Source of the DNA: Paenibacillus sp. Root52
Lineage (GTDB): Bacteria; Bacillota; Bacilli; Paenibacillales; Paenibacillaceae
NCBI RefSeq assembly: GCF_001426865.1
Contig: NZ_LMFO01000003.1
Location: 723 to 64,722, forward strand
Length of the DNA stretch: 64,000 nt
Direction of reading: 5' to 3'
In this document: in pieces, positions 1-64,000 of the stretch
Position numbering within the stretch: position 1 is the stretch's first letter
Layout of the letters: every line of letters begins with the position of its first letter
The notes under the pieces: model-generated
What the model was told of the DNA's origin: nothing
The model's input: only the letters and a program-made list of their open reading frames with translations
The model's database searches: none
Made by a program: the position numbers and the translations under genes

Positions 1-5
1 CACCA
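1..5 (+). tRNA. Probable 3' end of an upstream tRNA
   Basis: The window opens with CACCA, the expected last acceptor base, discriminator and CCA tail of a tRNA. It lies 9 bases before the Asp tRNA, in keeping with the spacing of the rest of the cluster. The body of the gene is outside the window, so its identity is unknown. Confidence 0.35.
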
Positions 6-14
6 TTAATGCCT

Positions 15-92
15 GGAACCGTGGTGTAGTTGGCCTAACATGCCTGCCTGTCACGCAGGAGATCGCGGGTTCGAATCCCGTCGGTTCCGCCA
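15..92 (+). tRNA. tRNA-Asp (GTC)
   Basis: Acceptor arms GGAACCG (15-21) and CGGTTCC (82-88) pair fully, the discriminator is G89, and CCA is encoded at 90-92. The anticodon loop CTGTCAC is closed by CCTGC/GCAGG and gives anticodon GTC. The T arm shows the standard GGTTCGAATCC. First complete member of a nine-gene cluster. Confidence 0.97.
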
Positions 93-112
93 TTAATCCT
101 AAAACAAAATAA

Positions 113-188
<76 letters not shown>

Positions 189-197
189 TGTAATCCT

Positions 198-283
198 GGA
201 GGATTAGCGAAGTGGCCAAACGCATCAGACTGTAAATCTGCTCCCGTACGGGTTCGGTGGTTCGAATCCATCATCCTCCACCA
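198..283 (+). tRNA. tRNA-Tyr (GTA), class II with long variable arm
   Basis: Acceptor arms GGAGGAT (198-204) and ATCCTCC (273-279) pair, and CCA is encoded at 281-283. The anticodon loop CTGTAAA gives GTA. An extended variable arm (about 241-255, CTCCCGTACGGGTT) is what bacterial tRNA-Tyr requires. Confidence 0.97.
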
Positions 284-293
284 GTTTTCTCAT

Positions 294-369
294 GAGTCAT
301 TAGCTCAGTTGGTAGAGCACCTGACTTTTAATCAGGGTGTCGAAGGTTCGAGCCCTTCATGACTCACCA
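294..369 (+). tRNA. tRNA-Lys (TTT)
   Basis: Acceptor arms GAGTCAT (294-300) and ATGACTC (359-365) pair, and CCA is encoded. The anticodon loop CTTTTAA closed by CTGA/TCAG gives TTT for lysine. Confidence 0.97.
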
Positions 370-375
370 TTATAT

Positions 376-456
376 GCGCGTGTGGCGGAATTGGCAGACG
401 CACTAGACTTAGGATCTAGCGTCTTTGACGTGGGGGTTCAAGTCCCTCCACGCGCA
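376..456 (+). tRNA. tRNA-Leu (TAG), class II
   Basis: Acceptor arms GCGCGTG (376-382) and CACGCGC (449-455) pair, with discriminator A456. CCA is not encoded and must be added enzymatically. The anticodon loop CTTAGGA on CTAGA/TCTAG gives TAG. The long variable arm agrees with leucine. Confidence 0.96.
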
Positions 457-466
457 TCCTTTATTT

Positions 467-541
467 GCGGAAGTGGCTCAGCGGTAGAGCATCGCCTTGC
501 CAAGGCGAGGGTCGCGGGTTCGATTCCCGTCTTCCGCTCCA
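467..541 (+). tRNA. tRNA-Gly (GCC)
   Basis: Acceptor arms GCGGAAG (467-473) and CTTCCGC (531-537) pair, with discriminator T538 and CCA at 539-541. The anticodon loop TTGCCAA on CGCC/GGCG gives GCC. One of two glycine tRNAs in the cluster. Confidence 0.96.
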
Positions 542-545
542 ATTT

Positions 546-622
546 GCGCCCTTAGCTCAGCTGGATAGAGCGTTTGACTACGAATCAAAAGGCCGGGAGT
601 TCGAATCTCTCAGGGCGCGCCA
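546..622 (+). tRNA. tRNA-Arg (ACG)
   Basis: Acceptor arms GCGCCCT (546-552) and AGGGCGC (612-618) pair, with discriminator G619 and CCA encoded. The anticodon loop CTACGAA gives ACG, whose A34 is normally edited to inosine by TadA to read CGU, CGC and CGA. Confidence 0.96.
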
Positions 623-638
623 TTATTTTTTTCTATAT

Positions 639-712
639 CGGGATGTAGCTCAGCTTGGTAGAGCACCTGGTTTGGGACCAGGGGGTCGCATGTTCAAATC
701 GTGTCATCCCGA
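639..712 (+). tRNA. tRNA-Pro (TGG)
   Basis: Acceptor arms CGGGATG (639-645) and CATCCCG (705-711) pair, discriminator A712, no encoded CCA. The anticodon loop TTTGGGA on CCTGG/CCAGG gives TGG for proline. Confidence 0.96.
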
Positions 713-722
713 TTTATCGTAT

Positions 723-793
723 GCGGGTGTAGTTCAATGGTAGAACTTTAGCCTTCCAAGCTAATAGCGTGGGTTCGATTCCCATCACCCGCT
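723..793 (+). tRNA. tRNA-Gly (TCC)
   Basis: Acceptor arms GCGGGTG (723-729) and CACCCGC (786-792) pair, discriminator T793, no encoded CCA. The anticodon loop CTTCCAA gives TCC. Last tRNA of the cluster, followed 15 bases later by a terminator. Confidence 0.96.
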
Positions 794-807
794 TAAATAT
801 TAAAGAA

Positions 808-833
808 AAGTCCTGCATCTGCAGGGCTTTTTT
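808..833 (+). terminator. Intrinsic terminator of the tRNA cluster
   Basis: AGTCCTGCA pairs with TGCAGGGCT (one G-U pair) across a short loop and runs into six T residues. It ends the tRNA operon. Confidence 0.9.
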
Positions 834-974
834 GGTTCTAGCTTTTAATTTTTTATTGAGTATTGTAAAGGCTCTGAAGTTTTTGGTTTTAGAACTTTGA
901 ACCTTATGTTTTGCTTTTAGAGCTTTGGGTTTTATGTATATCCTCCTCTTTGAATGCAAGCATAGTTATAACAG

Positions 975-1010
975 ACAGAAGCCCTCTCTTATAAAAGAAA
1001 GGGCTTCTGT
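975..1010 (-). terminator. Long hairpin downstream of the 1123-1443 gene
   Basis: ACAGAAGCCCTCTCTT (975-990) pairs with AAGAAAGGGCTTCTGT (995-1010) with one G-U pair over a four-base loop. It lies about 110 bases past the stop of the minus-strand gene. No clean T run follows on either strand, so it may protect an RNA end rather than act as a standard terminator. Nothing else is recognisable in 834-1122. Confidence 0.5.
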
Positions 1011-1122
1011 TACATTCATCTCATTTAAGTGGATGCAGCAGTCATAACACTTCGAGCATACGCTCATGAAGATGAATGGCCTAGACAATGTATAGCGTTA
1101 CCACGGTATTGAGCCGTTTATT

Positions 1123-1443
1123 TTAACGGTGGTCGTGGTCAGTTGCTCTTTTACGCATGCCTGCCAACCCTAGAAGTCCAAGCAGACCAAGCCAGCCCCA
1201 GTCCATCCCGTTATCACGGTCTGTTGCGGCATTTGTACGAATGCTGTTGGTACGATAATCACCATTGCCAACGTTGTTAGCATTAGGATTTGTGTAATTG
1301 TTGTTTCTGTAGTTGCTGTTCTCATACTCTGTAGTCTGCTTCGTGCTGTGGTTCATGTTGTTTGTTGCTGTATGTGCAGAGGCAGATCCCGCAAGTGACA
1401 CCGCTAGAGCAACAGAAGCAACGATTGTGCATACCTTTTTCAT
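1123..1443 (-). CDS. Small secreted WGxxGxxG-CTERM-type protein
   Basis: This 106-residue protein starts with a signal peptide: MKK, a hydrophobic stretch, then ASA-H at about residues 21-24. A low-complexity linker rich in Asn, Thr, Tyr and Ser follows (about 25-78). The C terminus holds the tripartite sorting-like tail DWGWLGLLGLLGLAG followed by MRKR. This matches the WGxxGxxG-CTERM class known from Paenibacillus and cyanobacteria, thought to be a membrane-retention or processing signal. The partner enzyme is not known to me. The start is set by GGGAGG about 10 bases upstream of the ATG. The gene stands alone between the tRNA cluster and ppc. Function unknown; an envelope location is inferred. 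Confidence 0.75.
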   Translation of the reverse strand: MKKVCTIVASVALAVSLAGSASAHTATNNMNHSTKQTTEYENSNYRNNNYTNPNANNVGNGDYRTNSIRTNAATDRDNGMDWGWLGLLGLLGLAGMRKRATDHDHR

Positions 1444-2088
1444 GATAATGAATCCTCCCTTCAGTTATGTGCTGCGAGTTTAATATCCCCAAAGGAAGCC
1501 CTGTATTATGTAGTATTTTCACACGTTAATAAAAACCATTTTTTGTGGAGAATTTGGTTATGTTAAGATAGTGCTGTTTTGGATCATGTATTTGTTCGAT
1601 TAGGTAGCTGTTTTCTTTTCAAATCAGAGCTTGTAGTGCTTCCATGGCGTAACACACAGAAAAGAAAGTTAAAAAAAATCTAGAATTTATTGCGTCACTG
1701 TGATAAAGTATACAAAAGCTTGCTTTGCCGGTCATGTTTCTTTGTGCAGCATCTTGCTTATACAATACAATAGTAAGTGTTTTGATACTCTTCGTTTGAA
1801 CCCATATTCACATCACCTAGACTGTATATTTATGAATTTTAAAGTATAGGTATAAGTTTTGATTGGAATGAATAGTACGTGAAAAAGGTATCATGCAACA
1901 GCTATTGTCCATTAATTGAAGCAGAACAAGGAAATGCATAATAAAGCGCGTTTTTATGATCAAAATCGGGGTTAATCCCCATTTTTACTAGTAGAAAAAT
2001 GAAGATTTTCGTACCATTTTATTGTATGATGTTATGAAGGTGTCAAATTTTCGTGTACGAATGCGAACGATCAGATGGGAGGATAAGC
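1444..2088. other. AT-rich intergenic region with one T-tailed hairpin
   Basis: No credible gene. A hairpin at 1961-1988 (AAAATCGGGG, loop TTAAT, CCCCATTTTT) ends in a T run and reads on both strands. It lies about 100 bases before the ppc start and could be a terminator of an upstream transcript or an attenuator for ppc. The promoters of ppc and of the divergent minus-strand gene must lie here, but I could not pick a convincing -35/-10 pair. Confidence 0.4.
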
Positions 2089-4881
2089 ATGACTGAAACT
2101 ATGGTAACCGCCAGCAAAAGCCAATCGAACAATCTGCTTCGGAGAGACGTGCGGTTCCTGGGTAACATACTCGGAGAAGTTCTAGTCCACCAAGGGGGCA
2201 CAGAGCTTCTAGATATCGTTGAGAAGATTCGGGAAACGAGCAAATCGTTACGTGCAGAATTTTTGCCTGAACTGTATACAGAGTTCAAAACGATGATCCA
2301 GGAATTAGACTCGGAGAATCGCCACCAGGTTATTCGAGCTTTTGCAATTTATTTTCAATTAGTTAACATTGCTGAACAAAACCATCGGATCCGGCGTAAA
2401 AGGGATTATGAACGCTCTGCGGGAGATACTGTACAGCCAGGATCTATCGAGAAAGCCGTACAGGATCTGAAAGAACGTGGGTTGTCTCATAAGGAAGTTG
2501 AAGAGATTCTAGATGAATTGTCATTGGAACTGGTTATGACTGCTCATCCAACCGAGGCAATGCGCCGAGTGATTCTGGACATCCACAAACGGATATCAGA
2601 AGATGTCATGCTTCTTGATAATCCTACGCTAACGTTGCGTGAACGTGAGCAGTTGCGGGAGAAGTTGTTGAATGAGGTCATTACCCTCTGGCAAACAGAC
2701 GAACTCCGTGACCGCAAACCGACTGTACTGGATGAAGTACGGAACGGGATGTATTACTTTCATGAAACGTTGTTCCACGTACTTCCGGACGTATATCAGG
2801 AGCTTGAACGCTGCCTGAATAAATTTTACCCTGACCATGACTGGCATGTGCCGACGTATTTGCGCTTCGGTTCCTGGATTGGTGGAGACCGGGACGGAAA
2901 TCCTTCGGTAACTTCAGAGGTAACATGGCAAACGCTTCTGATGCAGCGCAAGCTCGCATTGCGTGAGTATCAGCGGATTATGATTGAATTGATGGGACAT
3001 CTTAGCTTCAGCACTAATATTATTCATGTTTCCGATGAGCTGGTGCAGTCGATCGAGCAAGATCGCAACTGTGTCACATTGAAGAAAGTGGATATCTGGC
3101 GCAATGAGAAAGAGCCTTATCGTATCAAACTTGCCTATATGATTGCTAAATTAAATAATGTGCTTGATGAAAATAAAGAAGGTCAGCCAGACCGCTATAG
3201 TGGCGCTCAGGATCTGATTGATGATCTAATGATTATTGATCGCAGCTTGCGTCATCACTTCGCAGATTATGTGGCAGACACAACCATTCGCAAAATGATT
3301 CGCCAAGTTGAGTTGTTCGGTTTCCACACGGCTGCACTTGATGTACGTCAACATAGTAAAGAGCATGAAAATGCAATGTCAGAAATTCTGGCTAAAATGA
3401 ACATTGTAGAAGATTATGCTCGCCTCACAGAGGATGGGAAAATCGATTTGCTTGCTCGATTGCTGGAAGATCCACGGCCACTGACTTCCCCTTATCACCA
3501 ATACAGTGAGGGAACGAAGGAATGTCTGGATGTCTTCCGTACAATTAAACGGGCTCAAAACGAATACGGTGCAAACTGTATCACAAGTTACCTCATCAGT
3601 ATGACGCAAGGTGCAAGTGATCTTCTCGAGGTAATGGTATTCGCAAAAGAAGTAGGCTTGTTCCGTAAAGGACCAAATGGAGAAGTTGAATCTACGCTTC
3701 AGGCAGTTCCTTTGTTTGAAACGATTGATGACCTTCACGCTGCTTCCGAGATCATGCAGAAGTTGTTCAACCTTCCGGTATACCGCGCAAGCGTAAGTGC
3801 CCGAAATGAACTGCATGAGATTATGCTTGGATACTCAGACAGTAATAAGGATGGCGGAGTAGTTACCGCGAACTGGGAGTTGCGTGTTGCAATGAACGCG
3901 ATTACGGCAGTGGGTAACGAACATGGCGTCAAACTAAAATTCTTCCACGGACGTGGAGGTGCTCTAGGACGTGGAGGTATGCCACTCAACCGTAGTATCT
4001 TGGCTCAACCACCACACACCATTGGGGGCGGCATTAAGATTACGGAGCAGGGCGAGGTTATCTCGTCACGTTACTCTCTCCAAGGGATTGCATACCGCAG
4101 TTTAGAGCAGGCGACTTCGGCACTGATTACGGCTGCACTCAACGGTTTGGAGCCACAAGAGTCGGTATCTGAACAGCAGTGGGATAACATCATTAGAGAG
4201 ATCTCTGAAGTATCACTGACGAAATATCAAGATCTTATTTTCCGTGATCCAGATTTCTTCAACTTCTTCAAGGAATCAACACCGCTGCCTGAGGTGGGTG
4301 AGCTTAACATTGGTTCTCGTCCATCCAAACGGAAAAATAGCGATAAATTTGAGGATCTTAGAGCAATCCCTTGGGTATTCGCTTGGACTCAAAGTCGTTA
4401 CTTACTCCCGGCATGGTATGCGGCAGGAACGGGACTACAAAGTTTCTATCAGGATAAAGAGGAAAACCTTGCTGTTCTGAAAGAAATGTATGCAAACTTC
4501 CCATTCTTCCGTACATTGATTGATACGGTTCAAATGGCCGTTGCCAAAGCAGACCTTGTTATTGCCAAGGAATACTCTGCGATGACATCCAACAAAGAAG
4601 CACGGGATCGCATCTATGGCCAGATCGAAACAGAGTTTAAGCTGACGAAAGAGCTTATCTTGAAGATTACGGGTGAGACTGAGATTCTGAATGACGTACC
4701 AGTTATCCAGGAATCCATTAGGCTGCGTAACCCATATGTGGATCCATTGTCCTATATGCAAGTACAGCTTCTAAGTGAACTGAGAGATATGCGTGAACGT
4801 GGCGAAGATGACACAGAGCTACTTCGTGAAGTGTTGCTTACCATCAATGGTATTGCTGCAGGTCTCCGGAACACAGGCTGA
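2089..4881 (+). CDS. ppc: Phosphoenolpyruvate carboxylase
   Basis: Adds bicarbonate to phosphoenolpyruvate to make oxaloacetate and phosphate, replenishing the citric acid cycle in the cytoplasm. The 930-residue length fits the family. The catalytic His of TAHPTEA is residue 153, followed by GSWIGGDRDGNP, LGYSDSNKDGG and the glycine-rich HGRGG loop (His620). The C terminus ends in INGIAAGLRNTG, the nearly invariant end that forms part of the active site. The ATG at 2089 is chosen because GGGAGG lies at 2077-2082. A GTG at 2053 in the same frame would add 12 residues but has no ribosome binding site. The gene is monocistronic with its own terminator. Confidence 0.97.
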   Translation: MTETMVTASKSQSNNLLRRDVRFLGNILGEVLVHQGGTELLDIVEKIRETSKSLRAEFLPELYTEFKTMIQELDSENRHQVIRAFAIYFQLVNIAEQNHRIRRKRDYERSAGDTVQPGSIEKAVQDLKERGLSHKEVEEILDELSLELVMTAHPTEAMRRVILDIHKRISEDVMLLDNPTLTLREREQLREKLLNEVITLWQTDELRDRKPTVLDEVRNGMYYFHETLFHVLPDVYQELERCLNKFYPDHDWHVPTYLRFGSWIGGDRDGNPSVTSEVTWQTLLMQRKLALREYQRIMIELMGHLSFSTNIIHVSDELVQSIEQDRNCVTLKKVDIWRNEKEPYRIKLAYMIAKLNNVLDENKEGQPDRYSGAQDLIDDLMIIDRSLRHHFADYVADTTIRKMIRQVELFGFHTAALDVRQHSKEHENAMSEILAKMNIVEDYARLTEDGKIDLLARLLEDPRPLTSPYHQYSEGTKECLDVFRTIKRAQNEYGANCITSYLISMTQGASDLLEVMVFAKEVGLFRKGPNGEVESTLQAVPLFETIDDLHAASEIMQKLFNLPVYRASVSARNELHEIMLGYSDSNKDGGVVTANWELRVAMNAITAVGNEHGVKLKFFHGRGGALGRGGMPLNRSILAQPPHTIGGGIKITEQGEVISSRYSLQGIAYRSLEQATSALITAALNGLEPQESVSEQQWDNIIREISEVSLTKYQDLIFRDPDFFNFFKESTPLPEVGELNIGSRPSKRKNSDKFEDLRAIPWVFAWTQSRYLLPAWYAAGTGLQSFYQDKEENLAVLKEMYANFPFFRTLIDTVQMAVAKADLVIAKEYSAMTSNKEARDRIYGQIETEFKLTKELILKITGETEILNDVPVIQESIRLRNPYVDPLSYMQVQLLSELRDMRERGEDDTELLREVLLTINGIAAGLRNTG

Positions 4882-4986
4882 TATAACAAGTTAGAGGATC
4901 ATTTTGGAATGAGCTATTCATTCGAAAACGCATATGTTTGTAGAGTAAAATAAAGCATTCTCTCTTCAGTTTCAGCGAGAGATAAG

Positions 4987-5015
4987 ACGGGACTCCAAAT
5001 GGAGTTCCCGTTTTT
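4987..5015 (+). terminator. Terminator after ppc
   Basis: ACGGGACTCC, loop AAAT, GGAGTTCCCGT followed by a run of T. One bulged base in the stem. It separates ppc from the sigma factor gene. Confidence 0.85.
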
Positions 5016-5150
5016 ACTGTTTTTGGCCGTTATTTTGTAGCACAGTCTTGATTTTTGACCAAAGTTGATTTACGATTTGATTGGTGAATCACAAGTGTGG
5101 ACGGGTATCAGAAGGCGGAAGACCCATCAGCATGTCTGGGGGAATTAGAG

Positions 5151-5717
5151 GTGGACAATTTAGAGAACAGGCTACTAAAGCTGGTGCTTAAGGGTGATCA
5201 GCGAGCCTTTGCAGAGATCGTTGAATTATATAAGGACAAACTGTTTCATTTGGCATACCGGATGCTGAACAACCGTCATGAGGCTGAAGACGTTGTACAG
5301 GAGACGTTTTTGCGTGTGTTTCGAAATATGGAGAAATATGATCCGAATCAGAAGTTTTCCACCTGGATCTACCGGATCGCGACGAACTTGTGTATCGACC
5401 GGCTGCGCAGGAAGAAGCCTTCTTACTCTTTGGATGCGGAGTTGAATGATCAGGAAGGATCTGACGGTTATGCGATGCTCCCAAGTGATGATCGTACTCC
5501 TGAGAGCGAAGCGCTATTGTCAGAAACGCAAACACTCATTCGTGAGGCCATTGACAGTTTACCCGCCAAATATAAATCAGTGATGATTTTAAGATATTTA
5601 CAGGACTTGTCGTTACAGGAAATCAGTGATGTCACGGGCATGCCCGTAACAACGATCAAAACACGTGTACACCGTGGTCGTGATTTTTTACGCAAAAAAT
5701 TAGAATATAAGCTGTAA
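5151..5717 (+). CDS. sigW: ECF sigma factor, SigW type
   Basis: Group 4 (extracytoplasmic function) sigma factor directing RNA polymerase to envelope-stress promoters. It has the two-domain build of the family: region 2 (about residues 10-80, with YRMLNNRHEAEDVVQETFLRV and FSTWIYRIATNLCIDRLR for -10 recognition) and region 4 (about 120-185, LSLQEISDVTGMPVTTIKTRVHRGR) for -35 binding. The GTG at 5151 is chosen because GGGGGA sits eight bases upstream and the resulting 188-residue protein matches SigW length. An upstream GTG at 5097 would add 18 residues without a ribosome binding site. The anti-sigma gene follows, as in Bacillus, and cdaA-cdaR-glmM-glmS lie downstream in the conserved order. 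Confidence 0.9.
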   Translation: MDNLENRLLKLVLKGDQRAFAEIVELYKDKLFHLAYRMLNNRHEAEDVVQETFLRVFRNMEKYDPNQKFSTWIYRIATNLCIDRLRRKKPSYSLDAELNDQEGSDGYAMLPSDDRTPESEALLSETQTLIREAIDSLPAKYKSVMILRYLQDLSLQEISDVTGMPVTTIKTRVHRGRDFLRKKLEYKL

Positions 5718-5748
5718 TTGCTCATTTCAAATTTTGGGCGAAATTATT

Positions 5749-5776
5749 TGAAACATATCCGAAACGGATGCGTATG
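5749..5776 (+). promoter_or_regulatory. ECF (SigW-type) promoter between sigW and rsiW
   Basis: TGAAAC (5749-5754), exactly 16 bases, then CGTATG (5771-5776). This equals the SigW consensus TGAAAC-N16-CGTA known from Bacillus subtilis. It lies in the 133-base gap after the sigW stop and would drive rsiW and not sigW. Confidence 0.75.
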
Positions 5777-5850
5777 TAATGTATGCAAGTCTTATGTATG
5801 CTTTTTACAGATACAAGGACTAAGTGATTGAAGAAAGGATTGGCTCTCAT

Positions 5851-6465
5851 ATGGATTGCAACTCGGCCGTCTCTTTAATGCATGAATGTTTGGATGAGTC
5901 GTTGTCCCCGGCACAGAAGATTGAACTGAAAGGTCATCTTGTAACGTGTCCGGAGTGTCGCATGCGCTTTAAAGAGTTAGAACAGACGGAAATGCTCCTT
6001 TTTGCCATGAAACATTATTCACCGTCTGCCTCGGATGAGCTGACCAATCGAATTATGAACGCTCTGCCCCAGCCCAAGAAACAGCAGTTTTGGCTCAAAT
6101 GGGTCAAAGGACATCCCGCGCTGACGGCGGCAGCCTTCTTTTTGGTCGTGATGCTCTTTAGTGCTTGGAGTTTCTGGGATCAGAATAACGAAATGGTCGT
6201 TAAAGGGAATAATCTGGATCAGATCGTCATTGAAGGAAACACGGTTATTATTCCGGCAGGCAAGTCAATTGCGGGCGATCTTACTATAGAGAATGGAACC
6301 GCCCAGGTATACGGTGACGTAGACGGCAATTTGACGATCATCGACGGACAATTGTTTCAGGCATCAACAGCGCATATCTCTGGTCAGGTAAAAAGTATCG
6401 ATCAGGCGCTAGATTGGTTCTGGTACAAAATAACCAATATGGTGAACGAAGTAGCTTACCGCTAG
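5851..6465 (+). CDS. rsiW: Zinc-binding anti-sigma factor, RsiW type
   Basis: Single-pass membrane protein that holds the sigma factor inactive until cut by regulated proteolysis. The ZAS metal motif is visible: Cys3, then His29-x3-Cys33-x2-Cys36 (HLVTCPEC). A transmembrane segment lies at about residues 88-107 (LTAAAFFLVVMLFSAWSF). The extracytoplasmic part (about 125-175) carries repeated short beta units (AGDLTIENGTAQVYGDVDG) like those of bactofilin-type polymer proteins, which is more than Bacillus RsiW has. The ATG at 5851 is preferred over a GTG at 5824 because AAAGGA precedes it and the ZAS motif then sits at its usual place. It has its own ECF promoter. Confidence 0.88.
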   Translation: MDCNSAVSLMHECLDESLSPAQKIELKGHLVTCPECRMRFKELEQTEMLLFAMKHYSPSASDELTNRIMNALPQPKKQQFWLKWVKGHPALTAAAFFLVVMLFSAWSFWDQNNEMVVKGNNLDQIVIEGNTVIIPAGKSIAGDLTIENGTAQVYGDVDGNLTIIDGQLFQASTAHISGQVKSIDQALDWFWYKITNMVNEVAYR

Positions 6466-6499
6466 AACACGGTGAATTCTTCAATGGTAAATACCAAGC

Positions 6500-6535
6500 A
6501 GGGTACCTCAAGATTGCATGGGGTACTCTTTTTTT
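6500..6535 (+). terminator. Terminator after rsiW
   Basis: AGGGTACCTC pairs with GGGGTACTCT (two G-U pairs) over a ten-base loop and runs into seven T residues. Confidence 0.85.
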
Positions 6536-6889
6536 ATATGGATGAGCTGTATTGGTTGAATTTGCATGGTTTATGTAAAGTTTGTGACCCCGTAACTTGC
6601 AACCTGAACGTGAACGTTATAACCTAGATACTAAAGAGAACATACTACTACATATAGATAAGCACTTGCATAAATCCTAAGAACGCCTCTCCATTAGCCA
6701 GAGCTAGATCTGGTGTGTGTATTCAACTAAGCGTTAGTGGAATTAGGGCACTTCTTACAAGTCACTTCAATACTTGGAGCGAACGGATGGAATATTGCAA
6801 AGTGCAGAGATAAAGGATTACTTAAAATCCTAATGGGTTAATATGAGATCAGGGTTTTACTCATCAATGGGGATAGCGGGGGCTGGCTT
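6536..6889. other. Intergenic region upstream of cdaA
   Basis: About 350 bases without a credible gene. Only two weak hairpins are visible, CCAGA/TCTGG near 6700 and AGGATT/AATCCT at 6814-6831. It must contain the cdaA promoter, but no strong sigma-A or ECF motif stands out. Confidence 0.5.
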
Positions 6890-7729
6890 ATGAATTATTT
6901 TGCTGACTTAACGTGGAAAGAGTCCATTAAGGACGTTATCGATATATTGATTGTTACCTATATTATGTACAAACTGATTCTGCTTGTACGGGGTACGCGT
7001 GCGGTTCAGCTTCTCAAAGGGATTCTATTCCTTGTGCTGATCTGGGCTCTAAGCACGTGGCTGAACCTGTATACACTCAAGTGGTTGATGAACCAGATGT
7101 TTACGTTTGGTGTCGTTGCGGTGTTTATTATCTTCCAACCGGAGCTTCGTCGTGGTCTGGAGCAATTGGGACGAGGTAAGCTATTTGGACGTTCAGCGGC
7201 AGCGAGTGATGAAGAATTAACCGTGTTAATCGGTGAGATTATTAAGTCTGTGAATTATTTGTCACGACGTAAAATTGGTGCACTCGTTGTATTTGAACGG
7301 GAAACCGGTCTCAATGATTACACCGAATCAGGCATACAGATGCAATCTCTCGTCAGCTCGGAGCTGATGATTAATATTTTCATTCCAAATACACCATTAC
7401 ATGATGGTGCGGTCATTATTCAGGGTAAACAGATTTCGGCGGCAGCCTGTTATTTGCCTTTATCCGAGAATCCTTTTATCAGCAAAGAACTGGGTACACG
7501 TCACCGTGCAGCGATCGGTATTACCGAGGTTGCAGATGCCGTATGTTTGGTTGTTTCTGAGGAGACAGGCCAAGTATCGCTGGCAATGAATGGACAAGTG
7601 GTGCGTGACATCAAGGAAGAATCACTCATTGCGAAACTGTATGAGGAGCTGCGCCCTACATCCAATCTGAACAAAAAGAATGGTTGGACTACCTTCTGGA
7701 AACGGAAGGGGGGACGTAACAATGGATAA
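6890..7729 (+). CDS. cdaA: Diadenylate cyclase CdaA (DisA_N domain)
   Basis: Membrane enzyme that joins two ATP molecules into cyclic di-AMP, the second messenger for osmolyte and cell-wall homeostasis in Firmicutes. Three transmembrane helices fill about residues 12-90. The DAC domain follows with the catalytic DGA motif (LHDGAVII, Asp172) and the ATP-binding GTRHRAA motif. Length 279 matches CdaA of Bacillus. The ATG follows a GGGGG ribosome binding site by seven bases. Its stop overlaps the start of cdaR by eight bases, and glmM follows, giving the conserved cdaA-cdaR-glmM order; in Bacillus CdaR and GlmM both bind and tune CdaA. Confidence 0.96.
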   Translation: MNYFADLTWKESIKDVIDILIVTYIMYKLILLVRGTRAVQLLKGILFLVLIWALSTWLNLYTLKWLMNQMFTFGVVAVFIIFQPELRRGLEQLGRGKLFGRSAAASDEELTVLIGEIIKSVNYLSRRKIGALVVFERETGLNDYTESGIQMQSLVSSELMINIFIPNTPLHDGAVIIQGKQISAAACYLPLSENPFISKELGTRHRAAIGITEVADAVCLVVSEETGQVSLAMNGQVVRDIKEESLIAKLYEELRPTSNLNKKNGWTTFWKRKGGRNNG

Positions 7730-9209
7730 ATGGTTCAATAACAATAACTTTGCGAAAATTCTTGCCCTAGCGGTCAGTTTGCTGCTCTGGTTCATGATTC
7801 ATCTCGACGAGGTTCCAACTACGCCCACCATTGCAACCGGGTCAACAAGTCGTATTGTGGAGCGTACGGTGCCTGTCCAGCCTTATGGACTAGACAGCAA
7901 TTCGTATGTACTTACATCCTTAAGTACGGATGAGGTTCGTTTAGAGATCAAAGGACAGCGTTCTATGTTAACCTCTATTTTTACGAATGATGATTACAAA
8001 GTGCTTGTGGATCTCAGCGAGGTGAAGGATGGCTCGAATACGTTGCCACTTGTACCCGATCTGCCATCAGGCGTTGAGGTCGTCAGCATGGAGCCTTCCA
8101 TGGTCACGGTAAACGTGGAAAAACTGGGCACCAAATCCTTCAATGTGAATATTGTACCCGAAGGAGAACCATCCGCTGGATACAGTGCTGGAACGCCTGT
8201 GGTTGAACCTTCAGGCGCAGTTAAGGTAACTCTCCCCGAAGGACAATTGGAGGCTGTAGCGAAGGTTCAGGGCAGTGTGAGCGTGAAGGATGCGAAGGAT
8301 GATATAACGCAGAAAAAAGTGAAGCTTCAAGCATATGATGCAGAAGGCAAGGTAATCGATAATGCAGTTATCTCACCGGAAACGGTGGAAGTGCGAGTTC
8401 CGGTTAATCAGCCCTATACATCTATACCCTTGAGGATCAAATATTCGGGACAGCTCCCGGAAGGATTGGTACTGTCTAAGGTAGAACCTAACGTGAAAGA
8501 AGTCTCGGTTTATGGAACAGAGGAGGCGCTTGCGGGTATCCGGTCCTACGACCAACTAACCTTAGATCTTACTCAGTTTGAACAAGCCGGGGAATCGACA
8601 GTTAACCTGGACTTGACGCCGCCTCCCGGTTTTGAGAAAATCGAGCCTAGTTCGATTCAGCTTAAGGTAACTGTAGCGCCATACGATGAAAAAGAAGAGA
8701 CGACCAAAGTCTTTCCGAACGTACCGATAACCCTCACGGGGATCGGAAACGGATTGGAAAGTGAATTGGTTACACCCAAGAGTGGTGGGCTCAACATCAC
8801 ACTCAAGGGTTCTTCAAGTATGCTCGAAGGTTTGAGCATCGATGATATCAAGCTGTCCGCAGATCTTCATGGTTTAGCAGTGGGTAATCACGAGGTACAG
8901 GTGACTGCTGATCTGCCACGATTCGCCGAACTTGATGAAACATCCAATGATTTGAGTGCCACGGTCAAAATTACTGAAAAAGCGGATGAAACTACGGTTA
9001 CTCCTGGCGAAGATGCCGCGGATGAAGATACGGTGGGACCGGAGCCTTCACCTGTAGAAGTGGAGAATGGTGATACGGAGCCTGCTCCTGAAGAGGAAGA
9101 GACCGAATCGAATACGGAAACACAGGAGCAGACTCCACAAGGCAACGTACCGAATCGGGGAAATACGAATAGCAATAGTAACGCAAACAGTAGTGGATCG
9201 AATCCATAG
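7722..9209 (+). CDS. cdaR: CdaR, YbbR-domain regulator of CdaA
   Basis: Membrane-anchored extracellular protein that modulates c-di-AMP synthesis. An N-terminal membrane helix (about residues 10-27, AKILALAVSLLLWFMI) is followed by roughly four YbbR beta domains spread over residues 45-415. The last 75 or so residues form an acidic, then Asn/Ser/Gly-rich low-complexity tail that probably reaches into the wall. The ATG at 7722 overlaps the last codons of cdaA and is preceded by AAGGGGGGGA. An in-frame ATG at 7680 lies inside cdaA without a binding site. Translational coupling to cdaA is likely. Confidence 0.93.
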   Translation: MDKWFNNNNFAKILALAVSLLLWFMIHLDEVPTTPTIATGSTSRIVERTVPVQPYGLDSNSYVLTSLSTDEVRLEIKGQRSMLTSIFTNDDYKVLVDLSEVKDGSNTLPLVPDLPSGVEVVSMEPSMVTVNVEKLGTKSFNVNIVPEGEPSAGYSAGTPVVEPSGAVKVTLPEGQLEAVAKVQGSVSVKDAKDDITQKKVKLQAYDAEGKVIDNAVISPETVEVRVPVNQPYTSIPLRIKYSGQLPEGLVLSKVEPNVKEVSVYGTEEALAGIRSYDQLTLDLTQFEQAGESTVNLDLTPPPGFEKIEPSSIQLKVTVAPYDEKEETTKVFPNVPITLTGIGNGLESELVTPKSGGLNITLKGSSSMLEGLSIDDIKLSADLHGLAVGNHEVQVTADLPRFAELDETSNDLSATVKITEKADETTVTPGEDAADEDTVGPEPSPVEVENGDTEPAPEEEETESNTETQEQTPQGNVPNRGNTNSNSNANSSGSNP

Positions 9210-9237
9210 GGATTCGAATCGTCAATTTGAATATTAG

Positions 9238-9450
9238 TCGTGTTCAAAAAGGCCGGTTTTCAGTACCGAGAAGATGGGATGAAGATAGAAATGGAGTAGC
9301 GGAGCGTAGATTAAGCTACGTGAGCAACTACATTGTTTCCGAAGGAAACAAACTTCGTAAGCCTCCACTTATTTCGGATGAATTCCATATTCGACGCTGA
9401 GGTGCCGAGGCATCCTTCGTAATCAAAAGCGGACTTTTTGAACAACCTCT
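9238..9450. repeat. Miniature inverted-repeat element between cdaR and glmM
   Basis: The ends are inverted copies of each other: TGTTCAAAAAGGCCGGTTTT (9241-9260) and, read on the other strand, GTTGTTCAAAAAGTCCGCTTTT at 9425-9446, with weaker similarity running inwards. Internal hairpins include TGTTTCC-GAA-GGAAACA (9334-9350) and CGTAG/CTACG (9305-9320). There is no coding capacity. Shortened relatives occur at 34631 and 36637, so this is a dispersed element. It separates cdaR from glmM, and glmM may need its own promoter. Confidence 0.7.
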
Positions 9451-9496
9451 ATTACATTTTATGCTCTTATATGATGCGAATAAAAGGAGTTAGATC

Positions 9497-10837
9497 ATGG
9501 GGAAATATTTTGGTACAGACGGTGTAAGAGGGGTTGCTAATAAAGAACTAACAGCAGAACTTGCGTATAGCATTGGACGTTGTGGGGGTTACGTACTTGC
9601 AGGTGGCGTGGAAAGACCGAAAGTAGTCATTGGTATGGATACTCGGATCTCGGGTCTCATGCTTGAATCTGCACTTGTGGCAGGTCTGTTGTCCATTGGT
9701 GCAGATGTCATCCGAATCGGTGTTGTATCCACTCCTGGTGTAGCATATCTTACACGTGTATTGAAAGCTGATGCGGGTGTTATGATCTCTGCTTCACACA
9801 ATCCGGTTGAGGATAACGGGATTAAGTTCTTTGGTGGAGATGGTTTCAAACTGTCGGACGAGACAGAAAACCGGATCGAAGAGCTAATGGATGCGGAGAC
9901 AGACCAATTGCCACGTCCTGTAGGTGGTGGTCTAGGTACGGTGACTGTTGATGAGCAGTCTAGATTCCGTTATTTGGATTTCTTGAAAACAACCGTTAAT
10001 GAATCGTTCTCTGGACTCAAAGTTGTGCTCGACTGTGCGAACGGAGCTGCCTATGAACTGGCACCGAAATTGTTCAGTGAACTAGGTGCAGAAGTCATTG
10101 CAATTGGTGCTGAGCCTAACGGCCTGAATATTAATGAGCAATGTGGATCTACACATCCTGAGCAGTTGAAACAAGAGGTGCTGAAACATAAGGCAGACCT
10201 GGGTCTTGCTTTTGACGGAGACGCGGATCGACTGATTGCTATTGATGAGACAGGTGCAGAAGTCGATGGGGACTTCATCCTGTGTATCTGTGGGGATGCG
10301 ATGAACCGTGCCGGCAAACTGAAGGATAGTACTGTTGTATCTACCGTAATGAGTAATATCGGGTTCTACAAAGCAACAGAGAAGCTGGCACTCAAAACAG
10401 CTAAGACGGCAGTAGGTGACCGATATGTCATGGAGGAGATGCGTCGTGGTGGGTATAACCTGGGCGGAGAGCAATCTGGTCATGTTATTTTCCTGGACTA
10501 CAATACAACGGGTGACGGCATGCTGACTGCGATTCAACTCGTGGATACACTGAAGGCATCTGGCAAAAAACTGAGCGAACTGAAATCACTCATGACTCAG
10601 TACCCACAGGTATTGGTCAATGTGCGTGTTCAGGATAAGAGTAAATATGAAGGCAATACCGCAATTGGGGAAGCTATTGCCGTTGTTGAGAAACAGCTTG
10701 GTGATAACGGCCGCGTACTCGTACGTGCCTCAGGTACCGAGTCACTGATTCGAGTTATGGCGGAAGGGCCGGATAAGGTAGAACTGGAGCAATTTGTAGC
10801 TCAAATTGCTGATGTCGTACAGAAAGAATTAGTATAA
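9497..10837 (+). CDS. glmM: Phosphoglucosamine mutase
   Basis: Converts glucosamine-6-phosphate to glucosamine-1-phosphate, the step between GlmS and GlmU toward UDP-GlcNAc for peptidoglycan. The 446 residues carry the four family sites in order: the phosphoserine loop SASHNP (Ser100), the Mg-binding DGDADR loop (about residue 241-246), the sugar-binding GGEQSGH loop and the C-terminal phosphate-binding RASGTES loop. AAAGGAG lies eight bases before the ATG. It sits between cdaA-cdaR and glmS, as in Bacillus. Confidence 0.97.
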
Positions 10838-10947
10838 TTCATCGTGGAACGATGATTGAAGGGATTATTTGGATCAATTTATGGATCTGAGCGTATAGTC
10901 CCGAAGGATCGTCTCTGTCGTAATGAAATAGAGTAGTACATTCATAA

Positions 10948-11004
10948 ACTCACATCCTGAACGGGTGAGACCATCGGTCTGTTTATACGGTCTAGGATGT
11001 GGGT
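10948..11004 (+). other. Nested stem-loop between glmM and the glmS promoter
   Basis: An outer stem ACTCACATCCT (about 10948-10958) pairs with AGGATGTGGGT (10994-11004) and encloses a perfect inner hairpin AGACC-ATC-GGTCT (10968-10980). There is no T run, so it is not a standard terminator. It may process or stabilise the glmM mRNA end. Confidence 0.45.
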
Positions 11005-11039
11005 AAATATGCTGAAATTGTCACAGGTACTTTGCTCCA

Positions 11040-11068
11040 TTGCAAAATGAACCTGACGTGCATATAAT
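11040..11068 (+). promoter_or_regulatory. Sigma-A promoter of glmS
   Basis: TTGCAA (11040-11045), 17 bases, TATAAT (11063-11068). Transcription would begin near 11075, about 50 bases before the ribozyme cleavage site. Confidence 0.8.
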
Positions 11069-11125
11069 GAGTGGAGTCGTCATTCAGACACAGAAAGTGA
11101 GGATCGTAAGGTATCAGTTACACAA

Positions 11126-11320
11126 GCGCCAGAGCTTGAAGTTGCGCGGGAAGCATCTTGCGTCACTATATCCAGGTTGAGCATAGGATATGGATGAGCA
11201 GGATCGACGGCAATCAAGCTGACGAGGTGGAGGTGTTCGGATTGTTCGGCGGGGACCTCCCGGTGATGCATCAGAGCCGTAAACCGGATTTTGCGGAAAA
11301 TGGATGGGTGACTGTCCACA
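11126..11320 (+). ncRNA. glmS ribozyme-riboswitch
   Basis: Self-cleaving leader that uses glucosamine-6-phosphate as cofactor and shuts off glmS when the sugar is plentiful. The conserved pieces appear in order: cleavage site A11125/G11126 before GCGCC, the P1 arms AGCTTGA (11133-11139) and TCAAGCT (11214-11220), the core GCTGACGAGG (11218-11227), TTCGGCGGGGACCTCCCGG (11245-11263), AGCCGTAA (11275-11282), and the P4 region GGATGGGTGACTGTCC (11302-11317). The P1 loop is about 74 bases, far longer than the dozen or so in Bacillus subtilis, and holds an extra ATATCC/GGATAT hairpin. Confidence 0.95.
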
Positions 11321-11608
11321 CAACGCGTCGGTGGGTGCAGGATACAACTTAAAAATACAAATGAATGTGCACGAAGAGCACTACAGGTGCGCGCACGGGA
11401 AAATGATGTACATTCATGATTGCATTTATAACATTCATACCAGCTTATGATGACAGCGGAGCGGCAAGAGGCTGCTCTGATCATTGATAATTGAATAAGT
11501 AGCGAGTATTCATGAACCGTTAGGCAATCATTCATTTTTCCGCTATGCCGCGCCAACCAGTCTCTCTTCGTGACACAGTATTCATATACAAACGGAGGAA
11601 CTTAAATT
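11321..11608. other. Long leader between ribozyme and glmS start
   Basis: Nearly 290 bases separate the ribozyme from the start codon. No open frame with a ribosome binding site is evident apart from glmS itself. Short GTGC/GCAC pairings occur near 11364-11398. After ribozyme cleavage this segment would carry the new 5' hydroxyl end. Confidence 0.5.
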
Positions 11609-13441
11609 ATGTGCGGTATTGTTGGATATATTGGTAATAAGAACACTCAATCGGTATTGGTCGAAGGTCTGAAGAAGCTCGAGTATCGTGGTTATGATTC
11701 TGCGGGTATTGCTGTATTTACACCAGAAGGTCTGCAAATCACCAAAGCGCTTGGACGTCTTGCGAACCTTGAAGCTAAACTGGAAGGTGCACCGCTGGTA
11801 GGTAATGCCGGAATCGGACACACACGTTGGGCAACTCATGGTAAACCTTCGGATGAAAACTCCCACCCACACACGGATGAGAGCCAGAAGTTCTCTGTAG
11901 TTCACAACGGTATTATTGAGAACTACTTGGATCTGAAGGATGAATTGATGGCAGAAGGCCACACATTCACTTCAGAAACGGATACGGAAGTTATCTCCCA
12001 CTTGATTGCACGTGAGTACGATGGCGATATCGTTAAAGCAGTGCAAAAAGTAATTACGTTGATGCGTGGGGCATTCGCTCTGGGTGTACTGACTGAGTAT
12101 GAGCCAGAGAAACTCGTAGCTGTGCGTCAAGCTAGCCCATTGATTATCGGTGTTGGTGAAGGTGAAAACTTTATCGGTTCTGATATCCCAGCGATTCTGG
12201 AGCATACACGTAACGTGTACATTCTGAACGATGGTGAGATGGCTGTATTGACACATGATGCTGTCGAATTGATGACGATTGAGGGCAATTTTATTTCTCG
12301 GGAAATGATTCATGTCGATTGGGATGCTGTAACCGCAGAAAAAGGCGGATTCGAGCACTTCATGCTTAAAGAAATTCATGAGCAACCAAAAGCATATCGC
12401 GATACAATGCTGGGTCGCATCGACAATGAAGGCAAAAAAGTTCAGTTGCCTGAGTTGAACATGACTGAAGAGCAAATTAAAAATATCCGTAACATTCAGA
12501 TCATCGCTTGTGGTACTGCATACCATGCAGGTCTGGTTGGACGTACAATTATTGAGCAATTGGTACGTATTCCGGTAGAAACAGACGTTGCTTCGGAGTA
12601 CCGTTATCGTTCACCAATCGTGAACAAAGATACCCTTGTAATCGTAGTAAGCCAATCTGGTGAAACTGCAGATACACTTGCTGCACTGCGTGAAGCACAG
12701 TCCAATGGCGCACACGTGTTGGCAGTAACAAACGTTGTGGGTAGCTCCATCGCTCGTGATGCAAATGATGTTATTGCAACGTTGGCAGGACCGGAGATCG
12801 CGGTTGCTTCCACGAAAGCATATACATCACAACTGATTGCGTTCAACTTGCTCGGTCTGTATTTGGCACAAGTACGTGGTACACAAACAGCAGAAGAAAT
12901 CGAGCACATGCTTGCTGCAATGCAAGCTCTGCCTGAGCAAGTAGAATCCATGTTGGAGCAAGCTGATGCAATCAAAGGATATGCAGAGCAAATCTCCAAA
13001 CATCAACATCTCTTCTTCATCGGCCGTGGTTTGGACTACGCTGTAGCACAAGAAGGTTCGTTGAAACTGAAAGAGATCTCCTACATCCACTCCGAAGCTT
13101 ATGCTGCGGGTGAGTTGAAGCATGGTACACTCGCATTGATCGAGGACGGTATCCCTGTTATTGCTCTGGCAACACAGGAGAACGTACTTGAGAAAACGGT
13201 GAGCAACATTAAGGAAGTTAAAGCGCGTGGCGCAGATGTACTGGCAATTACGTATGAAGAGCATGTAGCAAGCTTGCTGAAATCCGTTGACCAAGCATTT
13301 GCTATTCCTAAGACGTTGCCATTGCTGAGCCCAGCTCTGTCCGTTGTAGCTCTACAATTGCTTGCATACTATGCATCTCTTGCACTGGGTCACGATGTGG
13401 ATAAACCACGTAACCTGGCGAAGAGTGTAACAGTTGAGTAA
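11609..13441 (+). CDS. glmS: Glutamine-fructose-6-phosphate aminotransferase (isomerizing)
   Basis: Makes glucosamine-6-phosphate from fructose-6-phosphate and glutamine, the committed step of amino-sugar synthesis. The 610 residues comprise a class II glutaminase domain starting with the nucleophile Cys2 (MCGIVGYIG; about residues 2-220) and two SIS sugar-isomerase domains (about 285-425 and 460-600) with SQSGETADT and the C-terminal DKPRNLAKSVTVE that closes the active site. GGAGGA lies upstream of the ATG. It is controlled by the glmS ribozyme in its leader and followed by its own terminator. Confidence 0.98.
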   Translation: MCGIVGYIGNKNTQSVLVEGLKKLEYRGYDSAGIAVFTPEGLQITKALGRLANLEAKLEGAPLVGNAGIGHTRWATHGKPSDENSHPHTDESQKFSVVHNGIIENYLDLKDELMAEGHTFTSETDTEVISHLIAREYDGDIVKAVQKVITLMRGAFALGVLTEYEPEKLVAVRQASPLIIGVGEGENFIGSDIPAILEHTRNVYILNDGEMAVLTHDAVELMTIEGNFISREMIHVDWDAVTAEKGGFEHFMLKEIHEQPKAYRDTMLGRIDNEGKKVQLPELNMTEEQIKNIRNIQIIACGTAYHAGLVGRTIIEQLVRIPVETDVASEYRYRSPIVNKDTLVIVVSQSGETADTLAALREAQSNGAHVLAVTNVVGSSIARDANDVIATLAGPEIAVASTKAYTSQLIAFNLLGLYLAQVRGTQTAEEIEHMLAAMQALPEQVESMLEQADAIKGYAEQISKHQHLFFIGRGLDYAVAQEGSLKLKEISYIHSEAYAAGELKHGTLALIEDGIPVIALATQENVLEKTVSNIKEVKARGADVLAITYEEHVASLLKSVDQAFAIPKTLPLLSPALSVVALQLLAYYASLALGHDVDKPRNLAKSVTVE

Positions 13442-13512
13442 TTTGGTTCACGTTTAAAAGGACTATGAGACGGGCGACTAACGGTTGCTCAGTCCAATGT
13501 AGATAGATAACT

Positions 13513-13550
13513 AAAAACTCCTTACAACATTCGTTGTAAGGAGTTTTTTT
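13513..13550 (+). terminator. Terminator after glmS
   Basis: AAAACTCCTTACAAC, loop ATTC, GTTGTAAGGAGTTTTTTT: a perfect 11-base-pair GC-mixed stem with flanking A and T runs. Confidence 0.95.
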
Positions 13551-13556
13551 AATGAA

Positions 13557-13606
13557 AAGAAGGGGGTGCCCCGGGTCATTGTATGACGTTTAAGGACACC
13601 CTTTTA
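13557..13606 (-). terminator. Terminator of the minus-strand nitroreductase remnant
   Basis: On the minus strand AAAAGGGTGTCC pairs with GGCACCCCCTT around an inner GTCAT/ATGAC hairpin and is followed by TTCTTTTC. It lies about 120 bases past the stop at 13727. Confidence 0.6.
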
Positions 13607-13726
13607 ACTATGAATTACATGATTTAGTGAATTAAATAAAATTAATAAATTATCCAATTATATGATAACTATGAAGTTCGTTTTGCAAGTGAATCAAGAC
13701 TGTCTCTGAACAAGATTAACCATGTC

Positions 13727-14374
13727 TCAAGCCCAAGACGTAATCGTATCAACCGGGAGGCGGTAGGAAGGATATCCTGCTTTGGCTGCTTTACCGATGG
13801 AGATCAGCATGACAGGCTGGAATCTGGCCTTATCTAGGCCAAAGACCTCGGCGATTTGATCTTTATCGTAACCAGCCATAGGGTTAGTGTCGTAGCCATG
13901 AGCACGGGCAACAAGCATGAGCTACATAGAAATGAGTCCAGAGTCAATCAGATTGATATCACGCAGATCAGATGTGCTCAGGTTATCATAATACGGTTTC
14001 GCCTGCCCCATCTGCATCTCCTTAACCTCTTGCGGCATATAACCAAGCTCCACTGACTTATTGAAAATTTCTTCCATATATTTGATGTTGTGGGCATCAT
14101 AGAATACGGCAATAAGAGCCGAAGAGGTTAGCGCCTGCGTCTGGTTAAACGAGGCTAGGGGTGCAATTTTCTGTTTCCCTTCAGCACTGTCAATAACGAG
14201 GAAACGCCATGGCTGCATGTTGATGGCAGATGGAGCACGGGAAGCCTTCGACAAGATTTCCGTCATTTCTTCGCGGGAAATTTTTACTTCGGGATCGTAT
14301 TCTTTCACTGAACGACGTTCTAGAACGATCGAGTTAAAATCATTTGTTTTACTAAAGTGGTCAGTTGTATTCAT
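13727..14374 (-). pseudogene. Nitroreductase (YdgI-like) interrupted by an amber codon
   Basis: FMN-dependent NAD(P)H nitroreductase fold of about 215 residues. The N-terminal part has RRSVKEYDP and APSAINMQPWRFLV, typical of FMN binding; the C-terminal part has ARAHGYDTNPMAGYDK and ends in YRLPVDTIT. Both parts are in the same frame, split only by TAG at 13922-13924 (residue 151), followed by CTC ATG. Relatives such as Bacillus YdgI, as I remember it, have Gln here (SMQLML), so one C-to-T change in CAG explains the break. The upstream part ends before the helices that complete the fold. It diverges from a MerR gene that may regulate it. A sequencing error is the main alternative. Confidence 0.8.
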
Positions 14375-14448
14375 GTAGGTTTCTCTCCTCTATAGGCATA
14401 ATAGTGAGGTGTTAACTTTGTAATTCATCTCACTATGAGGAGTCTAAA

Positions 14449-14468
14449 CTATGAAGTATACTTTATAG
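14449..14468. promoter_or_regulatory. MerR-type operator in the divergent promoter
   Basis: CTATGAAGTATACTTTATAG is palindromic at 18 of 20 positions and shares the core GAAGTATACTTY with the site at 60694. It lies 27 bases before the MerR start and 75 bases before the nitroreductase start, so it can serve both. Confidence 0.6.
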
Positions 14469-14494
14469 CAACAAATGAAATGAGGGTGACTTGA

Positions 14495-14860
14495 GTGAAA
14501 ATTAACGAAGTATCTAAACGAATCAACCTTCCCATATCAACGCTCCGTTACTATGAGAAGGTTGGTATTATTACCGAAGAGTATGTGCTGAGAGACCAGA
14601 ACAATTATCGCATATACACGCCGGGTATCATTCAGCACTTGGAAGTTGTTAAGCAATGCTTGGCGGTTGGGTTTACGATTCAGGATATAGAATCCATGAT
14701 CTCGAAGAACGGTTTCTCCGAAAACGAACAAAGTGCTATCATTCAGGGGGAAATATCTGAAATCGAAGAGGCTCAGCTCAAGTTAGAACATGCGAAACAA
14801 AGTCTTAACGATATTCTTAGATTAAACATTACGTGTGAGGATGGCTTTGGGAAACACTAA
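14495..14860 (+). CDS. MerR family transcriptional regulator
   Basis: A 121-residue regulator. The winged helix-turn-helix occupies about residues 1-70 with the family signature STLRYYEKVGII and NNYRIYT; a dimerising coiled coil follows (about 80-113). No cysteine cluster for metal binding is present, only one Cys near the C-terminal end and one in VKQCLAVG, so a metal sensor is unlikely and small-molecule or electrophile sensing is possible. Start is GTG with GAGGGTGA about seven bases upstream. It is divergent from the broken nitroreductase across a shared palindrome. Confidence 0.88.
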   Translation: MKINEVSKRINLPISTLRYYEKVGIITEEYVLRDQNNYRIYTPGIIQHLEVVKQCLAVGFTIQDIESMISKNGFSENEQSAIIQGEISEIEEAQLKLEHAKQSLNDILRLNITCEDGFGKH

Positions 14861-14877
14861 CGATAGGCATGTATGAC

Positions 14878-15384
14878 TCATTGACTAAGTTCCGCAGAGA
14901 CTTTCCAATCGGGCTCATCGGCTTGAACAAGCCATTTATCATTGACTTTCATCATCGTGAGCAACCCTTTGCTCGGAACCCGTTTAACCTCGTTCTCATC
15001 CTGGTCAAGCAGTACAAAGTCTAATGTATAATGCAGATCGTACGTGTTTTCAGTTGGCTGATTCAGTGGTTCGAATGCAAGATTTTCGGGCTTTAGGGAT
15101 AATTGCTGCTTCTGTACAATAAGAAAGGGCAACGTTGTATAACGATTAAGCTCGGCTTTGGAATAATACTCGTCTGTAAGATATGGCTTCATTAATTTAT
15201 TCCGTTCAAGGATCGACTCTTCTGAGAAAATATCCTCATGATATGAAACGGTATATTCCACGTTTTTGTATACTTCGCCGGCTTGGATTGCCTGGTTCAC
15301 CTCTTTCGAATTGTCGCATCCCGTAACTACGGTAAGCAATACGATGAACATCGCCAATAAAGCCCCTTTTAATCGGAGTGTCAT
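14878..15384 (-). CDS. Small lipoprotein of unknown function
   Basis: A 168-residue precursor with a hydrophobic signal (about residues 3-20) ending in the lipobox VVTGC, so it is predicted to be lipid-anchored to the outer face of the membrane. The rest is a mixed alpha/beta domain with no motif I recognise; the C-terminal half (LHYTLDFVLLDQDENEVKRV, then KVNDKWLVQADEPDW) recalls NTF2-like or DUF4829-type folds. The ATG at 15384 has GAGGGGAG eight bases upstream; a longer in-frame start at 15426 lacks one. Convergent with the MerR gene, 17 bases apart. Confidence 0.7.
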   Translation of the reverse strand: MTLRLKGALLAMFIVLLTVVTGCDNSKEVNQAIQAGEVYKNVEYTVSYHEDIFSEESILERNKLMKPYLTDEYYSKAELNRYTTLPFLIVQKQQLSLKPENLAFEPLNQPTENTYDLHYTLDFVLLDQDENEVKRVPSKGLLTMMKVNDKWLVQADEPDWKVSAELSQ

Positions 15385-15475
15385 TATAATCTCCCCTCTC
15401 ATGTATGTATAGTTTAATTTTACCATATTTGATACTTATATTATTGTTATTAATGAATTCACCATATGAAAACAA

Positions 15476-15518
15476 TAAAAAATCCCCTACTTCCATAAAG
15501 GTAGCAGAGGGGGATTTT
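15476..15518 (-). terminator. Terminator after the beta-helix gene
   Basis: On the minus strand AAAATCCCCCTCTGCTACC pairs with GGAAGTAGGGGATTTTTT with small internal mismatches and ends in a T-rich tail. It lies about 130 bases past the stop at 15650. Confidence 0.75.
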
Positions 15519-15649
15519 GAGATAAGTTACTTGATGGTTCACGCTATTCGCTACTCACATCAGCATCTGATGCATGTTCTAATATTTCTGTACTACTCTT
15601 TGGTTAATATTCTGCTATTTTGCTCTGTGAATTACGTCTGTTCCTTAGC

Positions 15650-16849
15650 TTAGCGATTACGGTTACCTGTATTTACGTTGCCACTTCCACCCTCAATACT
15701 GATAGACTTGCCTGAGGTATCGGTAATATTGTTCTTAATTTCATTCGAGCTAGAGTTGGTAAGACGGATACCGGTAATGGAGAAACCGGAATGGGTTGTC
15801 ATCTCATTACCAATCACTTTGTTCTGGTTGGAGCCGTCTAGACGAATAACCGCATCTGGTTTAAGCGAAGTGTTGGTTTGGATAAATTCATTGTCTGTAA
15901 AGGTATTACCACTTGCTTGCACCAAGAGACCTTGGAGAGAGGCATTTTTGATCGTATTTCCGTAAACATGATTTCCGGTTGCTCCTGTCAGTACAAAGAT
16001 ACCCCGCGGATAGTTCTCGATCACATTGTTTGTAATGGTGTTGTTGGCACCGTCATTAGGGATACGAATACCAGCATAGCCGTCTGATTGGTGGGTACGG
16101 TTAATGATCTGATTGCCAGACACGGTGGTATTGGTTGCGCGAGATAAGTTAATTCCACTACCGCCGCCCGAATTCGTAATTTGATTGTTTATAATTTGAA
16201 CGTTGCTAAACTCACCAGTCGGGAAGCTTTCGTGCCCTGTGGCAATGGCATGTCCATTGTTCCGGTCAAAGCGACTGTTGGTGATCTGGGAATCTTTCGT
16301 TCTACGTAGCAAGGCTCCAATGGTTGTATCTCGGATCTCGATCTGGTCAAGTGTGAGATGGGAGACAGGAATATCAATAATAATTCCACCTACCTGACTA
16401 GCACCGCGAGCTTCCCGATTTTCACGGTCGGCATCAATGGTCAAATTGGAGATGTTCACGTTGATACGATTGGTTTGATTACGGAGAATCGGATTACCGA
16501 TGACATATTGGCTAGAAGAGCCTGTCTTTTTGAAAATGGTTTGTCCAATCCCATCACCGGTCAGACTAACTCCGGCATATAACCGAATAGACTCATCGAC
16601 ATAGTATGTACCTTTTGGAAAATAAACGGTTCCTTCCATTCCTCGATCATAGAAATACTTCAATGCATTTTGAATTTCCTTCGTTTGAGCATTTTTTGAA
16701 TTGGCTTTGACCCCAAAATCGGTTGCCTTAATCACATTGTCTGCTGCTTGAACTACGCCCGTTCCGACTGTAGCCCCTTGAACAACAAAGGCAGTAGCGA
16801 CAAGAAGCAGTAGGCTAAGACGAACCTTTTTCTTTAAACCTTTAAACAT
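15650..16849 (-). CDS. Secreted right-handed beta-helix protein (pectate-lyase-like)
   Basis: A 399-residue secreted protein. A signal peptide covers about residues 1-35 and ends in VQAADN. The start of the mature part (ATDFGVKANSKNAQTKEIQNAL) is the usual N-terminal cap of the pectate lyase superfamily / GH28-like fold. From about residue 100 on, 22-25-residue coils rich in N, G, T and I repeat (NTTVSGNQI, NTITNNVI, NHVYGNTI, NTFTDNEF), as in NosD/CASH domains. The substrate is probably a polysaccharide, but no catalytic residues can be assigned. AGGGGG precedes the ATG at 16849; an in-frame start seven codons upstream is less likely. Confidence 0.8.
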   Translation of the reverse strand: MFKGLKKKVRLSLLLLVATAFVVQGATVGTGVVQAADNVIKATDFGVKANSKNAQTKEIQNALKYFYDRGMEGTVYFPKGTYYVDESIRLYAGVSLTGDGIGQTIFKKTGSSSQYVIGNPILRNQTNRINVNISNLTIDADRENREARGASQVGGIIIDIPVSHLTLDQIEIRDTTIGALLRRTKDSQITNSRFDRNNGHAIATGHESFPTGEFSNVQIINNQITNSGGGSGINLSRATNTTVSGNQIINRTHQSDGYAGIRIPNDGANNTITNNVIENYPRGIFVLTGATGNHVYGNTIKNASLQGLLVQASGNTFTDNEFIQTNTSLKPDAVIRLDGSNQNKVIGNEMTTHSGFSITGIRLTNSSSNEIKNNITDTSGKSISIEGGSGNVNTGNRNR

Positions 16850-17201
16850 ATACCTATTCCCCCTAACCAATAAGTGAGATTTATCACAAAAACCCCCTTT
16901 TTTTATTGTCGGTTTTTAACCTACATTATTTAAGAAGATGAGCGAATTAAAGTATTGGTACAAATCGAAATGCTATTGTATGATCAAGCCAATGATCTTT
17001 TATGTTCTATATCGATCTTCTGATTGTAAAAATATATTGTTATAAAATCAGGTGAATAAGTGATCCAAAAGTCCCGAATCCGGGTATCATTAATATAGTT
17101 ATCTTAAATTAATATAGATACATATTATATGAAAAGTTATTTTAGCCTTTGCCTGTTATTGCAAGAGATTTCTATCATGGGATTAGAGTGGGGGATATGG
17201 C
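16850..17201. other. Divergent intergenic region
   Basis: AT-rich 350 bases between the divergent beta-helix and chemoreceptor genes. Both promoters must be here. Only a short CCCG-AATC-CGGG hairpin (near 17073-17084) is visible; no gene or known RNA. Confidence 0.5.
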
Positions 17202-18122
17202 GTGTCTATAGTTGATGTGATGAAAAAAGATGTTGTGACGGATGAGTTGGTGATCAAAGCGATGGAGAAGAGTTTGGCGATTATTCGATTCGATATGAAA
17301 CGCAAGGTTACGTATGTGAATGATGTATTTGCCACAACGATGGGCTATCAAAAAGAAGAGATGTACGGCATGCAACATGAACAACTTTGCTTTGGAAGCT
17401 TTGTGAACAGTGTCGAATACGAAGCCTTCTGGAGTAGTATTTTCAGTGGAGTGAGCTTTCAGGATAAGGTAGAACGTAAGGATGCAAATGGCAACTCCGT
17501 GTGGCTTGAGGCTACGTATATGCCTGTTTATGATGAGAATAATCAGAAAATACTCGGTGTATCCAAAATAGCGACCAACATCACTAATCGCCAGAACAAT
17601 ATATCAACAGTAGTTCATGAATTGAAAACGATGTCACATGAGCTGAGCGAGCAGGCAGATGGGGGCATCGGACGTAGTCAGGAATTAATGTCCAGTATTT
17701 CATATATTTCGGAGGTATCCGCTCATAACCGCATGACATTGAGTCATTTGCAGGAACAGGCAGGATCGATTCAAGGGGTGGTACAGACCATCCGTGAAAT
17801 TGCATCACAGACACAGTTACTCGCCTTGAATGCAGCGATCGAGGCTGCACACGCGGGAGAGTATGGTAGAGGGTTCGATATTGTTGCCAAAGAAGTGAAG
17901 AAGCTATCGGGGATTGTAGAGAACTCAATTAATGAAATTCGTGATAGCGTTACTGGAATTACCAAAGAAATCGGAAATATTGCGGGCGGAACGCAGAAGG
18001 TTGAAGATTATGTGGAGCAGAGTAAAGAGCGGATTGAGATCGCTTTGAATGATTTCACGTCGATTGCTGCATCTGCTCAATTACTCGATGCCAAGGCGCA
18101 GCAAGTAACCAAAATCGTGTGA
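17202..18122 (+). CDS. Soluble PAS-domain methyl-accepting chemotaxis-type protein
   Basis: A 306-residue cytoplasmic signal transducer without membrane segments. A PAS domain fills about residues 15-130 (TYVNDVFATTMGYQKEEM, VWLEATYMPVYDENNQKILGVSKIATNIT). The chemoreceptor signalling domain follows, with the conserved tip IASQTQLLALNAAIEAAHAGEYGRGF, where Gln replaces the common Asn. It is short, with one N-terminal coiled arm and a truncated return arm, like energy or redox taxis sensors. PAS could bind heme, flavin or nothing; no ligand residue is evident. GTG start with GGGG eight bases upstream. Monocistronic. Confidence 0.87.
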   Translation: MSIVDVMKKDVVTDELVIKAMEKSLAIIRFDMKRKVTYVNDVFATTMGYQKEEMYGMQHEQLCFGSFVNSVEYEAFWSSIFSGVSFQDKVERKDANGNSVWLEATYMPVYDENNQKILGVSKIATNITNRQNNISTVVHELKTMSHELSEQADGGIGRSQELMSSISYISEVSAHNRMTLSHLQEQAGSIQGVVQTIREIASQTQLLALNAAIEAAHAGEYGRGFDIVAKEVKKLSGIVENSINEIRDSVTGITKEIGNIAGGTQKVEDYVEQSKERIEIALNDFTSIAASAQLLDAKAQQVTKIV

Positions 18123-18228
18123 TGAATCGCAAAGAAGTTTTCGATTGCAGATTCAATCATGCTATAACTGGCATGCGATTGAGTTACATAGGTTGATTTC
18201 ATAAATATATATGACTTGAATAATGGAT

Positions 18229-18256
18229 GCGGTTCCTTGAGGGGAGCCGTTTTTTG
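18229..18256 (+). terminator. Terminator after the chemoreceptor gene
   Basis: GCGGTTCC, loop TTGA, GGGGAGCCGT with one G-U pair, then six T. Confidence 0.85.
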
Positions 18257-18318
18257 CTGTGTATTATTAGTCGAGCGAGACGAGACAGTACACTTTTCTT
18301 TTTTTTCATCATCCTCAT

Positions 18319-18344
18319 CTTGATCTTGATCTTGATCTTGATCT
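18319..18344. repeat. Hexanucleotide tandem repeat (CTTGAT)n
   Basis: Four and a bit tandem copies of CTTGAT, preceded by a T-rich tract and CATCATCCTCAT. It lies in the 244 bases between the chemoreceptor terminator and the germination operon, where the operon promoter should be. Copy number change could shift promoter spacing. Confidence 0.85.
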
Positions 18345-18500
18345 TATATCTTGTCGTGATACATCCGTAAGCTTTGAAGTTATGCGACATTACTTCGCTA
18401 TAATTAGGTTTACAAAAACGGGAATGTTTGTGTGGAAACGGGGACACAATACTTTCGAATACCTGCAGCTTATCATGCAGAGAAATGTTGGGGTGAGTAT

Positions 18501-20213
18501 ATGTGGTCTACCATGGTTTCCTATGTGCCCGAATGGTCAGTATGGATGCAGGCCTTCTTGGTCATTATCATCCCCATTGGCATTACCCTGACTACACGGT
18601 GGATCAATGCTTCGATCAAGCGTGGTAGCTTCACTCGTTCCAATAAACCGTCAGTATCCCCAAAGGATATCTCACCGGCCGCCGCAGGAGTAGGGAGCGG
18701 AACGGAGACAGGGCACTATGCCAATATTAAAATAACCGGTAACTACCATACGGATCTAATTAGTATTAAGGAAACTTTCGGTAAAAATGCAGATGTGCAT
18801 CTTCGGGAGTTTACGATTAGAGGTACCAATACACGGGCTGCCGTTATGTTTACCGAAGGTCTGGTAGATGTGAATTTAATGGATGAATACCTTATTAAAT
18901 CATTAATGTTCGAAGGTGTGCCTGAGCAGACTCAGGGGGAGTTTGTGCAACAAAATAACGCTGACTTCCTGGCGACGTATTTGAAGGAGCAACTGCTTCC
19001 TGTAAGCCAAGTGCAGGAGACGTCATCACTTCAGGAACTATCTGTTGGTGTACTGCTAGGCAAAAATGCATTGTTGGTGGATGGACTACCTGGAGCAATG
19101 TTAATCGGAACGGCTAAGGGGAAAACGCGTGGTGTAGATGAGCCTTTATCCGAAGGTTTACTTCGCGGTCCACGTATCGGCTTTACAGAGGAGTTAAGCG
19201 ATAATACAGGGATTTTGCGTCGCCATGGCAGTAATCAGAGTTTATTTATTCAAAAATTTGAAGTAGGCACACGTGTCAAAAAAGATCTGGCGATTGCTTA
19301 TATTCAGGATATTGCTGATCCTAAGCTTGTAGCTGAAGTGCAGAAGCGAATTCAAGAGATGGATATGGATGATATGCTCGAATCGGGTTATGTGGAACAA
19401 CTTATTGAAGATAGTACGCTTAGTCCTTTTCAACAGATTCTGAATACAGAAAGACCTGACCGGGTGATGGGTGCTTTGCTTGAGGGTCGGGTAGCTATTT
19501 TGCTGGACGGCACACCCTTTGTACTCGTTGTACCTGTAACCTTTAGCATGCTGCTGCAATCGCCTGAGGATTATTACGAGCGCTGGATTCCGGGCACTTT
19601 TCTAAGAATGCTGCGTTTTATGTCCGCTATGCTAGCTTTGCTTGCTCCTGCTCTCTACATCTCTTTTATTTCATTCCATCCCGGGCTTATTCCAACCAAA
19701 CTGGTACTGACGATAATTGAGACACGAACAGGAGTGCCGTTCCCTTCCCTGATTGAAGTATTAATCATGGAACTCTCTATTGAGATTCTAAGGGAAGCTG
19801 GAATTCGTCTACCTAAACCGATTGGACCTGCGATGGGTATCGTAGGGGGTCTAATCATTGGTCAAGCTGCCGTACAGGCGGGAATTATAAGTCAGTTCCT
19901 CGTTATTGTCGTGGCGGTAACAGCGATATCTTCCTTTACGATTCCTGTGTACAGCGCAGGTTTAACATTACGAATTTTAAGGTTTGCGGCGATGTTTAGC
20001 GCAGCTGTACTTGGATTATTCGGAGTGGTTATGTTCTTTTTACTCGTGTGTACACATCTGTCACGGCTTTCAAGCTTCGGCGTACCTTATGTTGCGCCAG
20101 CGGTTCCGTATCACCTGGGTGAATGGAAGGATTTCTTCATCCGTGCTCCGCTCAATATGATGCGTAAACGTCCCATCATGACTAATCCAATAGATAAGGA
20201 TCGTAAAAAATAA
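18501..20213 (+). CDS. gerKA: Spore germination receptor subunit A (GerKA/GerAA family)
   Basis: Inner-spore-membrane subunit of a nutrient germinant receptor. About 570 residues: a soluble N-terminal domain (about 60-310) with the family stretch [18 protein letters not shown] and [11 protein letters not shown], then [20 protein letters not shown] and a C-terminal bundle of five or six membrane helices. A hydrophobic segment at about residues 16-36 ([18 protein letters not shown]) comes before the soluble domain, which is not typical. The ATG at 18501 is chosen because GGGGTG precedes it; an in-frame GTG at 18432 would add 23 residues. First gene of a gerA-B-C operon. Confidence 0.9.
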
Positions 20214-20245
20214 GTTACTTTACAAAGGGCTGGAGGTGAAATGCA

Positions 20246-21352
20246 TTGAATGAAGATAGGCCTCTAGGCAAAATTACGACGACTCAGGCCGTTGTAATTA
20301 TCGTCAATTACATGCTGGGTGCTGGGATCTTGACGTTACCTCGAACGACGAGTAAAGCTGTTGGAACACCAGATGTCTGGATTTCCATTATTTTGGCTGG
20401 GTTGATCGTTACAGGCATTGGCATTATCCTGGTCACTTTGTGCCGCCGCTTTCCAGGGAAGACCGTCTTCCAGTTCACCCGCGAGATCACGGGGAGCTGG
20501 ATTGCTTACATATTAGGATGTGCCATGATTCTGTATTTCACGATTATTGCTGCATTCGAGATTAGAGTTATGGCGGACGTAACGGGAATGTATCTGCTTG
20601 AACGTACACCCACTTGGGCGATCGTAATGGTTTTTATGTGGATAGGTATCTATCTGATCTCTGGTGGACTTGTCGTTATTGTGCGTGTATTTGAAATTAT
20701 TTTGCCAATCACATTGCTAATATTTGTGATGGAAATTTTGCTTAGTAATCAGTTATTCGAGATTGGCAATCTTCGACCTGTACTTGGAGACGGAATTATG
20801 CCCGTTCTTAAAGGATTGAAACCCTCCTTATTATCATATACAGGTTACGAGGTGATGTTTGTCATAACTGCTTATATGCAAAATCCGAAAAAAAGCAATA
20901 AGGCGATGACATGGGGATTGATGACTTCCACCATCGTATATTTGATTACCGTTGTTATGGTTGTAGGTAGTCTGTCTCTGGATGGTATCAAAACGAGAAC
21001 ATGGCCTACACTGGATTTGGTGAGGAGCTTCGAGATTCAAGGACTAATATTTGAGCGTTTCGAATCCTTATTGCTTGTAATCTGGATAATGCAGATCTTC
21101 TCAACAACAGTCATTACCCATTACTGCGCTTCAGTTGGGATTCGTGATTTATTTCGTGTGAAGAAGATGCCAGTCATTGTGTATGCCCTGCTTCCATTCA
21201 TCTATATCACAGCTTTGATGCCCAAAAATGTGGATCAGACCTTTGCATTAGGGGATATGCTGGGCAATGCATCTGTATTTTTGTTTGCTATTTTACCTCT
21301 GGTGTTGCTGGTGTTAAGCCTAATTCGCAAAAAAGGAGGCAAACATGCATGA
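20246..21352 (+). CDS. gerKB: Spore germination receptor subunit B (GerKB/GerAB family)
   Basis: A 368-residue integral membrane protein with about ten helices, related to the amino acid-polyamine transporter superfamily. It opens with the family pattern GKITTTQAVVIIVNYMLGAGILTLPR. In GerA-type receptors the B subunit is thought to recognise the germinant. The start is TTG, eight bases after GGAGGT; the nearby ATG at 20241 is out of frame and stops at once. The stop overlaps the start of the C subunit gene by four bases, so the two are translationally coupled. Confidence 0.92.
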   Translation: MNEDRPLGKITTTQAVVIIVNYMLGAGILTLPRTTSKAVGTPDVWISIILAGLIVTGIGIILVTLCRRFPGKTVFQFTREITGSWIAYILGCAMILYFTIIAAFEIRVMADVTGMYLLERTPTWAIVMVFMWIGIYLISGGLVVIVRVFEIILPITLLIFVMEILLSNQLFEIGNLRPVLGDGIMPVLKGLKPSLLSYTGYEVMFVITAYMQNPKKSNKAMTWGLMTSTIVYLITVVMVVGSLSLDGIKTRTWPTLDLVRSFEIQGLIFERFESLLLVIWIMQIFSTTVITHYCASVGIRDLFRVKKMPVIVYALLPFIYITALMPKNVDQTFALGDMLGNASVFLFAILPLVLLVLSLIRKKGGKHA

Positions 21353-22551
21353 TGCGGTTTCGTATGCTTGTACGTACAATCACTAGTCTATGCATTCTGT
21401 TACTGATATCCGGTTGTTGGAGCAGTAGAGAGATTGAGGAGCTAAGTTTATATGTAGGGCTGGGTATTGACGTCGCCCAAGAGACAGAGTTTGAAAAGAG
21501 CGTTGCAAATCAAGGAGGAGATTATGCGAAGCAGAAAGTGTTAACTGCAACGGTTCAGATCGCCCCAGGGTATGCGAGTGGTCAAAATAGTGGACAATCG
21601 GGATCTCCATCTGCGGGTAAAACTTCTTATTCCAATGAACAGCTAACAGGGGATTCTATGTTACAGATCTTTCGTCAGTTTGCATTAAGACGAGATCGTC
21701 CACTCATCGGACATCATCTGAAGGTCATCGTAATATCGAAGGATATTGCCAAAACGTATGGTTTGGATCAACTGCTTGATTTTGTACTGCGAGATAACGA
21801 TATTCGCCCAAACTGCCTGGTATTGATCAGCCATCGACGTGCAATTGATGTGCTCACTTCAGATGATCCGACGCGAATTCCAGCTTTTTACCTCACAGGG
21901 ATCAGTAACAATGCGTACTTATCCAATAAAATTATGGAACCTGTTCCGTTAACTAAATTAGATGCACAGATGCAATCTGGCTCTAGTTTTTTGCTACAGA
22001 ATGTACTTAGTTTTAAAGGCGAGGACAAATTCTCTGGGGCTAGCATTTTTAAAGGAGAAACCACTAAATTCATTGGTGAACTGAATCAAACCGATCTAGA
22101 GGGGTTAGCATGGCTTATGGATAAAGAACGAGGAGGTGTTATTAAAACATATAATAAACAAGGATTTACTGTGTTATATGAAATCAAGAAGAAAAAAACC
22201 AAAATCACACCTAAAGTGGTGGGTAACGATATTTCATTTGACGTGAAGGCGGAATCTGAAGGTTGGCTGATGGAGGATTGGCGTGCACCCGAAGAAGAAG
22301 AGAAGGGAGCCTACCTCAGAGAATTAGAAAAGAATTTTACGGATATGGCGGAACAGCAAATTGATCAAGTGCTCCATAAACTTCAACATACCTACAAAGT
22401 AGACGTTGCCGATTTTCGGGATAGCTTACGGATTAAATATCCGAAAGTGTGGAAAAAGGTCAAGGATGACTGGGATGAAGTCTTCAGCACCGTGCCGATT
22501 ACGTATAAGGTAAAGATCAATATTACGAGTCCAGGTTCTTCAACAGAGTAG
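21349..22551 (+). CDS. gerKC: Spore germination receptor subunit C (GerKC/GerAC family lipoprotein)
   Basis: A 400-residue lipoprotein. The signal peptide ends in lipobox LISGC (about residues 18-22), followed by WSSREIEELSLYVGLGID, the standard beginning of Ger(x)C proteins. It depends on Lgt for germination in Bacillus. The gene overlaps gerKB by ATGA. Two adjacent ATG codons (21349, 21352) follow AAAGGAGG. The order A-B-C is that of gerA, while Bacillus gerK is A-C-B; the substrate cannot be told from sequence. Confidence 0.92.
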   Translation: MMRFRMLVRTITSLCILLLISGCWSSREIEELSLYVGLGIDVAQETEFEKSVANQGGDYAKQKVLTATVQIAPGYASGQNSGQSGSPSAGKTSYSNEQLTGDSMLQIFRQFALRRDRPLIGHHLKVIVISKDIAKTYGLDQLLDFVLRDNDIRPNCLVLISHRRAIDVLTSDDPTRIPAFYLTGISNNAYLSNKIMEPVPLTKLDAQMQSGSSFLLQNVLSFKGEDKFSGASIFKGETTKFIGELNQTDLEGLAWLMDKERGGVIKTYNKQGFTVLYEIKKKKTKITPKVVGNDISFDVKAESEGWLMEDWRAPEEEEKGAYLRELEKNFTDMAEQQIDQVLHKLQHTYKVDVADFRDSLRIKYPKVWKKVKDDWDEVFSTVPITYKVKINITSPGSSTE

Positions 22552-22558
22552 TCATACG

Positions 22559-22598
22559 AAAAGCCCTTTCGTTCCTTATAAGGAGGCGAGAGGGCTTA
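22559..22598. terminator. Bidirectional terminator between convergent operons
   Basis: AAAAGCCCTTTCG pairs with CGAGAGGGCTT around an inner CCTTATAAGG hairpin; A-rich on the left and T-rich on the right. It lies between the ger operon and the minus-strand ABC permease gene. Confidence 0.7.
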
Positions 22599-22629
22599 TT
22601 CTGTTTCTATTCTGTTTCTTTACCTTTTC

Positions 22630-25032
22630 TTATTCAATAACCAGATTGCGCGGAGAGGAATGACGAATAACTCGTGAAGACACCCATGAACCATATGCTG
22701 CCGCAAGTATGGTAAGGCAGGCGAATAATAGGATTCCAGCCCAGTTCAAAATAAGGGGAAGCTCTACGATCCCGTATCCAGAAAGGACGAGCTCTAGAAG
22801 AACAGGTAGTACATATATGCCTATGACAATGCCCAATAAGGCGCCGATGGAGGACAAGATTACAATGCCCATGGCAATCGACAATCGAATTTGGCTTGAT
22901 GTTAAACCAATGGATTTATATATGCCATACGTTCTGCTTTCCTTTCGAATGCTGATCCTGCAGGTGCTAAAGATAATGATAAATGTAACCAGAATAAACA
23001 GTAGCCCGATTAGTGTCATCGGATAGACCAGAATGTCTGCTGCTTCAGCATATACGGAATCAAGCAGCGTTTTCTGGGTAACAACAGAAGTAGAATCCTT
23101 GAATTGCTCATTCAATGCATGGACAACAGGTTCTACTTGAACCGGATCATTCACATTGATAAAAACCACATCCACATCCTTGTAACTGGAATTCACGCTA
23201 TGCATCGCATCCATGGTGATTCGTCCGGAGACGGACATGTTGGCAATCGCTTGATAGACACCCGTGATCACGAAAGTACGCTTTTGTCCTTCAATGTAGA
23301 TATCAATGAGATCACCGAGATCCTTATGATACGTTTTGGCTATATTTACACCGATCGAAATTTCATTCTCCAACCGAGGATTAGATCCTCTTAGATTCTC
23401 AAACCCAAGCTGATCATAGCTCCCATCCAGCACACTTAGAAACAGACTCGTGGATTGACTCTGCGGATTGATCGAAGTGTGAGGGCGGATGACCCCGGAC
23501 GTATTCCCTTGCCAGCCTACATTCTGGATGCGGGTATCTTGTTCTAATATTTGCTCTAGCTTATCTAGGGAAAAATGACTCTTATTCACCACTACGGCTG
23601 CGATGTTGGCATTATCATACCCCCATTTAGCGGCTGTCTGGTATATTCCACTGACACTCGTCACAACGACATAACCAAGAACGAGTACAGCTGATGCCAT
23701 CATCGTGAGTAGTAGTATAAGAGCAGAGCTACGGATGTTCTTCATCAGATTGCGAAAGCCAATGACGACAGAAACCGGATATCGTGAGAACCCAATCGCA
23801 CGGAAGAACGGTGTATTCATCCGTTGAGCAATGCGAATATGGTCAGCTTCGGACATCCCATAACGAATGGCCTGCACAGGTTCAATATGTCGTGCTTTGT
23901 TGGCATAGAGCATAACGAACAAGATGACCATAGCGAAGAGAAATGCACCCACAAGCAAGGCTGCACCAATTCCCTGCATTGGAATATCGCCACCACCAGC
24001 GCTGAGTGAGGACACTGAGATGCTCATTAACGGTTTGGATATCCACACACTTAGCATAAGCCCAGGAAGAATGGCGACTAGAGATAATATGGCGTATTGT
24101 ATGACATACGTGCCAATCATCTTATGGGAAGTCAATCCTAGCGATTTGAGGATCCCGATCGTTTTATAGTTAGCCAAGATGGCATCGGAGATTGTGAACC
24201 CAATCGTAACGAGAGCGATAACTAGCATAACTACGCCGAGGAAGATCATAATGAACCCGATAATCTGATTAATAATCAGATAGAAGGAGGATATACTCTC
24301 AAACTCCATCTTGGTCTCCAGAAAAGGGACATTATGCTCAAGGTTATACTTCTCCCAATAACGTGAATTCGTGCTGTAATCGTCAAAATGAATGCCGAAC
24401 ATGTAATTGTCATTTCCTGCGAGTGCCTGAACATCCTGTTGATAATCCGTTGGATTCATCCAGACCCGTGCAGTGTTGGTGAATGGGGCACCGTAAGGAA
24501 CATCTACAACAATATCGGAAACCGTCAGATTGAGGTTAGTGGAACCGGCTCTGAAGCTTATCGTATCGCCAATTACGATATGGTATGAGTTCGCCATGGA
24601 GGTAGGGATCCAGACCGAACCTTGTCCAGGCAAAGTTGGTTGCAATCCGCTGGCAAAAATGAGTTTATCCACATCCCATGGGGGAGCAGGCGTATCTATC
24701 ATGTATAGATAGAGATTCGGAATATCCAAGCCGTCAAACGTAATTCCTGACAGTGTCCGGTACTGTAGTAACGGAGAGACATCAACATGTTCTTGTTCCT
24801 GCCACCAATCATATACAGCCAGAGGATCATTCAGGTCTTTCTCAAAGGAGAGAATCTGATGAGAGCCATGGGCACGATCATGCATTTCTTTAAATAAATT
24901 GCCGGTATTCGCTAGAATAATGACGGCTGTTGCTACAAGTAGTGTGGATAAGAGAATGAGGAGCGTGCTAAATCCATTTTGCGTTTTGTTTTTCCGGAGG
25001 TAAGAAAGGCTTAATCGCCACATGATTGCCAT
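22630..25032 (-). CDS. ABC transporter permease with two FtsX/MacB domains
   Basis: An 800-residue permease. A helix near the N terminus (about 20-42), a large extracytoplasmic domain (about 45-245), three helices ending in IEPVQAIRYG (about 255-385), then the same arrangement again: helix at about 430-455, extracytoplasmic domain, three helices and SSPRNLVIE. This ten-helix double-FtsX build is used by MacB-like and lipoprotein- or peptide-extruding mechanotransmission systems. The ATG at 25032 follows AGGAAGGA and sits four bases after the ATPase stop; a TTG at 25056 inside the ATPase gene is the alternative. Probable export or dislodging of an antimicrobial or envelope component. Confidence 0.88.
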   Translation of the reverse strand: MAIMWRLSLSYLRKNKTQNGFSTLLILLSTLLVATAVIILANTGNLFKEMHDRAHGSHQILSFEKDLNDPLAVYDWWQEQEHVDVSPLLQYRTLSGITFDGLDIPNLYLYMIDTPAPPWDVDKLIFASGLQPTLPGQGSVWIPTSMANSYHIVIGDTISFRAGSTNLNLTVSDIVVDVPYGAPFTNTARVWMNPTDYQQDVQALAGNDNYMFGIHFDDYSTNSRYWEKYNLEHNVPFLETKMEFESISSFYLIINQIIGFIMIFLGVVMLVIALVTIGFTISDAILANYKTIGILKSLGLTSHKMIGTYVIQYAILSLVAILPGLMLSVWISKPLMSISVSSLSAGGGDIPMQGIGAALLVGAFLFAMVILFVMLYANKARHIEPVQAIRYGMSEADHIRIAQRMNTPFFRAIGFSRYPVSVVIGFRNLMKNIRSSALILLLTMMASAVLVLGYVVVTSVSGIYQTAAKWGYDNANIAAVVVNKSHFSLDKLEQILEQDTRIQNVGWQGNTSGVIRPHTSINPQSQSTSLFLSVLDGSYDQLGFENLRGSNPRLENEISIGVNIAKTYHKDLGDLIDIYIEGQKRTFVITGVYQAIANMSVSGRITMDAMHSVNSSYKDVDVVFINVNDPVQVEPVVHALNEQFKDSTSVVTQKTLLDSVYAEAADILVYPMTLIGLLFILVTFIIIFSTCRISIRKESRTYGIYKSIGLTSSQIRLSIAMGIVILSSIGALLGIVIGIYVLPVLLELVLSGYGIVELPLILNWAGILLFACLTILAAAYGSWVSSRVIRHSSPRNLVIE

Positions 25033-25036
25033 AGCC

Positions 25037-25795
25037 CTATTCCTTCCTCGAAACAAAATTGAAGATCATCGATTCACGATCGTGGATCTGCTCTTCGTCA
25101 TATTTGCTGAACTCAAGAATACCTGCTACCTTACCATCTCGGATGAAAATAAGGCGGTCTGCACGACATGCAGCCTTGATATCATGAGTAACCATAACGA
25201 CCGATTGTCCCTTGCGGTTGATATCGGTCAAGATATCTAGGACAGCCTGGCCGTGCTCATAGTTCAGACTACCCGTGGGTTCATCAGCAAATAACATATC
25301 AGGTGAGTTAATTAGTGCACGTGCAATGGCAGCTCGTTGTTGTTGTCCACCTGACGTTTCAGAGGGAAGGCGATGATGCTGTTCATTGATATCCATGGCT
25401 GTCATCAATTGACTTGCTCTCGCGGCGACCTCACTCCTCTTGGAACCGGCGATATAGCCGGGTAATGCGATATTTTGTTGGATCGAGAGGTCTGGGACAA
25501 GGTTGATACTTTGATAGATATAACCGATTCGGCGGGTGCGGAATTCAGACATTTCCCGTTCGGTATAAGCGTCAATGCGTTGATCCCGGAAATACACTTC
25601 ACCTGCTGTTACCTGATCCAATCCGCTTAGCAGGTACAACAGGGTAGACTTGCCTGAGCCCGAGTTGCCCATGATTACGGTGAAATCGCCTTCGTATATA
25701 TCCAGATCAACATTACGTATAGCATGATACTGCTCACTACCCGTATTGTAGGTTTTGCATAAGTTTTGAGCACGTATAATGGCTGTCTTGACCAA
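25037..25795 (-). CDS. ABC transporter ATPase (LolD/MacB type)
   Basis: A 252-residue nucleotide-binding subunit. Walker [11 protein letters not shown]-loop [12 protein letters not shown], signature [10 protein letters not shown], Walker [13 protein letters not shown] and H-loop VTHD are all intact, so it should hydrolyse ATP. It powers the adjacent double-FtsX permease. I prefer the TTG at 25795, eight bases after GGGAG, over the GTG at 25804, which lies only two bases from it. A 96-base gap separates it from the histidine kinase upstream, room for a promoter controlled by the neighbouring response regulator. Confidence 0.92.
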
Positions 25796-25891
25796 GAAGA
25801 TCACTCCCTATGATTCATTTTAATTAGTTTAAGGGAGACACATTGAGGAAGTCTTATCTAATTATGAATAAAGTATTACATGGTCAGCTAG

Positions 25892-27334
25892 TTAACATAT
25901 GGGCAGATGAATTTGAAAAATCGTACCTTGTCCTTCTTTGCTCGAAAAAGTGATCTGACCTCCGTGTGCTTCAACAATACTTTTGCAAATGGATAGACCA
26001 AGACCTGTTCCCTCCTGTACATACGAGTTAGAAGGAGAAGCTGCGCCCTTAAAATATCGTTCGAATATAAAAGGCATATCCTGAGCCTGAATACCTTGCC
26101 CCGTATCTGCAATAGTCAGTTTAAATTGTCCAGCATTTAGCTCGGTCACAATCCGAATCGTATCTCCGGGAACGGTATGTTTAAGGGCATTGAATACGAT
26201 GTTGGATAGAACCTGCTCCATTCTCGTTGAATCAATCTGCATAAGTACATTAGGGATCGATGCCGGTTCTTCATAATTCAGACCTCTCATCTCCACCATG
26301 TGTGCAATGGGCTGTAACATATGTTGAAAGGTGGCAAGGCTGTACACTTCGCGAGGTTCGACAGAGATCTGACCTAGCTCCTGCAAAGCGTGAACGAGCA
26401 GATCCTCAACCAATCTAGCCGTTTTATCCGTATGGGTTCGCATGACCTCCATATACTCCATCAACGTTTGTTCATCGGTACATAAGCCTTCCAGAATAGC
26501 CTCTATGTATGCTTTAACGGTTGTAATGGGTGTTTTGAGATCGTGCGATATATTCGTGATTAGTTCTTTCTGTGCTCGTTCCTGACGTATACGCTCTGCA
26601 TTCAGATGCATGATCTCCGCGCGCATCAGATCAAGCATAGCGTATAATTCGCCCATTTCATCTACTCGGGAGTATTGAATAGGCTGATCGTACTTCCCTT
26701 TGAGAATGGACTCGGCGTGTTCTTTCAACTGGCTGATCGGAGAGAGTAGGTGCTTCTTGACCTTTCGTTTCATAGCGATCAGACAAGCGCCTAGCATAAG
26801 GGAGACGCCGGCTAACGTGATCATGACCCAGAAGGCAGAGGTGAGCGGCTGCTCAACAACAACCATAGATAGGGGAACTGTAAAAATGGCATTGCCAATC
26901 TGCCTTCCATTAGTTCCATCGATAACAGGAAAGGCAATATTGAGCGACTGCTTATCATCCGTAACCTGTGCCGCCTGATTCAGATCATAATGCAGTACAG
27001 ATTGCAGATTCAGCTGCGTGCCCTCCAAGGAAGGGGTAGAAGATATGACCACGACGCCATCTAATCCAACATAGGTCAGCTCAACCCCGTTCTCTTGCAC
27101 GATAGATCGCAATTGATCCCGAGTTGTCGGATCCGTTAACTGCTGCTGTTTTTGTTCAAGTTCAAGAAGAAGTGGATTAACTGCAAGCCGCACCTGATTA
27201 ATGGATAGATTGGAGTTGTTATTTTGTCTGTCCATAAGCAGATTCACGAAAAGCAATAGACTGCATGTAATCAATATCATTAGCAGAATGAAGGTTATAC
27301 GCAGCCAACGTTTAGACCACATATGCAGTGACAT
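25892..27334 (-). CDS. Membrane sensor histidine kinase
   Basis: A 480-residue kinase: a first helix (about 13-33), an extracytoplasmic domain of roughly 130 residues, a second helix (about 165-185), HAMP linker, phosphoacceptor site NISHDLKTPITTVKAY, and an HATPase domain with N box (NIVFNALKHT), G1 (DTGQGI), F box and G2 (GTGLGLSI). The large sensing domain means it can detect an external signal by itself, unlike the BceS type with almost no sensing domain. AAGGGAGG places the ATG at 27334, 19 bases after the response regulator stop. Cognate partner of that regulator. Confidence 0.92.
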   Translation of the reverse strand: MSLHMWSKRWLRITFILLMILITCSLLLFVNLLMDRQNNNSNLSINQVRLAVNPLLLELEQKQQQLTDPTTRDQLRSIVQENGVELTYVGLDGVVVISSTPSLEGTQLNLQSVLHYDLNQAAQVTDDKQSLNIAFPVIDGTNGRQIGNAIFTVPLSMVVVEQPLTSAFWVMITLAGVSLMLGACLIAMKRKVKKHLLSPISQLKEHAESILKGKYDQPIQYSRVDEMGELYAMLDLMRAEIMHLNAERIRQERAQKELITNISHDLKTPITTVKAYIEAILEGLCTDEQTLMEYMEVMRTHTDKTARLVEDLLVHALQELGQISVEPREVYSLATFQHMLQPIAHMVEMRGLNYEEPASIPNVLMQIDSTRMEQVLSNIVFNALKHTVPGDTIRIVTELNAGQFKLTIADTGQGIQAQDMPFIFERYFKGAASPSNSYVQEGTGLGLSICKSIVEAHGGQITFSSKEGQGTIFQIHLPIC

Positions 27335-27353
27335 GTCATTGCCTCCCTTTGGC

Positions 27354-28052
27354 TTATTCATGGTTGAACTTGTAGCCGACACCCCAAACGGTTTTCAGAA
27401 GACGAGGCTCGGAAGGGTCTGCTTCAATTTTTTCTCTTAATCTGCGGATATACACGGTAACGGTATTCTCGTCTCCATAAGCAGCGTAACCCCAGATCGC
27501 ATCCAGAAGCTGTGACTTCGAGAAAACCTGGTTTTTGTTGCTCGCTAGATAGTAAAGTAACTCAAATTCTTTGGCAGAGAGGGAGACCTCTTGATCATCT
27601 ATCGTTACCTTGTAGCCCTTCTTATCTATGACAAGGTTAGACAGCCTCAGCAGATCGGTAGAGGCACGTTCCGTTGTCAGACGATCATATCTGCGGAAGT
27701 GTGCGTTGATCCGAGCCAGTAACTCACTGAGCGAGAAAGGTTTGGTCATATAATCATCAGCGCCAAAGCCTAAACCCAGCACCTTATCCGTATCGCTGCC
27801 CCTCGCGCTCAATATTAATATCGGAATATGGTTACGGCGCCGAATCTCACGGCAGACCTCGATGCCGTCCAGATCTGGGAGCATAATGTCCAAAATGATG
27901 TAGTCTGGCTGCAGCATATCCATGATGTGCAATCCATCTTGACCGTTATTGGCAATCGCAGCTTCGTAGTTGTTCTTGATCAAATAGTCTCGTAGAATGC
28001 GCGAAATATCCTGTTCATCTTCAATAATGAGAACTTTGCGTTTAGATTCCAT
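27354..28052 (-). CDS. OmpR/PhoB-family response regulator
   Basis: A 232-residue regulator. Receiver domain with acidic pocket EDE (11-13), phosphoacceptor Asp55 in YIILDIMLP and Lys in YMTKPF (about 104). The C-terminal winged helix (about 132-230) includes LSAKEFELLYYLASNKNQVFSK and VTVYIRRLREKI, ending in VWGVGYKF. It is the first gene of the minus-strand operon regulator, kinase, ATPase, permease, and probably controls the exporter. Confidence 0.94.
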   Translation of the reverse strand: MESKRKVLIIEDEQDISRILRDYLIKNNYEAAIANNGQDGLHIMDMLQPDYIILDIMLPDLDGIEVCREIRRRNHIPILILSARGSDTDKVLGLGFGADDYMTKPFSLSELLARINAHFRRYDRLTTERASTDLLRLSNLVIDKKGYKVTIDDQEVSLSAKEFELLYYLASNKNQVFSKSQLLDAIWGYAAYGDENTVTVYIRRLREKIEADPSEPRLLKTVWGVGYKFNHE

Positions 28053-28198
28053 TGCTATCGCTCCAGTTCGTAAAAATATGAATGGTCCTGCTATGTATGA
28101 ATTAATAAGAGGTTGATGTTAGAGTACTATGGTTAACTATACAGGTTTGTTGGAGAGGCGTCATGGGGGAGTTCAACGACTTCAACGGTTGCACAAAT

Positions 28199-28260
28199 AA
28201 AAAAGCCGCCACCTGTCGGAGTTTGTATCGTACATACATTTTCCGAGGAGATGGCGGCTC
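28199..28260 (-). terminator. Terminator after the propeller-protein gene
   Basis: On the minus strand AGCCGCCATCT...CCTCGG pairs with CCGACAGGTGGCGGCT around an inner TGTATGTACGATACA hairpin, then TTTTTTATTT. The 138 bases between here and the response regulator start hold only its promoter. Confidence 0.88.
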
Positions 28261-28289
28261 TTCTAACGATATTGCTAATTCATAACGTG

Positions 28290-29471
28290 TTAGTAATCTA
28301 TTCGTGTCAGGTCGTAATTCATGATCGCTTTTCCCCTAGGGTCCACTACAATAAAATGGGTTCTGTTGTTGAGAATCTCGTAGTTCGTATTTTGATAGAA
28401 ATCCATTTCCGTTTCAGAGAAGGCTTTAATGACATTCAGATTGGTTGAATCCAATATGTTGATTTCGTACCATCCTCCCTTTTTAACTGTGAACATCAGA
28501 CTCTGCTGATCTCTTGAGACTTCGATCATTCTCAGGATACGGTTATACCCTGTAGCGAGAGGTTTGTATGATTTGCTTGCCAACAGTTTACCATCTGAAG
28601 CGTACAGCTTTAATGAATTGTTTTTACCATCCATAAAGAGGAGACGGTTTTGGAGTGTGTAAGTCTCCGTCCGTTCGCTTACATATGGAAGTTTTTTTGT
28701 CCATTGTAACTGCCCTTTAGCATTATAGGCTTTGAGGGTTACCGCGTTTTTGACAACGTTTTGAGTAACGATTGTCCCATCCTTTAGTACATTAACAGGA
28801 ATGTATGATATTCCGTTCTTCGCTGTTACGATTTTTTTTCCTGTAGCTAGATTCAATATGTATGTATTAGGGTCATCACTATAGGTTTTGGCAAATACAT
28901 AATCACCTTCTATACCCAAGATGGAATACGGCATTGTATATTTTTTGGTTCTCCGGCCGTTAGAGTCATAGTGGTATAAGGTGGCTTTATAATCTTTTGA
29001 ATGCGAAGCGACATACAGACTTCCGTCCTTACCCGGATACATGTCACTCTCATAGGAATGATATGCAACATCTTTGTTGAAGGGTAGAGTACCCGTCCAT
29101 ATTTTCTTACCGGTTGCTAAGTTCATGGCACTGACTTTGTTGTTCTTGTCGAACATGAAAATGTACCCGTCTTCTGAAGGGACAAAATCAAAATTTTCAA
29201 GGATAGACCATCGGAGAGTCCCCGATAAGGGATCTATATTTTCTAAATAACGTTTCCCTCCAACCATGTTATAACCAAGTAGGCTCTGATTACCTCGGGA
29301 ATCCACAACGGCCCCAGGGATTATATTCCAAGGGAGACTCCATTCCCCCTTGTCAATGTTGTACACCCATTCGGGCTCAGGAAGGTCTTTCGCCTCAGCG
29401 GAATTGCCTAGTACCAATAGTGGGCTAATCAAGCTGGCAATAAGCAACGATTTAATCAGCGTCCATTTCAA
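28290..29471 (-). CDS. Secreted PQQ-like beta-propeller protein
   Basis: A 393-residue secreted protein with a signal peptide (about 1-27, ending NSAEA-K). The rest is repeated blades with the quinoprotein-type pattern of an aromatic-rich strand and GTLRW, GKKIWTG, LATGKK, GQLQWTKKL, typical of PQQ-like or WD-type repeat propellers. No PQQ ligand residues or catalytic domain can be named; a binding or scaffold role is likely. The start is TTG with AGAGGAG about ten bases upstream. Monocistronic with its own terminator. Confidence 0.75.
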   Translation of the reverse strand: MKWTLIKSLLIASLISPLLVLGNSAEAKDLPEPEWVYNIDKGEWSLPWNIIPGAVVDSRGNQSLLGYNMVGGKRYLENIDPLSGTLRWSILENFDFVPSEDGYIFMFDKNNKVSAMNLATGKKIWTGTLPFNKDVAYHSYESDMYPGKDGSLYVASHSKDYKATLYHYDSNGRRTKKYTMPYSILGIEGDYVFAKTYSDDPNTYILNLATGKKIVTAKNGISYIPVNVLKDGTIVTQNVVKNAVTLKAYNAKGQLQWTKKLPYVSERTETYTLQNRLLFMDGKNNSLKLYASDGKLLASKSYKPLATGYNRILRMIEVSRDQQSLMFTVKKGGWYEINILDSTNLNVIKAFSETEMDFYQNTNYEILNNRTHFIVVDPRGKAIMNYDLTRIDY

Positions 29472-29829
29472 CGTGCAACAACTCCTCTAATATAGGTATT
29501 TTATACTATATCACATAAGGAACATTTTGGAATAATATGTCGAATTATCATTTACGTTTATTTCTTGGACAATTGTAGAACCGCATACTTTTGGCGAAAA
29601 TAAAGATGATATGTTCTATCTCTATAGAAAATATCAATCAAAGAATAGAAACATTTAATGATCACCTGTAAAAGATGCATGCTACAATGACGGAAATACA
29701 TAATTCTTAGTTCATAACTAGGACTTTTTTATGATTTTTATGAGAGTACTCTTTTTTAATCTGGAACTTAATCACGAATGAACGATGAGCGACTTATGGA
29801 TCCTGTGAAATTATAGAGGGGGATTAACA
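29472..29829. other. Divergent intergenic region
   Basis: AT-rich 358 bases between the propeller gene and the acetyltransferase gene. A weak TTAGTT-CAT-AACTAGG hairpin with six T (about 29706-29730) could end a short transcript. No gene seen. Confidence 0.4.
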
Positions 29830-30363
29830 TTGACAACCAACATAACGGTGGAGCTGGCGCAAGAGAAAGATTATGCGGAGATCGTAGATGTGCTTGTGAC
29901 GAGTTATACCGAATATGAGCGTGCGTTTAACGATAAGGAGCGTTGGGATAAGTATATTGGGGAAATTAGAGAATCGCTTCTTAACCCGTCTATCGCACAA
30001 TTATGGGTAGCTCGGATAGATGGAAGCATTGTGGGCACAGTCCAGTTGTTTGAGACGGCTCAAAAAGCATATGCCGGTTTCGAGTCGCCGATTGATTATC
30101 CGTTTATTCGCTTACTTGCCGTTCATCCAAACTGGCGGGGACATGGTGTTGCGCGGGCATTGCTTGATCGGTGCGTCGAATCCGCCAAAGCGTTCAATCG
30201 TGATTTTGTATATTTGTATACGAGTCCTAGTATGCTTAATGCCGTAGCGTTGTATCGGCGGTTTGGTTTTGAAGAAGATCCGGCCTACCATATCGGGAAT
30301 GACGAGTTCGGTGCGCTCTGCTTCAGATATCCTACACATGTTCAACAAGTCGAGAGTGTGTAG
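29830..30363 (+). CDS. GNAT family N-acetyltransferase
   Basis: A 177-residue single-domain acetyltransferase. The acetyl-CoA pyrophosphate loop is in motif A, LAVHPNWRGHGVARALLDRC (about residues 96-115), preceded by strand beta-4 GSIVGTVQLF and followed by motif B SPSMLNAVALYRRFGF. The acceptor substrate is unknown. The start is TTG with AGAGGGGGA upstream. It stands alone; a weak AAGCC/GGCTT hairpin with T run near 30474-30504 may terminate it and the convergent AraC gene. Confidence 0.85.
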   Translation: MTTNITVELAQEKDYAEIVDVLVTSYTEYERAFNDKERWDKYIGEIRESLLNPSIAQLWVARIDGSIVGTVQLFETAQKAYAGFESPIDYPFIRLLAVHPNWRGHGVARALLDRCVESAKAFNRDFVYLYTSPSMLNAVALYRRFGFEEDPAYHIGNDEFGALCFRYPTHVQQVESV

Positions 30364-30473
30364 CTATTTAGTTGGAGAAGTGTCGAACTGAAAAATGTCT
30401 AATTCTATCGTCAAAGTGATTACAATAGGAGGGGACGACACCTAGCCCTACCTTCTAAACGTTAGCTTATTTG

Positions 30474-30504
30474 ATTAAGCCAGCTTAGAGAAGTAAGGCT
30501 TTTT
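30474..30504. terminator. Weak hairpin between convergent genes
   Basis: AAGCC..CTTA pairs with TAAG.GCTT around GAGAAG, followed by TTTT. Bulged and modest, so only a tentative terminator for the acetyltransferase gene. Confidence 0.4.
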
Positions 30505-30534
30505 GGTACGTTCAAGAATGTCCTTAACCTTAAT

Positions 30535-31353
30535 TCAAACGTGCTCTAGATCCATTGGTGGATGGGACTGCGATTCCCTGTACTCCGCAGGTGACATCCC
30601 GAAGTGTGTACGGAAGACCCGATGGAAATAGGAATAGCTTGCGAATCCACAGGATTCCGCAATGTGTTCCAATGTCATTTCACTGTATTTCATACGCTCC
30701 AGCGCAGCGTTCAGACGAATTTCGATTGCATATTGGATCATGGTCTGACCATAGTGCTCCTTGAACAATCGTACCGCACGCGATAGGCTTAGTCCCGCGT
30801 ATCGTGCGGCCTCTTCCAGTTTGAACGTTACGGTGGCATGTTCCTCGATGAAACGTTTCAGTTTGAGGGCCGAGGAGACGGCACGGTCGGTCTGAATGTT
30901 TTCTTTGATAGCACGGTCAATGTATAGGCATAAGCCACGAAGGAGTGCATCGTTCAGCTCTGCGTTTTCCTCCAGGGGGCCACGACGCTTTTCAAGCAAC
31001 ATGTTCCGCCATAGACTAACCAATTTGTCATCTAGACCGATTCGGCTGAGGGTAGGTCGCGCTGTTTGCCCCCACCAATGATCGATCCAGCTTCCCTCGC
31101 AAAATAAATAGTAATCCCCACTCGATAAGCGGCCCTCTTTATGTGGCTCTTCTACAACAAGACGATAATCATCCCCAGGCTTAAGCAAGAGAAGATCGCC
31201 ACTGGTCATCGTGAATTCCTCATCTTGGATATAGATCTTACATGTGCCTTCGGTCTGCAGACGGAACAAAAAGCTCTGTAAGTTGCCCCTCATATTATGA
31301 TTAAATGCTTTGTAATGGTAGGAGTAGTCGCAGATCAGTACTGTAGTTTCCAT
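30535..31353 (-). CDS. AraC family transcriptional regulator
   Basis: A 272-residue regulator. The N-terminal cupin-like sensing half (about 1-150; IQDEEFTMTSGDLLLLKPGDDYRL) probably binds a sugar. The C-terminal half holds two helix-turn-helix units (about 165-260), ending in the AraC signature IAESCGFASYSYFHRVFRTHFGMSPAEYRES. ATAGGAGG supports the ATG at 31353; a start 14 codons upstream lacks support. It is divergent from the isomerase/oxidoreductase pair at 31597-33450 and is the likely regulator of that pair. Confidence 0.9.
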   Translation of the reverse strand: METTVLICDYSYHYKAFNHNMRGNLQSFLFRLQTEGTCKIYIQDEEFTMTSGDLLLLKPGDDYRLVVEEPHKEGRLSSGDYYLFCEGSWIDHWWGQTARPTLSRIGLDDKLVSLWRNMLLEKRRGPLEENAELNDALLRGLCLYIDRAIKENIQTDRAVSSALKLKRFIEEHATVTFKLEEAARYAGLSLSRAVRLFKEHYGQTMIQYAIEIRLNAALERMKYSEMTLEHIAESCGFASYSYFHRVFRTHFGMSPAEYRESQSHPPMDLEHV

Positions 31354-31440
31354 TGGATGTAGTCCTCCTATATGTAGGTGTAGCATGATGCTCAAGAATA
31401 TGATTCATTCACGTTCATATCGTAAAGTCCATGGTGGGGA

Positions 31441-31464
31441 GTTAACATGGAAATTCATGTTAAC
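31441..31464. promoter_or_regulatory. Perfect inverted repeat in the divergent promoter region
   Basis: GTTAACATG, six-base spacer GAAATT, CATGTTAAC. It lies 88 bases before the AraC start and 133 before the isomerase start. AraC proteins usually bind direct repeats, so a second regulator is possible. Confidence 0.5.
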
Positions 31465-31596
31465 ACACGTCAGAAAAATTTGATCAAATAGTTCATGGTT
31501 TGACGATATTGTATATGTTCATTCTAGCCTGTTTTGCGGTAGGATGAAACCAGATAGAGCAATGAAAGCAAATTCTAGAGCAGAGGTGTAGATATC

Positions 31597-32373
31597 ATGG
31601 GAAAACGTAATATTGGATTGCAATTGTTCACACTCCGCGATGAGACTGTAGCAGATTTCCGTGGAACTTTGCGCAAAGTAGCTGAGCTTGGTTATGAAGG
31701 CGTGGAGTTTGCTGGATATGGAGATATTCCTGCCGAAGAAATGAAAGCGCTACTAGATGAACTAGGATTGAAAGGATTCAGCAGCCACGTTTCACTGCAT
31801 GCGATGCGTGAGAACCTGCAACAACAAATCGATTACCTCAAAACGATTGGGGCTCAATATATGATCTGCCCGTACTTGATGCCAGAAGATCGTCCAGAGG
31901 ACGCAGAAGGCTGGAAGAAGCTATTTGCAGAACTTCAAGGGTATGGGGAAGAGGTTACGAAACAAGGGTTGACCTTTGGTTACCACAACCATGATTTTGA
32001 GTTCCATGGCCAGGTTGGCGATGAGAATGCTTTTGACGCGATGTTTACTCAAACGACACCAGAGTCTGTACAGGTTGAGATGGATGTATGTTGGGTTCAG
32101 TTTGCGGGACAAAATCCAATCGAGTATATTAATAAATATGCGGGACGTTTGCCGCTGCTTCACTTGAAGGATTTCAGCAAAGACGAACAGGGTCAGATGA
32201 AAACACTGGAACTGGGACAAGGTTCGGTTGATCTGCCAGCCGTGATTGAGGCAGCTACCAATGCAGGTGTAGAGTGGCTGATTGTAGAACAGGATGTATG
32301 TCAGAATCCACCTCTTGAAAGCGTAGCCAATAGCTACAACTGGCTGAAACAGAATTACTTGAACCAATTTTAA
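31597..32373 (+). CDS. Sugar phosphate isomerase/epimerase (xylose-isomerase-like TIM barrel)
   Basis: A 258-residue AP-endonuclease-2-type TIM barrel. It starts with IGLQLFTLRDE and carries the metal-site residues of the family: LGYEGVEFAG, YHNHDFEF (His-Asn-His), MDVCWVQFAG and the terminal EQD. These proteins isomerise or epimerise keto-sugars or inosose. The ATG follows AGAGGTG. The next gene, 57 bases on, is an NAD-dependent Gfo/Idh oxidoreductase, a pairing seen in inositol and rare-sugar catabolism; the substrate cannot be named. Confidence 0.88.
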   Translation: MGKRNIGLQLFTLRDETVADFRGTLRKVAELGYEGVEFAGYGDIPAEEMKALLDELGLKGFSSHVSLHAMRENLQQQIDYLKTIGAQYMICPYLMPEDRPEDAEGWKKLFAELQGYGEEVTKQGLTFGYHNHDFEFHGQVGDENAFDAMFTQTTPESVQVEMDVCWVQFAGQNPIEYINKYAGRLPLLHLKDFSKDEQGQMKTLELGQGSVDLPAVIEAATNAGVEWLIVEQDVCQNPPLESVANSYNWLKQNYLNQF

Positions 32374-32430
32374 TCAGAGTATTAAGCATTCATACCAGAC
32401 TAATCTACTTGTTAAAGGAGACATTTGTAC

Positions 32431-33450
32431 ATGAGTAAAATTAAAGTTGCTGTATTCGGCTGTGGAGCCATTGCCGAGCGCAGACATATTCCAGAATACG
32501 CTGATAATGAAAATGTTGAGCTTGTCGCTTTTGCCGATCCGATCGTGGAGCGTGCAGAGAAAATGGCTGAAACTTACGGTGGTAAGGCATACTCCAGCTA
32601 TGAAGAATTGCTTGCTAACGAAACGGTTGACGCGGTAAGTGTATGTACTCCGAACTACCTGCATGCACCGATGGCGATTGCTGCGGCGAACGCTGGTAAG
32701 CATGTATTGGTAGAGAAACCGATGGCTGTATCGACCGAAGAAGGCGAGCAGATGATCGAAGCTGCTAAGAAAAATAACGTATTCCTTATGGTTGGACACA
32801 ACCAACGTCTGATGCCTCCTCACGTAAAAGCGAAGGAAATTCTGGATTCCGGTAGACTGGGTAAAGTATTGAATTTCCGTACTTCCTTTGGTCACCCTGG
32901 ACCAGAAGCATGGAGTGTGGATGGCGCTGACAGCTGGTTCTTCCGTAAAGAAGAAGCGATCATGGGAGCTATGGGCGACCTGGGCGTACACAAATCGGAC
33001 TTTATCCGTTACTTGCTGAGTGATGAAGTATCCGAAGTTGCTGGATTCATCAGCACATTGCACAAAGAAGGTACGAAAGTAGACGATAACGCAACATGCC
33101 TGCTGCGCATGAAGAGCGGTGCAATTGGTACTTTGGTTGCTAGCTGGACGCAATATCGCGCAGGAGACAACAGTACTGTACTTTGGTGCGAGAATGGTGT
33201 GATGAAGATTGGTACAGTTGATGGTGACGAGGTTATCGTTGAATTGACGAACGGTACAGTTGAGACTTACAAAGTAGGCGCTATGGCTACCAATGAGAAA
33301 CAAGTACCAAGTGGTGTCATCGATGCATTCGTAGAATCTATTGTTACGAACACACCTCCAAGCATCTCTGGTGAAGAGGGTCTGCGTTCCTTGCAAGTCA
33401 TCCTGGCTGCCTTCGAATCGGAGAAAACAGGTCAGATCGTAAAACTGTAA
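32431..33450 (+). CDS. Gfo/Idh/MocA family oxidoreductase
   Basis: A 339-residue NAD(P)-dependent sugar dehydrogenase. Rossmann domain with the glycine-rich loop GCGAIAERRH near the start, the conserved VSVCTPNYLHAP, and the catalytic EKPMA lysine; a C-terminal alpha/beta domain with HPGPEAWSVD and MGDLGVHKSDF (catalytic Asp/His) follows. AAAGGAG supports the ATG at 32431 over a TTG two codons before. It is the second gene of the isomerase operon and ends at a strong terminator. Confidence 0.92.
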   Translation: MSKIKVAVFGCGAIAERRHIPEYADNENVELVAFADPIVERAEKMAETYGGKAYSSYEELLANETVDAVSVCTPNYLHAPMAIAAANAGKHVLVEKPMAVSTEEGEQMIEAAKKNNVFLMVGHNQRLMPPHVKAKEILDSGRLGKVLNFRTSFGHPGPEAWSVDGADSWFFRKEEAIMGAMGDLGVHKSDFIRYLLSDEVSEVAGFISTLHKEGTKVDDNATCLLRMKSGAIGTLVASWTQYRAGDNSTVLWCENGVMKIGTVDGDEVIVELTNGTVETYKVGAMATNEKQVPSGVIDAFVESIVTNTPPSISGEEGLRSLQVILAAFESEKTGQIVKL

Positions 33451-33536
33451 TACTGTAGACACGTTATTATACCGAAAAAGAAATAGGCATTCATGATGGT
33501 TTATCCCATTTAACATTTATGTCATGAAATATATCG

Positions 33537-33576
33537 AAAAGGCTCACTTCCCGTGCTTCTGGGAGTGAGCCTTTTT
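33537..33576. terminator. Bidirectional terminator
   Basis: AAAAGGCTCACTTCCC, loop GTGCTTCT, GGGAGTGAGCCTTTTT: an almost perfect stem with A and T flanks that serves both convergent units. Confidence 0.92.
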
Positions 33577-33607
33577 GTTCTAATAAATAATCTTTACAAT
33601 GACACAA

Positions 33608-34564
33608 CTACAGAGACGAAGGCTTCGCATCACTGCCAAGATCTAACCAATTCACTTCTTGAGTGGATAGGGAGATGCGTGATCCCTCGTCACAGGACAG
33701 CAGCTCTGCCTGGTTTTGAGCACCTATAAGTGCACACGTTGGGAAGGATTGATTCAATACATACGCAAGCGCAATCTGAATGGGCGTTGTATTTTTGGCT
33801 GCAGCCAGTTGCTCAGCTCTGTTCAATCGTTCCCAGTTGCCGTCACTATAGAACACACGAACCAGATCTGCATTATCCCGTACTTCTGGTGTGAAGCGAC
33901 CTGTAAAGAAACCACGAGCCTGAGAAGACCAGGACAACAAAGGCAATTGTGTACGTTCATGCCAAGCTAGCGTCTCTGCATCTGCGGATACACAGCCTGC
34001 CCAGAAGGGCTCATTTGCTTTGGCAAGACTGAGATTCGGACTGCTGAACGTAAAACCTTTCAGACCATGGGATGCGGCATAGGCATTGGCTTCCTCCAGG
34101 CGCTGCCAAGTCCAGTTGGATGCACCAATCGCACCAATTTTCCCAGCTTCAATGTGCTCATTCAGCGCTTCAAGAATCACACCAACAGCAACATTAGGGT
34201 CATCGCGGTGCAAGGCATATAACTCGACATGAGGAGTCTGGAGTCGTTCCAGACTCGTCAGAAGGTCGCTGCGAATGGCATCAGGGTTAACCCGTGGGCC
34301 GTCTTGGTTGTGGTGAGCACCCTTGGTCAGAATAACAATCTCATCACGGTTGCCGCGTTCCTGCATGTAACGTCCAAGCACTTCTTCGCTCTGTCCTCCG
34401 CAATAGATATGAGCCGTATCCACGGTGTTTCCACCGATGGACAGGAACGCATCCATATTGGCAGCAACTTTCTCATAAGCGTCATGTACAAAATAGTCCG
34501 TGCCTTTAATTAAGCGGGAGATGCGTTTACCCGCACCATCAATCGTAATAAATTCCATATTCAC
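33608..34564 (-). CDS. Aldo/keto reductase
   Basis: A 318-residue NADPH-dependent TIM-barrel reductase. The catalytic tetrad is in place: Asp49 and Tyr54 (TVDTAHIYCGGQSEEVLG), Lys81 (ILTKGAHH) and His119 (YALHRDDP). The cofactor loop SWSSQARGFF is also seen. The GTG at 34564 has AAGGA six bases upstream; an ATG two codons later is an alternative. A Gfo/Idh gene lies just upstream on the same strand, suggesting one sugar-related unit, although a repeat remnant lies between them. Confidence 0.9.
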   Translation of the reverse strand: MNMEFITIDGAGKRISRLIKGTDYFVHDAYEKVAANMDAFLSIGGNTVDTAHIYCGGQSEEVLGRYMQERGNRDEIVILTKGAHHNQDGPRVNPDAIRSDLLTSLERLQTPHVELYALHRDDPNVAVGVILEALNEHIEAGKIGAIGASNWTWQRLEEANAYAASHGLKGFTFSSPNLSLAKANEPFWAGCVSADAETLAWHERTQLPLLSWSSQARGFFTGRFTPEVRDNADLVRVFYSDGNWERLNRAEQLAAAKNTTPIQIALAYVLNQSFPTCALIGAQNQAELLSCDEGSRISLSTQEVNWLDLGSDAKPSSL

Positions 34565-34630
34565 ACACCGTCCTTATATATAGTTCGTGTTCTGGCTAAA
34601 CCCATATTAGCTACTGTGATGCTGTTAAGC

Positions 34631-34667
34631 ATATTTTGTAATCAAAAGCAGACTTTCTGAACAACTC
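34631..34667. repeat. Remnant of the 9238-9450 inverted-repeat element
   Basis: GTAATCAAAAGCAGACTTTCTGAACAAC matches the right end of the full element (9419-9446) with two mismatches. The other end and the middle are missing. It abuts the stop codon of the oxidoreductase gene at 34668 and sits in the leader of the aldo/keto reductase. Confidence 0.65.
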
Positions 34668-35672
34668 TTAAAGTGTGATTCGTGTACGTTCTTCTGCTGA
34701 GCGCAGGCAAGCTTCGAGTACCTTCATGTTGGCTACTGCATCGTCAGGCGCGAAGCGCAGTGCTTCACCATGAAGTACAGCACGTGCCATGTCATCTCCC
34801 TGAAGGGAATAGTGATTCACTTGTGGAACAACGACTTCTCTACGATCTCCACCCGAAGTGACGTAGAAGTTAGAGCCTGCATCTGGGTTGCTTATATAAG
34901 CAGAAGGTACTTCAATTCGTCCATCTGATCCAAGGACTTCCAGCGTATTGCGGAAGGCAGCCCACATGCTGCTGTCAAATGTAACACCAACCTGGCCATC
35001 GAATTCCAGCAATCCTGAAGCCATCATATCCACATGATCATGTTCAGGAGAGAACATGCCAATCACCGTTGCTGCAGTGGGCTCTTGCCCAAGGATTAGA
35101 CGCGCAGCACTGATGGAATAACAGCCAATATCATAGAGGGCTCCGCCGCCCCATTCCCGTTTGAATCGAACGTTACCGGCCGAACCGGAATTGTTGAATG
35201 AAAACGTACTATGAATCCCGCGAACTGTACCAATTTCACCGCTAGCGATAATCTCCTTAATCTGATCATAACGTGGATGATGGCGATACATGAGTGCTTC
35301 GGCAAGCTGTACCTTAGCATCCGCACAAGCCTGAACCATTTCCTCGGCTTCCTTCGCAGTCAGCGCAAGTGGTTTCTCGCACAGAATGTGCTTCCCTGCT
35401 TCTGCGGCGCGAATTGTCCATTCTCGGTGCAGATGGTTTGGGAGGGGGATGTACACTGCATCGATAGAGTCATCTGCAAGTAATGCTTCATAACTGCCGT
35501 AAGCTTGATCTATACCTAGTTGGTCGGCAGTCTGTTTCGCTTTTTCTTCATCCCGACTAGCAATGGCAGTGACCACGTTAAGCTCGGATTGTTGCAGACC
35601 CGGAATAACGGAGCGTACAGCAATGCTAGCGCTACCAAGAATGCCCCAACGCATTTTACGATCTGAATTCAT
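34668..35672 (-). CDS. Gfo/Idh/MocA family oxidoreductase
   Basis: A 334-residue NAD(P)-dependent dehydrogenase. Rossmann fold with LGSASIAVRSVIPGL, then AVYIPLPNHLHREW and catalytic HILCEKPLAL; the substrate domain has GGGALYDIGCYSISAARLILG as in the dihydrodiol/xylose dehydrogenase branch. AGGAGG lies eight bases before the ATG. The stop coincides with the end of a repeat remnant. Divergent from an AraC regulator that probably controls it. Confidence 0.92.
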   Translation of the reverse strand: MNSDRKMRWGILGSASIAVRSVIPGLQQSELNVVTAIASRDEEKAKQTADQLGIDQAYGSYEALLADDSIDAVYIPLPNHLHREWTIRAAEAGKHILCEKPLALTAKEAEEMVQACADAKVQLAEALMYRHHPRYDQIKEIIASGEIGTVRGIHSTFSFNNSGSAGNVRFKREWGGGALYDIGCYSISAARLILGQEPTAATVIGMFSPEHDHVDMMASGLLEFDGQVGVTFDSSMWAAFRNTLEVLGSDGRIEVPSAYISNPDAGSNFYVTSGGDRREVVVPQVNHYSLQGDDMARAVLHGEALRFAPDDAVANMKVLEACLRSAEERTRITL

Positions 35673-35791
35673 AGTTGTATTCCTCCTGTATATGAATGTA
35701 TATTGTGATTATATGAGATACCTGAATGAATTAAAATAATAATATATTGATTATAGTTAACACAAAATTGTTGCTTAAGGAGAAACGGTTT

Positions 35792-36628
35792 ATGTTAAGA
35801 CAGACAACGCTATTGACCCTTCAAAATATCCCCTATTTTTGTTATCCCGAGTCGATTGGACACTATACAGAACACCCCCAACATAACGTTTGGCGTGAGA
35901 CAGGTGCACTCAATAACTTCAACATTCACTACGTTGCCGCAGGCAAAGGATACGTTGAAGCAGATGGTGTCGTGCATGAGCTTCGAGCTGGACAGGCTGT
36001 CCTGTATTTTCCGCAACAGCAGCAGCGATATTACAGCAGCGAGGATGATCCGTGGGATGTCCGTTGGGTTCATTTTTATGGAGATCGGTTGCATGATTAT
36101 ATGATTGAGCGAGGCCTGCATCGTAATCTGTTGTGGACGCTACGTCAGCAGGCTCCATGGGAAGAAGCACATCTGGCGCTGCTCACCGAAGCGGAACAGA
36201 ATCGGATGCTGCGACCAGCCCAGTTGTCTACGCTCACCTATGCAGTATTGGCTGAGTTCGTTCAGCATGCTGTTCCACTGAAAAATACACGTACAAGCAA
36301 TGCCGAAAGCCGTGTGCTAGCCTTACTTCCACAGATGCAGCAGGAGGCTTGTCAGCCATTCTTGCTACAGGATTGGGCTGATCTAGCGGGAGTAAGCTCG
36401 TATTACTTTTGCAAATTGTTCAAGAGTGCTGTAGAGATGACACCGATGGAGTTCATTACACGTTCTCGGTTACAGATGGCGAAGCAATGGTTATTAGAGC
36501 GGCCAACTGCCAATATTGGACAGATTGCGGAAGAGGCGGGGTATCCGAATGCCAGTTATTTTAACCGTCAGTTTATGGCCAGAGAAGGCATGACTCCTAC
36601 GGATTACCGAGGCTTATACCATAGTTAG
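35792..36628 (+). CDS. AraC family transcriptional regulator
   Basis: A 278-residue regulator. The N-terminal cupin domain has HYVAAGKGYVEADGVVHELRAGQAVLYFP, close to arabinose- or raffinose-type sensors, and VRWVHFYG. The C-terminal DNA-binding domain runs from about 180 to 275 and ends in IAEEAGYPNASYFNRQFMAREGMTP. AAGGAG places the ATG at 35792. Divergent from the minus-strand oxidoreductase unit, its probable target. Confidence 0.9.
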   Translation: MLRQTTLLTLQNIPYFCYPESIGHYTEHPQHNVWRETGALNNFNIHYVAAGKGYVEADGVVHELRAGQAVLYFPQQQQRYYSSEDDPWDVRWVHFYGDRLHDYMIERGLHRNLLWTLRQQAPWEEAHLALLTEAEQNRMLRPAQLSTLTYAVLAEFVQHAVPLKNTRTSNAESRVLALLPQMQQEACQPFLLQDWADLAGVSSYYFCKLFKSAVEMTPMEFITRSRLQMAKQWLLERPTANIGQIAEEAGYPNASYFNRQFMAREGMTPTDYRGLYHS

Positions 36629-36636
36629 TCATAAAG

Positions 36637-36673
36637 AGGTTGTTCAAACTGAAAACCGTACTTTTTGAACACG
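36637..36673. repeat. Minimal, internally deleted copy of the inverted-repeat element
   Basis: GAGGTTGTTCAAA (right end of the full element on the other strand) is joined directly to CTGAAAACCG..CTTTTTGAACACG (left end). About 175 bases of the middle are absent. What is left folds as GTTCAAA/TTTGAAC. Confidence 0.65.
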
Positions 36674-36718
36674 CACTTAAAGTGAGTTAACCCTGCGAAG
36701 CTGGAGAAGATGGGAAGT

Positions 36719-36769
36719 TTGACACTGCGTCTAATCAGGTCTATTATGGATAAATTAAATCCGTATATA
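36719..36769 (+). promoter_or_regulatory. Promoter and operator of the Rrf2 gene
   Basis: TTGACA (36719-36724), 17 bases, TATTAT (36742-36747). A dyad GGATAAATTAAATCC (36748-36762) lies directly downstream of the -10 box, a good place for autorepression. Confidence 0.7.
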
Positions 36770-36782
36770 ATGAGGTGCCCTC

Positions 36783-37199
36783 ATGAAATATTCCAAAGCT
36801 ACGAATTATGCGTTGCATACAATGCTGCATCTTGTAATTACTGAGCCAGAGCAGTTGGTTAGCGTACATCAGCTGGCAGAACTTCAGAAAGTATCACCTA
36901 CTTATCTGTCCAAAATCTTGACCAAACTGGTCAAAGCAGGGATGATCGAATCGACCTCGGGAGCAAATGGAGGCTATCGTCTGAGTCGAAAGAATCCAGA
37001 TCCTTCTTTTCTTGAGATTATTCATGCCATTGAAGGAAAGGCTTCTTTGTTTGAATGTACACAGAACCATAACGACAGTTGTCTGATCCAAAGAGTGATG
37101 GTACATGCGGAGGAGCAGATGGAGGACTATTTGAATAATCGCAAAATGTCGGAGCTAGCTGCTGAGATGAAGGCATGGCATTCTTCCCGAACAGAGTAG
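36783..37199 (+). CDS. Rrf2 family transcriptional regulator
   Basis: A 138-residue regulator. The Rrf2 winged helix covers about residues 1-75 (YALHTMLHLV, VSPTYLSKILTKLVKAGMIESTSGANGGYRL). The loop that in IscR and NsrR has three cysteines for an iron-sulfur cluster here shows only two (FECTQNHNDSCLIQ), so it may bind a cluster with another ligand, act as a thiol switch like CymR/YwnA relatives, or bind none. Its promoter carries a dyad just after the -10 box. No obvious target gene adjoins; the next gene is over 400 bases away behind a terminator. Confidence 0.88.
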   Translation: MKYSKATNYALHTMLHLVITEPEQLVSVHQLAELQKVSPTYLSKILTKLVKAGMIESTSGANGGYRLSRKNPDPSFLEIIHAIEGKASLFECTQNHNDSCLIQRVMVHAEEQMEDYLNNRKMSELAAEMKAWHSSRTE

Positions 37200-37623
37200 T
37201 AGAGTCTGAACAAGAGGATCGTTCAATACTCCAGCCTACTCTAGATCGCTAGATCAGAGCATACGATTATACAGGCTGACAGACTGATATCTTCGATCAC
37301 AGGTTTACGGGCATGATGCATGGTGCAGGTATGTATATCTTCATAGCGGTTGAGCGTTGATTACAACGCAATAGAAGAGTCCTAACAAAAAGGTCTAAGC
37401 GTAAACAGATAAATCTGCTGTTTCTCTTGGGCTTTTTTTGTAGGCGAGTTTTCAGACACGGCCTAGGCAAGGATGTTTCAACATATACCTCAGATGGGTA
37501 ATATGCAAACGTATAGTCTGTCGTTGTGCCTGGTAGGAACCGAATGGTACAATGAATAAGAAGTTTATTGCATACATAGCACGAATGATACGAACATATC
37601 TTACATCTCTGGAGGTACAACAC
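37200..37623. other. Intergenic region with a terminator
   Basis: No gene recognised. A terminator at 37388-37440 consists of AAGGTCTAAG pairing with CTTGGGCTT around a perfect CAGAT-AA-ATCTG hairpin, then seven T. It ends the Rrf2 transcript or a short RNA from 37200 on. Confidence 0.6.
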
Positions 37624-38073
37624 ATGAGCCAATCAACGATCAATGGATTAGAACGACTGCTTGCACTGGAGAGCATTAGAAATACCAAAGCACGCTATTG
37701 CCGCTTTATTGATACCAAACAGTGGGACGCACTGGGTGGAGTTTTCGCTCCAGATGCTGTAGCCGATTTTAGCACAGAAGGTAATCCTATTCCTGTATTG
37801 AACGGCCGAGATACAATCGTACAAGTATTCCGGGATCTCGTCGATGTAGCGGTGACAGTGCATCATGTACATAGCGCCGAAGTAGAATTTGTATCTGAGA
37901 ACGAAGCAAAAGTTATCTCACCTATGGAAGACTGGGTGACTTTCCCTGAAGGCAATGAGAATACATCATTTCACGGGTTCGGGCATTACCATGAGACATT
38001 TGTGAAGATTGATGGAGAATGGTACATTCAGCATACTAGTCTGAAACGCCTGCGTCTGGATATGTTTGAATAG
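37624..38073 (+). CDS. SnoaL/NTF2-like domain protein
   Basis: A 149-residue cone-shaped alpha+beta barrel protein of the SnoaL-like type: ESIRNTKARYCRFIDTKQWDALGGVFAPDAVADF at the start, VHHVHSAEVEF in the middle and GEWYIQHTSLKRLRL at the end. Members include hydroxysteroid isomerases, dehydratases and many binding proteins; the Tyr-Asp and His pattern suits a small lipophilic ligand, but the reaction is unknown. GGAGG lies eight bases before the ATG at 37624; an in-frame start 24 codons upstream is not supported. Monocistronic. Confidence 0.85.
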   Translation: MSQSTINGLERLLALESIRNTKARYCRFIDTKQWDALGGVFAPDAVADFSTEGNPIPVLNGRDTIVQVFRDLVDVAVTVHHVHSAEVEFVSENEAKVISPMEDWVTFPEGNENTSFHGFGHYHETFVKIDGEWYIQHTSLKRLRLDMFE

Positions 38074-38118
38074 TTTAATATCTGATCTTCATTTGGTTTT
38101 CCATATGGATTAGAAATC

Positions 38119-38160
38119 ACAAACGCCATGAGTACATGATATGTACTTATGGCGTTTTGT
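38119..38160 (+). terminator. Terminator after the SnoaL-like gene
   Basis: AACGCCATGAGTACAT, loop GAT, ATGTACTTATGGCGTTTTGTT with one G-U pair: a 16-base-pair stem. Confidence 0.9.
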
Positions 38161-38195
38161 TATGTATATCTACGAGCGAGTACTCGCGTTACATT

Positions 38196-38236
38196 GTAAA
38201 AAGCCAGGTGAATTCCCATATGGAATTCCCTGGCTT
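38196..38236 (-). terminator. Terminator after the MFS gene
   Basis: On the minus strand AAGCCAGGGAATTCC, loop ATATG, GGAATTCACCTGGCTTTTT. It lies 49 bases past the transporter stop. Confidence 0.9.
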
Positions 38237-38284
38237 AGAATGTCGTGTGCTGTAATTGTATTAAAAGATGTTCACATTATAGAA

Positions 38285-39655
38285 TCAGGCTGTCGTTTTC
38301 TTGCGTGATTGCATCCGTAAGTACAACTGAGAGAAGATTACCGCTGCAAGTGCAACAACTGTCATGCCCCAGAAAATACTGCTATATGCGGAGGACAGTG
38401 TCCATTGTTGCATAGCCGTCAAGGCAACACCTGTAACAGCTACACTGAAAGCGCCGCTGAAGAACTGGCTTAATTGGAACAGCCCCATGCCTGCACCAAC
38501 CTGATCCATCGTTAGGTTGCCAGACAGTTCATTAGATACGCTGGTTGTCAGCGCAGAGAAGCCCACACTAAGCAAAATGTATACCGCCATGATGGCGTAA
38601 ATGCTGTTATGAGCAAATAAGGCGAACAAGCCAGCCGCTGCTAACAACAACCACGGTGCAAATTTCAGCAAGAGTGTATTACCATGTCGGTCAATCATGC
38701 GGCCGATCCGATTGGACAGCAACATCGATACAACTGCACCAGGGAAGATGACTAATCCAGATTGAGCAGGAGTCAGTGCATATAAATGAGCCAGAATCTG
38801 CGGCAATAGGAACAAGGTCGAGAAGTTATTAATGTACGATACAATGCCTAGTGAGCTGAGAACCATATATTTTTTGTCACGGAACAGTGCAGGCTGTACG
38901 AATGGATCCACTGCACGGCGAATCCGTAACCAGAATAGCAATAACGCCGCAACACCAACGACAATGGTTATCCACTCTCTTGAGGTGAGGAATAACAGAA
39001 TACCTGTTGTCCCAATGGCGAGCAGAAGCGCACCGAGCAAGTCAAACGAACCTTTTTTCGGCATTTCACTTGGGAGTAGTCTGAAGAACACAGGGATTAG
39101 GAACAGAGATAGTCCAGTAACGATAAATAGATCATGCCAACCTAAAAACTGTGTGATGCTTCCGCCGATAACCGGCCCAAGTCCAAGACCAAGAGAGCTG
39201 GCAGACATAATAACAGCCATTGATTTACCACGGCGATCACTTGGGATATAGCGAGTAATAAGGACGATAGCCAGTCCCGGAATTGATGCCGCACCCATCG
39301 CCTGAATTAAACGCGCAATGAGTAACACGATAAAGTGGTTACTGAAAAAACCGAGAACCGACGCAGCGCCGAGCAAGGTAAGCCCGGTTGTAAACAAGGT
39401 GCGAATCGGCACAAAGTCCGATAGACGTGAGAATGTAATGGAAGAGATGGCAAAGACAATAGAGTAGCCTGTAACAATCCAGGAAGATGCAACAGATGAG
39501 AGCGTGAATTCGGCTGCGATTTTGGGCAGTGCCAGATTGAACATCATCGTGTTCATCACGACGAGTACAACCGTGAAGCCAAGCAAGCTGACGATTAACT
39601 TTTCTTGTATTCCAGAGGTTTGTTCTCCGGATGGTGCAGTTACCGTGCTGTTCAT
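38285..39655 (-). CDS. MFS exporter of the 14-helix Tet(L)/DHA2-like type
   Basis: A 456-residue proton-coupled drug exporter with about 14 helices. The antiporter motif C region reads SLGLGLGPVIGGSI, preceded by RLIQAMGAASIPGLAIVLITRYIPSDRRG, and the second half has VIFPGAVVSMLLSNRIGRMIDRHG; both resemble Tet(K)/Tet(L), though actual tetracycline resistance cannot be claimed. Family motif A is FSRLSDFVPIR. An ArsR-type regulator is encoded divergently with a perfect palindrome between them, so expression is probably derepressed by the substrate. Confidence 0.88.
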   Translation of the reverse strand: MNSTVTAPSGEQTSGIQEKLIVSLLGFTVVLVVMNTMMFNLALPKIAAEFTLSSVASSWIVTGYSIVFAISSITFSRLSDFVPIRTLFTTGLTLLGAASVLGFFSNHFIVLLIARLIQAMGAASIPGLAIVLITRYIPSDRRGKSMAVIMSASSLGLGLGPVIGGSITQFLGWHDLFIVTGLSLFLIPVFFRLLPSEMPKKGSFDLLGALLLAIGTTGILLFLTSREWITIVVGVAALLLFWLRIRRAVDPFVQPALFRDKKYMVLSSLGIVSYINNFSTLFLLPQILAHLYALTPAQSGLVIFPGAVVSMLLSNRIGRMIDRHGNTLLLKFAPWLLLAAAGLFALFAHNSIYAIMAVYILLSVGFSALTTSVSNELSGNLTMDQVGAGMGLFQLSQFFSGAFSVAVTGVALTAMQQWTLSSAYSSIFWGMTVVALAAVIFSQLYLRMQSRKKTTA

Positions 39656-39776
39656 ATAAAACCTCCTGTAATTTTGTGTTTCGCAACATTTCAGAAACTA
39701 CGTGTAACATTTGCAAAATGTGATATGATGTTAACCCCTGCCTAACCGCATGGGTACATTAACGTAATGAATAAAT

Positions 39777-39800
39777 AAAGTTCGATTGGTATCGAACTTT
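39777..39800. promoter_or_regulatory. Perfect palindromic operator of the ArsR/MFS pair
   Basis: Ten-base arms AAAGTTCGAT and ATCGAACTTT around TGGT. It lies 63 bases before the ArsR start and 122 bases before the MFS start. Confidence 0.75.
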
Positions 39801-39862
39801 AGAAATATATCATGAATCTGTGCTAAAATACAATGGATAGTCTGAAAAAAGGAGACTACAGT

Positions 39863-40186
39863 ATGAAAATATTGCATCATCCTCAAGTGGAGGATATTCA
39901 AATTTCTTCCGTATTGTATGCTTTAAGTGATCCAACACGTCTTGGTATTGTTGCAGAGGCCGCTAGAAGTGGAGAACAGCCTTGCAGTCATTTTCATGCG
40001 CCTGTTGTAAAATCGACCATGTCACACCACATTCGAACGTTGCGAGAAGCAGGCGTTATTCGAGTGAGAGTGCAGGGAACGCAGCATTTCCTGACCTTGA
40101 GATCGGAAGATTTGGAAGAACGTTTCCCAGGGCTGTTAGAGCCTTTATTACAGGCAGCATCTCAAACGAATAGCGACAACGCCTAG
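39863..40186 (+). CDS. ArsR-family winged-helix repressor
   Basis: A 107-residue regulator. The winged helix spans about residues 10-85 with SSVLYALSDPTRLGIVAEA, KSTMSHHIRTLREAGVIRVRVQGTQHFLTL. The typical metal-binding ELCVC of ArsR/SmtB is not present; one Cys (PCSHFH) sits where the recognition region begins, next to two His, so thiol or ligand sensing is open. AAAGGAG gives the ATG at 39863. Probable repressor of the divergent MFS exporter and of itself. Confidence 0.9.
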   Translation: MKILHHPQVEDIQISSVLYALSDPTRLGIVAEAARSGEQPCSHFHAPVVKSTMSHHIRTLREAGVIRVRVQGTQHFLTLRSEDLEERFPGLLEPLLQAASQTNSDNA

Positions 40187-40189
40187 AAT

Positions 40190-40227
40190 CTGTCCTTTCT
40201 TCAAGTTGAAGAGGGGGCATTTTTTTA
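40190..40227 (+). terminator. Terminator after the ArsR gene
   Basis: TGTCCTTTCTTCAA pairs with TTGAAGAGGGGGCA (internal mismatches) and is followed by seven T. From here to 40448 no gene is seen. Confidence 0.75.
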
Positions 40228-40448
40228 TTGTATTCCATTCGGATGTGTCTTCGATCTCGCTTAAAGGTATCTTGCACAGCGTTTACGCAAACTGCTGCGA
40301 CATTCTGTGTCGTATCAAGACCTCTATAATAACGGTGAACAGAATCAATTTCATAATACCTTTAGGTGCTTCAATCCAGACGACACTTTTAGTGAGTTAT
40401 GAAATTGATTCAACACACCAAAATTTATTGAAAAGAGGTTCACAAACG

Positions 40449-40637
40449 TTGGCAAAAACCAAAAGAGGACGCGTGCTGTGGAGTCTTCCATCCAGAGGAC
40501 GCGGAACATGTCCGGTATGCGGCAGTACACGTATCAAATTGTTGTATTCCCAAACCAAAACAGACGGCACGATGTTGAAAGTATGCAAGAAATGTTCAAA
40601 AGCAGTGCAGTCCAGAGTGGATCAGGTAACTGTATAA
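40449..40637 (+). CDS. Small zinc-ribbon protein
   Basis: A 62-residue basic protein with two CxxC knuckles (CPVCGSTRIKLLY at about residue 20 and CKKCSKAVQ at about 46), enough to bind one zinc ion; the basic N terminus (AKTKRGRVLW) suits RNA or DNA contact. The TTG at 40449 has AAGAGG about ten bases upstream. An upstream extension to 40206 in the same frame would run through the ArsR terminator and looks unlike a protein. Function unknown. It precedes the WYL regulator by 115 bases. Confidence 0.65.
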   Translation: MAKTKRGRVLWSLPSRGRGTCPVCGSTRIKLLYSQTKTDGTMLKVCKKCSKAVQSRVDQVTV

Positions 40638-40752
40638 CGCAGCGCAGCCTGTTCAATCGAACAGGCTCTGTTGGTGTACCAGACAGGATAGGAATTCAGC
40701 AGAATGCTTTTATAATAGAAGGAGTGAGCTTAAGCGAAAAGGAGGTGGGAAG

Positions 40753-41673
40753 ATGAGCAATATGCATCGTATTCACTGGTTTGACGAGCAGATTCGGAGT
40801 GGGCGTTTTCCTAATAGTGGCTGGCTCGCACGAGAATTCGAAATCTCGCGTCGACAAGCGCAGCGGGATATTGAATATATGGCAATCTCCCTACGTGCTC
40901 CTTTATTATACATGGCGAAGTACCGTGGATATTGTTATGAGGATCAGACTTACCGTCTGCCCCATTTATATATGACAGAGGAAGAGCAGCAGGTGTTGAA
41001 ATATCTGGCACATCGCTATCGGCATTACGATTATGAGCAGGCAGAGTCGGTGAAACGTGTCGCGCATCTACTTGAGCGTTTTACGTTGGAGGAACATCCT
41101 ACAGAGCAAAGGAAACTTCCCGTATTTACAGCACAACCGAAACAACTGCAATGGTATGAATTGTTGACCCACGCCATAGCTGATTCGTGCCGAGTGCACA
41201 TTCATTATAGGGATCATAGCGGAGAAAGGCAGCTCTCCCTATGTCCTCTCAAGTTGATCTCACAGTTTAACGCCGATTATGTTATTGGTTATGAAACCGA
41301 TCCTGTACAGCAAATGACCATTCGGTTGGAAGGCATCATTTATATGTCAGTCTCGGAGGAGAGGTTTGAATACAAGGCTGATGCTCTGCTCAGTGGGTGG
41401 GAAGAGCCATTGCCCGTTCGTAAACCGTTCGTAGCGGAGATTCGTTTGAAGGAAGGACAACATTTTGAATTATGGCATGGATATCCGATTCGGGATCGGC
41501 AGGATCAAATTTATTTTATTGAATTTCATGATATGGATGCGTTCCTCCAGCATTTGTTTCGTAGCGAGTGGGAGGAACTATTGTCGCCAGGTTGGCTGAG
41601 GAGAAAGCTTCAGCAACGTGCAGAGCAATTATTGGATAGATTAACGGTTCAGCGGGAAGCAAATGTGGAATAG
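40753..41673 (+). CDS. WYL-domain transcriptional regulator
   Basis: A 306-residue protein. The N terminus (about 1-60) is an HTH with LAREFEISRRQAQRDIEYM, as in DeoR-like WYL proteins. The middle (about 130-210) matches the WYL ligand-binding Sm-like fold, with HIHYRDHSGERQLSLCPLKLISQFNADYVIGYE; the family WYL triad is degenerate here (DYV). A C-terminal WCX-like region follows. WYL proteins sense nucleotides or single-stranded DNA in some bacteria. The ATG follows a perfect AAGGAGGTG. The two unfamiliar paralogs start 24 bases downstream, so it is the first gene of a probable three-gene operon. Confidence 0.85.
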   Translation: MSNMHRIHWFDEQIRSGRFPNSGWLAREFEISRRQAQRDIEYMAISLRAPLLYMAKYRGYCYEDQTYRLPHLYMTEEEQQVLKYLAHRYRHYDYEQAESVKRVAHLLERFTLEEHPTEQRKLPVFTAQPKQLQWYELLTHAIADSCRVHIHYRDHSGERQLSLCPLKLISQFNADYVIGYETDPVQQMTIRLEGIIYMSVSEERFEYKADALLSGWEEPLPVRKPFVAEIRLKEGQHFELWHGYPIRDRQDQIYFIEFHDMDAFLQHLFRSEWEELLSPGWLRRKLQQRAEQLLDRLTVQREANVE

Positions 41674-41697
41674 ACAGCGTAGAAAGGAGGTCGTGTC

Positions 41698-42696
41698 TTG
41701 GCTGAAGTCATGTTAGATCACTTCATGATGAAACGGGAATCCAAATCGTATGTGGATGGCCTGCATGCCATATTGACCCATACGGGTCAGTTTCAAGGCT
41801 CCAAATATATGCTCGCTGGATACACAGGTATGGCTTTTAAACTAGCAGTGCATCAGCAGTTACTTCCCATGTCAGTTACAGCCTACGGACAGTGGGGAGA
41901 AGCGCATCGGCCCGGCATTGATAACCTGGGTATCTTCACCATCTGGGATGGTGGACGTACACGACATTCTACGTTCAGTTATTACCAACAGGATGCTGTG
42001 AATTGGGTGAAACGTAGTCTAGATGAGGGTAGAGGCGTAATTTACTGGATTCCTGAATTCGGTGTCATTCACGGTTATGATGACGATGACCGAATCTTCT
42101 ATGTGCAGGATGGGTGGAGTGAGGAATCCCAGATACTACTGTATGACAATTTTGGGCTGAACTTCACAGGCTTCTGGTATTGTCAGATATTCGGAGACCA
42201 AGTCCACATGGCAGAACAGGAGATGGTATTGGAGTCCTTACGACTAGCGATAGAGGATTGGGATACTCCTTATCGTCTGTTGCCTGATCGTAATATTGCT
42301 TCTGGCAAGCTGGCTTATGAGGTGTGGGTGCGGGCACTGCAACGTACAGATTATGATGCTTCAGGAGCAGCTTATATTTTGGACGCCTATTGTCAGTCAC
42401 GAACTGAGATTCAGAAGTATTTACACGTTGTACGAGGGTTATGGAACGAACTGAACCAGGCTCACACATGTTATGAACAGATTGGAGTATTGATCCACGA
42501 GATGCAAACATGCATCGTTCAGCAAGAGGGCAGACGGATTCTACGCCAAGACACAACCGAGAAGCTGGCACACGTATTGTTGAAGGCGAAGGCGCTGGAG
42601 GTGCAAGCCATGGATTATTTTCGAATAATCTCCTTCCGATACCCTGACCGTAAACGCTCTACAGTACCAAGATGGGGAGCACATTCAGCCAGATAG
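41698..42696 (+). CDS. Unknown protein with C39/BtrH-like fold, first of a tandem pair
   Basis: A 332-residue soluble protein without signal peptide. Residues about 15-165 resemble BtrH-N/C39 papain-like domains: SYVDGLHAILTHTG where the enzymes have a His-Cys helix, AGYTGMAFKLA, and VIHGYDDDDRIFYVQDGW where they have the catalytic His and a following Asp. The nucleophile Cys is not there. The C-terminal part (about 185-315) is helical. The next gene is a paralog. The start is TTG with AAAGGAGG directly upstream. Fold assignment is my inference from pattern; no function can be named. A BLAST annotation would probably read hypothetical protein. Confidence 0.65.
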   Translation: MAEVMLDHFMMKRESKSYVDGLHAILTHTGQFQGSKYMLAGYTGMAFKLAVHQQLLPMSVTAYGQWGEAHRPGIDNLGIFTIWDGGRTRHSTFSYYQQDAVNWVKRSLDEGRGVIYWIPEFGVIHGYDDDDRIFYVQDGWSEESQILLYDNFGLNFTGFWYCQIFGDQVHMAEQEMVLESLRLAIEDWDTPYRLLPDRNIASGKLAYEVWVRALQRTDYDASGAAYILDAYCQSRTEIQKYLHVVRGLWNELNQAHTCYEQIGVLIHEMQTCIVQQEGRRILRQDTTEKLAHVLLKAKALEVQAMDYFRIISFRYPDRKRSTVPRWGAHSAR

Positions 42697-42712
42697 GAGG
42701 GAAGTGGGAGTG

Positions 42713-43732
42713 ATGAAATCAAAATTCATGTTAAGCGACTTGATAGCGCCTGTACCGTATCAGCATATATCAGATGATCAGAGACGACGACGGGTCAACA
42801 GCTCGTATTCGGATGTATTGTATCGGATTCTGAAGCATCAACGATGGGGTGATTTCACTCAGGACATGATTGCGGGAATGACAGTCAGTGGTTTTCGATT
42901 GGTGGTTGATCGGCGTCTAACCGCAGAGTCGATCTCGGCATACAATTGGATGGCAGAGAATTTTGTAGCGGCTGACTTCATTGGTGTAACGGCGAGCCAG
43001 GCGGCAGGTTTTTCATTTGAACCCACCTTTCCGCTGTATCAGAAGCAGGCGTTGCATGATATCAAGGCCAGTATTAACCGCGGCGTGGGAGCGATTCTGT
43101 GGCATAATCAATTTGTCATTGCTGCTGGGTATGATGATACCGAGCAACTGATCTACCTTTGTGATTGTGAGGGACAGGAGCTGCAGCCCCTACCTTATCA
43201 TTCTTTTGGAAAAAATGAATCCCCTTACTGGTATTATCAAGTACTGGAGTCTCATCAATCGGTGGATGTATGGGAAGTCTGCAAGGAATCGTTAATCCAG
43301 GCCGTCTACAAATGGGAAACTCATGACTACATGTTGCCGCCCCAAGAGTATGCCTGCGGAGCAGAAGCCTATACGACCATTGCTGCAGCGCTACAGTCAG
43401 GAACGTATGACACGGTTGAGGCGGCAATCGTCCTACGCTATTATGCAAAATCTAGACAGGATATCGCCTCGTATGTGGCAGCACTGGAGCATCTGTCCAT
43501 ACATATGGATCGGGTTATAAGCGAATACGCCTTACTCGCAGAGCATTATACCGACATCGTTGAGGTGATCAATGACTACTCCGCATGGGATGCAAGGGAA
43601 CCGCAAAGTGTACAAAAGGTGATTGAGCAGATTCAAAGGGCAGGGGATAGAGAGCAACAGGCTATAAATGCTATTAAAAATGCTTTCCCTGAAACGATTG
43701 GTAATCGTTTTGCAGATATTGGTTTGAGATAA
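42713..43732 (+). CDS. Unknown protein, paralog of the preceding gene
   Basis: About 339 residues, co-linear with its neighbour: SSYSDVLYRILKH, AGMTVSGFRLVVDRRL, then IKASINRGVGAILWHNQFVIAAGYDDTEQLIYLCD, and the helical tail ACGAEAYTTIAAALQ..TYDTVEAAIVLRYYAKSRQDI. The shared spacing shows tandem duplication followed by strong divergence. It too lacks the catalytic Cys, and the His before GYDD is replaced by Ala. The ATG at 42713 follows GGGAAGTGGGAG; a GTG at 42704 would add three residues. The gap from the previous stop is 16 bases. A terminator follows, ending the operon. Confidence 0.65.
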   Translation: MKSKFMLSDLIAPVPYQHISDDQRRRRVNSSYSDVLYRILKHQRWGDFTQDMIAGMTVSGFRLVVDRRLTAESISAYNWMAENFVAADFIGVTASQAAGFSFEPTFPLYQKQALHDIKASINRGVGAILWHNQFVIAAGYDDTEQLIYLCDCEGQELQPLPYHSFGKNESPYWYYQVLESHQSVDVWEVCKESLIQAVYKWETHDYMLPPQEYACGAEAYTTIAAALQSGTYDTVEAAIVLRYYAKSRQDIASYVAALEHLSIHMDRVISEYALLAEHYTDIVEVINDYSAWDAREPQSVQKVIEQIQRAGDREQQAINAIKNAFPETIGNRFADIGLR

Positions 43733-43756
43733 GCAGAGGATGCATATGCAAAAACG

Positions 43757-43782
43757 GATAGGCATAAGAGCCTATCTTTTTT
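43757..43782 (+). terminator. Terminator after the paralog pair
   Basis: GATAGGC, loop ATAAGA, GCCTATC, then six T: a perfect short stem. Confidence 0.93.
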
Positions 43783-43953
43783 AGTTTTTACTCCATACAC
43801 ACGTACACACCTATCAAACGTATTTCACCCTTATTCAGAAAAATAATACAAAAATTTGATTTTGGGGTAATCCAAAACGATCCGTATTCCGAATATTATA
43901 ATAGATGGTCTTTTTTGGATGATAAATACTGATGGACAACAGGGGGCGGGAGT

Positions 43954-44136
43954 ATGGTGCAGAATCCGGAAACCATTCAGGAATGTATTGAAAAGGCGAG
44001 ACAGCGACTCTACCAGATTGCAAATCAGTACCCGGATCTATGGCATCCTGAAGTGATTCGTCAATCCATGGTCTTGGATGAACTGATCAATGAATATAAC
44101 CAGGCAACCCGATTGAAAAAAACGATAAAAATATAA
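43954..44136 (+). CDS. Spo0E-like sporulation phosphatase
   Basis: A 60-residue helical hairpin protein. It has the Spo0E family layout: helix one IQECIEKARQRLYQIANQY, then helix two with the signature SMVLDELINEYN (S-x-x-LD). Such proteins remove phosphate from Spo0A-P and so delay sporulation. GGGGGCGGGAGT precedes the ATG closely. An AT-rich promoter region with TATAAT near 43897 and a TTTTGG/CCAAAA inverted repeat at 43861-43878 lies upstream. The gene is monocistronic, between the paralog pair and the 44557 operon. Confidence 0.8.
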   Translation: MVQNPETIQECIEKARQRLYQIANQYPDLWHPEVIRQSMVLDELINEYNQATRLKKTIKI

Positions 44137-44556
44137 GCTGGAGATGTCTTTTTCATTAATCTGCAACATGCATTGGTCTGTCAATTGCATCCGAGATTCT
44201 CCTCATCAATGTTGATTATCTTCGAATATAAGGGGAGAGCATGCCACAGGAAAGAGAAAGCATACCTATTCATGAAAATAAATGTAAGCGATATCATTAT
44301 TAGCTTTATATAAGATGAACTATATCTACACGAGACCGGAGAGGACAGAAATAACCATAACAAGCGGAACGTTCGCCAGAACAACCGTACGTAAGTCTCA
44401 TTGTTTCAGTCAGTCTTATGAGAGTAAAATAATAGGTGATAGATGTAGGTTAACACGCAGATATCAAGGATGGCCTAGGGCCAATCTGATTGTATAAGAG
44501 GAAGTAGATGCTGTAAGAGAAGAGTACATAACAGATAGCGAAAGGCAGGAGAACAA
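44137..44556. other. Intergenic region before the 44557 operon
   Basis: 420 bases without a convincing gene; short frames such as 44315-44497 have no ribosome binding site and random-looking composition. It must hold the promoter of the following operon. I see no clear hairpin with a T run. Confidence 0.5.
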
Positions 44557-46257
44557 GTGACTATAACAATTAGTGCAGCCATTGAAGAGATGGTTGCAGA
44601 GATTCATATATGGTTTGATGAACAGGCGAAACGCACAGATCTGGACAGCATTGTGCAACGAACCACGTTGCAGAGGGGAATTTTCAATGATATTTTGCTA
44701 GATTACAGACCTGGGCGAACAACGGTAGATAGTGCCGATCTGGATTTGGATGATAGTTTTACATCGAAGAATGCAGGCTTCCTCACACTGGAAGAGGTAC
44801 GAACGGTGATTCAACCGCAGCTTGTGGAGGTGGTTAAAGGCAAGTTGGAGCAATGGGCACATACACCGTTGATTGATTATCATTTTACCTTTCGCGCGAA
44901 ATTCCCAACCACCGAAGGCAAGCTGCACCTAACATTGCTGGATTATGTCCATGAAGAGAAGAGACAGCAATTACTTGAACGTGTTCATTCCTATGTAGAC
45001 GAGAAGGTGGAGAATGGTACATATCCCACGAAGCCACTAGAATCGTTTTTCTTGACACGTCATCTTCTTGACGTGAACCTGTTTCCTGAATTGGATGTAG
45101 CGCGAACGATAGCGATCTTTAATCGGATTCAGGAGTTGAATAAGAGCCGTCCGGAGGCACTCGCAGAGCATCGTAGGAATTTGATCCATGCTCTAACCGA
45201 TTGGGCTGAGAATCAATTTTTGCCCCAGTATTATGATATTCAAACATCTACCTACCGTGCGAATGAGTATACGCTCAAGCCAGGTGCAGTACTAGAGCAG
45301 CGGGAGACCCAGCATCTGGATGAAAATGAGAACCAAGAACAGCTCGCGCAACCGATTGATCTGTTATTGTACGGAGCGGTCATGATCCTTCGCTATGAAC
45401 CGAGCTACAGTAAACCTAGAGGTCTCAACTTCATGGAGCTTGCCGTGCAACTGGGCAGTAAACGAGCAGTACGTATGATGGATGAGGGTAGTGGAACCTT
45501 TGCCAAGGAAGAAATCATTGTGAAAAATAAACAGGTCGAGTGCAAAGCAAACGATGTATACTCGCTCATCACCATCCACATACGCCAGGAAGAAGCCTCT
45601 GCCTATGAACAAGCTCTTACCTTTATTATTCACTTACTGGAACGGGGATTTCCGAAACATTATAAAATCAAATTGAAATCTAGTGATAAGCAATATTTAC
45701 CGATCAAAGGGCTGGCCAAGTCCGATACCCATCGTTTCTTCGCTAATGCACTGCAATATGCAGAACTGCATTCGCTTCTTGAGCAATATGCCCGTAAGGC
45801 GATTGAACAATTCGAATTTTATGCAGATACAGAAGGGGAAAAGAACTGTATGACGGGCAGCTACGCAACTTTTGGACTGGGACTCACAGATGAGCAGTAT
45901 TTTCCATTAGTAGTTCACTACATGAATCATGTGGATGATGAGCATCAGCTAGTGCAGGATAAGTTCATCACTGTGTTTGCCGAGAAATATGGTGTTACCA
46001 CCCACTCTGCACCTATATTAGTTCATTGTCTGCGCCGTGCTACAGATAGTTTGAAGCTGAAAACTCTGCCTGAGCTGGAAAGTGAGGACAAGCTTGCTCT
46101 GCTTGCACAGCAGATGAATGGCCTACAGCCTTACGAGGTTGAGCATGTGCTATATCCAATCTGGGGCAAGGTCGAGAAATTAGCCACGCTGGCTCGTAAG
46201 GCGGATGGAAGACGTAAAGAGTTACTGCTTGAACTGTTGCAGGCTGCTGGGAAATAA
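44557..46257 (+). CDS. Large uncharacterised protein (possibly DUF6138-like)
   Basis: A 566-residue soluble protein with no signal peptide or membrane segment. I do not recognise any catalytic motif. The N-terminal half is helical with LDYHFTFRAKFPT-type beta strands; the centre has AQPIDLLLYGAVMILRYEPSYSKPRGLNFMELAVQLGSKRAVRMMDEGSGTF, an ankyrin-like phrase (LAVQLGSKRAVRMMDEG); the end is a helical bundle (KLATLARKADGRRKELLLELL). From memory it recalls the family labelled DUF6138, which I cannot verify. GTG start after AGGAG. It is followed 33 bases later by the FGE-like gene, so the two are probably one operon. Confidence 0.6.
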   Translation: MTITISAAIEEMVAEIHIWFDEQAKRTDLDSIVQRTTLQRGIFNDILLDYRPGRTTVDSADLDLDDSFTSKNAGFLTLEEVRTVIQPQLVEVVKGKLEQWAHTPLIDYHFTFRAKFPTTEGKLHLTLLDYVHEEKRQQLLERVHSYVDEKVENGTYPTKPLESFFLTRHLLDVNLFPELDVARTIAIFNRIQELNKSRPEALAEHRRNLIHALTDWAENQFLPQYYDIQTSTYRANEYTLKPGAVLEQRETQHLDENENQEQLAQPIDLLLYGAVMILRYEPSYSKPRGLNFMELAVQLGSKRAVRMMDEGSGTFAKEEIIVKNKQVECKANDVYSLITIHIRQEEASAYEQALTFIIHLLERGFPKHYKIKLKSSDKQYLPIKGLAKSDTHRFFANALQYAELHSLLEQYARKAIEQFEFYADTEGEKNCMTGSYATFGLGLTDEQYFPLVVHYMNHVDDEHQLVQDKFITVFAEKYGVTTHSAPILVHCLRRATDSLKLKTLPELESEDKLALLAQQMNGLQPYEVEHVLYPIWGKVEKLATLARKADGRRKELLLELLQAAGK

Positions 46258-46290
46258 ACGGGTAAGCTTACCAACCAAGGGGGATGAGGA

Positions 46291-47340
46291 ATGGAATCGT
46301 TGCAGCGAAGCGTATGGGTAGGTTTATCTACTCCAGAGAAAGAGGAGTGCATGCAGACGATCGCTCGTAAGCTACCAGAGCAGATGAGATATGATGGGCT
46401 ACAGACATTTGAACGGTATGGTCAGCGAACAGAGACCGCTGTATTCGTCTGTGGTGGGCAAAAGTTTGTATTTGTGCCAGGGGATGGTGTAACGCTGGGT
46501 TGGGATGGCTGGCAGGAAGGGATGAACGAAGCAACGTCTACCGATCTGCTTGAGACGGTGAGTGAGTATGGCGTAGAGGATGTGGACTCGTTTCTCAGCG
46601 ATCAGATGTCGCCTGTAAGGGAAGTAGAGATTGCCCCGATGCTGGTAGAGTGCCGTACCCATCCACTTGGTTGGATCAAAGTGACAGAAGAAGAGGCGAG
46701 GAAGCAGGGCGATCCTGATTTTGCAGCAGCGTTGGAGGAGTTCAAGCAGGGTAAGCTGAATGAATATGAACAATACCAACAGTTTCGCTTAGTTCGTCAC
46801 GGTGAAGATATCCAGATCTTATGGTTCAATGAAGATTTAACCCTGAGAGATCTTTTGGAAGAAACAGCGGAAGCGGGATTTGGTGTACTTACCGAGGATG
46901 AGTGGGAGTATCTGTATGGAGGCGGGTGCCGTATGTTATTTCCTTGGGGCGACAGCTTTGATTACACCTTAAAATTAAAGCACTTTGGTGACTTACAGGA
47001 AGCGGACAAGCTGATGGGCGATTCCACTGAACCTCCCCCTGCCTTGGTAGATGAGGCTGACCGACCCTATGATCTAGAGCTGCCCAACTTTTTTGGGGTG
47101 CAATTTGTCGGGGATCCCTATACGTATGAACTTACACTAGATGACGATGGAGAGATGCAGCCCAAAGGTGGAGACGGTGGTTCCATGATCTGTGGTGGTA
47201 TGGGGCCATTAGTCGGCTTTCTCCCCGCTGCTGCTGTATTTTATCGTGATACCAATGCGAGTGACCTGGACTGGGAAGATATGATGGATTGTATGCACTA
47301 CAGGAAAGTGATTCGTTTAATAGGGGGTGCCCATTCCTAG
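46291..47340 (+). CDS. Degenerate formylglycine-generating-enzyme (SUMF1)-like protein
   Basis: A 349-residue soluble protein. The C-terminal half follows the FGE-sulfatase pattern: GVLTEDEWEYLYGGGCRMLFPWGDSFD (about 200-226; compare LPTEAEWEYAARGG..YPWGD), ELPNFFGVQF (compare N-x-FGLYDM), GGDGGSMICGGMGP (compare RGGSW) and YRKVIRLIG near the end (compare RLAYR). The catalytic cysteine pair of true FGE is not evident and the RGGSW signature is altered, so it is more likely a binding relative, like those in DGR and stress systems, than an active oxidase. The N-terminal half is unrecognised. Second gene of the operon; a terminator follows. Confidence 0.65.
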   Translation: MESLQRSVWVGLSTPEKEECMQTIARKLPEQMRYDGLQTFERYGQRTETAVFVCGGQKFVFVPGDGVTLGWDGWQEGMNEATSTDLLETVSEYGVEDVDSFLSDQMSPVREVEIAPMLVECRTHPLGWIKVTEEEARKQGDPDFAAALEEFKQGKLNEYEQYQQFRLVRHGEDIQILWFNEDLTLRDLLEETAEAGFGVLTEDEWEYLYGGGCRMLFPWGDSFDYTLKLKHFGDLQEADKLMGDSTEPPPALVDEADRPYDLELPNFFGVQFVGDPYTYELTLDDDGEMQPKGGDGGSMICGGMGPLVGFLPAAAVFYRDTNASDLDWEDMMDCMHYRKVIRLIGGAHS

Positions 47341-47398
47341 ACTGGCTTAGGATAGTGTACTAGGGCAGAATATGCTTGGTTCCAAAAGCACATAAAAC

Positions 47399-47446
47399 AA
47401 AGCCATACCCGTTAAGGACATCATACGTTCCTAGGGGTATGGCTTT
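47399..47446. terminator. Bidirectional terminator
   Basis: AAAGCCATACCC pairs with GGGGTATGGCTTT around a long loop that holds a weaker AAGGA/TCCT pairing. A and T flanks serve both the FGE-like gene and the convergent minus-strand gene. Confidence 0.8.
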
Positions 47447-47477
47447 CTATAATTCTTCTTTCGAAAAGGCTGACCTG

Positions 47478-48476
47478 TTATCGAATATCCACAGACCATG
47501 CACCATCGGCTTGTACCGCGATTGCATATACGCCATCTGTTGTAATGTTCAAGCTCGTCGATCCTGAGTATGTACCAGTCTCATCGATCAGTTTTGTATT
47601 GGAATCGAGGCCAACGGTTTTGTTAATATAAGCAGTAAAGTGGCTATCTCCTTTATGTTTGAAGGTAAATGTGGTTGTACCGCTTTTGATATACACAAAT
47701 ACCACATTATCTCCTTTGCCCTTTGTCTTGGCAGGAGCGCGAAGGGTATCCTCTGGAATTTTCTGCGTTGTGTGCAACGTCCAGGCGCCATCTGAAATGA
47801 CATCCAACGTAAACTGCGCGTTTGTTGGAATGTGAGCGAAGGATTTTCCACTGTATTCCCCAGTTTTATCAAATATTCGTGCAGACTCGCCATTTTCATT
47901 GGTCAAATTAACCTGGAATGAGCCATTGCCTGCATGAGTGGCATCTATGGCGACCATACCATAATTCAGTGGAAAAGGATCCGTTATTTGATTACCCTTA
48001 GCTTCAAATTGAACTGATCTGGCAAGATACTGTTCAAGAATCGGTTTGCCGTCTAATTCCTGATACAGTTGCTTAACTTGTTCATAGTCGTCAGCAGCTA
48101 TGCTCTCAGCGAGTGTGAGTAGAATGTCTTTATTTTCAGGTTCATATTTGTTATTGGCGTATTCGGTAATACGTGCAGCCATTCGTTCTATATCCCCGGG
48201 GGCGATCACTCCTTCGACAGTCGCTTGTTTCATGTATTCTTTAGCCTCGGCCAATGCTTTATATTTTCCACCCGTATTTTGAATATCCTTATAACTAACG
48301 CTCTCACGACCTGAATTTGGGAATAAAATATCCACCGTTAACAACCAAATGACTCCTGTAATGGATGCAGCAATAATATACCATTTGGGACTGTTCGTTG
48401 ATTTTTTGTGAATGCGCCATGCCGTGATGATGAAAAAGAAGCACAGTAATAATATTAATATTGAAATAATGATCAT
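47478..48476 (-). CDS. Membrane protein with two C-terminal beta-sandwich repeats
   Basis: A 332-residue protein. Two transmembrane helices (about 2-20 and 33-50) are followed by a helical extracytoplasmic linker and two homologous 55-residue units: one at about 183-240 (HAGNGSFQVNL..TGEYSGKSF..DGAWTLHT) and one at about 276-332 (HKGDSHFTAYI..TGTYSGSTS..DGAWSVDIR). Each shows the pattern H-x-G...F...G..D.TG.YSG....DGAW, a small beta fold found at the end of many Gram-positive surface proteins; the ligand is unknown. AGGGAG precedes the ATG. It stands alone. Confidence 0.75.
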   Translation of the reverse strand: MIIISILILLLCFFFIITAWRIHKKSTNSPKWYIIAASITGVIWLLTVDILFPNSGRESVSYKDIQNTGGKYKALAEAKEYMKQATVEGVIAPGDIERMAARITEYANNKYEPENKDILLTLAESIAADDYEQVKQLYQELDGKPILEQYLARSVQFEAKGNQITDPFPLNYGMVAIDATHAGNGSFQVNLTNENGESARIFDKTGEYSGKSFAHIPTNAQFTLDVISDGAWTLHTTQKIPEDTLRAPAKTKGKGDNVVFVYIKSGTTTFTFKHKGDSHFTAYINKTVGLDSNTKLIDETGTYSGSTSLNITTDGVYAIAVQADGAWSVDIR

Positions 48477-48612
48477 ATGAATCTCCCTGTTCGTTATTCT
48501 GTTGATCTCGTGCTAAGAAACAGCATATTCCATTATAAACCAATTCCTTGTGAAATGAAGCCGGACAAAAGCCCTTGTTTTCAGAAGTGAAGAAAGCATT
48601 CTAGATAGGACA

Positions 48613-48668
48613 AAACACACATCGAGTCTGCCTATATAGGAAGGAAAAGACCGATGTGCGTTGTGTTG
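48613..48668. other. Large stem-loop in the intergenic region
   Basis: CACACATCG (about 48616-48624) pairs with CGATGTGCG (48652-48660), extended by AAAC/GTTGTGTT, with an inner CCTATATAGG palindrome. It lies in the 302 bases between two minus-strand genes, upstream of 47478-48476. Function not evident. Confidence 0.4.
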
Positions 48669-48692
48669 TGACTGATCAGCTGGGTATGAAGA

Positions 48693-48723
48693 AGCACCGC
48701 GTGCTGAAAGCTGCACGCGGTGC
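48693..48723 (-). terminator. GC-rich hairpin after the repeat protein gene
   Basis: GCACCGCGTGC, eight-base loop, GCACGCGGTGC: a perfect 11-base-pair stem 56 bases past the stop at 48779. On the minus strand the tail is TTCTTCAT, so the T run is imperfect. Confidence 0.7.
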
Positions 48724-48778
48724 AAAAATAGAAAGTTATTTATTAGATGTACTATAGTCGCGATGGTGTTAACTGAAC

Positions 48779-49888
48779 TTATTTTAGCTTCTGCACAGAG
48801 ACTGCCATTTGCTCCAGTTGGGCATGAGTCAATTGATTGTTTGGCGAGCTTATCGTTACATAGCGATCATCCAGTTGGAAGGTCAGCAGATCGGTCTGAT
48901 CGGGAGTATACCACTTGGCAGATACGCCATTTGGTAATTTTACCGTTTTTCCATCATAGCTGAATGAATAGTCTTTGGGCGATATCGTTACATTCATACG
49001 ATTGAATACAAAGTTTACACCATCACCGCCAGCGCCTACACTTTTGAATGTATCTCCGGCAACCATATGCTGTGGCGCATACGCGGTTTTGAATCCGTCG
49101 AACTTCGCAAATGTCTTGCGGATGTTATCCAGTTGTTGCTTGGTGTAGTTCACATCTGCGAAGGCCGTGATGCCTTGATGATTGTTGCTGTTAGCTTTCT
49201 GAACAGAGACCGCAACTTGCTGCAACTGCGCTTGCGTCAGCTTGTGGTCTGGAGAGCTAATGGTAACGTAACGATCATCCAGTTGGAAAGTCAGCATACC
49301 GGTTTTGTCTGGAGTATACCATTTGGCAGTAACCCCATTGGACAATTTCACATTTTTGCTCGTATAGCCGTCTGAATAATCCCTTGGTGAGATATCCACT
49401 TTCATATGATTAAATATAAAGCTGACACCATCGCCACCTGCACCTACACTTTTGAACGTGTCACCTGTAGTCATTTGTTGTGGTGCATAAGCCGTCTCGA
49501 AACCATCAAATTGGGCAAAGGCTTTTTGGATCGCTTCTTTTTGAGCTGGAGTATACGTTACATTGGTTAGAACTGTTGGATTGCTAGTTGCTTGACCAAT
49601 AATCACTTGTCCCTTTTGGCTGTCATAGGATACGGGTACATGGAGTGCATCAGCCAGTGCGCGTACAGGCAGATACGTGGAATTGTTATATGTGATTGGA
49701 GCTAGTTTGTTACCATTGCCATCTGTAGGTGAGTAAGCCGCACCATTGACATTGAAGCTGATTCCGTGGTTAAGATAGGCGGAGATTTTCTCCAGTTGTG
49801 TACCTGCAAATACTCCTGTTGCACCAGTTAACGTCATTCCCAGTACCATCATCGTTGCTACGGATTTCTTCATGTTTTTTTTCATCAT
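48779..49888 (-). CDS. Secreted protein with copper-amine-oxidase N domain and tandem repeats
   Basis: A 369-residue secreted protein. A signal peptide (about 1-29, GVFAG) leads into a copper-amine-oxidase-N-like surface domain (about 35-98; FNVNGAAY, YLPVRALADALHVPVSYDSQKGQVIIG), common in Paenibacillus wall proteins. Two nearly identical units of about 115 residues follow (about 108-231 and 246-369): FDGF.TAYAPQ.M..GDTFKSVGAGGDGV.F.FN.M....SP.DYS and WYTPD...LTFQLDDRYVTISSP...LT.AQL.Q.AVSVQK. Function unknown. AAGGAG is six bases before the ATG. The duplication is still clear at the DNA level. Confidence 0.82.
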   Translation of the reverse strand: MMKKNMKKSVATMMVLGMTLTGATGVFAGTQLEKISAYLNHGISFNVNGAAYSPTDGNGNKLAPITYNNSTYLPVRALADALHVPVSYDSQKGQVIIGQATSNPTVLTNVTYTPAQKEAIQKAFAQFDGFETAYAPQQMTTGDTFKSVGAGGDGVSFIFNHMKVDISPRDYSDGYTSKNVKLSNGVTAKWYTPDKTGMLTFQLDDRYVTISSPDHKLTQAQLQQVAVSVQKANSNNHQGITAFADVNYTKQQLDNIRKTFAKFDGFKTAYAPQHMVAGDTFKSVGAGGDGVNFVFNRMNVTISPKDYSFSYDGKTVKLPNGVSAKWYTPDQTDLLTFQLDDRYVTISSPNNQLTHAQLEQMAVSVQKLK

Positions 49889-50096
49889 CTATCTCTCCTT
49901 AAAATTGGAATTGGTTAGTATCTTGTGGGCTCGCTGTCCCTTATGGCTTTATATTAAACCTGGAACATATCCAGAATAATTCTGAATTATCTCCAACTTG
50001 TAAACATATGCGTCATGGCTCACGATAAGGGAAAGGACATCTGATCTTAGAGAGCAAACGAAACGGTGAACATAACAAGGAGGGGGCAGGATCAAC

Positions 50097-50975
50097 ATGG
50101 ATCTGAAAACTATAGCGTCACATTATACCTTGGGGGAGATTCTGAATTGTACATCGATGCAGCAAGGGACAAGTTCAGCAGCGATGTTGCTGGAGACCAC
50201 GTTAGATAGGTTTGTATTGCGTCAGCTCAGGGATGAAGGACAGGCTTTGGCTGAATATGAAGTATACGAGGCACTGGCACCTGCAAATATATCACCAAGT
50301 ATCCTGTGTACGAAGGAAGGTCTGCCTTATATTACCCTTGGGCATATGATTTATAATGTTCAGACTTATATTGAAAAAGTAGTGCCGCAGCACTCGCTAA
50401 GCTTGAATTATGTTGAGTTGGGTAAAGTGATTGCACGTTTCCATCAACGCATCTTGCAGCTGGATATGACTAGACTTGGTCAGAAGGATCGTTTTGCTCT
50501 ACCTTCATTATGGGAAGCCGTAAGTGGGGATATTCTGAATTCGTCATCTGAGGTAATACGGCGTTTGGCAAGTCATGTGGAGGAATGTTGCAAGTATCAA
50601 TCGAAGCATACGGCTGTAATACATGGGGATCTAGGGCTGTGGAATGTGCTATTCACGGAAAGTCATATGTATATCATTGATGTCGGTGAAGTACGGTGTG
50701 GGAACCATCATTTTGATCTAGCAGCCATACTGTCTTCGACGTGTTCTTCTTCAACAACAGTATGCGAGCTGGAGGAGCGAATGATTCAATTGGAACGTGG
50801 ATATCGCTCTGAAGGGCGCGACGTTAATCGGGAGATTCTATACGAACAGATCCATCTATGGGTCATTCGTGGACTGTTAGCCATCATAAGAGAGAAGGGA
50901 ATCATTGCTCCAACGATCCCCTATATCGAGCGGAATCTAGCGTTTCTCGGTAAATGTCAGACGGTAATGAGCTGA
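50097..50975 (+). CDS. APH-family phosphotransferase (kinase-like)
   Basis: A 292-residue protein with the aminoglycoside-phosphotransferase / choline-kinase fold. The Brenner catalytic loop reads VIHGDLGLWNVLF (His-Gly-Asp...Asn) and the metal-binding Asp is in YIIDVGEVRCGNHHFDLA. The N-terminal lobe has FVLRQLRDEGQALAEYEVYEAL, with Arg in place of the usual Lys before the helix. The substrate is not predictable: sugars, small alcohols or drugs. AAGGAGGGGG lies before the ATG. Monocistronic. Confidence 0.82.
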   Translation: MDLKTIASHYTLGEILNCTSMQQGTSSAAMLLETTLDRFVLRQLRDEGQALAEYEVYEALAPANISPSILCTKEGLPYITLGHMIYNVQTYIEKVVPQHSLSLNYVELGKVIARFHQRILQLDMTRLGQKDRFALPSLWEAVSGDILNSSSEVIRRLASHVEECCKYQSKHTAVIHGDLGLWNVLFTESHMYIIDVGEVRCGNHHFDLAAILSSTCSSSTTVCELEERMIQLERGYRSEGRDVNREILYEQIHLWVIRGLLAIIREKGIIAPTIPYIERNLAFLGKCQTVMS

Positions 50976-51024
50976 ATTCAGAGTGGTGGATAGGATAAGA
51001 TAGGATCAATTGGCTGAGAAAGAT

Positions 51025-51225
51025 TTAGTTCACTAAATAAAGGATTAATCCACCTACGCCAAATACGATTGCAAAAACATATACATACGAAAGCCGGCTC
51101 AGATTTTGCTTGGTTTTGCGGTCATACTCAGGATTGCTGGTTTGATTCGCCTTCGAATTACCGATAATCAGCGTAGCGATTCCTCCGAATAAAGCGATAG
51201 CGATAACTAAAATATAGGGCAACAA
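51025..51225 (-). CDS. Small two-helix membrane protein
   Basis: A 66-residue protein with hydrophobic helices at about 3-22 (YILVIAIALFGGIATLIIG) and 46-64 (VYVFAIVFGVGGLILYLV) joined by a charged loop. The start is TTG (or the next TTG) about 11 bases after AAAGGGAGG. It follows another 66-residue membrane protein on the same strand, 54 bases away, so the two may work together. No family recognised. Confidence 0.65.
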   Translation of the reverse strand: MLPYILVIAIALFGGIATLIIGNSKANQTSNPEYDRKTKQNLSRLSYVYVFAIVFGVGGLILYLVN

Positions 51226-51278
51226 CGTATGCTCGACCTCCCTTTCAAAATAATAGATATGAATCGATACATATGTCG

Positions 51279-51479
51279 TTATACAAATAATACGTATGTT
51301 GCATAAGCCGCAATAACTAAACAGACAACCCCACCGATTCGAGTGGAGAATGTATAAAGAGAAGAGGGTTCCGTAGCATCAGAAGACTTCCACTTTTCCG
51401 TGATGATCCACAGAACAGATGGAGCAATTAACATTAGTAAGCCAACGAGACTGAAGATAATGGCAATAGTCAAAATCAT
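51279..51479 (-). CDS. Small two-helix membrane protein (DUF6199-like)
   Basis: A 66-residue protein with helices at about 3-23 and 46-65 and a loop WIITEKWKSSDATEPSSLYTFSTRIGG. The pattern W..TEKWKS...EPS.LY...R.GG recalls the small membrane family I know as DUF6199; I could not check it. AAAGG precedes the ATG. First gene of a two-gene minus-strand unit, with a minus-strand terminator hairpin only 70 bases upstream of its start. Confidence 0.65.
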   Translation of the reverse strand: MILTIAIIFSLVGLLMLIAPSVLWIITEKWKSSDATEPSSLYTFSTRIGGVVCLVIAAYATYVLFV

Positions 51480-51547
51480 TTGAAGGCGCCTTTCTGTTGG
51501 TGAATTACAATAATTGGCGATTTTCCATATGTCATCATTATATCATA

Positions 51548-51578
51548 CAAAAAAAGGAAGAGGGAGTGCCCTCATCCT
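51548..51578 (-). terminator. Minus-strand terminator or attenuator before the small membrane genes
   Basis: On the minus strand AGGATGAGGG, loop CACT, CCCTCTTCCT, then seven T. No minus-strand gene lies upstream for over 12 kb, so it should act within the leader of the 51279-51479 gene. Confidence 0.6.
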
Positions 51579-51647
51579 AGATTAATCATTGATTTTCGAA
51601 TGAACTTTTAAAATTTAAAAGATTGAATAATCCTTGTCCTGGCGGGC

Positions 51648-51688
51648 TTTCGCGACTCTCTTTTATGGGGGTTGCGATTTTTTTTTGA
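51648..51688 (+). terminator. Terminator-like attenuator before the 51786 gene
   Basis: TCGCGACTC pairs with GGGTTGCGA (two G-U pairs) over a ten-base loop and runs into nine T. The nearest plus-strand gene upstream ended 670 bases earlier, so this belongs to the leader of the secreted protein gene starting 98 bases on. Confidence 0.65.
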
Positions 51689-51785
51689 ATTTGGAGTGAT
51701 CCGAATCTGCAATCCCTACGTTACACCCTATGAAGATGACGACAAGGAAAGAAATGATACCCAAAACGACACAAGGAGTGAACAC

Positions 51786-53426
51786 ATGATGAAGATGAAA
51801 ATGAAGAAGTTTATTGCACCTGTACTTAGTTTGACACTGTTGATGCCAGGGATTGCAGGAGCTGCTTCTGCACCACAGACACCAATGACAATGATGAAAG
51901 CATCGGTGAACACACCGGCTGCAGACCTTAGAGCGAACCTGGATCACCTATTGTCTGAACACTTTGCACTCGCCGTAACCGCGATGGCAAAAGCTTATGA
52001 TGGAGCAAAGGATGCCGATGCAGCATACAAAGCACTGGATCAAAATGCACTGGATATGCAGCCAGCGATCGCTTCCCTATACGGTGACGCTGGTGCGAAG
52101 GAATTCGAACGTATCTTCCGTGCACATAACAAATACACCGATGATCTAGTGAGGGCAACCAAAATGGGTAACCAAGCTGGCATCAAGCAAGCTCAAGCGA
52201 ACATCAACGGCTTTGTGGATGAATTCTCAACATTCCTCAGTACAGCAACCGAAGGCAAATTGCCAAAAGCAGCAGCCAAACAGGCTTTGCAAGTACATGA
52301 AGATCTCGTGCAAAAAGTATTCGATGAATACGTCGCTGGAGATTATGCGGATGCATACAAGGCTTACCGTGAAGGCTTCAAAGAAATGTTCGACGTAAGT
52401 AAAGCACTTTCTACAGCGATTACTACACAAATGCCTGAGAAATTCGATCACACCAAAGCGGACACGAAAGCAGCTGATTTGAGATCTACGCTCAACCACT
52501 TGGCATCCGAACACTTTGCGCTCTCTGCTCTGCAAATGCAGGAAGAATACGATGGACGCACAGCAGCTTCCAATGCACTGGTTACAGCTGAAGCTGGCAA
52601 CACCGCTGATTTCAAAGCAGCCATTGCTTCCGTTTACGGTAACGATGGTGCCAATGCGTTCGAGAAAATTTGGGTAACCAACCACGTTAATGCTCAGAGT
52701 GATTATGTAAAAGCTGTTAAAAACAACGATGCGGCGGCTCGTGCAGCCGTAGAGAAACGTATTGATGGATTCACAACAGAGTTCGCAACATTCCTGGATG
52801 CTGCAACAGCAGGCAACCTGCCAAAAGCAGCAGGACAACAAGCGCTGACAACACATGAGAACCAAGTGCAAAAAGTCCTCGACCAATATGCAGCAGGCAA
52901 TTATGATGCTTCTTACACGACGAATCGTGAAGGGTTCAAAGTGATGTTCGGTGTAGGTCAAGCGTTGGGTAACGCGATTGTGACTCAATTCAACGATAAG
53001 TTTCAAGAGCCAGCAGCTCCAACAACGCCTGCACCAGCTCCGGATATGACAACGGTATGGATGCAAGTGAACAGCAAAATGCTGAAAATTAACGATAAAA
53101 CAACCAATATGGATACAACACCAGTACTGTGGAAAAACACAACCTATATTCCACTGCGTTTCTTGAGTGAAGGTATTGGTGCAACGGTGAAATGGGACAA
53201 AAAGGCACAACAAGTAACGGTCATGGCGGGCAACGATACGCTCGAATTCTGGGTGAACAACAATGTGATGGAAGTTAATGGTGTGAAGAAAAACGTAGGC
53301 TCTACCGTATTTGTCAACAAAGATGGTCGTACGCAAGTACCACTGCGCTTCATTGCTGAGTTACTGAAGTGGGATGTGAAATGGGCACAAAAAGACGGTT
53401 CCATTACACTAACCAAATCGATGTAA
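51786..53426 (+). CDS. Secreted protein: two His-rich helical repeats plus copper-amine-oxidase N domain
   Basis: A 546-residue secreted protein. Signal peptide about 1-29 (GIAGAASA). Two homologous helical domains of about 175 residues follow (about 47-220 and 228-402), each opening with ADLR..L.HL.SEHFAL and ending with GF..MF.V..AL..AI..Q...KF. Positionally conserved His and Glu (H..SEH, an interior H near the middle, and HE or HEN in the last third) resemble metal-binding helix bundles. A Pro/Ala linker leads to a copper-amine-oxidase-N-like surface domain (about 415-546). AAGGAG supports the ATG at 51786. A terminator follows. Confidence 0.82.
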   Translation: MMKMKMKKFIAPVLSLTLLMPGIAGAASAPQTPMTMMKASVNTPAADLRANLDHLLSEHFALAVTAMAKAYDGAKDADAAYKALDQNALDMQPAIASLYGDAGAKEFERIFRAHNKYTDDLVRATKMGNQAGIKQAQANINGFVDEFSTFLSTATEGKLPKAAAKQALQVHEDLVQKVFDEYVAGDYADAYKAYREGFKEMFDVSKALSTAITTQMPEKFDHTKADTKAADLRSTLNHLASEHFALSALQMQEEYDGRTAASNALVTAEAGNTADFKAAIASVYGNDGANAFEKIWVTNHVNAQSDYVKAVKNNDAAARAAVEKRIDGFTTEFATFLDAATAGNLPKAAGQQALTTHENQVQKVLDQYAAGNYDASYTTNREGFKVMFGVGQALGNAIVTQFNDKFQEPAAPTTPAPAPDMTTVWMQVNSKMLKINDKTTNMDTTPVLWKNTTYIPLRFLSEGIGATVKWDKKAQQVTVMAGNDTLEFWVNNNVMEVNGVKKNVGSTVFVNKDGRTQVPLRFIAELLKWDVKWAQKDGSITLTKSM

Positions 53427-53550
53427 CTCGAAAAAGTGAATAGAATGACTGTTGTCGATCACCAAACTATTTCAAGAAACCATGACCCTATTCTCTGGGT
53501 AGCGTAGCTCTTCTTACCCAGGATTGTAATCATCATCTAATCATATTGTG

Positions 53551-53590
53551 CTGCCCACTACATGCTGCTCTAGGATGTAGTGGGCAGTTT
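53551..53590 (+). terminator. Terminator after the secreted repeat protein
   Basis: CTGCCCACTACAT, loop, ATGTAGTGGGCAG, then TTTTGTT: a perfect 13-base-pair stem. Confidence 0.93.
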
Positions 53591-53736
53591 TGTTATACAC
53601 GGATTTCGTTCCAAATAAATTCAAATATTTGGTATAATCATCAAGTAATGACTTACATAACAGCTTGGATAGCCGATGTAGCCTAGAATGATGTATGATC
53701 TATTTAGTATGAGCAAAATAAAAGGGGGACAGTGGA

Positions 53737-54189
53737 ATGAGTACATCATCCAAACCGGAGCGTTCAGCGAGAAATGTGGACACGCGGTTATTTATTGCTT
53801 GGGCCGTTTCTGTCATCGCAACAGGCGGCAGTTTATATTTTAGTGAAATTAAAGGATACATTCCTTGTGATCTGTGTTGGTTCCAGCGGATTTTCATGTA
53901 CCCGTTAACGATTGTGCTCGGGATTGCTTATTTCAAGGATGATGTGGGCATTGCCAAATATGTACTGCCGCTCAGCTTTGTTGGTGGCGGAATTTCGTTA
54001 TATCACGTTACGATCCAGCGTATCTTCTCTGCTACAGGTAATGCCGTGGCTTGTGGTAAAGTTCCTTGTTACACCGATTATCTGAATTGGTTCGGCTTCA
54101 TTACGATTCCTTTGCTCGCTCTAATCGCTTTTATTATCATCATTGTAGCGCTGTGGGGCATTGGCAAAGCATCCAAATCTTCTTTGTAA
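53737..54189 (+). CDS. bdbC: Thiol-disulfide oxidoreductase BdbC (DsbB family)
   Basis: A 150-residue membrane protein with four helices that reoxidises an extracytoplasmic thioredoxin-like partner (BdbD) with quinone. The first active-site pair CDLC (Cys44, Cys47) sits after helix one in GYIPCDLCWFQRIFMYP, and the second pair is in the loop AVACGKVPCYTDY. Both are intact. The 17-base gap to the next gene suggests co-transcription with the FixH/YtkA-like lipoprotein. No bdbD gene is in the window. Confidence 0.93.
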   Translation: MSTSSKPERSARNVDTRLFIAWAVSVIATGGSLYFSEIKGYIPCDLCWFQRIFMYPLTIVLGIAYFKDDVGIAKYVLPLSFVGGGISLYHVTIQRIFSATGNAVACGKVPCYTDYLNWFGFITIPLLALIAFIIIIVALWGIGKASKSSL

Positions 54190-54206
54190 GAAAGGATAGA
54201 TGGTTG

Positions 54207-54650
54207 ATGAGCGGACATATCCGTAGGTGCATGTCTTTTATTATGTTGATTATACTGACCGCGGCTTGCTCTTATCAGGATCAGAATGCATCGGGTGAGA
54301 TGCCGGTCATGATCAAAGTACAGCTCATGGTTCCGGAACAGGTCTCACCTGGTGAGCCTGTGTCTTTACAGTTGAAGCTGACACAGGGGGACGCGCCAGT
54401 TAGCAATGCGGATCAAGTGCAGTTCCAGATCTGGAACAAGCTTAATGAGCCTGCTCCGGTGTCGCCGGAAGAAGGCTATATGACTGTTGAGAAGCTGGAG
54501 GAACAAGGGGCATTGACAGCCAGAGAAGTGCAAGATGGAATCTACGAGGTAGATTATACATTTGAAGAACCAGGCTCTTATGTGGTTCAAGCTCATGTAA
54601 CACATGGGTCTATGCACAGTATGCCGAGAAAGAATGTTGAAGTGAAATAA
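54207..54650 (+). CDS. Lipoprotein with FixH/YtkA-like domain
   Basis: A 147-residue lipoprotein. The signal peptide ends in lipobox LTAAC (about Cys21). The body is an immunoglobulin-like beta sandwich: VQLMVPEQVSPGEPVSLQLKLTQGDAPVSNADQVQFQIW ... DGIYEVDYTFEEPGSYVVQAHVTHGSMHSMP, which matches the FixH/YtkA-like pattern. A His/Met-rich end (HVTHGSMHSMPRK) could bind copper. It lies just after bdbC, so a role in thiol or metal handling at the membrane is plausible but not shown. Confidence 0.8.
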   Translation: MSGHIRRCMSFIMLIILTAACSYQDQNASGEMPVMIKVQLMVPEQVSPGEPVSLQLKLTQGDAPVSNADQVQFQIWNKLNEPAPVSPEEGYMTVEKLEEQGALTAREVQDGIYEVDYTFEEPGSYVVQAHVTHGSMHSMPRKNVEVK

Positions 54651-54747
54651 AGCGGGCGTAGCCGTCATTTGGTTCAGCGCGGTAAATGTGTTTATTATAT
54701 TTAATGATATTAATGAATTTAATAAAGTTGTAGGAAAAGAGGTTGTT

Positions 54748-55728
54748 ATGGCAACAATTCATGATGTTGCACTCAGAGCAGGAGTGTCCGTAACTACCGT
54801 CTCACGTGTATTAAATAACCGGGGGTATATCAGTCAGAAGACCCGGGATAAAGTGTATCAGACAATGAGTGAACTGAATTATCGTCCGAATGAGATTGCC
54901 CGTTCTCTTTTGCGCAAGCAGTCCAATGTCATCGGCTTAATTATTCCTGATGTGTCCCATCCGTTTTTTGGTGAGATGGCCAATTATATTGAATATCATG
55001 CGTATCAGCATGGGTTCAAGATTATGCTATGCAACTCGCATATGGAGCCTTCCAAAGAGCGAGAGTATGTGGAAATGCTCAAAGGCAACCGAGTGGATGG
55101 CATTATTATGGGTAGCCATACACTTGAAGTAGATGAATATATGAATCTGCATTCACCTATTGTTACCTTTGACCGTCAGATCGGTACGGACATCCCGTTT
55201 ATTTCCTCTGATAATTATCAGGGAGGAGTTATGGCTGCTGAATTGCTTCTTGCTAAAGGCAGAAGGAAAGTGGCTCATATCTGCGGTAATCTAGGATTGC
55301 AGATGCTCTCCAATCGCAGAACAGCAGGTTTTGTGGACAAGCTGGAGGCACACGGTATCAGGCCAATCGCTACACATGAAACGAATCTGAACGTGTTTAG
55401 TCAGGAGCAATATACGGAACTGGTTGAACAATTACTGGTGGAACATCCCGAAGTGGACGGTTTGTTTGTGACTAGTGACCTAATCGCTATTCATGCGTTG
55501 AAACAAATTATCGCCCGTGGTCGCAAAGTTCCCGAGGATATTTCCATCATTGGGTATGATGATATTCGTGCGGCAAGTTATGTGCTGCCAGGCATTACTA
55601 CGATCAGACAACCTGTGGAACGCATGGCTGAACTTGCGGTGGAGCTGATTCGTCGTCAAATTGCTGAAGAAGAAATTACAATGGAGAACATTTTGCCAGT
55701 CACCTTGGTGGAAAGAGAGACGACCTAA
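54748..55728 (+). CDS. LacI-family repressor of the sucrose/fructan operon
   Basis: A 326-residue regulator. The helix-turn-helix is at residues 2-24 (ATIHDVALRAGVSVTTVSRVLNN), followed by the hinge and a periplasmic-binding-like sugar domain (SNVIGLIIPDVSHPFFGEM, FVTSDLIAIHALKQI, SIIGYDDI, TTIRQPVERMAELAVELI). The ATG at 54748 follows AAAGAGG; the in-frame upstream start lacks support. It lies directly before two perfect operators in the promoter of the ABC transporter and GH32 genes, its likely targets, and has its own terminator. Confidence 0.92.
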   Translation: MATIHDVALRAGVSVTTVSRVLNNRGYISQKTRDKVYQTMSELNYRPNEIARSLLRKQSNVIGLIIPDVSHPFFGEMANYIEYHAYQHGFKIMLCNSHMEPSKEREYVEMLKGNRVDGIIMGSHTLEVDEYMNLHSPIVTFDRQIGTDIPFISSDNYQGGVMAAELLLAKGRRKVAHICGNLGLQMLSNRRTAGFVDKLEAHGIRPIATHETNLNVFSQEQYTELVEQLLVEHPEVDGLFVTSDLIAIHALKQIIARGRKVPEDISIIGYDDIRAASYVLPGITTIRQPVERMAELAVELIRRQIAEEEITMENILPVTLVERETT

Positions 55729-55744
55729 TTGGGTCGTTTTTTTA
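55719..55744 (+). terminator. Terminator overlapping the lacI-type gene stop
   Basis: ACGACC, loop TAATT, GGGTCGT, then seven T. The stop codon TAA (55726-55728) lies in the loop. Confidence 0.85.
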
Positions 55745-55748
55745 TTTA

Positions 55749-55787
55749 TGTCAAACGATTGACATGTCAAACCTTTGACATTATAAT
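55749..55787 (+). promoter_or_regulatory. Sigma-A promoter with two abutting LacI-type operators
   Basis: Two 16-base operators TGTCAA-N4-TTGACA lie end to end (55749-55764 and 55765-55780). The right half of the first is also the -35 box TTGACA (55759-55764); 17 bases on is TATAAT (55782-55787). The second operator fills the spacer. Bound repressor would block polymerase completely. Confidence 0.88.
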
Positions 55788-55840
55788 CAGTCCTGTAAGC
55801 GGTTTCTTTCATGCATACTCATAAACGGGGGGAATAACAG

Positions 55841-57163
55841 ATGAGAAGAGAGCGGAAATGGGCGAAGTTATCCATATTATCATTAGTTATGGTCGTCATT
55901 CTTTCGGCATGTGGCGGTACACAATCAGGATCGGAAACAGATACATCCAGCGGATCTGGTGATAACGTAAAGATTACGCTTTTGAATTCTAAGACAGAGA
56001 TAAATAGCCAGCTAGAGCAGGCAGCGAAAGACTTCCAAGCAGATAACCCTAATATTACGGTGGAGATTGTACCTGTAGGTAACGGACAGTCGCCATTTGA
56101 GAAAGCTTCAGCTTTGTACGCTTCCGGCAATCCAACAACGATGATGATGCTGGATACAGGGGATGTAGAGAAATTTAAGGATCGTGTTCTGGATCTTACC
56201 TCTGAAAAATGGATGAAGGATGCCGTTGAGAACAGCACAGCAGCAACGACTTTTGATGGCAAAAACTATGCCTTTCCACTCTCCATTGAAGGATATGGCT
56301 TCATCTACAATCAGAAAGTGCTGGATGAGGCTGTAGGTGGCACATTTGACCCACAAACGGTACAAACAACTGCACAGCTTGATGAACTGTTCCAGAAAAT
56401 TGCAGCGACCGGCAAATCACCTCTCATTGTTTCACCAATGGATTGGTCGCTCGGAGCACACTACCTTGCACTTGCTTATGGTGGACAGTCGCCAGATCGT
56501 GCCAAAGTCGATCAATTCATTCTTGATTTGAAAGCGGGTACAGTGGATTTGGCTTCGAATGCGGTCTTTAATGGCCTGATGGATACGTTTGATCTTATGA
56601 AAGCTAACAATATCGACAAAGCTTCTCCGCTCTCTGGTACATATGAGCGTGGGCCTGAAGTGTTAGGAAAAGGCGAGGTAGGCATATGGTTCCAAGGGAA
56701 CTGGGCATGGCCGCAGATCGACAGCTTTGATACAGCAGGCGGACAATATGGCTTCCTGCCAGTGCCTGTAAGTAACAACGCAGACGATTTTGGTAATAAA
56801 CAAATCTCTGCAGCCGTATCCAAACGCATACTGATCGACAAAGAAAAGAATACACCCGCACAGCAGGAAGCAGCGAAAAAATTCTTAGACTGGATTGTGT
56901 ATGAGTCGAAAGGACAGGATTTCCTTGTGAATCAGGCAAGTATCATTCCGGCATTCAGCAATATCACACTGGAACCGGCTGACCCGCTTGGTAAGTCTAT
57001 TAGTGACTACATCAAAGCTGGCAACATTGAAGAATCCATGAGTACGCTACCAGCCGATCATTGGTCTAAACTGGGGGCTTCCATGCAGAAGTATTTGGCT
57101 GACGTTATTGATCGTGATGCACTGGCCAAAGAAATTCAGAGCTACTGGACTAACGTGAAATAA
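55841..57163 (+). CDS. ABC transporter sugar-binding lipoprotein
   Basis: A 440-residue family 1 solute-binding protein. Lipobox LSACG (about Cys24), a Ser/Thr/Gly linker, then the two-lobed binding fold with VKITLLNSK, ITVEIVPVGNGQSPFEKASALYASG, and EVGIWFQGNWAWPQID. Context (LacI repressor, two MalFG-type permeases and a GH32 hydrolase) points to sucrose or fructo-oligosaccharides as ligand. No ATPase is encoded in the operon, so a shared MsmK/MsmX-type ATPase is presumably used. Confidence 0.92.
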   Translation: MRRERKWAKLSILSLVMVVILSACGGTQSGSETDTSSGSGDNVKITLLNSKTEINSQLEQAAKDFQADNPNITVEIVPVGNGQSPFEKASALYASGNPTTMMMLDTGDVEKFKDRVLDLTSEKWMKDAVENSTAATTFDGKNYAFPLSIEGYGFIYNQKVLDEAVGGTFDPQTVQTTAQLDELFQKIAATGKSPLIVSPMDWSLGAHYLALAYGGQSPDRAKVDQFILDLKAGTVDLASNAVFNGLMDTFDLMKANNIDKASPLSGTYERGPEVLGKGEVGIWFQGNWAWPQIDSFDTAGGQYGFLPVPVSNNADDFGNKQISAAVSKRILIDKEKNTPAQQEAAKKFLDWIVYESKGQDFLVNQASIIPAFSNITLEPADPLGKSISDYIKAGNIEESMSTLPADHWSKLGASMQKYLADVIDRDALAKEIQSYWTNVK

Positions 57164-57241
57164 ATAGGTGCTTCTTGGTCAGAGAACGGGGATGAGTTCT
57201 CTACCGGTTTCTAAGAGCAGCAGATTAACACATAGAGAGTG

Positions 57242-57317
57242 GTTGGTATGCCTTAGGCGATAGCAGGCGGGGGATGATTTCAACTCGCTAGCTAGCATTC
57301 GTCTTAGGCAAACCAAC
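57242..57317 (+). other. Intergenic stem-loop between binding protein and permease genes
   Basis: GTTGGTATGCCTTAGGCGA (57242-57260) pairs with TCGTCTTAGGCAAACCAAC (57299-57317) at 16 of 19 positions. A shorter AGAGAAC/GTTCTCT hairpin lies at 57181-57202. Such structures can keep the binding protein mRNA more abundant than the permease mRNA. Confidence 0.6.
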
Positions 57318-57350
57318 GGTATACACCTTGGGATAGAGTGGAGGATGACG

Positions 57351-58235
57351 ATGCTGACCGAAAAAGGATTATGGGCTCGCTTGCGCACCCGGCTCATCTT
57401 TACCGGCCCGACGCTGTTTGCGTTTGGTACAGTCATGATTATTCCGTTCTTGTATGGGATATATCTGACGTTTACGAACTGGGACGGGATTGCTGTTGAG
57501 CAAAGTCTCGTGGGCTGGGATAACTATATCGGCGTGTTCAAGGACACCGTGTTCTGGAAATCGTTTGTGATGACGCTGGAATACGTATTTATTACCGTGG
57601 TGCTGACCAATGCTGTTGCATTTTTGCTCGCTTATGCGGTAACTCGTGGAATTAAGGCACAGGGCTTATTCCGGGCAGGCTTCTTCCTACCCAATCTGGT
57701 CGGCGGAATTGTGCTGGGCTTCATTTGGCAGTTTATTTTCAACCAAGTATTCGTATTTGCTGGACAAAAAATGAATATTCCCCTGTTCCAAGCCTCCTGG
57801 CTGGCAGACCCAGACAAAGCTTTCTGGGCACTAGTGATCGTGACGGTATGGCAATATGCAGGTTATATGATGGTCATCTACATTGCAGGTTTGATGAATG
57901 TACCCAAAGACGTGATGGAGGCGGCCAGCATTGACGGAGCAAGTAACCGCAGGATGTTGGGACGAATCGTATTGCCACTGATGGTACCATCGTTCATCGT
58001 ATGTGTTTTTCTATCGCTCCAGCGTGGTTTTATGGTCTACGATCTCAACGTCTCATTAACGAGCGGGGGCCCATTCAAAAGCACGGAAATGGTATCCATG
58101 CATGTGTATGAGCAAGCCTTTCTGGCACGTGATTACGGATTGGGTCAAGCAGAAGCGTTTGTTCTGTTTATCCTTGTTGCCACCATTACATTGCTCCAGG
58201 TGTATTTCAGTAAGAAGTTGGAGGTGGAGGCATGA
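57351..58235 (+). CDS. ABC sugar transporter permease (MalF/UgpA type)
   Basis: A 294-residue permease with six helices. The cytoplasmic EAA loop reads VMEAASIDGASNRRMLGRIVLPLM, the docking site for the ATPase. GGAGG sits six bases before the ATG at 57351; an ATG two codons upstream is less well placed. The stop overlaps the next start by four bases. Confidence 0.94.
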   Translation: MLTEKGLWARLRTRLIFTGPTLFAFGTVMIIPFLYGIYLTFTNWDGIAVEQSLVGWDNYIGVFKDTVFWKSFVMTLEYVFITVVLTNAVAFLLAYAVTRGIKAQGLFRAGFFLPNLVGGIVLGFIWQFIFNQVFVFAGQKMNIPLFQASWLADPDKAFWALVIVTVWQYAGYMMVIYIAGLMNVPKDVMEAASIDGASNRRMLGRIVLPLMVPSFIVCVFLSLQRGFMVYDLNVSLTSGGPFKSTEMVSMHVYEQAFLARDYGLGQAEAFVLFILVATITLLQVYFSKKLEVEA

Positions 58236-59062
58236 TGGCTGGACAATCTCGTATGCTGGGCATGGCTAAATTATGTTCCTTAATCGTAGCGATGATGTTG
58301 TTCATTTTCCCATTTCTGCTACTGATCTCGAATTCGTTTAAGGCTAATCAGGCCATTACGTCAGATCCGCTGGGTCTACCCGCATCCTTCCAATGGGATA
58401 ATTACGTGAGCGCTTTCGATAAAATGGGGTATATATCTGCATTCAGCAATTCATTGCTGATTACGGTGTTGGGTGTAGTGCTAATTGCGTTGTTCGCAGC
58501 GATGACGGCTCATTATTTTGTACGGCACAATAGCAAGCTGAATCAATATCTGTTCTTCCTGATGGTTGCAGCGATGATTATTCCTTTTCAGGCAATTATG
58601 ATTCCGCTCGTGAAAATCTATGGTTCCTTGAGCTTGCTCGATAATAAATGGTCGCTTATTTACATGTACATCGGTTTTGGTAGCCCACTCGCTGTATTTA
58701 TCTATCATGGGTTTATCAAGAGCATTCCGCTGGAATTGGAAGAAGCAGCACTCATGGACGGGTGCGGACGAGTACAGACCTTCTTTCGCATCGTGCTACC
58801 GGTGTTACTGCCAACAAGTGTTACGATTGCGGTGTTAAATGTTCTGTGGATCTGGAATGACTTCCTGCTGCCTTCCTTGGTGCTAACTTCTTCCGAACAG
58901 CGGACATTGCCATTATCTACGTTCTATTTCTACGGTACCTATACTGTGGACTACGGCCCGTTGATGGCTGGGCTTGTACTGACATTGTTGCCTGTGTTGG
59001 TCGTATATCTATTTGCACAGAAGTATATTATTCAAGGTGTAATGCAAGGCTCCATCAAATAA
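58232..59062 (+). CDS. ABC sugar transporter permease (MalG/UgpE type)
   Basis: A 276-residue permease with six helices and the EAA loop LELEEAALMDGCGRVQTFFRIVLPVL. It starts ATGATG overlapping the stop of the first permease gene, after GGAGGTGGAGG, so the pair is translationally coupled. It forms the membrane channel together with the upstream permease. Confidence 0.94.
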   Translation: MMAGQSRMLGMAKLCSLIVAMMLFIFPFLLLISNSFKANQAITSDPLGLPASFQWDNYVSAFDKMGYISAFSNSLLITVLGVVLIALFAAMTAHYFVRHNSKLNQYLFFLMVAAMIIPFQAIMIPLVKIYGSLSLLDNKWSLIYMYIGFGSPLAVFIYHGFIKSIPLELEEAALMDGCGRVQTFFRIVLPVLLPTSVTIAVLNVLWIWNDFLLPSLVLTSSEQRTLPLSTFYFYGTYTVDYGPLMAGLVLTLLPVLVVYLFAQKYIIQGVMQGSIK

Positions 59063-59141
59063 AAACCACTACAACACTGCCCTTTTGGAACAGGACTAAC
59101 TAGACATCAACTCATAGATAGAGACAGGAGTGACATTTAAG

Positions 59142-60662
59142 ATGGATAAAGAGCAGGGACGAGAAACGATACAGGAGCATACCCATTCAACAACAGAAGT
59201 GAAATATACTCGGGAGCGGGCGAATACCTACATCGAGCAGCATCGACATGAGGTTGACCCTACCTACAGACTGGGATACCATCTCATGCCGCAGGTGGGG
59301 TGGATGAATGATCCCAACGGATTTATTTATTTCAATGGAGCATATCATTTGTTCTATCAATTCTATCCTTACGCGCCGGTGTGGGGACCAATGCACTGGG
59401 GACATGCCGTGAGCGCTGACTTGGTCACATGGGAACACCAACCTGTAGCACTTGCACCAGATCATACGTATGACATCGATGGGTGCTTCTCAGGGAGTGC
59501 GATCATTAAGAATGGAAAGCTCGCGCTGATGTACACGGGTCATGTGGTTACCGGACCTGACAAGGATCATGATTATTACCAGACGCAAAATATCGCGGAA
59601 TCTGACAATGGCATTGATTTTGTGAAAAGCGCACATAACCCCGTCATCCCACTGGATCTGATCCCAGCACATACGAGTAAGAAGGATTTCCGTGATCCCA
59701 AAGTATTCGAACGAAACGGGATGTATTACTGTGTACTCGGATCAAATGATGCAGCAGGCAATGGACTTATACTATTGTACCGTTCAACAGACTTACAGCA
59801 ATGGAACTTCGTAAACGTGATGGCTCAAAGTGACGGAACCCTTGGCGATAATTGGGAGTGTCCCGATCTGTTTGCCATGGGTGATAAAGATATATTGATC
59901 ATGTCCCCGCAACGGATGCCAGCTCAAGGAGACAATTATCGTAATTTGCACTCCACAGTTTACATGATGGGAACGTTGGATGAGGAGCAGGGTGTACTGG
60001 ACTACGAACATTATTATCCGCTTGACTGCGGATTTGATTTTTATGCTCCTCAGACTACGGAGGACGCGCAAGGACGGCGAATTATGGTCGCCTGGATGGA
60101 GACATGGGAGACGGAGATCCCAACTCAGAACGCACATAAGTGGGCTGGGGCGATGACGTTGCCACGTGAGCTCATCCGCAAGGGAGACCGCTTGACCTTC
60201 CAGCCGCTGCCTGAGCTTAAGCAATATCGAATAGACGGCATGGAGCATAAGGATATTCGTTTGGTTGATGGAGAGCATGATCTAGGGATTAGCGGGGATC
60301 GTTATGAATTACATGCTGTATTTGAAGCCGAGCAGGCACAGCAATTTGGATTGAAATTGCGTACTGGCAAGGATGAAGAGACCATCATCTCTTATGATGT
60401 GTCTCAGAGCCGACTTTGTTTTGACCGAGAGCGTGCGGGGAAAGGGCCGGGAGGCGAACGGGCTGTTGAGGTTGAACTGCGTGACGGGAAACTGGAACTT
60501 CAGATTTTTGTAGATGCCAGCTCAGTCGAAGTATTCATTCAGCAGGGTGAGCAGGTGATGACGGGGCGTATTTATCCTGATCCGAGTTCAACTGGCATTA
60601 AGGCATTCTCATCAGGAGTTTGCACACTGACAGAGCTTCGTAAATGGGATTTGCGTGTTTAA
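59142..60662 (+). CDS. Glycoside hydrolase family 32: sucrose-6-phosphate hydrolase / beta-fructosidase
   Basis: A 506-residue enzyme cleaving terminal beta-fructofuranosyl units. The five-bladed propeller carries the nucleophile Asp57 (WMNDPNG), the transition-state Asp185 (FRDPK) and acid/base Glu239 (WECPD). A C-terminal beta-sandwich runs from about 355 (VDASSVEVFI near the end). There is no signal peptide, so it acts in the cytoplasm on imported sucrose or short fructans delivered by the operon's transporter; because uptake is by ABC and not PTS, unphosphorylated sugar is the probable substrate. The ATG at 59142 follows AGGAG by 11 bases; a GTG at 59130 overlaps the site and is less likely. 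Confidence 0.95.
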   Translation: MDKEQGRETIQEHTHSTTEVKYTRERANTYIEQHRHEVDPTYRLGYHLMPQVGWMNDPNGFIYFNGAYHLFYQFYPYAPVWGPMHWGHAVSADLVTWEHQPVALAPDHTYDIDGCFSGSAIIKNGKLALMYTGHVVTGPDKDHDYYQTQNIAESDNGIDFVKSAHNPVIPLDLIPAHTSKKDFRDPKVFERNGMYYCVLGSNDAAGNGLILLYRSTDLQQWNFVNVMAQSDGTLGDNWECPDLFAMGDKDILIMSPQRMPAQGDNYRNLHSTVYMMGTLDEEQGVLDYEHYYPLDCGFDFYAPQTTEDAQGRRIMVAWMETWETEIPTQNAHKWAGAMTLPRELIRKGDRLTFQPLPELKQYRIDGMEHKDIRLVDGEHDLGISGDRYELHAVFEAEQAQQFGLKLRTGKDEETIISYDVSQSRLCFDRERAGKGPGGERAVEVELRDGKLELQIFVDASSVEVFIQQGEQVMTGRIYPDPSSTGIKAFSSGVCTLTELRKWDLRV

Positions 60663-60690
60663 TTTCGAATAAAATATTATAATAATAACC

Positions 60691-60721
60691 TTGACCTTGA
60701 AGTATACTTCAAGGTTTATTT
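60691..60721 (+). promoter_or_regulatory. MerR-type promoter with a perfect 22-base palindrome
   Basis: TTGACC (60691-60696), 19 bases, TTATTT. A perfect palindrome with the core CTTGAAGTATACTTCAAG covers 60694-60715. The 19-base spacing and the dyad inside the spacer are the hallmark of MerR-activated promoters. It drives the MerR gene at 60840. Confidence 0.7.
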
Positions 60722-60839
60722 TATATGTGTCCTAGGGATGATGGAGGTGAAGGTTCACCTCCAAAGTATCGGAACTATGGAAGACACACATCAGGGTAAG
60801 AGTAGAGTCGTGTGAAAGGACGGTGAAGTTGAGGTGAGC

Positions 60840-61259
60840 ATGATGACGAGAGGAGAACTAGCCAAGCGTACTGGACTCAGTATGGCGACTCTCCGGTATT
60901 ATGAAGATAGCGGGGTTCTGCCTGCACCGATCCGTGCATCGAATGGATACCGTAAATATTCTGAGGATTACGTGGTCAAAATCAAATTTATTAAGGATGC
61001 TCAAGCATTAGGTTACTCTTTAAAAGAGATAAAGGAGACACTACAACTACTCAGCCGAGAGGATATGGACAGTGAAGTTCTGAGAGTATTGGTTCGCGAT
61101 CGAATTGCAGATATTCAACAGCATATCAATAATCTAAAGGACATGCAGACACTTCTAGCTTCATTGCTCTTAACGCCAGAATCCGACATCCATACTTATA
61201 TAGAATCTTTTCGCAATAACTCAGAGGAAGCGGACGGCTCTCCCAAGCCACAAGAATGA
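60840..61259 (+). CDS. MerR family transcriptional regulator
   Basis: A 139-residue regulator. The winged helix starts GELAKRTGLSMATLRYYEDSGVLPAP and continues to GYRKYSEDYVVKIKFIKDAQALGYSLKEIKETL; a coiled coil and a short Ser/Glu-rich tail follow. It has no Cys, so no metal or thiol sensing. GAGGTG precedes two adjacent ATG codons (60840 and 60843); a GTG at 60834 overlaps that site. It lies downstream of its own palindromic promoter. No target gene other than itself is evident; the GH32 operon upstream shows no terminator and could read through. Confidence 0.88.
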   Translation: MMTRGELAKRTGLSMATLRYYEDSGVLPAPIRASNGYRKYSEDYVVKIKFIKDAQALGYSLKEIKETLQLLSREDMDSEVLRVLVRDRIADIQQHINNLKDMQTLLASLLLTPESDIHTYIESFRNNSEEADGSPKPQE

Positions 61260-61285
61260 CATGGATACACTTCATATATATCGAA

Positions 61286-61328
61286 AAGAACCCCTTTCCC
61301 AACGTTTCGGAGAAGAGGTTCTATTTGT
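61286..61328. terminator. Bidirectional terminator
   Basis: AGAACCCCTTTCCC pairs with GGAGAAGAGGTTCT with internal mismatches over an eight-base loop, flanked by A-rich and T-rich sequence. Serves the MerR gene and the convergent minus-strand gene. Confidence 0.65.
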
Positions 61329-61356
61329 TTTGATTACAGCATGATGCATTATTCAT

Positions 61357-62034
61357 TTACATAAAACCCGCTTCCCGTAAAAAATGATGCACAATCTGGC
61401 GCTGATATTTGATCCGCACGGAACGCTTCAAGCTCCAACACGTCTCCACAGTGACGGTGCGAGCCTGTAGAAGCCTTGCACCCGCTGTGCGTGCCGATCC
61501 AGGCAGTTCATGCTGCTTCAGATTGAAATGTCTGTCCTGGTTCGCGATGGAACGATTCATTTGTTTAATGATGCGTTTGCATACTGGAACCGCACGACTG
61601 CCGGGATTAGTAATCAGCGTTTGTCCAAGAACACGGGAACTGAGCTGGGATAAGCCATTGGCTTCATGCAGATCTAACCACCAATCTGGTTGATATTGAC
61701 GGGCGAGATGAAAGACTGCTGAGGCCAGGGGATGCTTGGCTTTACCTGAGATTCGGCGTGGAAAGGTACGATTCAGATCTGGCTTGCCTCTAATTTTCTT
61801 CCGATATGCCTGTTGGTGCACCCGTGGAATGATGATGAGAAGCCCGCGCTGGATGATGTGCCGTCCTGCGATACAATCATCGGCGAGCTGCTGCGCAGCA
61901 GCCATACTGGCTGTTTCATTACCGTGTACTCCCGAGGTAATCAGCATTACTGGGCCAGGGTTCACTCCGCGCACAACATAATAGGGGGTAGCATGTACGC
62001 TGGATGAAGCAAGGATATGTTTGTTGACAAGCAT
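61357..62034 (-). CDS. AstE/AspA-like zinc hydrolase (M14 family)
   Basis: A 225-residue protein of the succinylglutamate desuccinylase/aspartoacylase branch. Zinc ligands are in GVHGNETAS (His and Glu, about residues 37-40) and the third His in WWLDLHEANG; RGKPDLNRTFP supplies the substrate-binding Asn-Arg pair. The catalytic Glu near the end is probably in VTVETCW. It would remove an acyl group or a C-terminal residue from a small amide; the substrate is unknown. GGAGG lies eight bases before the ATG at 62034, while a GTG three codons earlier overlaps it. Confidence 0.85.
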   Translation of the reverse strand: MLVNKHILASSSVHATPYYVVRGVNPGPVMLITSGVHGNETASMAAAQQLADDCIAGRHIIQRGLLIIIPRVHQQAYRKKIRGKPDLNRTFPRRISGKAKHPLASAVFHLARQYQPDWWLDLHEANGLSQLSSRVLGQTLITNPGSRAVPVCKRIIKQMNRSIANQDRHFNLKQHELPGSARTAGARLLQARTVTVETCWSLKRSVRIKYQRQIVHHFLREAGFM

Positions 62035-62381
62035 GAGGCTCACCTCCGTTACTACAATACGTCATGTCCTTCTTGTCTGTAACGGCACTTCAATAGCCGC
62101 CTGTCTTATCTTTTGCAAAATGGGTAGCACACCAAATACTTCATCTGGTTAAATACCAATTAATCCCTTCACAGAGAAGACATTTTTTTGCCACAATTCG
62201 GAACTTATGCCCCTGTTCAAGAGTGCGTCACAAGACAACAGGCTGTCTGTTCCTTTATAATTAAGAAGGTATTATCGTAAACGTTTACAACTTGAGTTAT
62301 TTAAATTTAAAATATTACGCCGGCCACGTGCCTGACCAATGAAGATACAGAACGATCAATCCGGCAAGAGAGAAGGATGTC
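62035..62381. other. Divergent intergenic region with a palindrome
   Basis: No gene seen in about 345 bases. GTAAACGTTTAC (62277-62288) is a perfect 12-base palindrome; on the minus strand TGTAAACGTTTACG matches the CcpA cre consensus except for the last base. It lies about 95 bases before the degV-type gene. Confidence 0.5.
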
Positions 62382-63224
62382 ATGAAGAAAATTGCATGGG
62401 TCACCGATAGTACGAGTACACTGGATCCTGTTTTCGCTGAGCAAAATCATGTTTATATTGTACCGCTGCGTGTTGTATTTGGAGAGGAATGTTACCGAGA
62501 ATCAGAGGATATAACACCGGAACTATTCTATGAAAAGCTGGAGACAGCATCCAAAGCCAGCAGCTCACAGCCGCCAATCGGCGAGTTCATTGAATTGTAC
62601 GAGTCATTGAAGGATCAATACGATGAGATCATAACCATTCATTGTTCTACTGCGCTTAGTGGTACATTACACACATCTATGCAGGCTGCGGAAATAGCAG
62701 GTGTGAAGGTGACTGCAATTGATTCAATGGCAGGTGCATATCCTCATCGGGAGATGATCCTGCAAGGTCTGGAGTGGCAGAAACAAGGCGCTAGTGCAGC
62801 CGAGATCAAAGCTAACATTGAACAGATGATTGAAAATATGTCCTTTTACCTTATTCCGGCCAGTCTTCAGAATCTTCATCGTAGCGGGCGAGTATCTGGA
62901 ACACAACTTGTCTTGAGTCAGTTATTGAAGATTCATCTGCTGTTGCGATTTGAGGAAGGTAAAGTTGTTGTGAACGAGAAAATTCGTACATTCAAACGTG
63001 CGAAACAACGTATGCTGGATGTACTGAAAGTGGATATGGAGAAAGTGAAGCATGTATGCATCATGCATGCCAACAATCCAGATGAAGCTGTGACTATCAA
63101 ACAGCAGATATCCGAATTGTTACCACGGCTCAAGACCGAGATTATGCCATTTATCCCTGTGGTCGGTATTCATGCAGGCGCAGGCACGATTGGTCTATGC
63201 TGGTTCAGAAATGAGCACGTATAG
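62382..63224 (+). CDS. DegV family fatty-acid-binding protein
   Basis: A 280-residue two-domain protein. It starts KKIAWVTDSTSTLDP and has the fatty-acid contact loops IHCSTALSGTLHTSMQAAEIAG and SLQNLHRSGRVSGTQLVLSQLLKI typical of DegV/FakB proteins, which present fatty acids to the kinase FakA. FakB activity is likely from the family but not proved by sequence. AGAAGGA precedes the ATG. A long terminator follows. Confidence 0.92.
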   Translation: MKKIAWVTDSTSTLDPVFAEQNHVYIVPLRVVFGEECYRESEDITPELFYEKLETASKASSSQPPIGEFIELYESLKDQYDEIITIHCSTALSGTLHTSMQAAEIAGVKVTAIDSMAGAYPHREMILQGLEWQKQGASAAEIKANIEQMIENMSFYLIPASLQNLHRSGRVSGTQLVLSQLLKIHLLLRFEEGKVVVNEKIRTFKRAKQRMLDVLKVDMEKVKHVCIMHANNPDEAVTIKQQISELLPRLKTEIMPFIPVVGIHAGAGTIGLCWFRNEHV

Positions 63225-63301
63225 ATTCCATTCTAGATTACATTGTTGATAACATCAGTTCCTAGTTTAGGTCTTGATATGATTATAAATTAATCCCATA
63301 T

Positions 63302-63366
63302 ACCGGTAGGATGCCCTTGAGTTACAGCAGTTGCAATTGCTGAATTCAAGTAGTATTCTGCCGGTT
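63302..63366 (+). terminator. Long nested terminator after the DegV gene
   Basis: ACCGGTAGGAT pairs with ATTCTGCCGGT, enclosing CTTGA/TCAAG and an AGCAGTTGCAATTGCT hairpin, then six T. Confidence 0.8.
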
Positions 63367-63481
63367 TTTTCTATGTTTAATTCAGTGATAAGAAGAGCGT
63401 GAACGCCAGACATCCTTTCATTGCCAATTGAAACAAAATGTGAGGTAATAAAGATAAATGAACATGTTGGAGGGGAATGTT

Positions 63482-64000
63482 GTGTCAAGTCACCGATTGT
63501 TGCTTGTTGAAGATGATCGTTCGATTAGTGAAATGGTAGGTCCTTATTTGGAAAAAGAGGGCTATGACGTTTCATATGCCTATGATGGTTATGAAGCGGA
63601 GGTGCAGTTCAAACAGGCGAAGCAAGCATACGATCTGGTTATTCTAGATCTGATGCTGCCTCGCAAAAATGGCATGGAAGTGTTGCAGACGATTCGCTCG
63701 GTCAGCTTGGTGCCCGTACTCATTCTATCGGCCAAGGATGGGGAGGTAGACAAGGCGTTAGGGCTTGGATTCGGCGCAGACGATTATCTAAGCAAACCCT
63801 TCTCCCTAATTGAACTGACTGCCCGTATTAAAGCAGCAATCAGGCGCGCCAACTATACGGCACAGCCCATAGAAACTCCCAACGCACCTGTGCAGCATGA
63901 ACGTCTGGAGTTCGGTGGGTTGGTAATGAATATGGACACCTATGAAGTGGAGCGAGAAGGCGCTGCTATTCGTTTAACCTCTAAAGAATTTGGTATTTTG
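63482..64000 (+). CDS. OmpR/PhoB-family response regulator (cut by window end)
   Basis: The first 173 residues are visible. The receiver domain is complete: EDD (10-12), phosphoacceptor Asp56 in LVILDLMLP and Lys in YLSKPF (about 105). A linker of about 25 residues (AQPIETPNAPVQHERLEF) leads into the start of the winged helix (IRLTSKEFGIL), where the window ends. GGAGGGG is six bases before the GTG. A histidine kinase gene is likely to follow outside the window. Confidence 0.92.
   Translation, partial: MSSHRLLLVEDDRSISEMVGPYLEKEGYDVSYAYDGYEAEVQFKQAKQAYDLVILDLMLPRKNGMEVLQTIRSVSLVPVLILSAKDGEVDKALGLGFGADDYLSKPFSLIELTARIKAAIRRANYTAQPIETPNAPVQHERLEFGGLVMNMDTYEVEREGAAIRLTSKEFGIL

Follow-up and report, generated by a model that had tools for sequence, protein, structure and literature searches.

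A conserved operon of Paenibacillaceae joins a WYL regulator to two paralogous BtrH-fold proteins without the catalytic Cys-His pair and probably encodes a split transcription regulator

The window analysed here is a stretch of 64,000 nucleotides from Paenibacillus sp. Root52, a soil bacterium. Within it, the gene of a WYL-domain transcription regulator (P0001) is followed on the same strand by the genes of two proteins, A (P0002) and B (P0003), with gaps of 24 bases between WYL and A and 7 bases between A and B (Table 1). By eye, a GGAGG-type ribosome-binding site lies ahead of each of the three starts. An ATG at 42713 is an alternative start for B. The three genes form a compact operon, and the TATAAT of its probable promoter was also found upstream of the WYL gene in 15 of 19 relatives compared. 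A preliminary description of this DNA had placed a WYL regulator and, within 24 bases, two diverged paralogs here, and we found the three ORFs in that place, A and B being paralogs with 32% identity over 264 aa (E 2e-37).

Table 1. Coordinates of the genes, active-site codons and upstream elements of the WYL-A-B locus, numbered from the first letter of the window
Feature	Position	Strand	Details and basis
9-bp perfect inverted repeat, 4-base loop	40646..40667	+	sequence; upstream regions compared by eye
TATAAT, -10-like element of probable WYL-A-B operon promoter	40711..40716	+	sequence; relatives compared
WYL-domain transcription regulator P0001	40753..41673	+	306 aa, ATG start; Pfam WYL match, WYL clade
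Protein A (P0002)	41698..42696	+	332 aa, TTG start; AlphaFold2 model, fold matches, hhalign, site statistics
Codon of A Ser17, nucleophile Cys site	41746..41748	+	aligned with Cys17 of BtrH-type L187
Codon of A Glu120, catalytic His site	42055..42057	+	position before GYDD in alignment A1
Codon of A Asp138, third triad site	42109..42111	+	Asp in 19/24 first domain genes after WYL
Protein B (P0003)	42704..43732	+	342 aa, GTG start; AlphaFold2 model, fold matches, 32% identity to A

The inverted repeat at 40646-40667 was considered as an operator of the WYL regulator and rejected. By eye, most of the 19 relatives have a hairpin at about the same place, after a zinc-ribbon gene, with other letters in it, and since the position is kept and the letters are not, the repeat appears terminator-like rather than operator-like. 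The neighbours in the window belong, by Pfam, to the AraC, Rrf2, SnoaL, MFS, ArsR-like HTH, DUF6138, APH and copper-amine-oxidase-N types.

The WYL domain of P0001 (PF13280) scored 27.4 bits, above the Pfam cut-off of 21.8. At its N-terminus no Pfam HTH match was obtained at E up to 1, and two relatives gave weak, sub-threshold HTH_11 matches (L127, 16.3 bits; L192, 13.8 bits). P0001 resembles PafBC in being a WYL-domain protein, and its DNA-binding N-terminus is putative. The tree grouped P0001, its counterparts in other trios and the WYL parts of L192 and L198 in a single clade (100/99), and this clade excluded all eight that were tested of the 11 other WYL matches in the same genome. By its place in the tree, P0001 is thus a member of a WYL subfamily that accompanies the A/B domain. 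To our knowledge, the signals of few WYL regulators are known. The available part of PMC6789036 describes HTH-WYL-WCX architectures, PafBC fusions and helicase fusions, and that of PMC4012209 describes WYL fusions to nuclease, helicase and others, with no occurrence of 'papain' or 'peptidase'.

Sequence searches gave little for A and B: neither had a Pfam match above any cut-off or a BtrH_N match at E up to 1 (the gathering cut-off of PF14399 was not reached), and NCBIfam returned nothing for A and two far sub-threshold matches for B. Structure prediction was more telling. The AlphaFold2 models (A, pLDDT 83.3, pTM 0.85; B, pLDDT 86.7, pTM 0.85) matched the two-domain fold of AziU2/U3, CtaG and CcbD, with VIA Z of 15.7-17.8 over 258-285 residues. 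The AziU2-U3 complex chain 8gs1_D gave Z 17.3 to A and 17.8 to B, and an AziU2-U3 chain was also the best Foldseek match of both models (E 1.5e-6 for A, 5.7e-7 for B). CtaG (Z 16.4 for A, 16.9 for B) and CcbD (15.7 and 17.0) matched along the full length, with rmsd 3.8-4.8 over 258-271 residues. The papain-like core was recovered in the first half of A by phytochelatin synthase (Z 12.7), the C39-like peptidase 3erv (Z 11.5) and the PCAT1 peptidase domain (Z about 11), and in B by phytochelatin synthase (Z 9.8). The papain, C39 or BtrH-type fold that had been proposed for both proteins was therefore borne out by the predicted structures. By hhalign, the A1 profile matched the BtrH-type protein L187 with probability 95 (E 3e-8); against the PDB by sequence, neither the profile nor L187 gave a meaningful match. 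The same profile gave a probability of 0.1 with L060, an intact-Cys neighbour of a sigma fusion, so that kinship of L060 to A and B is not supported.

A and B share with BtrH, the butirosin acyltransferase (PF14399 BtrH_N plus PF16169 DUF4872), the layout of a papain-like half and a helical half, a GYDD-like motif and the Asp; they differ from it in that Cys and His are replaced and that their partners are regulators and not the genes of an aminoglycoside cluster. With C39 and other papain-like cysteine peptidases they share the core without the Cys-His catalytic pair. CtaG acts in closthioamide biosynthesis and CcbD in celesticetin biosynthesis; PDB titles name the variants C11A, H128A and D144N of CtaG and C19S of CcbD, and both Cys and His are missing from the equivalent motif positions of A and B. 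AziU2-U3 of Streptomyces sahachiroi (7wuw_C, 8gs1_B/D) is by title a two-protein complex, the subunit of each chain being unstated, and stands apart from A and B in an identity of only 8-13% and in having no regulator link that we could see.

At the triad sites of A, Ser17, Glu120 and Asp138 replace the Cys-His-Asp pattern, and B has Ser at the nucleophile site, Gln at the His site and Asp. Both carry GYDD, as the preliminary description had said in noting that the motif is kept and the nucleophile Cys absent, and the catalytic pair proved to be gone throughout the sampled family. From 198 domain rows, 16 under 220 aa and then 64 at at least 90% identity were removed, leaving 182 and finally 118 representatives, and in none of these is a catalytic site occupied by Cys or His. 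The nucleophile site is Ser in 82 and Thr in 19 (Ser/Thr 101), the His site Glu in 83, and Asp is kept at the third site in 83. Among 24 first domain genes after WYL, a class that includes L198 from outside the A clade, Ser and Glu occupy the first two sites in all 24 and Asp the third in 19, while the His site of 30 B proteins varies (15 Q, 4 E, 4 R, 3 A, 2 G, 1 P, 1 K). The fold alignment A2 held 38 rows and A3 held 33; A2 omitted the A genes L051 and L055, both frameshifted, as well as B from L045 and from L052. Orthologs with an intact Cys-His pair were sought; none appeared within the sampled family, the pair being intact only in more distant BtrH proteins such as L187. Against four relatives, dN/dS was about 0.05-0.14 for A and 0.12-0.16 for B, with dS >1 in three of the four, values that point to purifying selection. 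Judged by the absence of Cys and His, the prevalence of Ser/Thr and Glu and the kept Asp, A and B belong to a constrained non-cysteine family and are not two decayed enzymes.

The trio is kept in relatives. The order WYL, A, B holds at all 20 of the named Paenibacillus loci, with A split by a frameshift in two (L051, L055), and the trio also occurs in other genera of Paenibacillaceae, in keeping with the earlier proposal that the pair goes with the WYL regulator. Among 55 distinct A genes tested, 53 had WYL directly upstream and B directly downstream, in a sample that came mostly from the window's own genus, skipped seven A places with less than 1.1 kb of flank and was biased by a search profile built from A, B and sigma-fused members. 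A domain match was present somewhere in 85 of the 86 family genomes with a P0001-type WYL profile match (E up to 1e-40), versus 146 of 295 overall. In six of these 86 even the top WYL match is weaker than 1e-80, and the subfamily there may be a different one. The conserved order and the purifying selection together place the trio far beyond chance. Exceptions exist: G015 has an internal deletion in its WYL gene but intact A and B, and a 5.8-kb contig of G842 carries a related domain and no WYL. The surroundings of the L184 domain would suit an enzyme role, since they include a PLP-decarboxylase gene and another gene that matches KAS III weakly. Glyoxalase/VOC and solute-binding neighbours also adjoin domain genes; these were picked by eye, with 10 of 10 confirmed, and do not give a rate. 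Elsewhere in Bacillota, eight genomes of the phylum gave weak WYL matches (E 1e-31 to 1e-36), of which three were examined (L226, L228, L232) and encode WYL proteins with no domain adjoining; in a fourth, G615, the WYL gene L198 stands beside a domain.

In a distant Bacillota draft genome, a single 642-aa protein (L192) combines WYL (60.5 bits) with one A/B-type domain. In the domain tree (89 of 182 rows), A and B each formed a clade with good support (100 and 99), with the exception of L100, an early A, and the L192 domain was sister to the A+B clade (SH-aLRT 100), with its WYL part joining the trio WYL clade. L192 was the only WYL fusion found. The domain beside L198 fell outside the A/B clade, so its pairing with WYL would not come from the same descent. 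The A/B pair is best read as having arisen by splitting and duplication of a WYL-fused or WYL-paired domain.

Related domains are likewise fused to, or adjoin, ECF-type sigma factors. Sigma fusions make up 34 of the 118 representatives (by a profile built for this analysis), and 17 of 18 fusion proteins passed at least one sigma-70 Pfam cut-off, 15 of them those of both region 2 and region 4. Two sigma-fused rows, L145 and the second copy at L135, lie outside the main sigma clade. In L208 the domain (E 2.7e-10) is fused to an AraC helix-turn-helix, and at L195 an AraC-GyrI gene lies just upstream of it. The sigma-fused relatives are C-terminal extensions, as in known ECF sigma factors with a sensing extension; in the window, however, the partner is WYL, the proteins are separate and no sigma-70 region 2 or 4 is fused. 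In known ECF groups the C-terminal extension senses or regulates, and the extensions named in the available part of PMC8999054 are SnoaL, TPR, WD40, Cys-rich and carbohydrate-binding, with papain or BtrH types not among them. Among the matches listed from the open-licence literature, subscription papers being outside the scope, none described a BtrH/C39-type domain in ECF, WYL or AraC regulators. It is the regulator context of this domain that is new; fusions of sensor domains to regulators are familiar as such.

Because the same domain is built into unrelated gene regulators of related bacteria, it is probably a sensor component of a type about which little is known, and we think it rather probable that WYL, A and B make up a split transcription regulator in which A and B are sensing or co-regulator subunits of a dead fold. 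We start from what is established for the trio, namely the operon, its conservation, the predicted fold, the loss of the catalytic pair, purifying selection and, in another lineage, the fusion of the WYL subfamily with a single domain of this type. P0001 would be the DNA-binding subunit, and A and B, as catalytically dead members of the BtrH/CtaG/CcbD acyltransferase fold, would be the signal-sensing or co-regulator subunits, probably paired. The old active-site cleft may have been kept as a polar binding pocket, Ser-Glu-Asp in A and a diverged version in B, and a small molecule, peptide or acyl/peptidyl group held there would alter the action of WYL on promoters. The DNA binding of P0001, the contact with WYL, the pairing of A with B, the open cleft, ligand binding and target genes are what we infer.

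That A keeps Ser and Glu so strictly could also reflect new catalysis rather than binding. A and B would then be active enzymes that make or modify a small molecule by Cys-His-independent chemistry, with WYL controlling or sensing the product. The AziU2-U3 complex acts in aziridine formation, a chemistry not known to need Cys-His, and its chain is the closest Foldseek match of both models; the invariant Ser and Glu, the mostly kept Asp and the PLP-decarboxylase gene near the L184 domain lean the same way. However, the domain is fused to three unrelated regulator types, the His site varies among B proteins, and neither the window nor the listed loci of relatives showed a set of biosynthetic genes beside the trio, and we regard such enzymes as unlikely. 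Regulators often control adjoining genes, and A and B persist in G015 although its WYL is not intact, as would be expected if the two were ordinary proteins of undefined metabolic role merely under WYL control, a target operon instead of one assembled regulator. This is quite improbable in our judgement, in view of the L192 fusion, the agreeing phylogenies of its two parts and the sigma and AraC fusions, in which the domain sits inside regulators.

Defence loci are known to include WYL regulators, according to the available parts of PMC4012209 and PMC9122601, and a defence tie had been suggested for this one. That suggestion was not supported: PADLOC found nothing for A or B, and what it returned for P0001 was a pair of WYL models together with Cas3c at a weak 15.5 bits; among 50,697 phage records none matched B; the window neighbours scanned by Pfam are ordinary chromosomal types; and the same gene order is conserved across the family. 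It is therefore extremely improbable that the operon is an anti-phage or toxin-antitoxin locus under WYL control in which A and B act as effectors. An origin from a mobile element was rejected too, with B lacking a phage match and A matching a single plasmid record, a 2.7-Mb Paenibacillus replicon.

A dead acyltransferase fold that recurs in WYL, ECF-type sigma and AraC regulators would amount to one module, and identifying its ligand would account for many orphan regulators of Paenibacillaceae and other Bacillota, makers of many peptide antibiotics. A wider proposal, which we hold to be rather improbable, is that a large, unnamed family of dead carrier-protein acyltransferase folds is the sensory part of all three regulator types and reads intermediates bound to acyl- or peptidyl-carrier proteins, or their natural products, so that transcription would follow the state of nonribosomal or acyl-carrier assembly lines; the WYL version would have split and duplicated into a heteromeric A-B sensor. 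The locus would also illustrate how duplication can turn a single fused or paired regulator into a system of three genes. According to the available part of PMC8999054, 15 of 26 ECF sigma groups with extensions are still unstudied. The recurrent partnership of the domain with ECF-type sigma factors and its AraC fusion were absent from the preliminary description and are added here.

In the window, the WYL regulator (P0001) and its two downstream paralogs, A and B, proved to be three co-directional ORFs, separated by 24 and 7 bases, at the place given in the preliminary description, and Pfam agreed that the regulator is a WYL protein. A and B, described there as diverged paralogs, share 32% identity, and neither had any match above cut-off in Pfam or NCBIfam. 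The best-supported reading makes A and B the putative sensing subunits of a WYL regulator divided among separate proteins. The analysis showed an operon, the predicted fold, loss of the Cys-His pair, constraint on the sequences, a fusion in another lineage and recurrent use of the domain with other types of regulator. In such a regulator, A and B would contact WYL and pair with each other, and a ligand and target genes are presumed.

Coordinates of the trio, its neighbors and related features (plain numbers, window; L, loci in other genomes)
Feature	Coordinates	Setting	Basis or detail
Zinc-ribbon-like ORF	40449-40637	upstream of trio	62 aa, two CxxC motifs
WYL (P0001)	40753-41673	one direction with A, B	ORF; Pfam
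A	41698-42696	one direction with WYL, B	ORF
B	42704-43732	one direction with WYL, A	ORF
DUF6138 protein	44557-46257	3' of trio, then 349-aa ORF	Pfam, 655 bits
Phosphotransferase-type protein	50097-50975	few genes downstream of trio	APH, PF01636; 54 bits
Natural internal WYL deletion	L013: about 2525-2827	G015; A and B intact	
Decayed remnant of A/B genes	L063: 5238-5936	congener G022	
Stand-alone domain copy	L184: 4626-5633; L185: 4714-5727	similar gene order in both genomes	
ECF-type sigma, dead BtrH-type domain and glyoxalase/VOC domain	L138: 4041-6602; L139: 3861-6371	one protein	
LamG (concanavalin-like) domain fused to dead domain	L133: 6578-8368; L141: 3394-5220		
SBP_bac_1 genes	L135: 12459-13598; L142: 5630-6772; L145: 3621-4727	directly adjoin sigma-fused domain copies	
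YCYANSA-like-motif protein	L059: 6484-7497; L060: 6626-7600; L064: 2608-3579; L065: 2196-3146	beside sigma fusion	

The window belongs to a Paenibacillus-type genome, and in named Paenibacillus genomes the protein identity of A reached 96%. The WYL-A-B order was kept in all 20 named Paenibacillus loci, with two A copies frameshifted (L051, L055). Four of these loci (L053, L054, L056, L057) kept the trio although its proteins are just 41-57% identical to those of the window and no other window gene flanks it. Of 55 distinct A genes flanked by 1.1 kb or more on each side, 53 lay immediately between WYL (upstream) and B (downstream). The two that did not were in genome G015, in which an internal deletion leaves only WYL residues 1-79 and 265-306, and in G842, where a copy stands without WYL or B on its 5.8-kb contig. 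The domain profile, A1, matched 146 of 295 family genomes and 15 of 19 genera. The trio-WYL profile (E up to 1e-40) matched 86 of the 295, and 85 of these also had a domain match, counted as co-occurrence in the genome and not as adjacency; the exception, G293, has a broken copy. For all three genes dN/dS was well below 1.

Around the trio, with the ORF length set for the comparison, a relative of the zinc-ribbon-like ORF was matched in 10 of the 20 named loci, and one is present in L162 and L163; between this ORF and WYL lie a hairpin resembling a terminator and a TATAAT box. The DUF6138 gene and the unassigned 349-aa ORF also stand 3' of the trio in L039, L049, L050 and L052.

The papain-type fold proposed for A and B was upheld by structure prediction. 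AlphaFold2 models, built on alignments of window and named-locus sequences only (38 rows for A, 33 for B), reached pLDDT 83.3 for A and 86.7 for B, each with pTM 0.85. For both, the top Foldseek match was a chain of the AziU2-U3 complex (E 1.5e-6 and 5.7e-7), the output not giving which subunit. VIA-align Z values for A and B were 17.3 and 17.8 with this chain, 16.4 and 16.9 with CtaG, and 15.7 and 17.0 with CcbD (258-285 residues, rmsd 3.8-5.6), differences below 1 being counted as ties. Taken alone, the papain half of A gave Z 11-13 with phytochelatin synthase and with C39 peptidases. The A1 profile also matched L187 (probability 95, E 3e-8), a BtrH-type protein with full BtrH_N and DUF4872 matches, and placed Ser17 of A on its Cys17.

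The missing nucleophile Cys, remarked on for A and B, extended across the sampled family. Among 118 aligned representatives (<90% identical), chosen out of 198 domain rows, Cys never occurred at the nucleophile site, which held Ser (82), Thr (19), a gap (9) or another residue (8); the His site held Glu (83), Gln (16), Arg (6) or another residue (13), and never His. No relative with an intact Cys-His pair was found among these representatives. Asp was kept at its site in 83. At the A position (first domain gene after WYL, n=24), Ser and Glu were invariant and Asp occurred in 19. At the B position (second, n=30), 25 had Ser or Thr, and the His site varied (Q 15, E 4, R 4, A 3, G 2, P 1, K 1). 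The sigma-fused class (n=34) had Ser or Thr in 28, Glu in 29 and Asp in 27. Overall, then, the family as sampled lost the Cys-His pair and fixed other residues, B drifting further. The Ser may simply cap a helix.

The domain also occurs with other regulators. A third, weaker set of matches in the genus fell in the C-terminal halves of factors of the sigma-70 family (L059, L060, L062, L064), which we call ECF-type because regions 2 and 4 alone were detected. Of 18 such fusions scanned with Pfam, 15 passed both cut-offs, two (L060, L155) passed that of region 2 and not region 4, and L140 passed none, with weak region 4 matches. The sigma factor is a separate adjoining gene in L132, L133, L134 and L183. 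An AraC helix-turn-helix is fused to the domain in L208, and an AraC-GyrI gene lies immediately upstream of it in L195. L192 belongs to a different class within the phylum and is a single 642-aa protein that carries WYL (60.5 bits) and then one domain. Overall, 99 of 118 representatives were fused to, adjoining or in a gene run with a WYL or sigma gene, a count inflated by how the members were collected. The LamG fusions had no regulator domain detected within the protein.

In a domain tree (89 domains, quick method, SH-aLRT support only, midpoint root), A and B each formed a clade (100 and 99), save the early trio A of L100, and the L192 domain was their sister (100). A separate clade (99) of 43 domains held nearly all sigma-linked ones; two sigma-fused rows fell outside. 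In a separate WYL tree, trio WYLs, the L192 WYL part and the L198 WYL gene formed one clade (100/99), apart from the further WYL proteins encoded in the window's genome (8 of 11 included), though the L198 domain did not fall within the A/B clade of the domain tree. Most simply, a single WYL-domain pair or fusion would have given rise to the three genes of Paenibacillaceae through duplication; splitting would also be needed if a fusion came first, and we infer the direction.

Enzymes of the BtrH/CtaG/CcbD-type fold act on groups borne by carrier proteins, and CcbD-PCP structures were among the fold matches of A. VOC and solute-binding genes, picked by eye, adjoin several sigma-linked relatives. 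From these two features together, the A/B ligand may reasonably be guessed to be a natural product or a group attached to a carrier. Against a split regulator stands G015, where A and B remain without an intact WYL; it offers a ready-made comparison strain for their dependence on WYL. A and B might instead be enzymes with new chemistry, of which the AziU2-U3 complex is an example in this fold. Such chemistry could draw on the Ser and Glu that are invariant in A, and the L184 domain has a PLP-decarboxylase gene in its vicinity, as well as a gene whose KAS III match is weak (21.5 bits against a cut-off of 26.6); an enzymatic role would be natural for that stand-alone copy. On these grounds the alternative carries some weight, but we consider it unlikely and prefer the split regulator.

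No description of the domain family was found in the open-licence literature searched. In the parts of the texts available, an ECF review (PMC8999054) mentions no BtrH/C39-type partner of sigma factors, two WYL papers (PMC6789036, PMC4012209) no such domain partner, and a papain-fold census (PMC10318531) no regulator partner, with "sigma factor" occurring zero times. The domain is therefore apparently an undescribed sensory family; regulators with dedicated sensor domains are already known.

The SBP_bac_1 genes beside sigma fusions showed no signal peptide at their starts by eye, and their products are possible intracellular ligand binders. In several Paenibacillus genomes, a protein with a YCYANSA-like motif adjoins the ECF-type sigma fusion; two that were scanned (L059, L064) gave weak, sub-threshold BtrH_N or C39 matches, and the protein is probably an intact cysteine enzyme.
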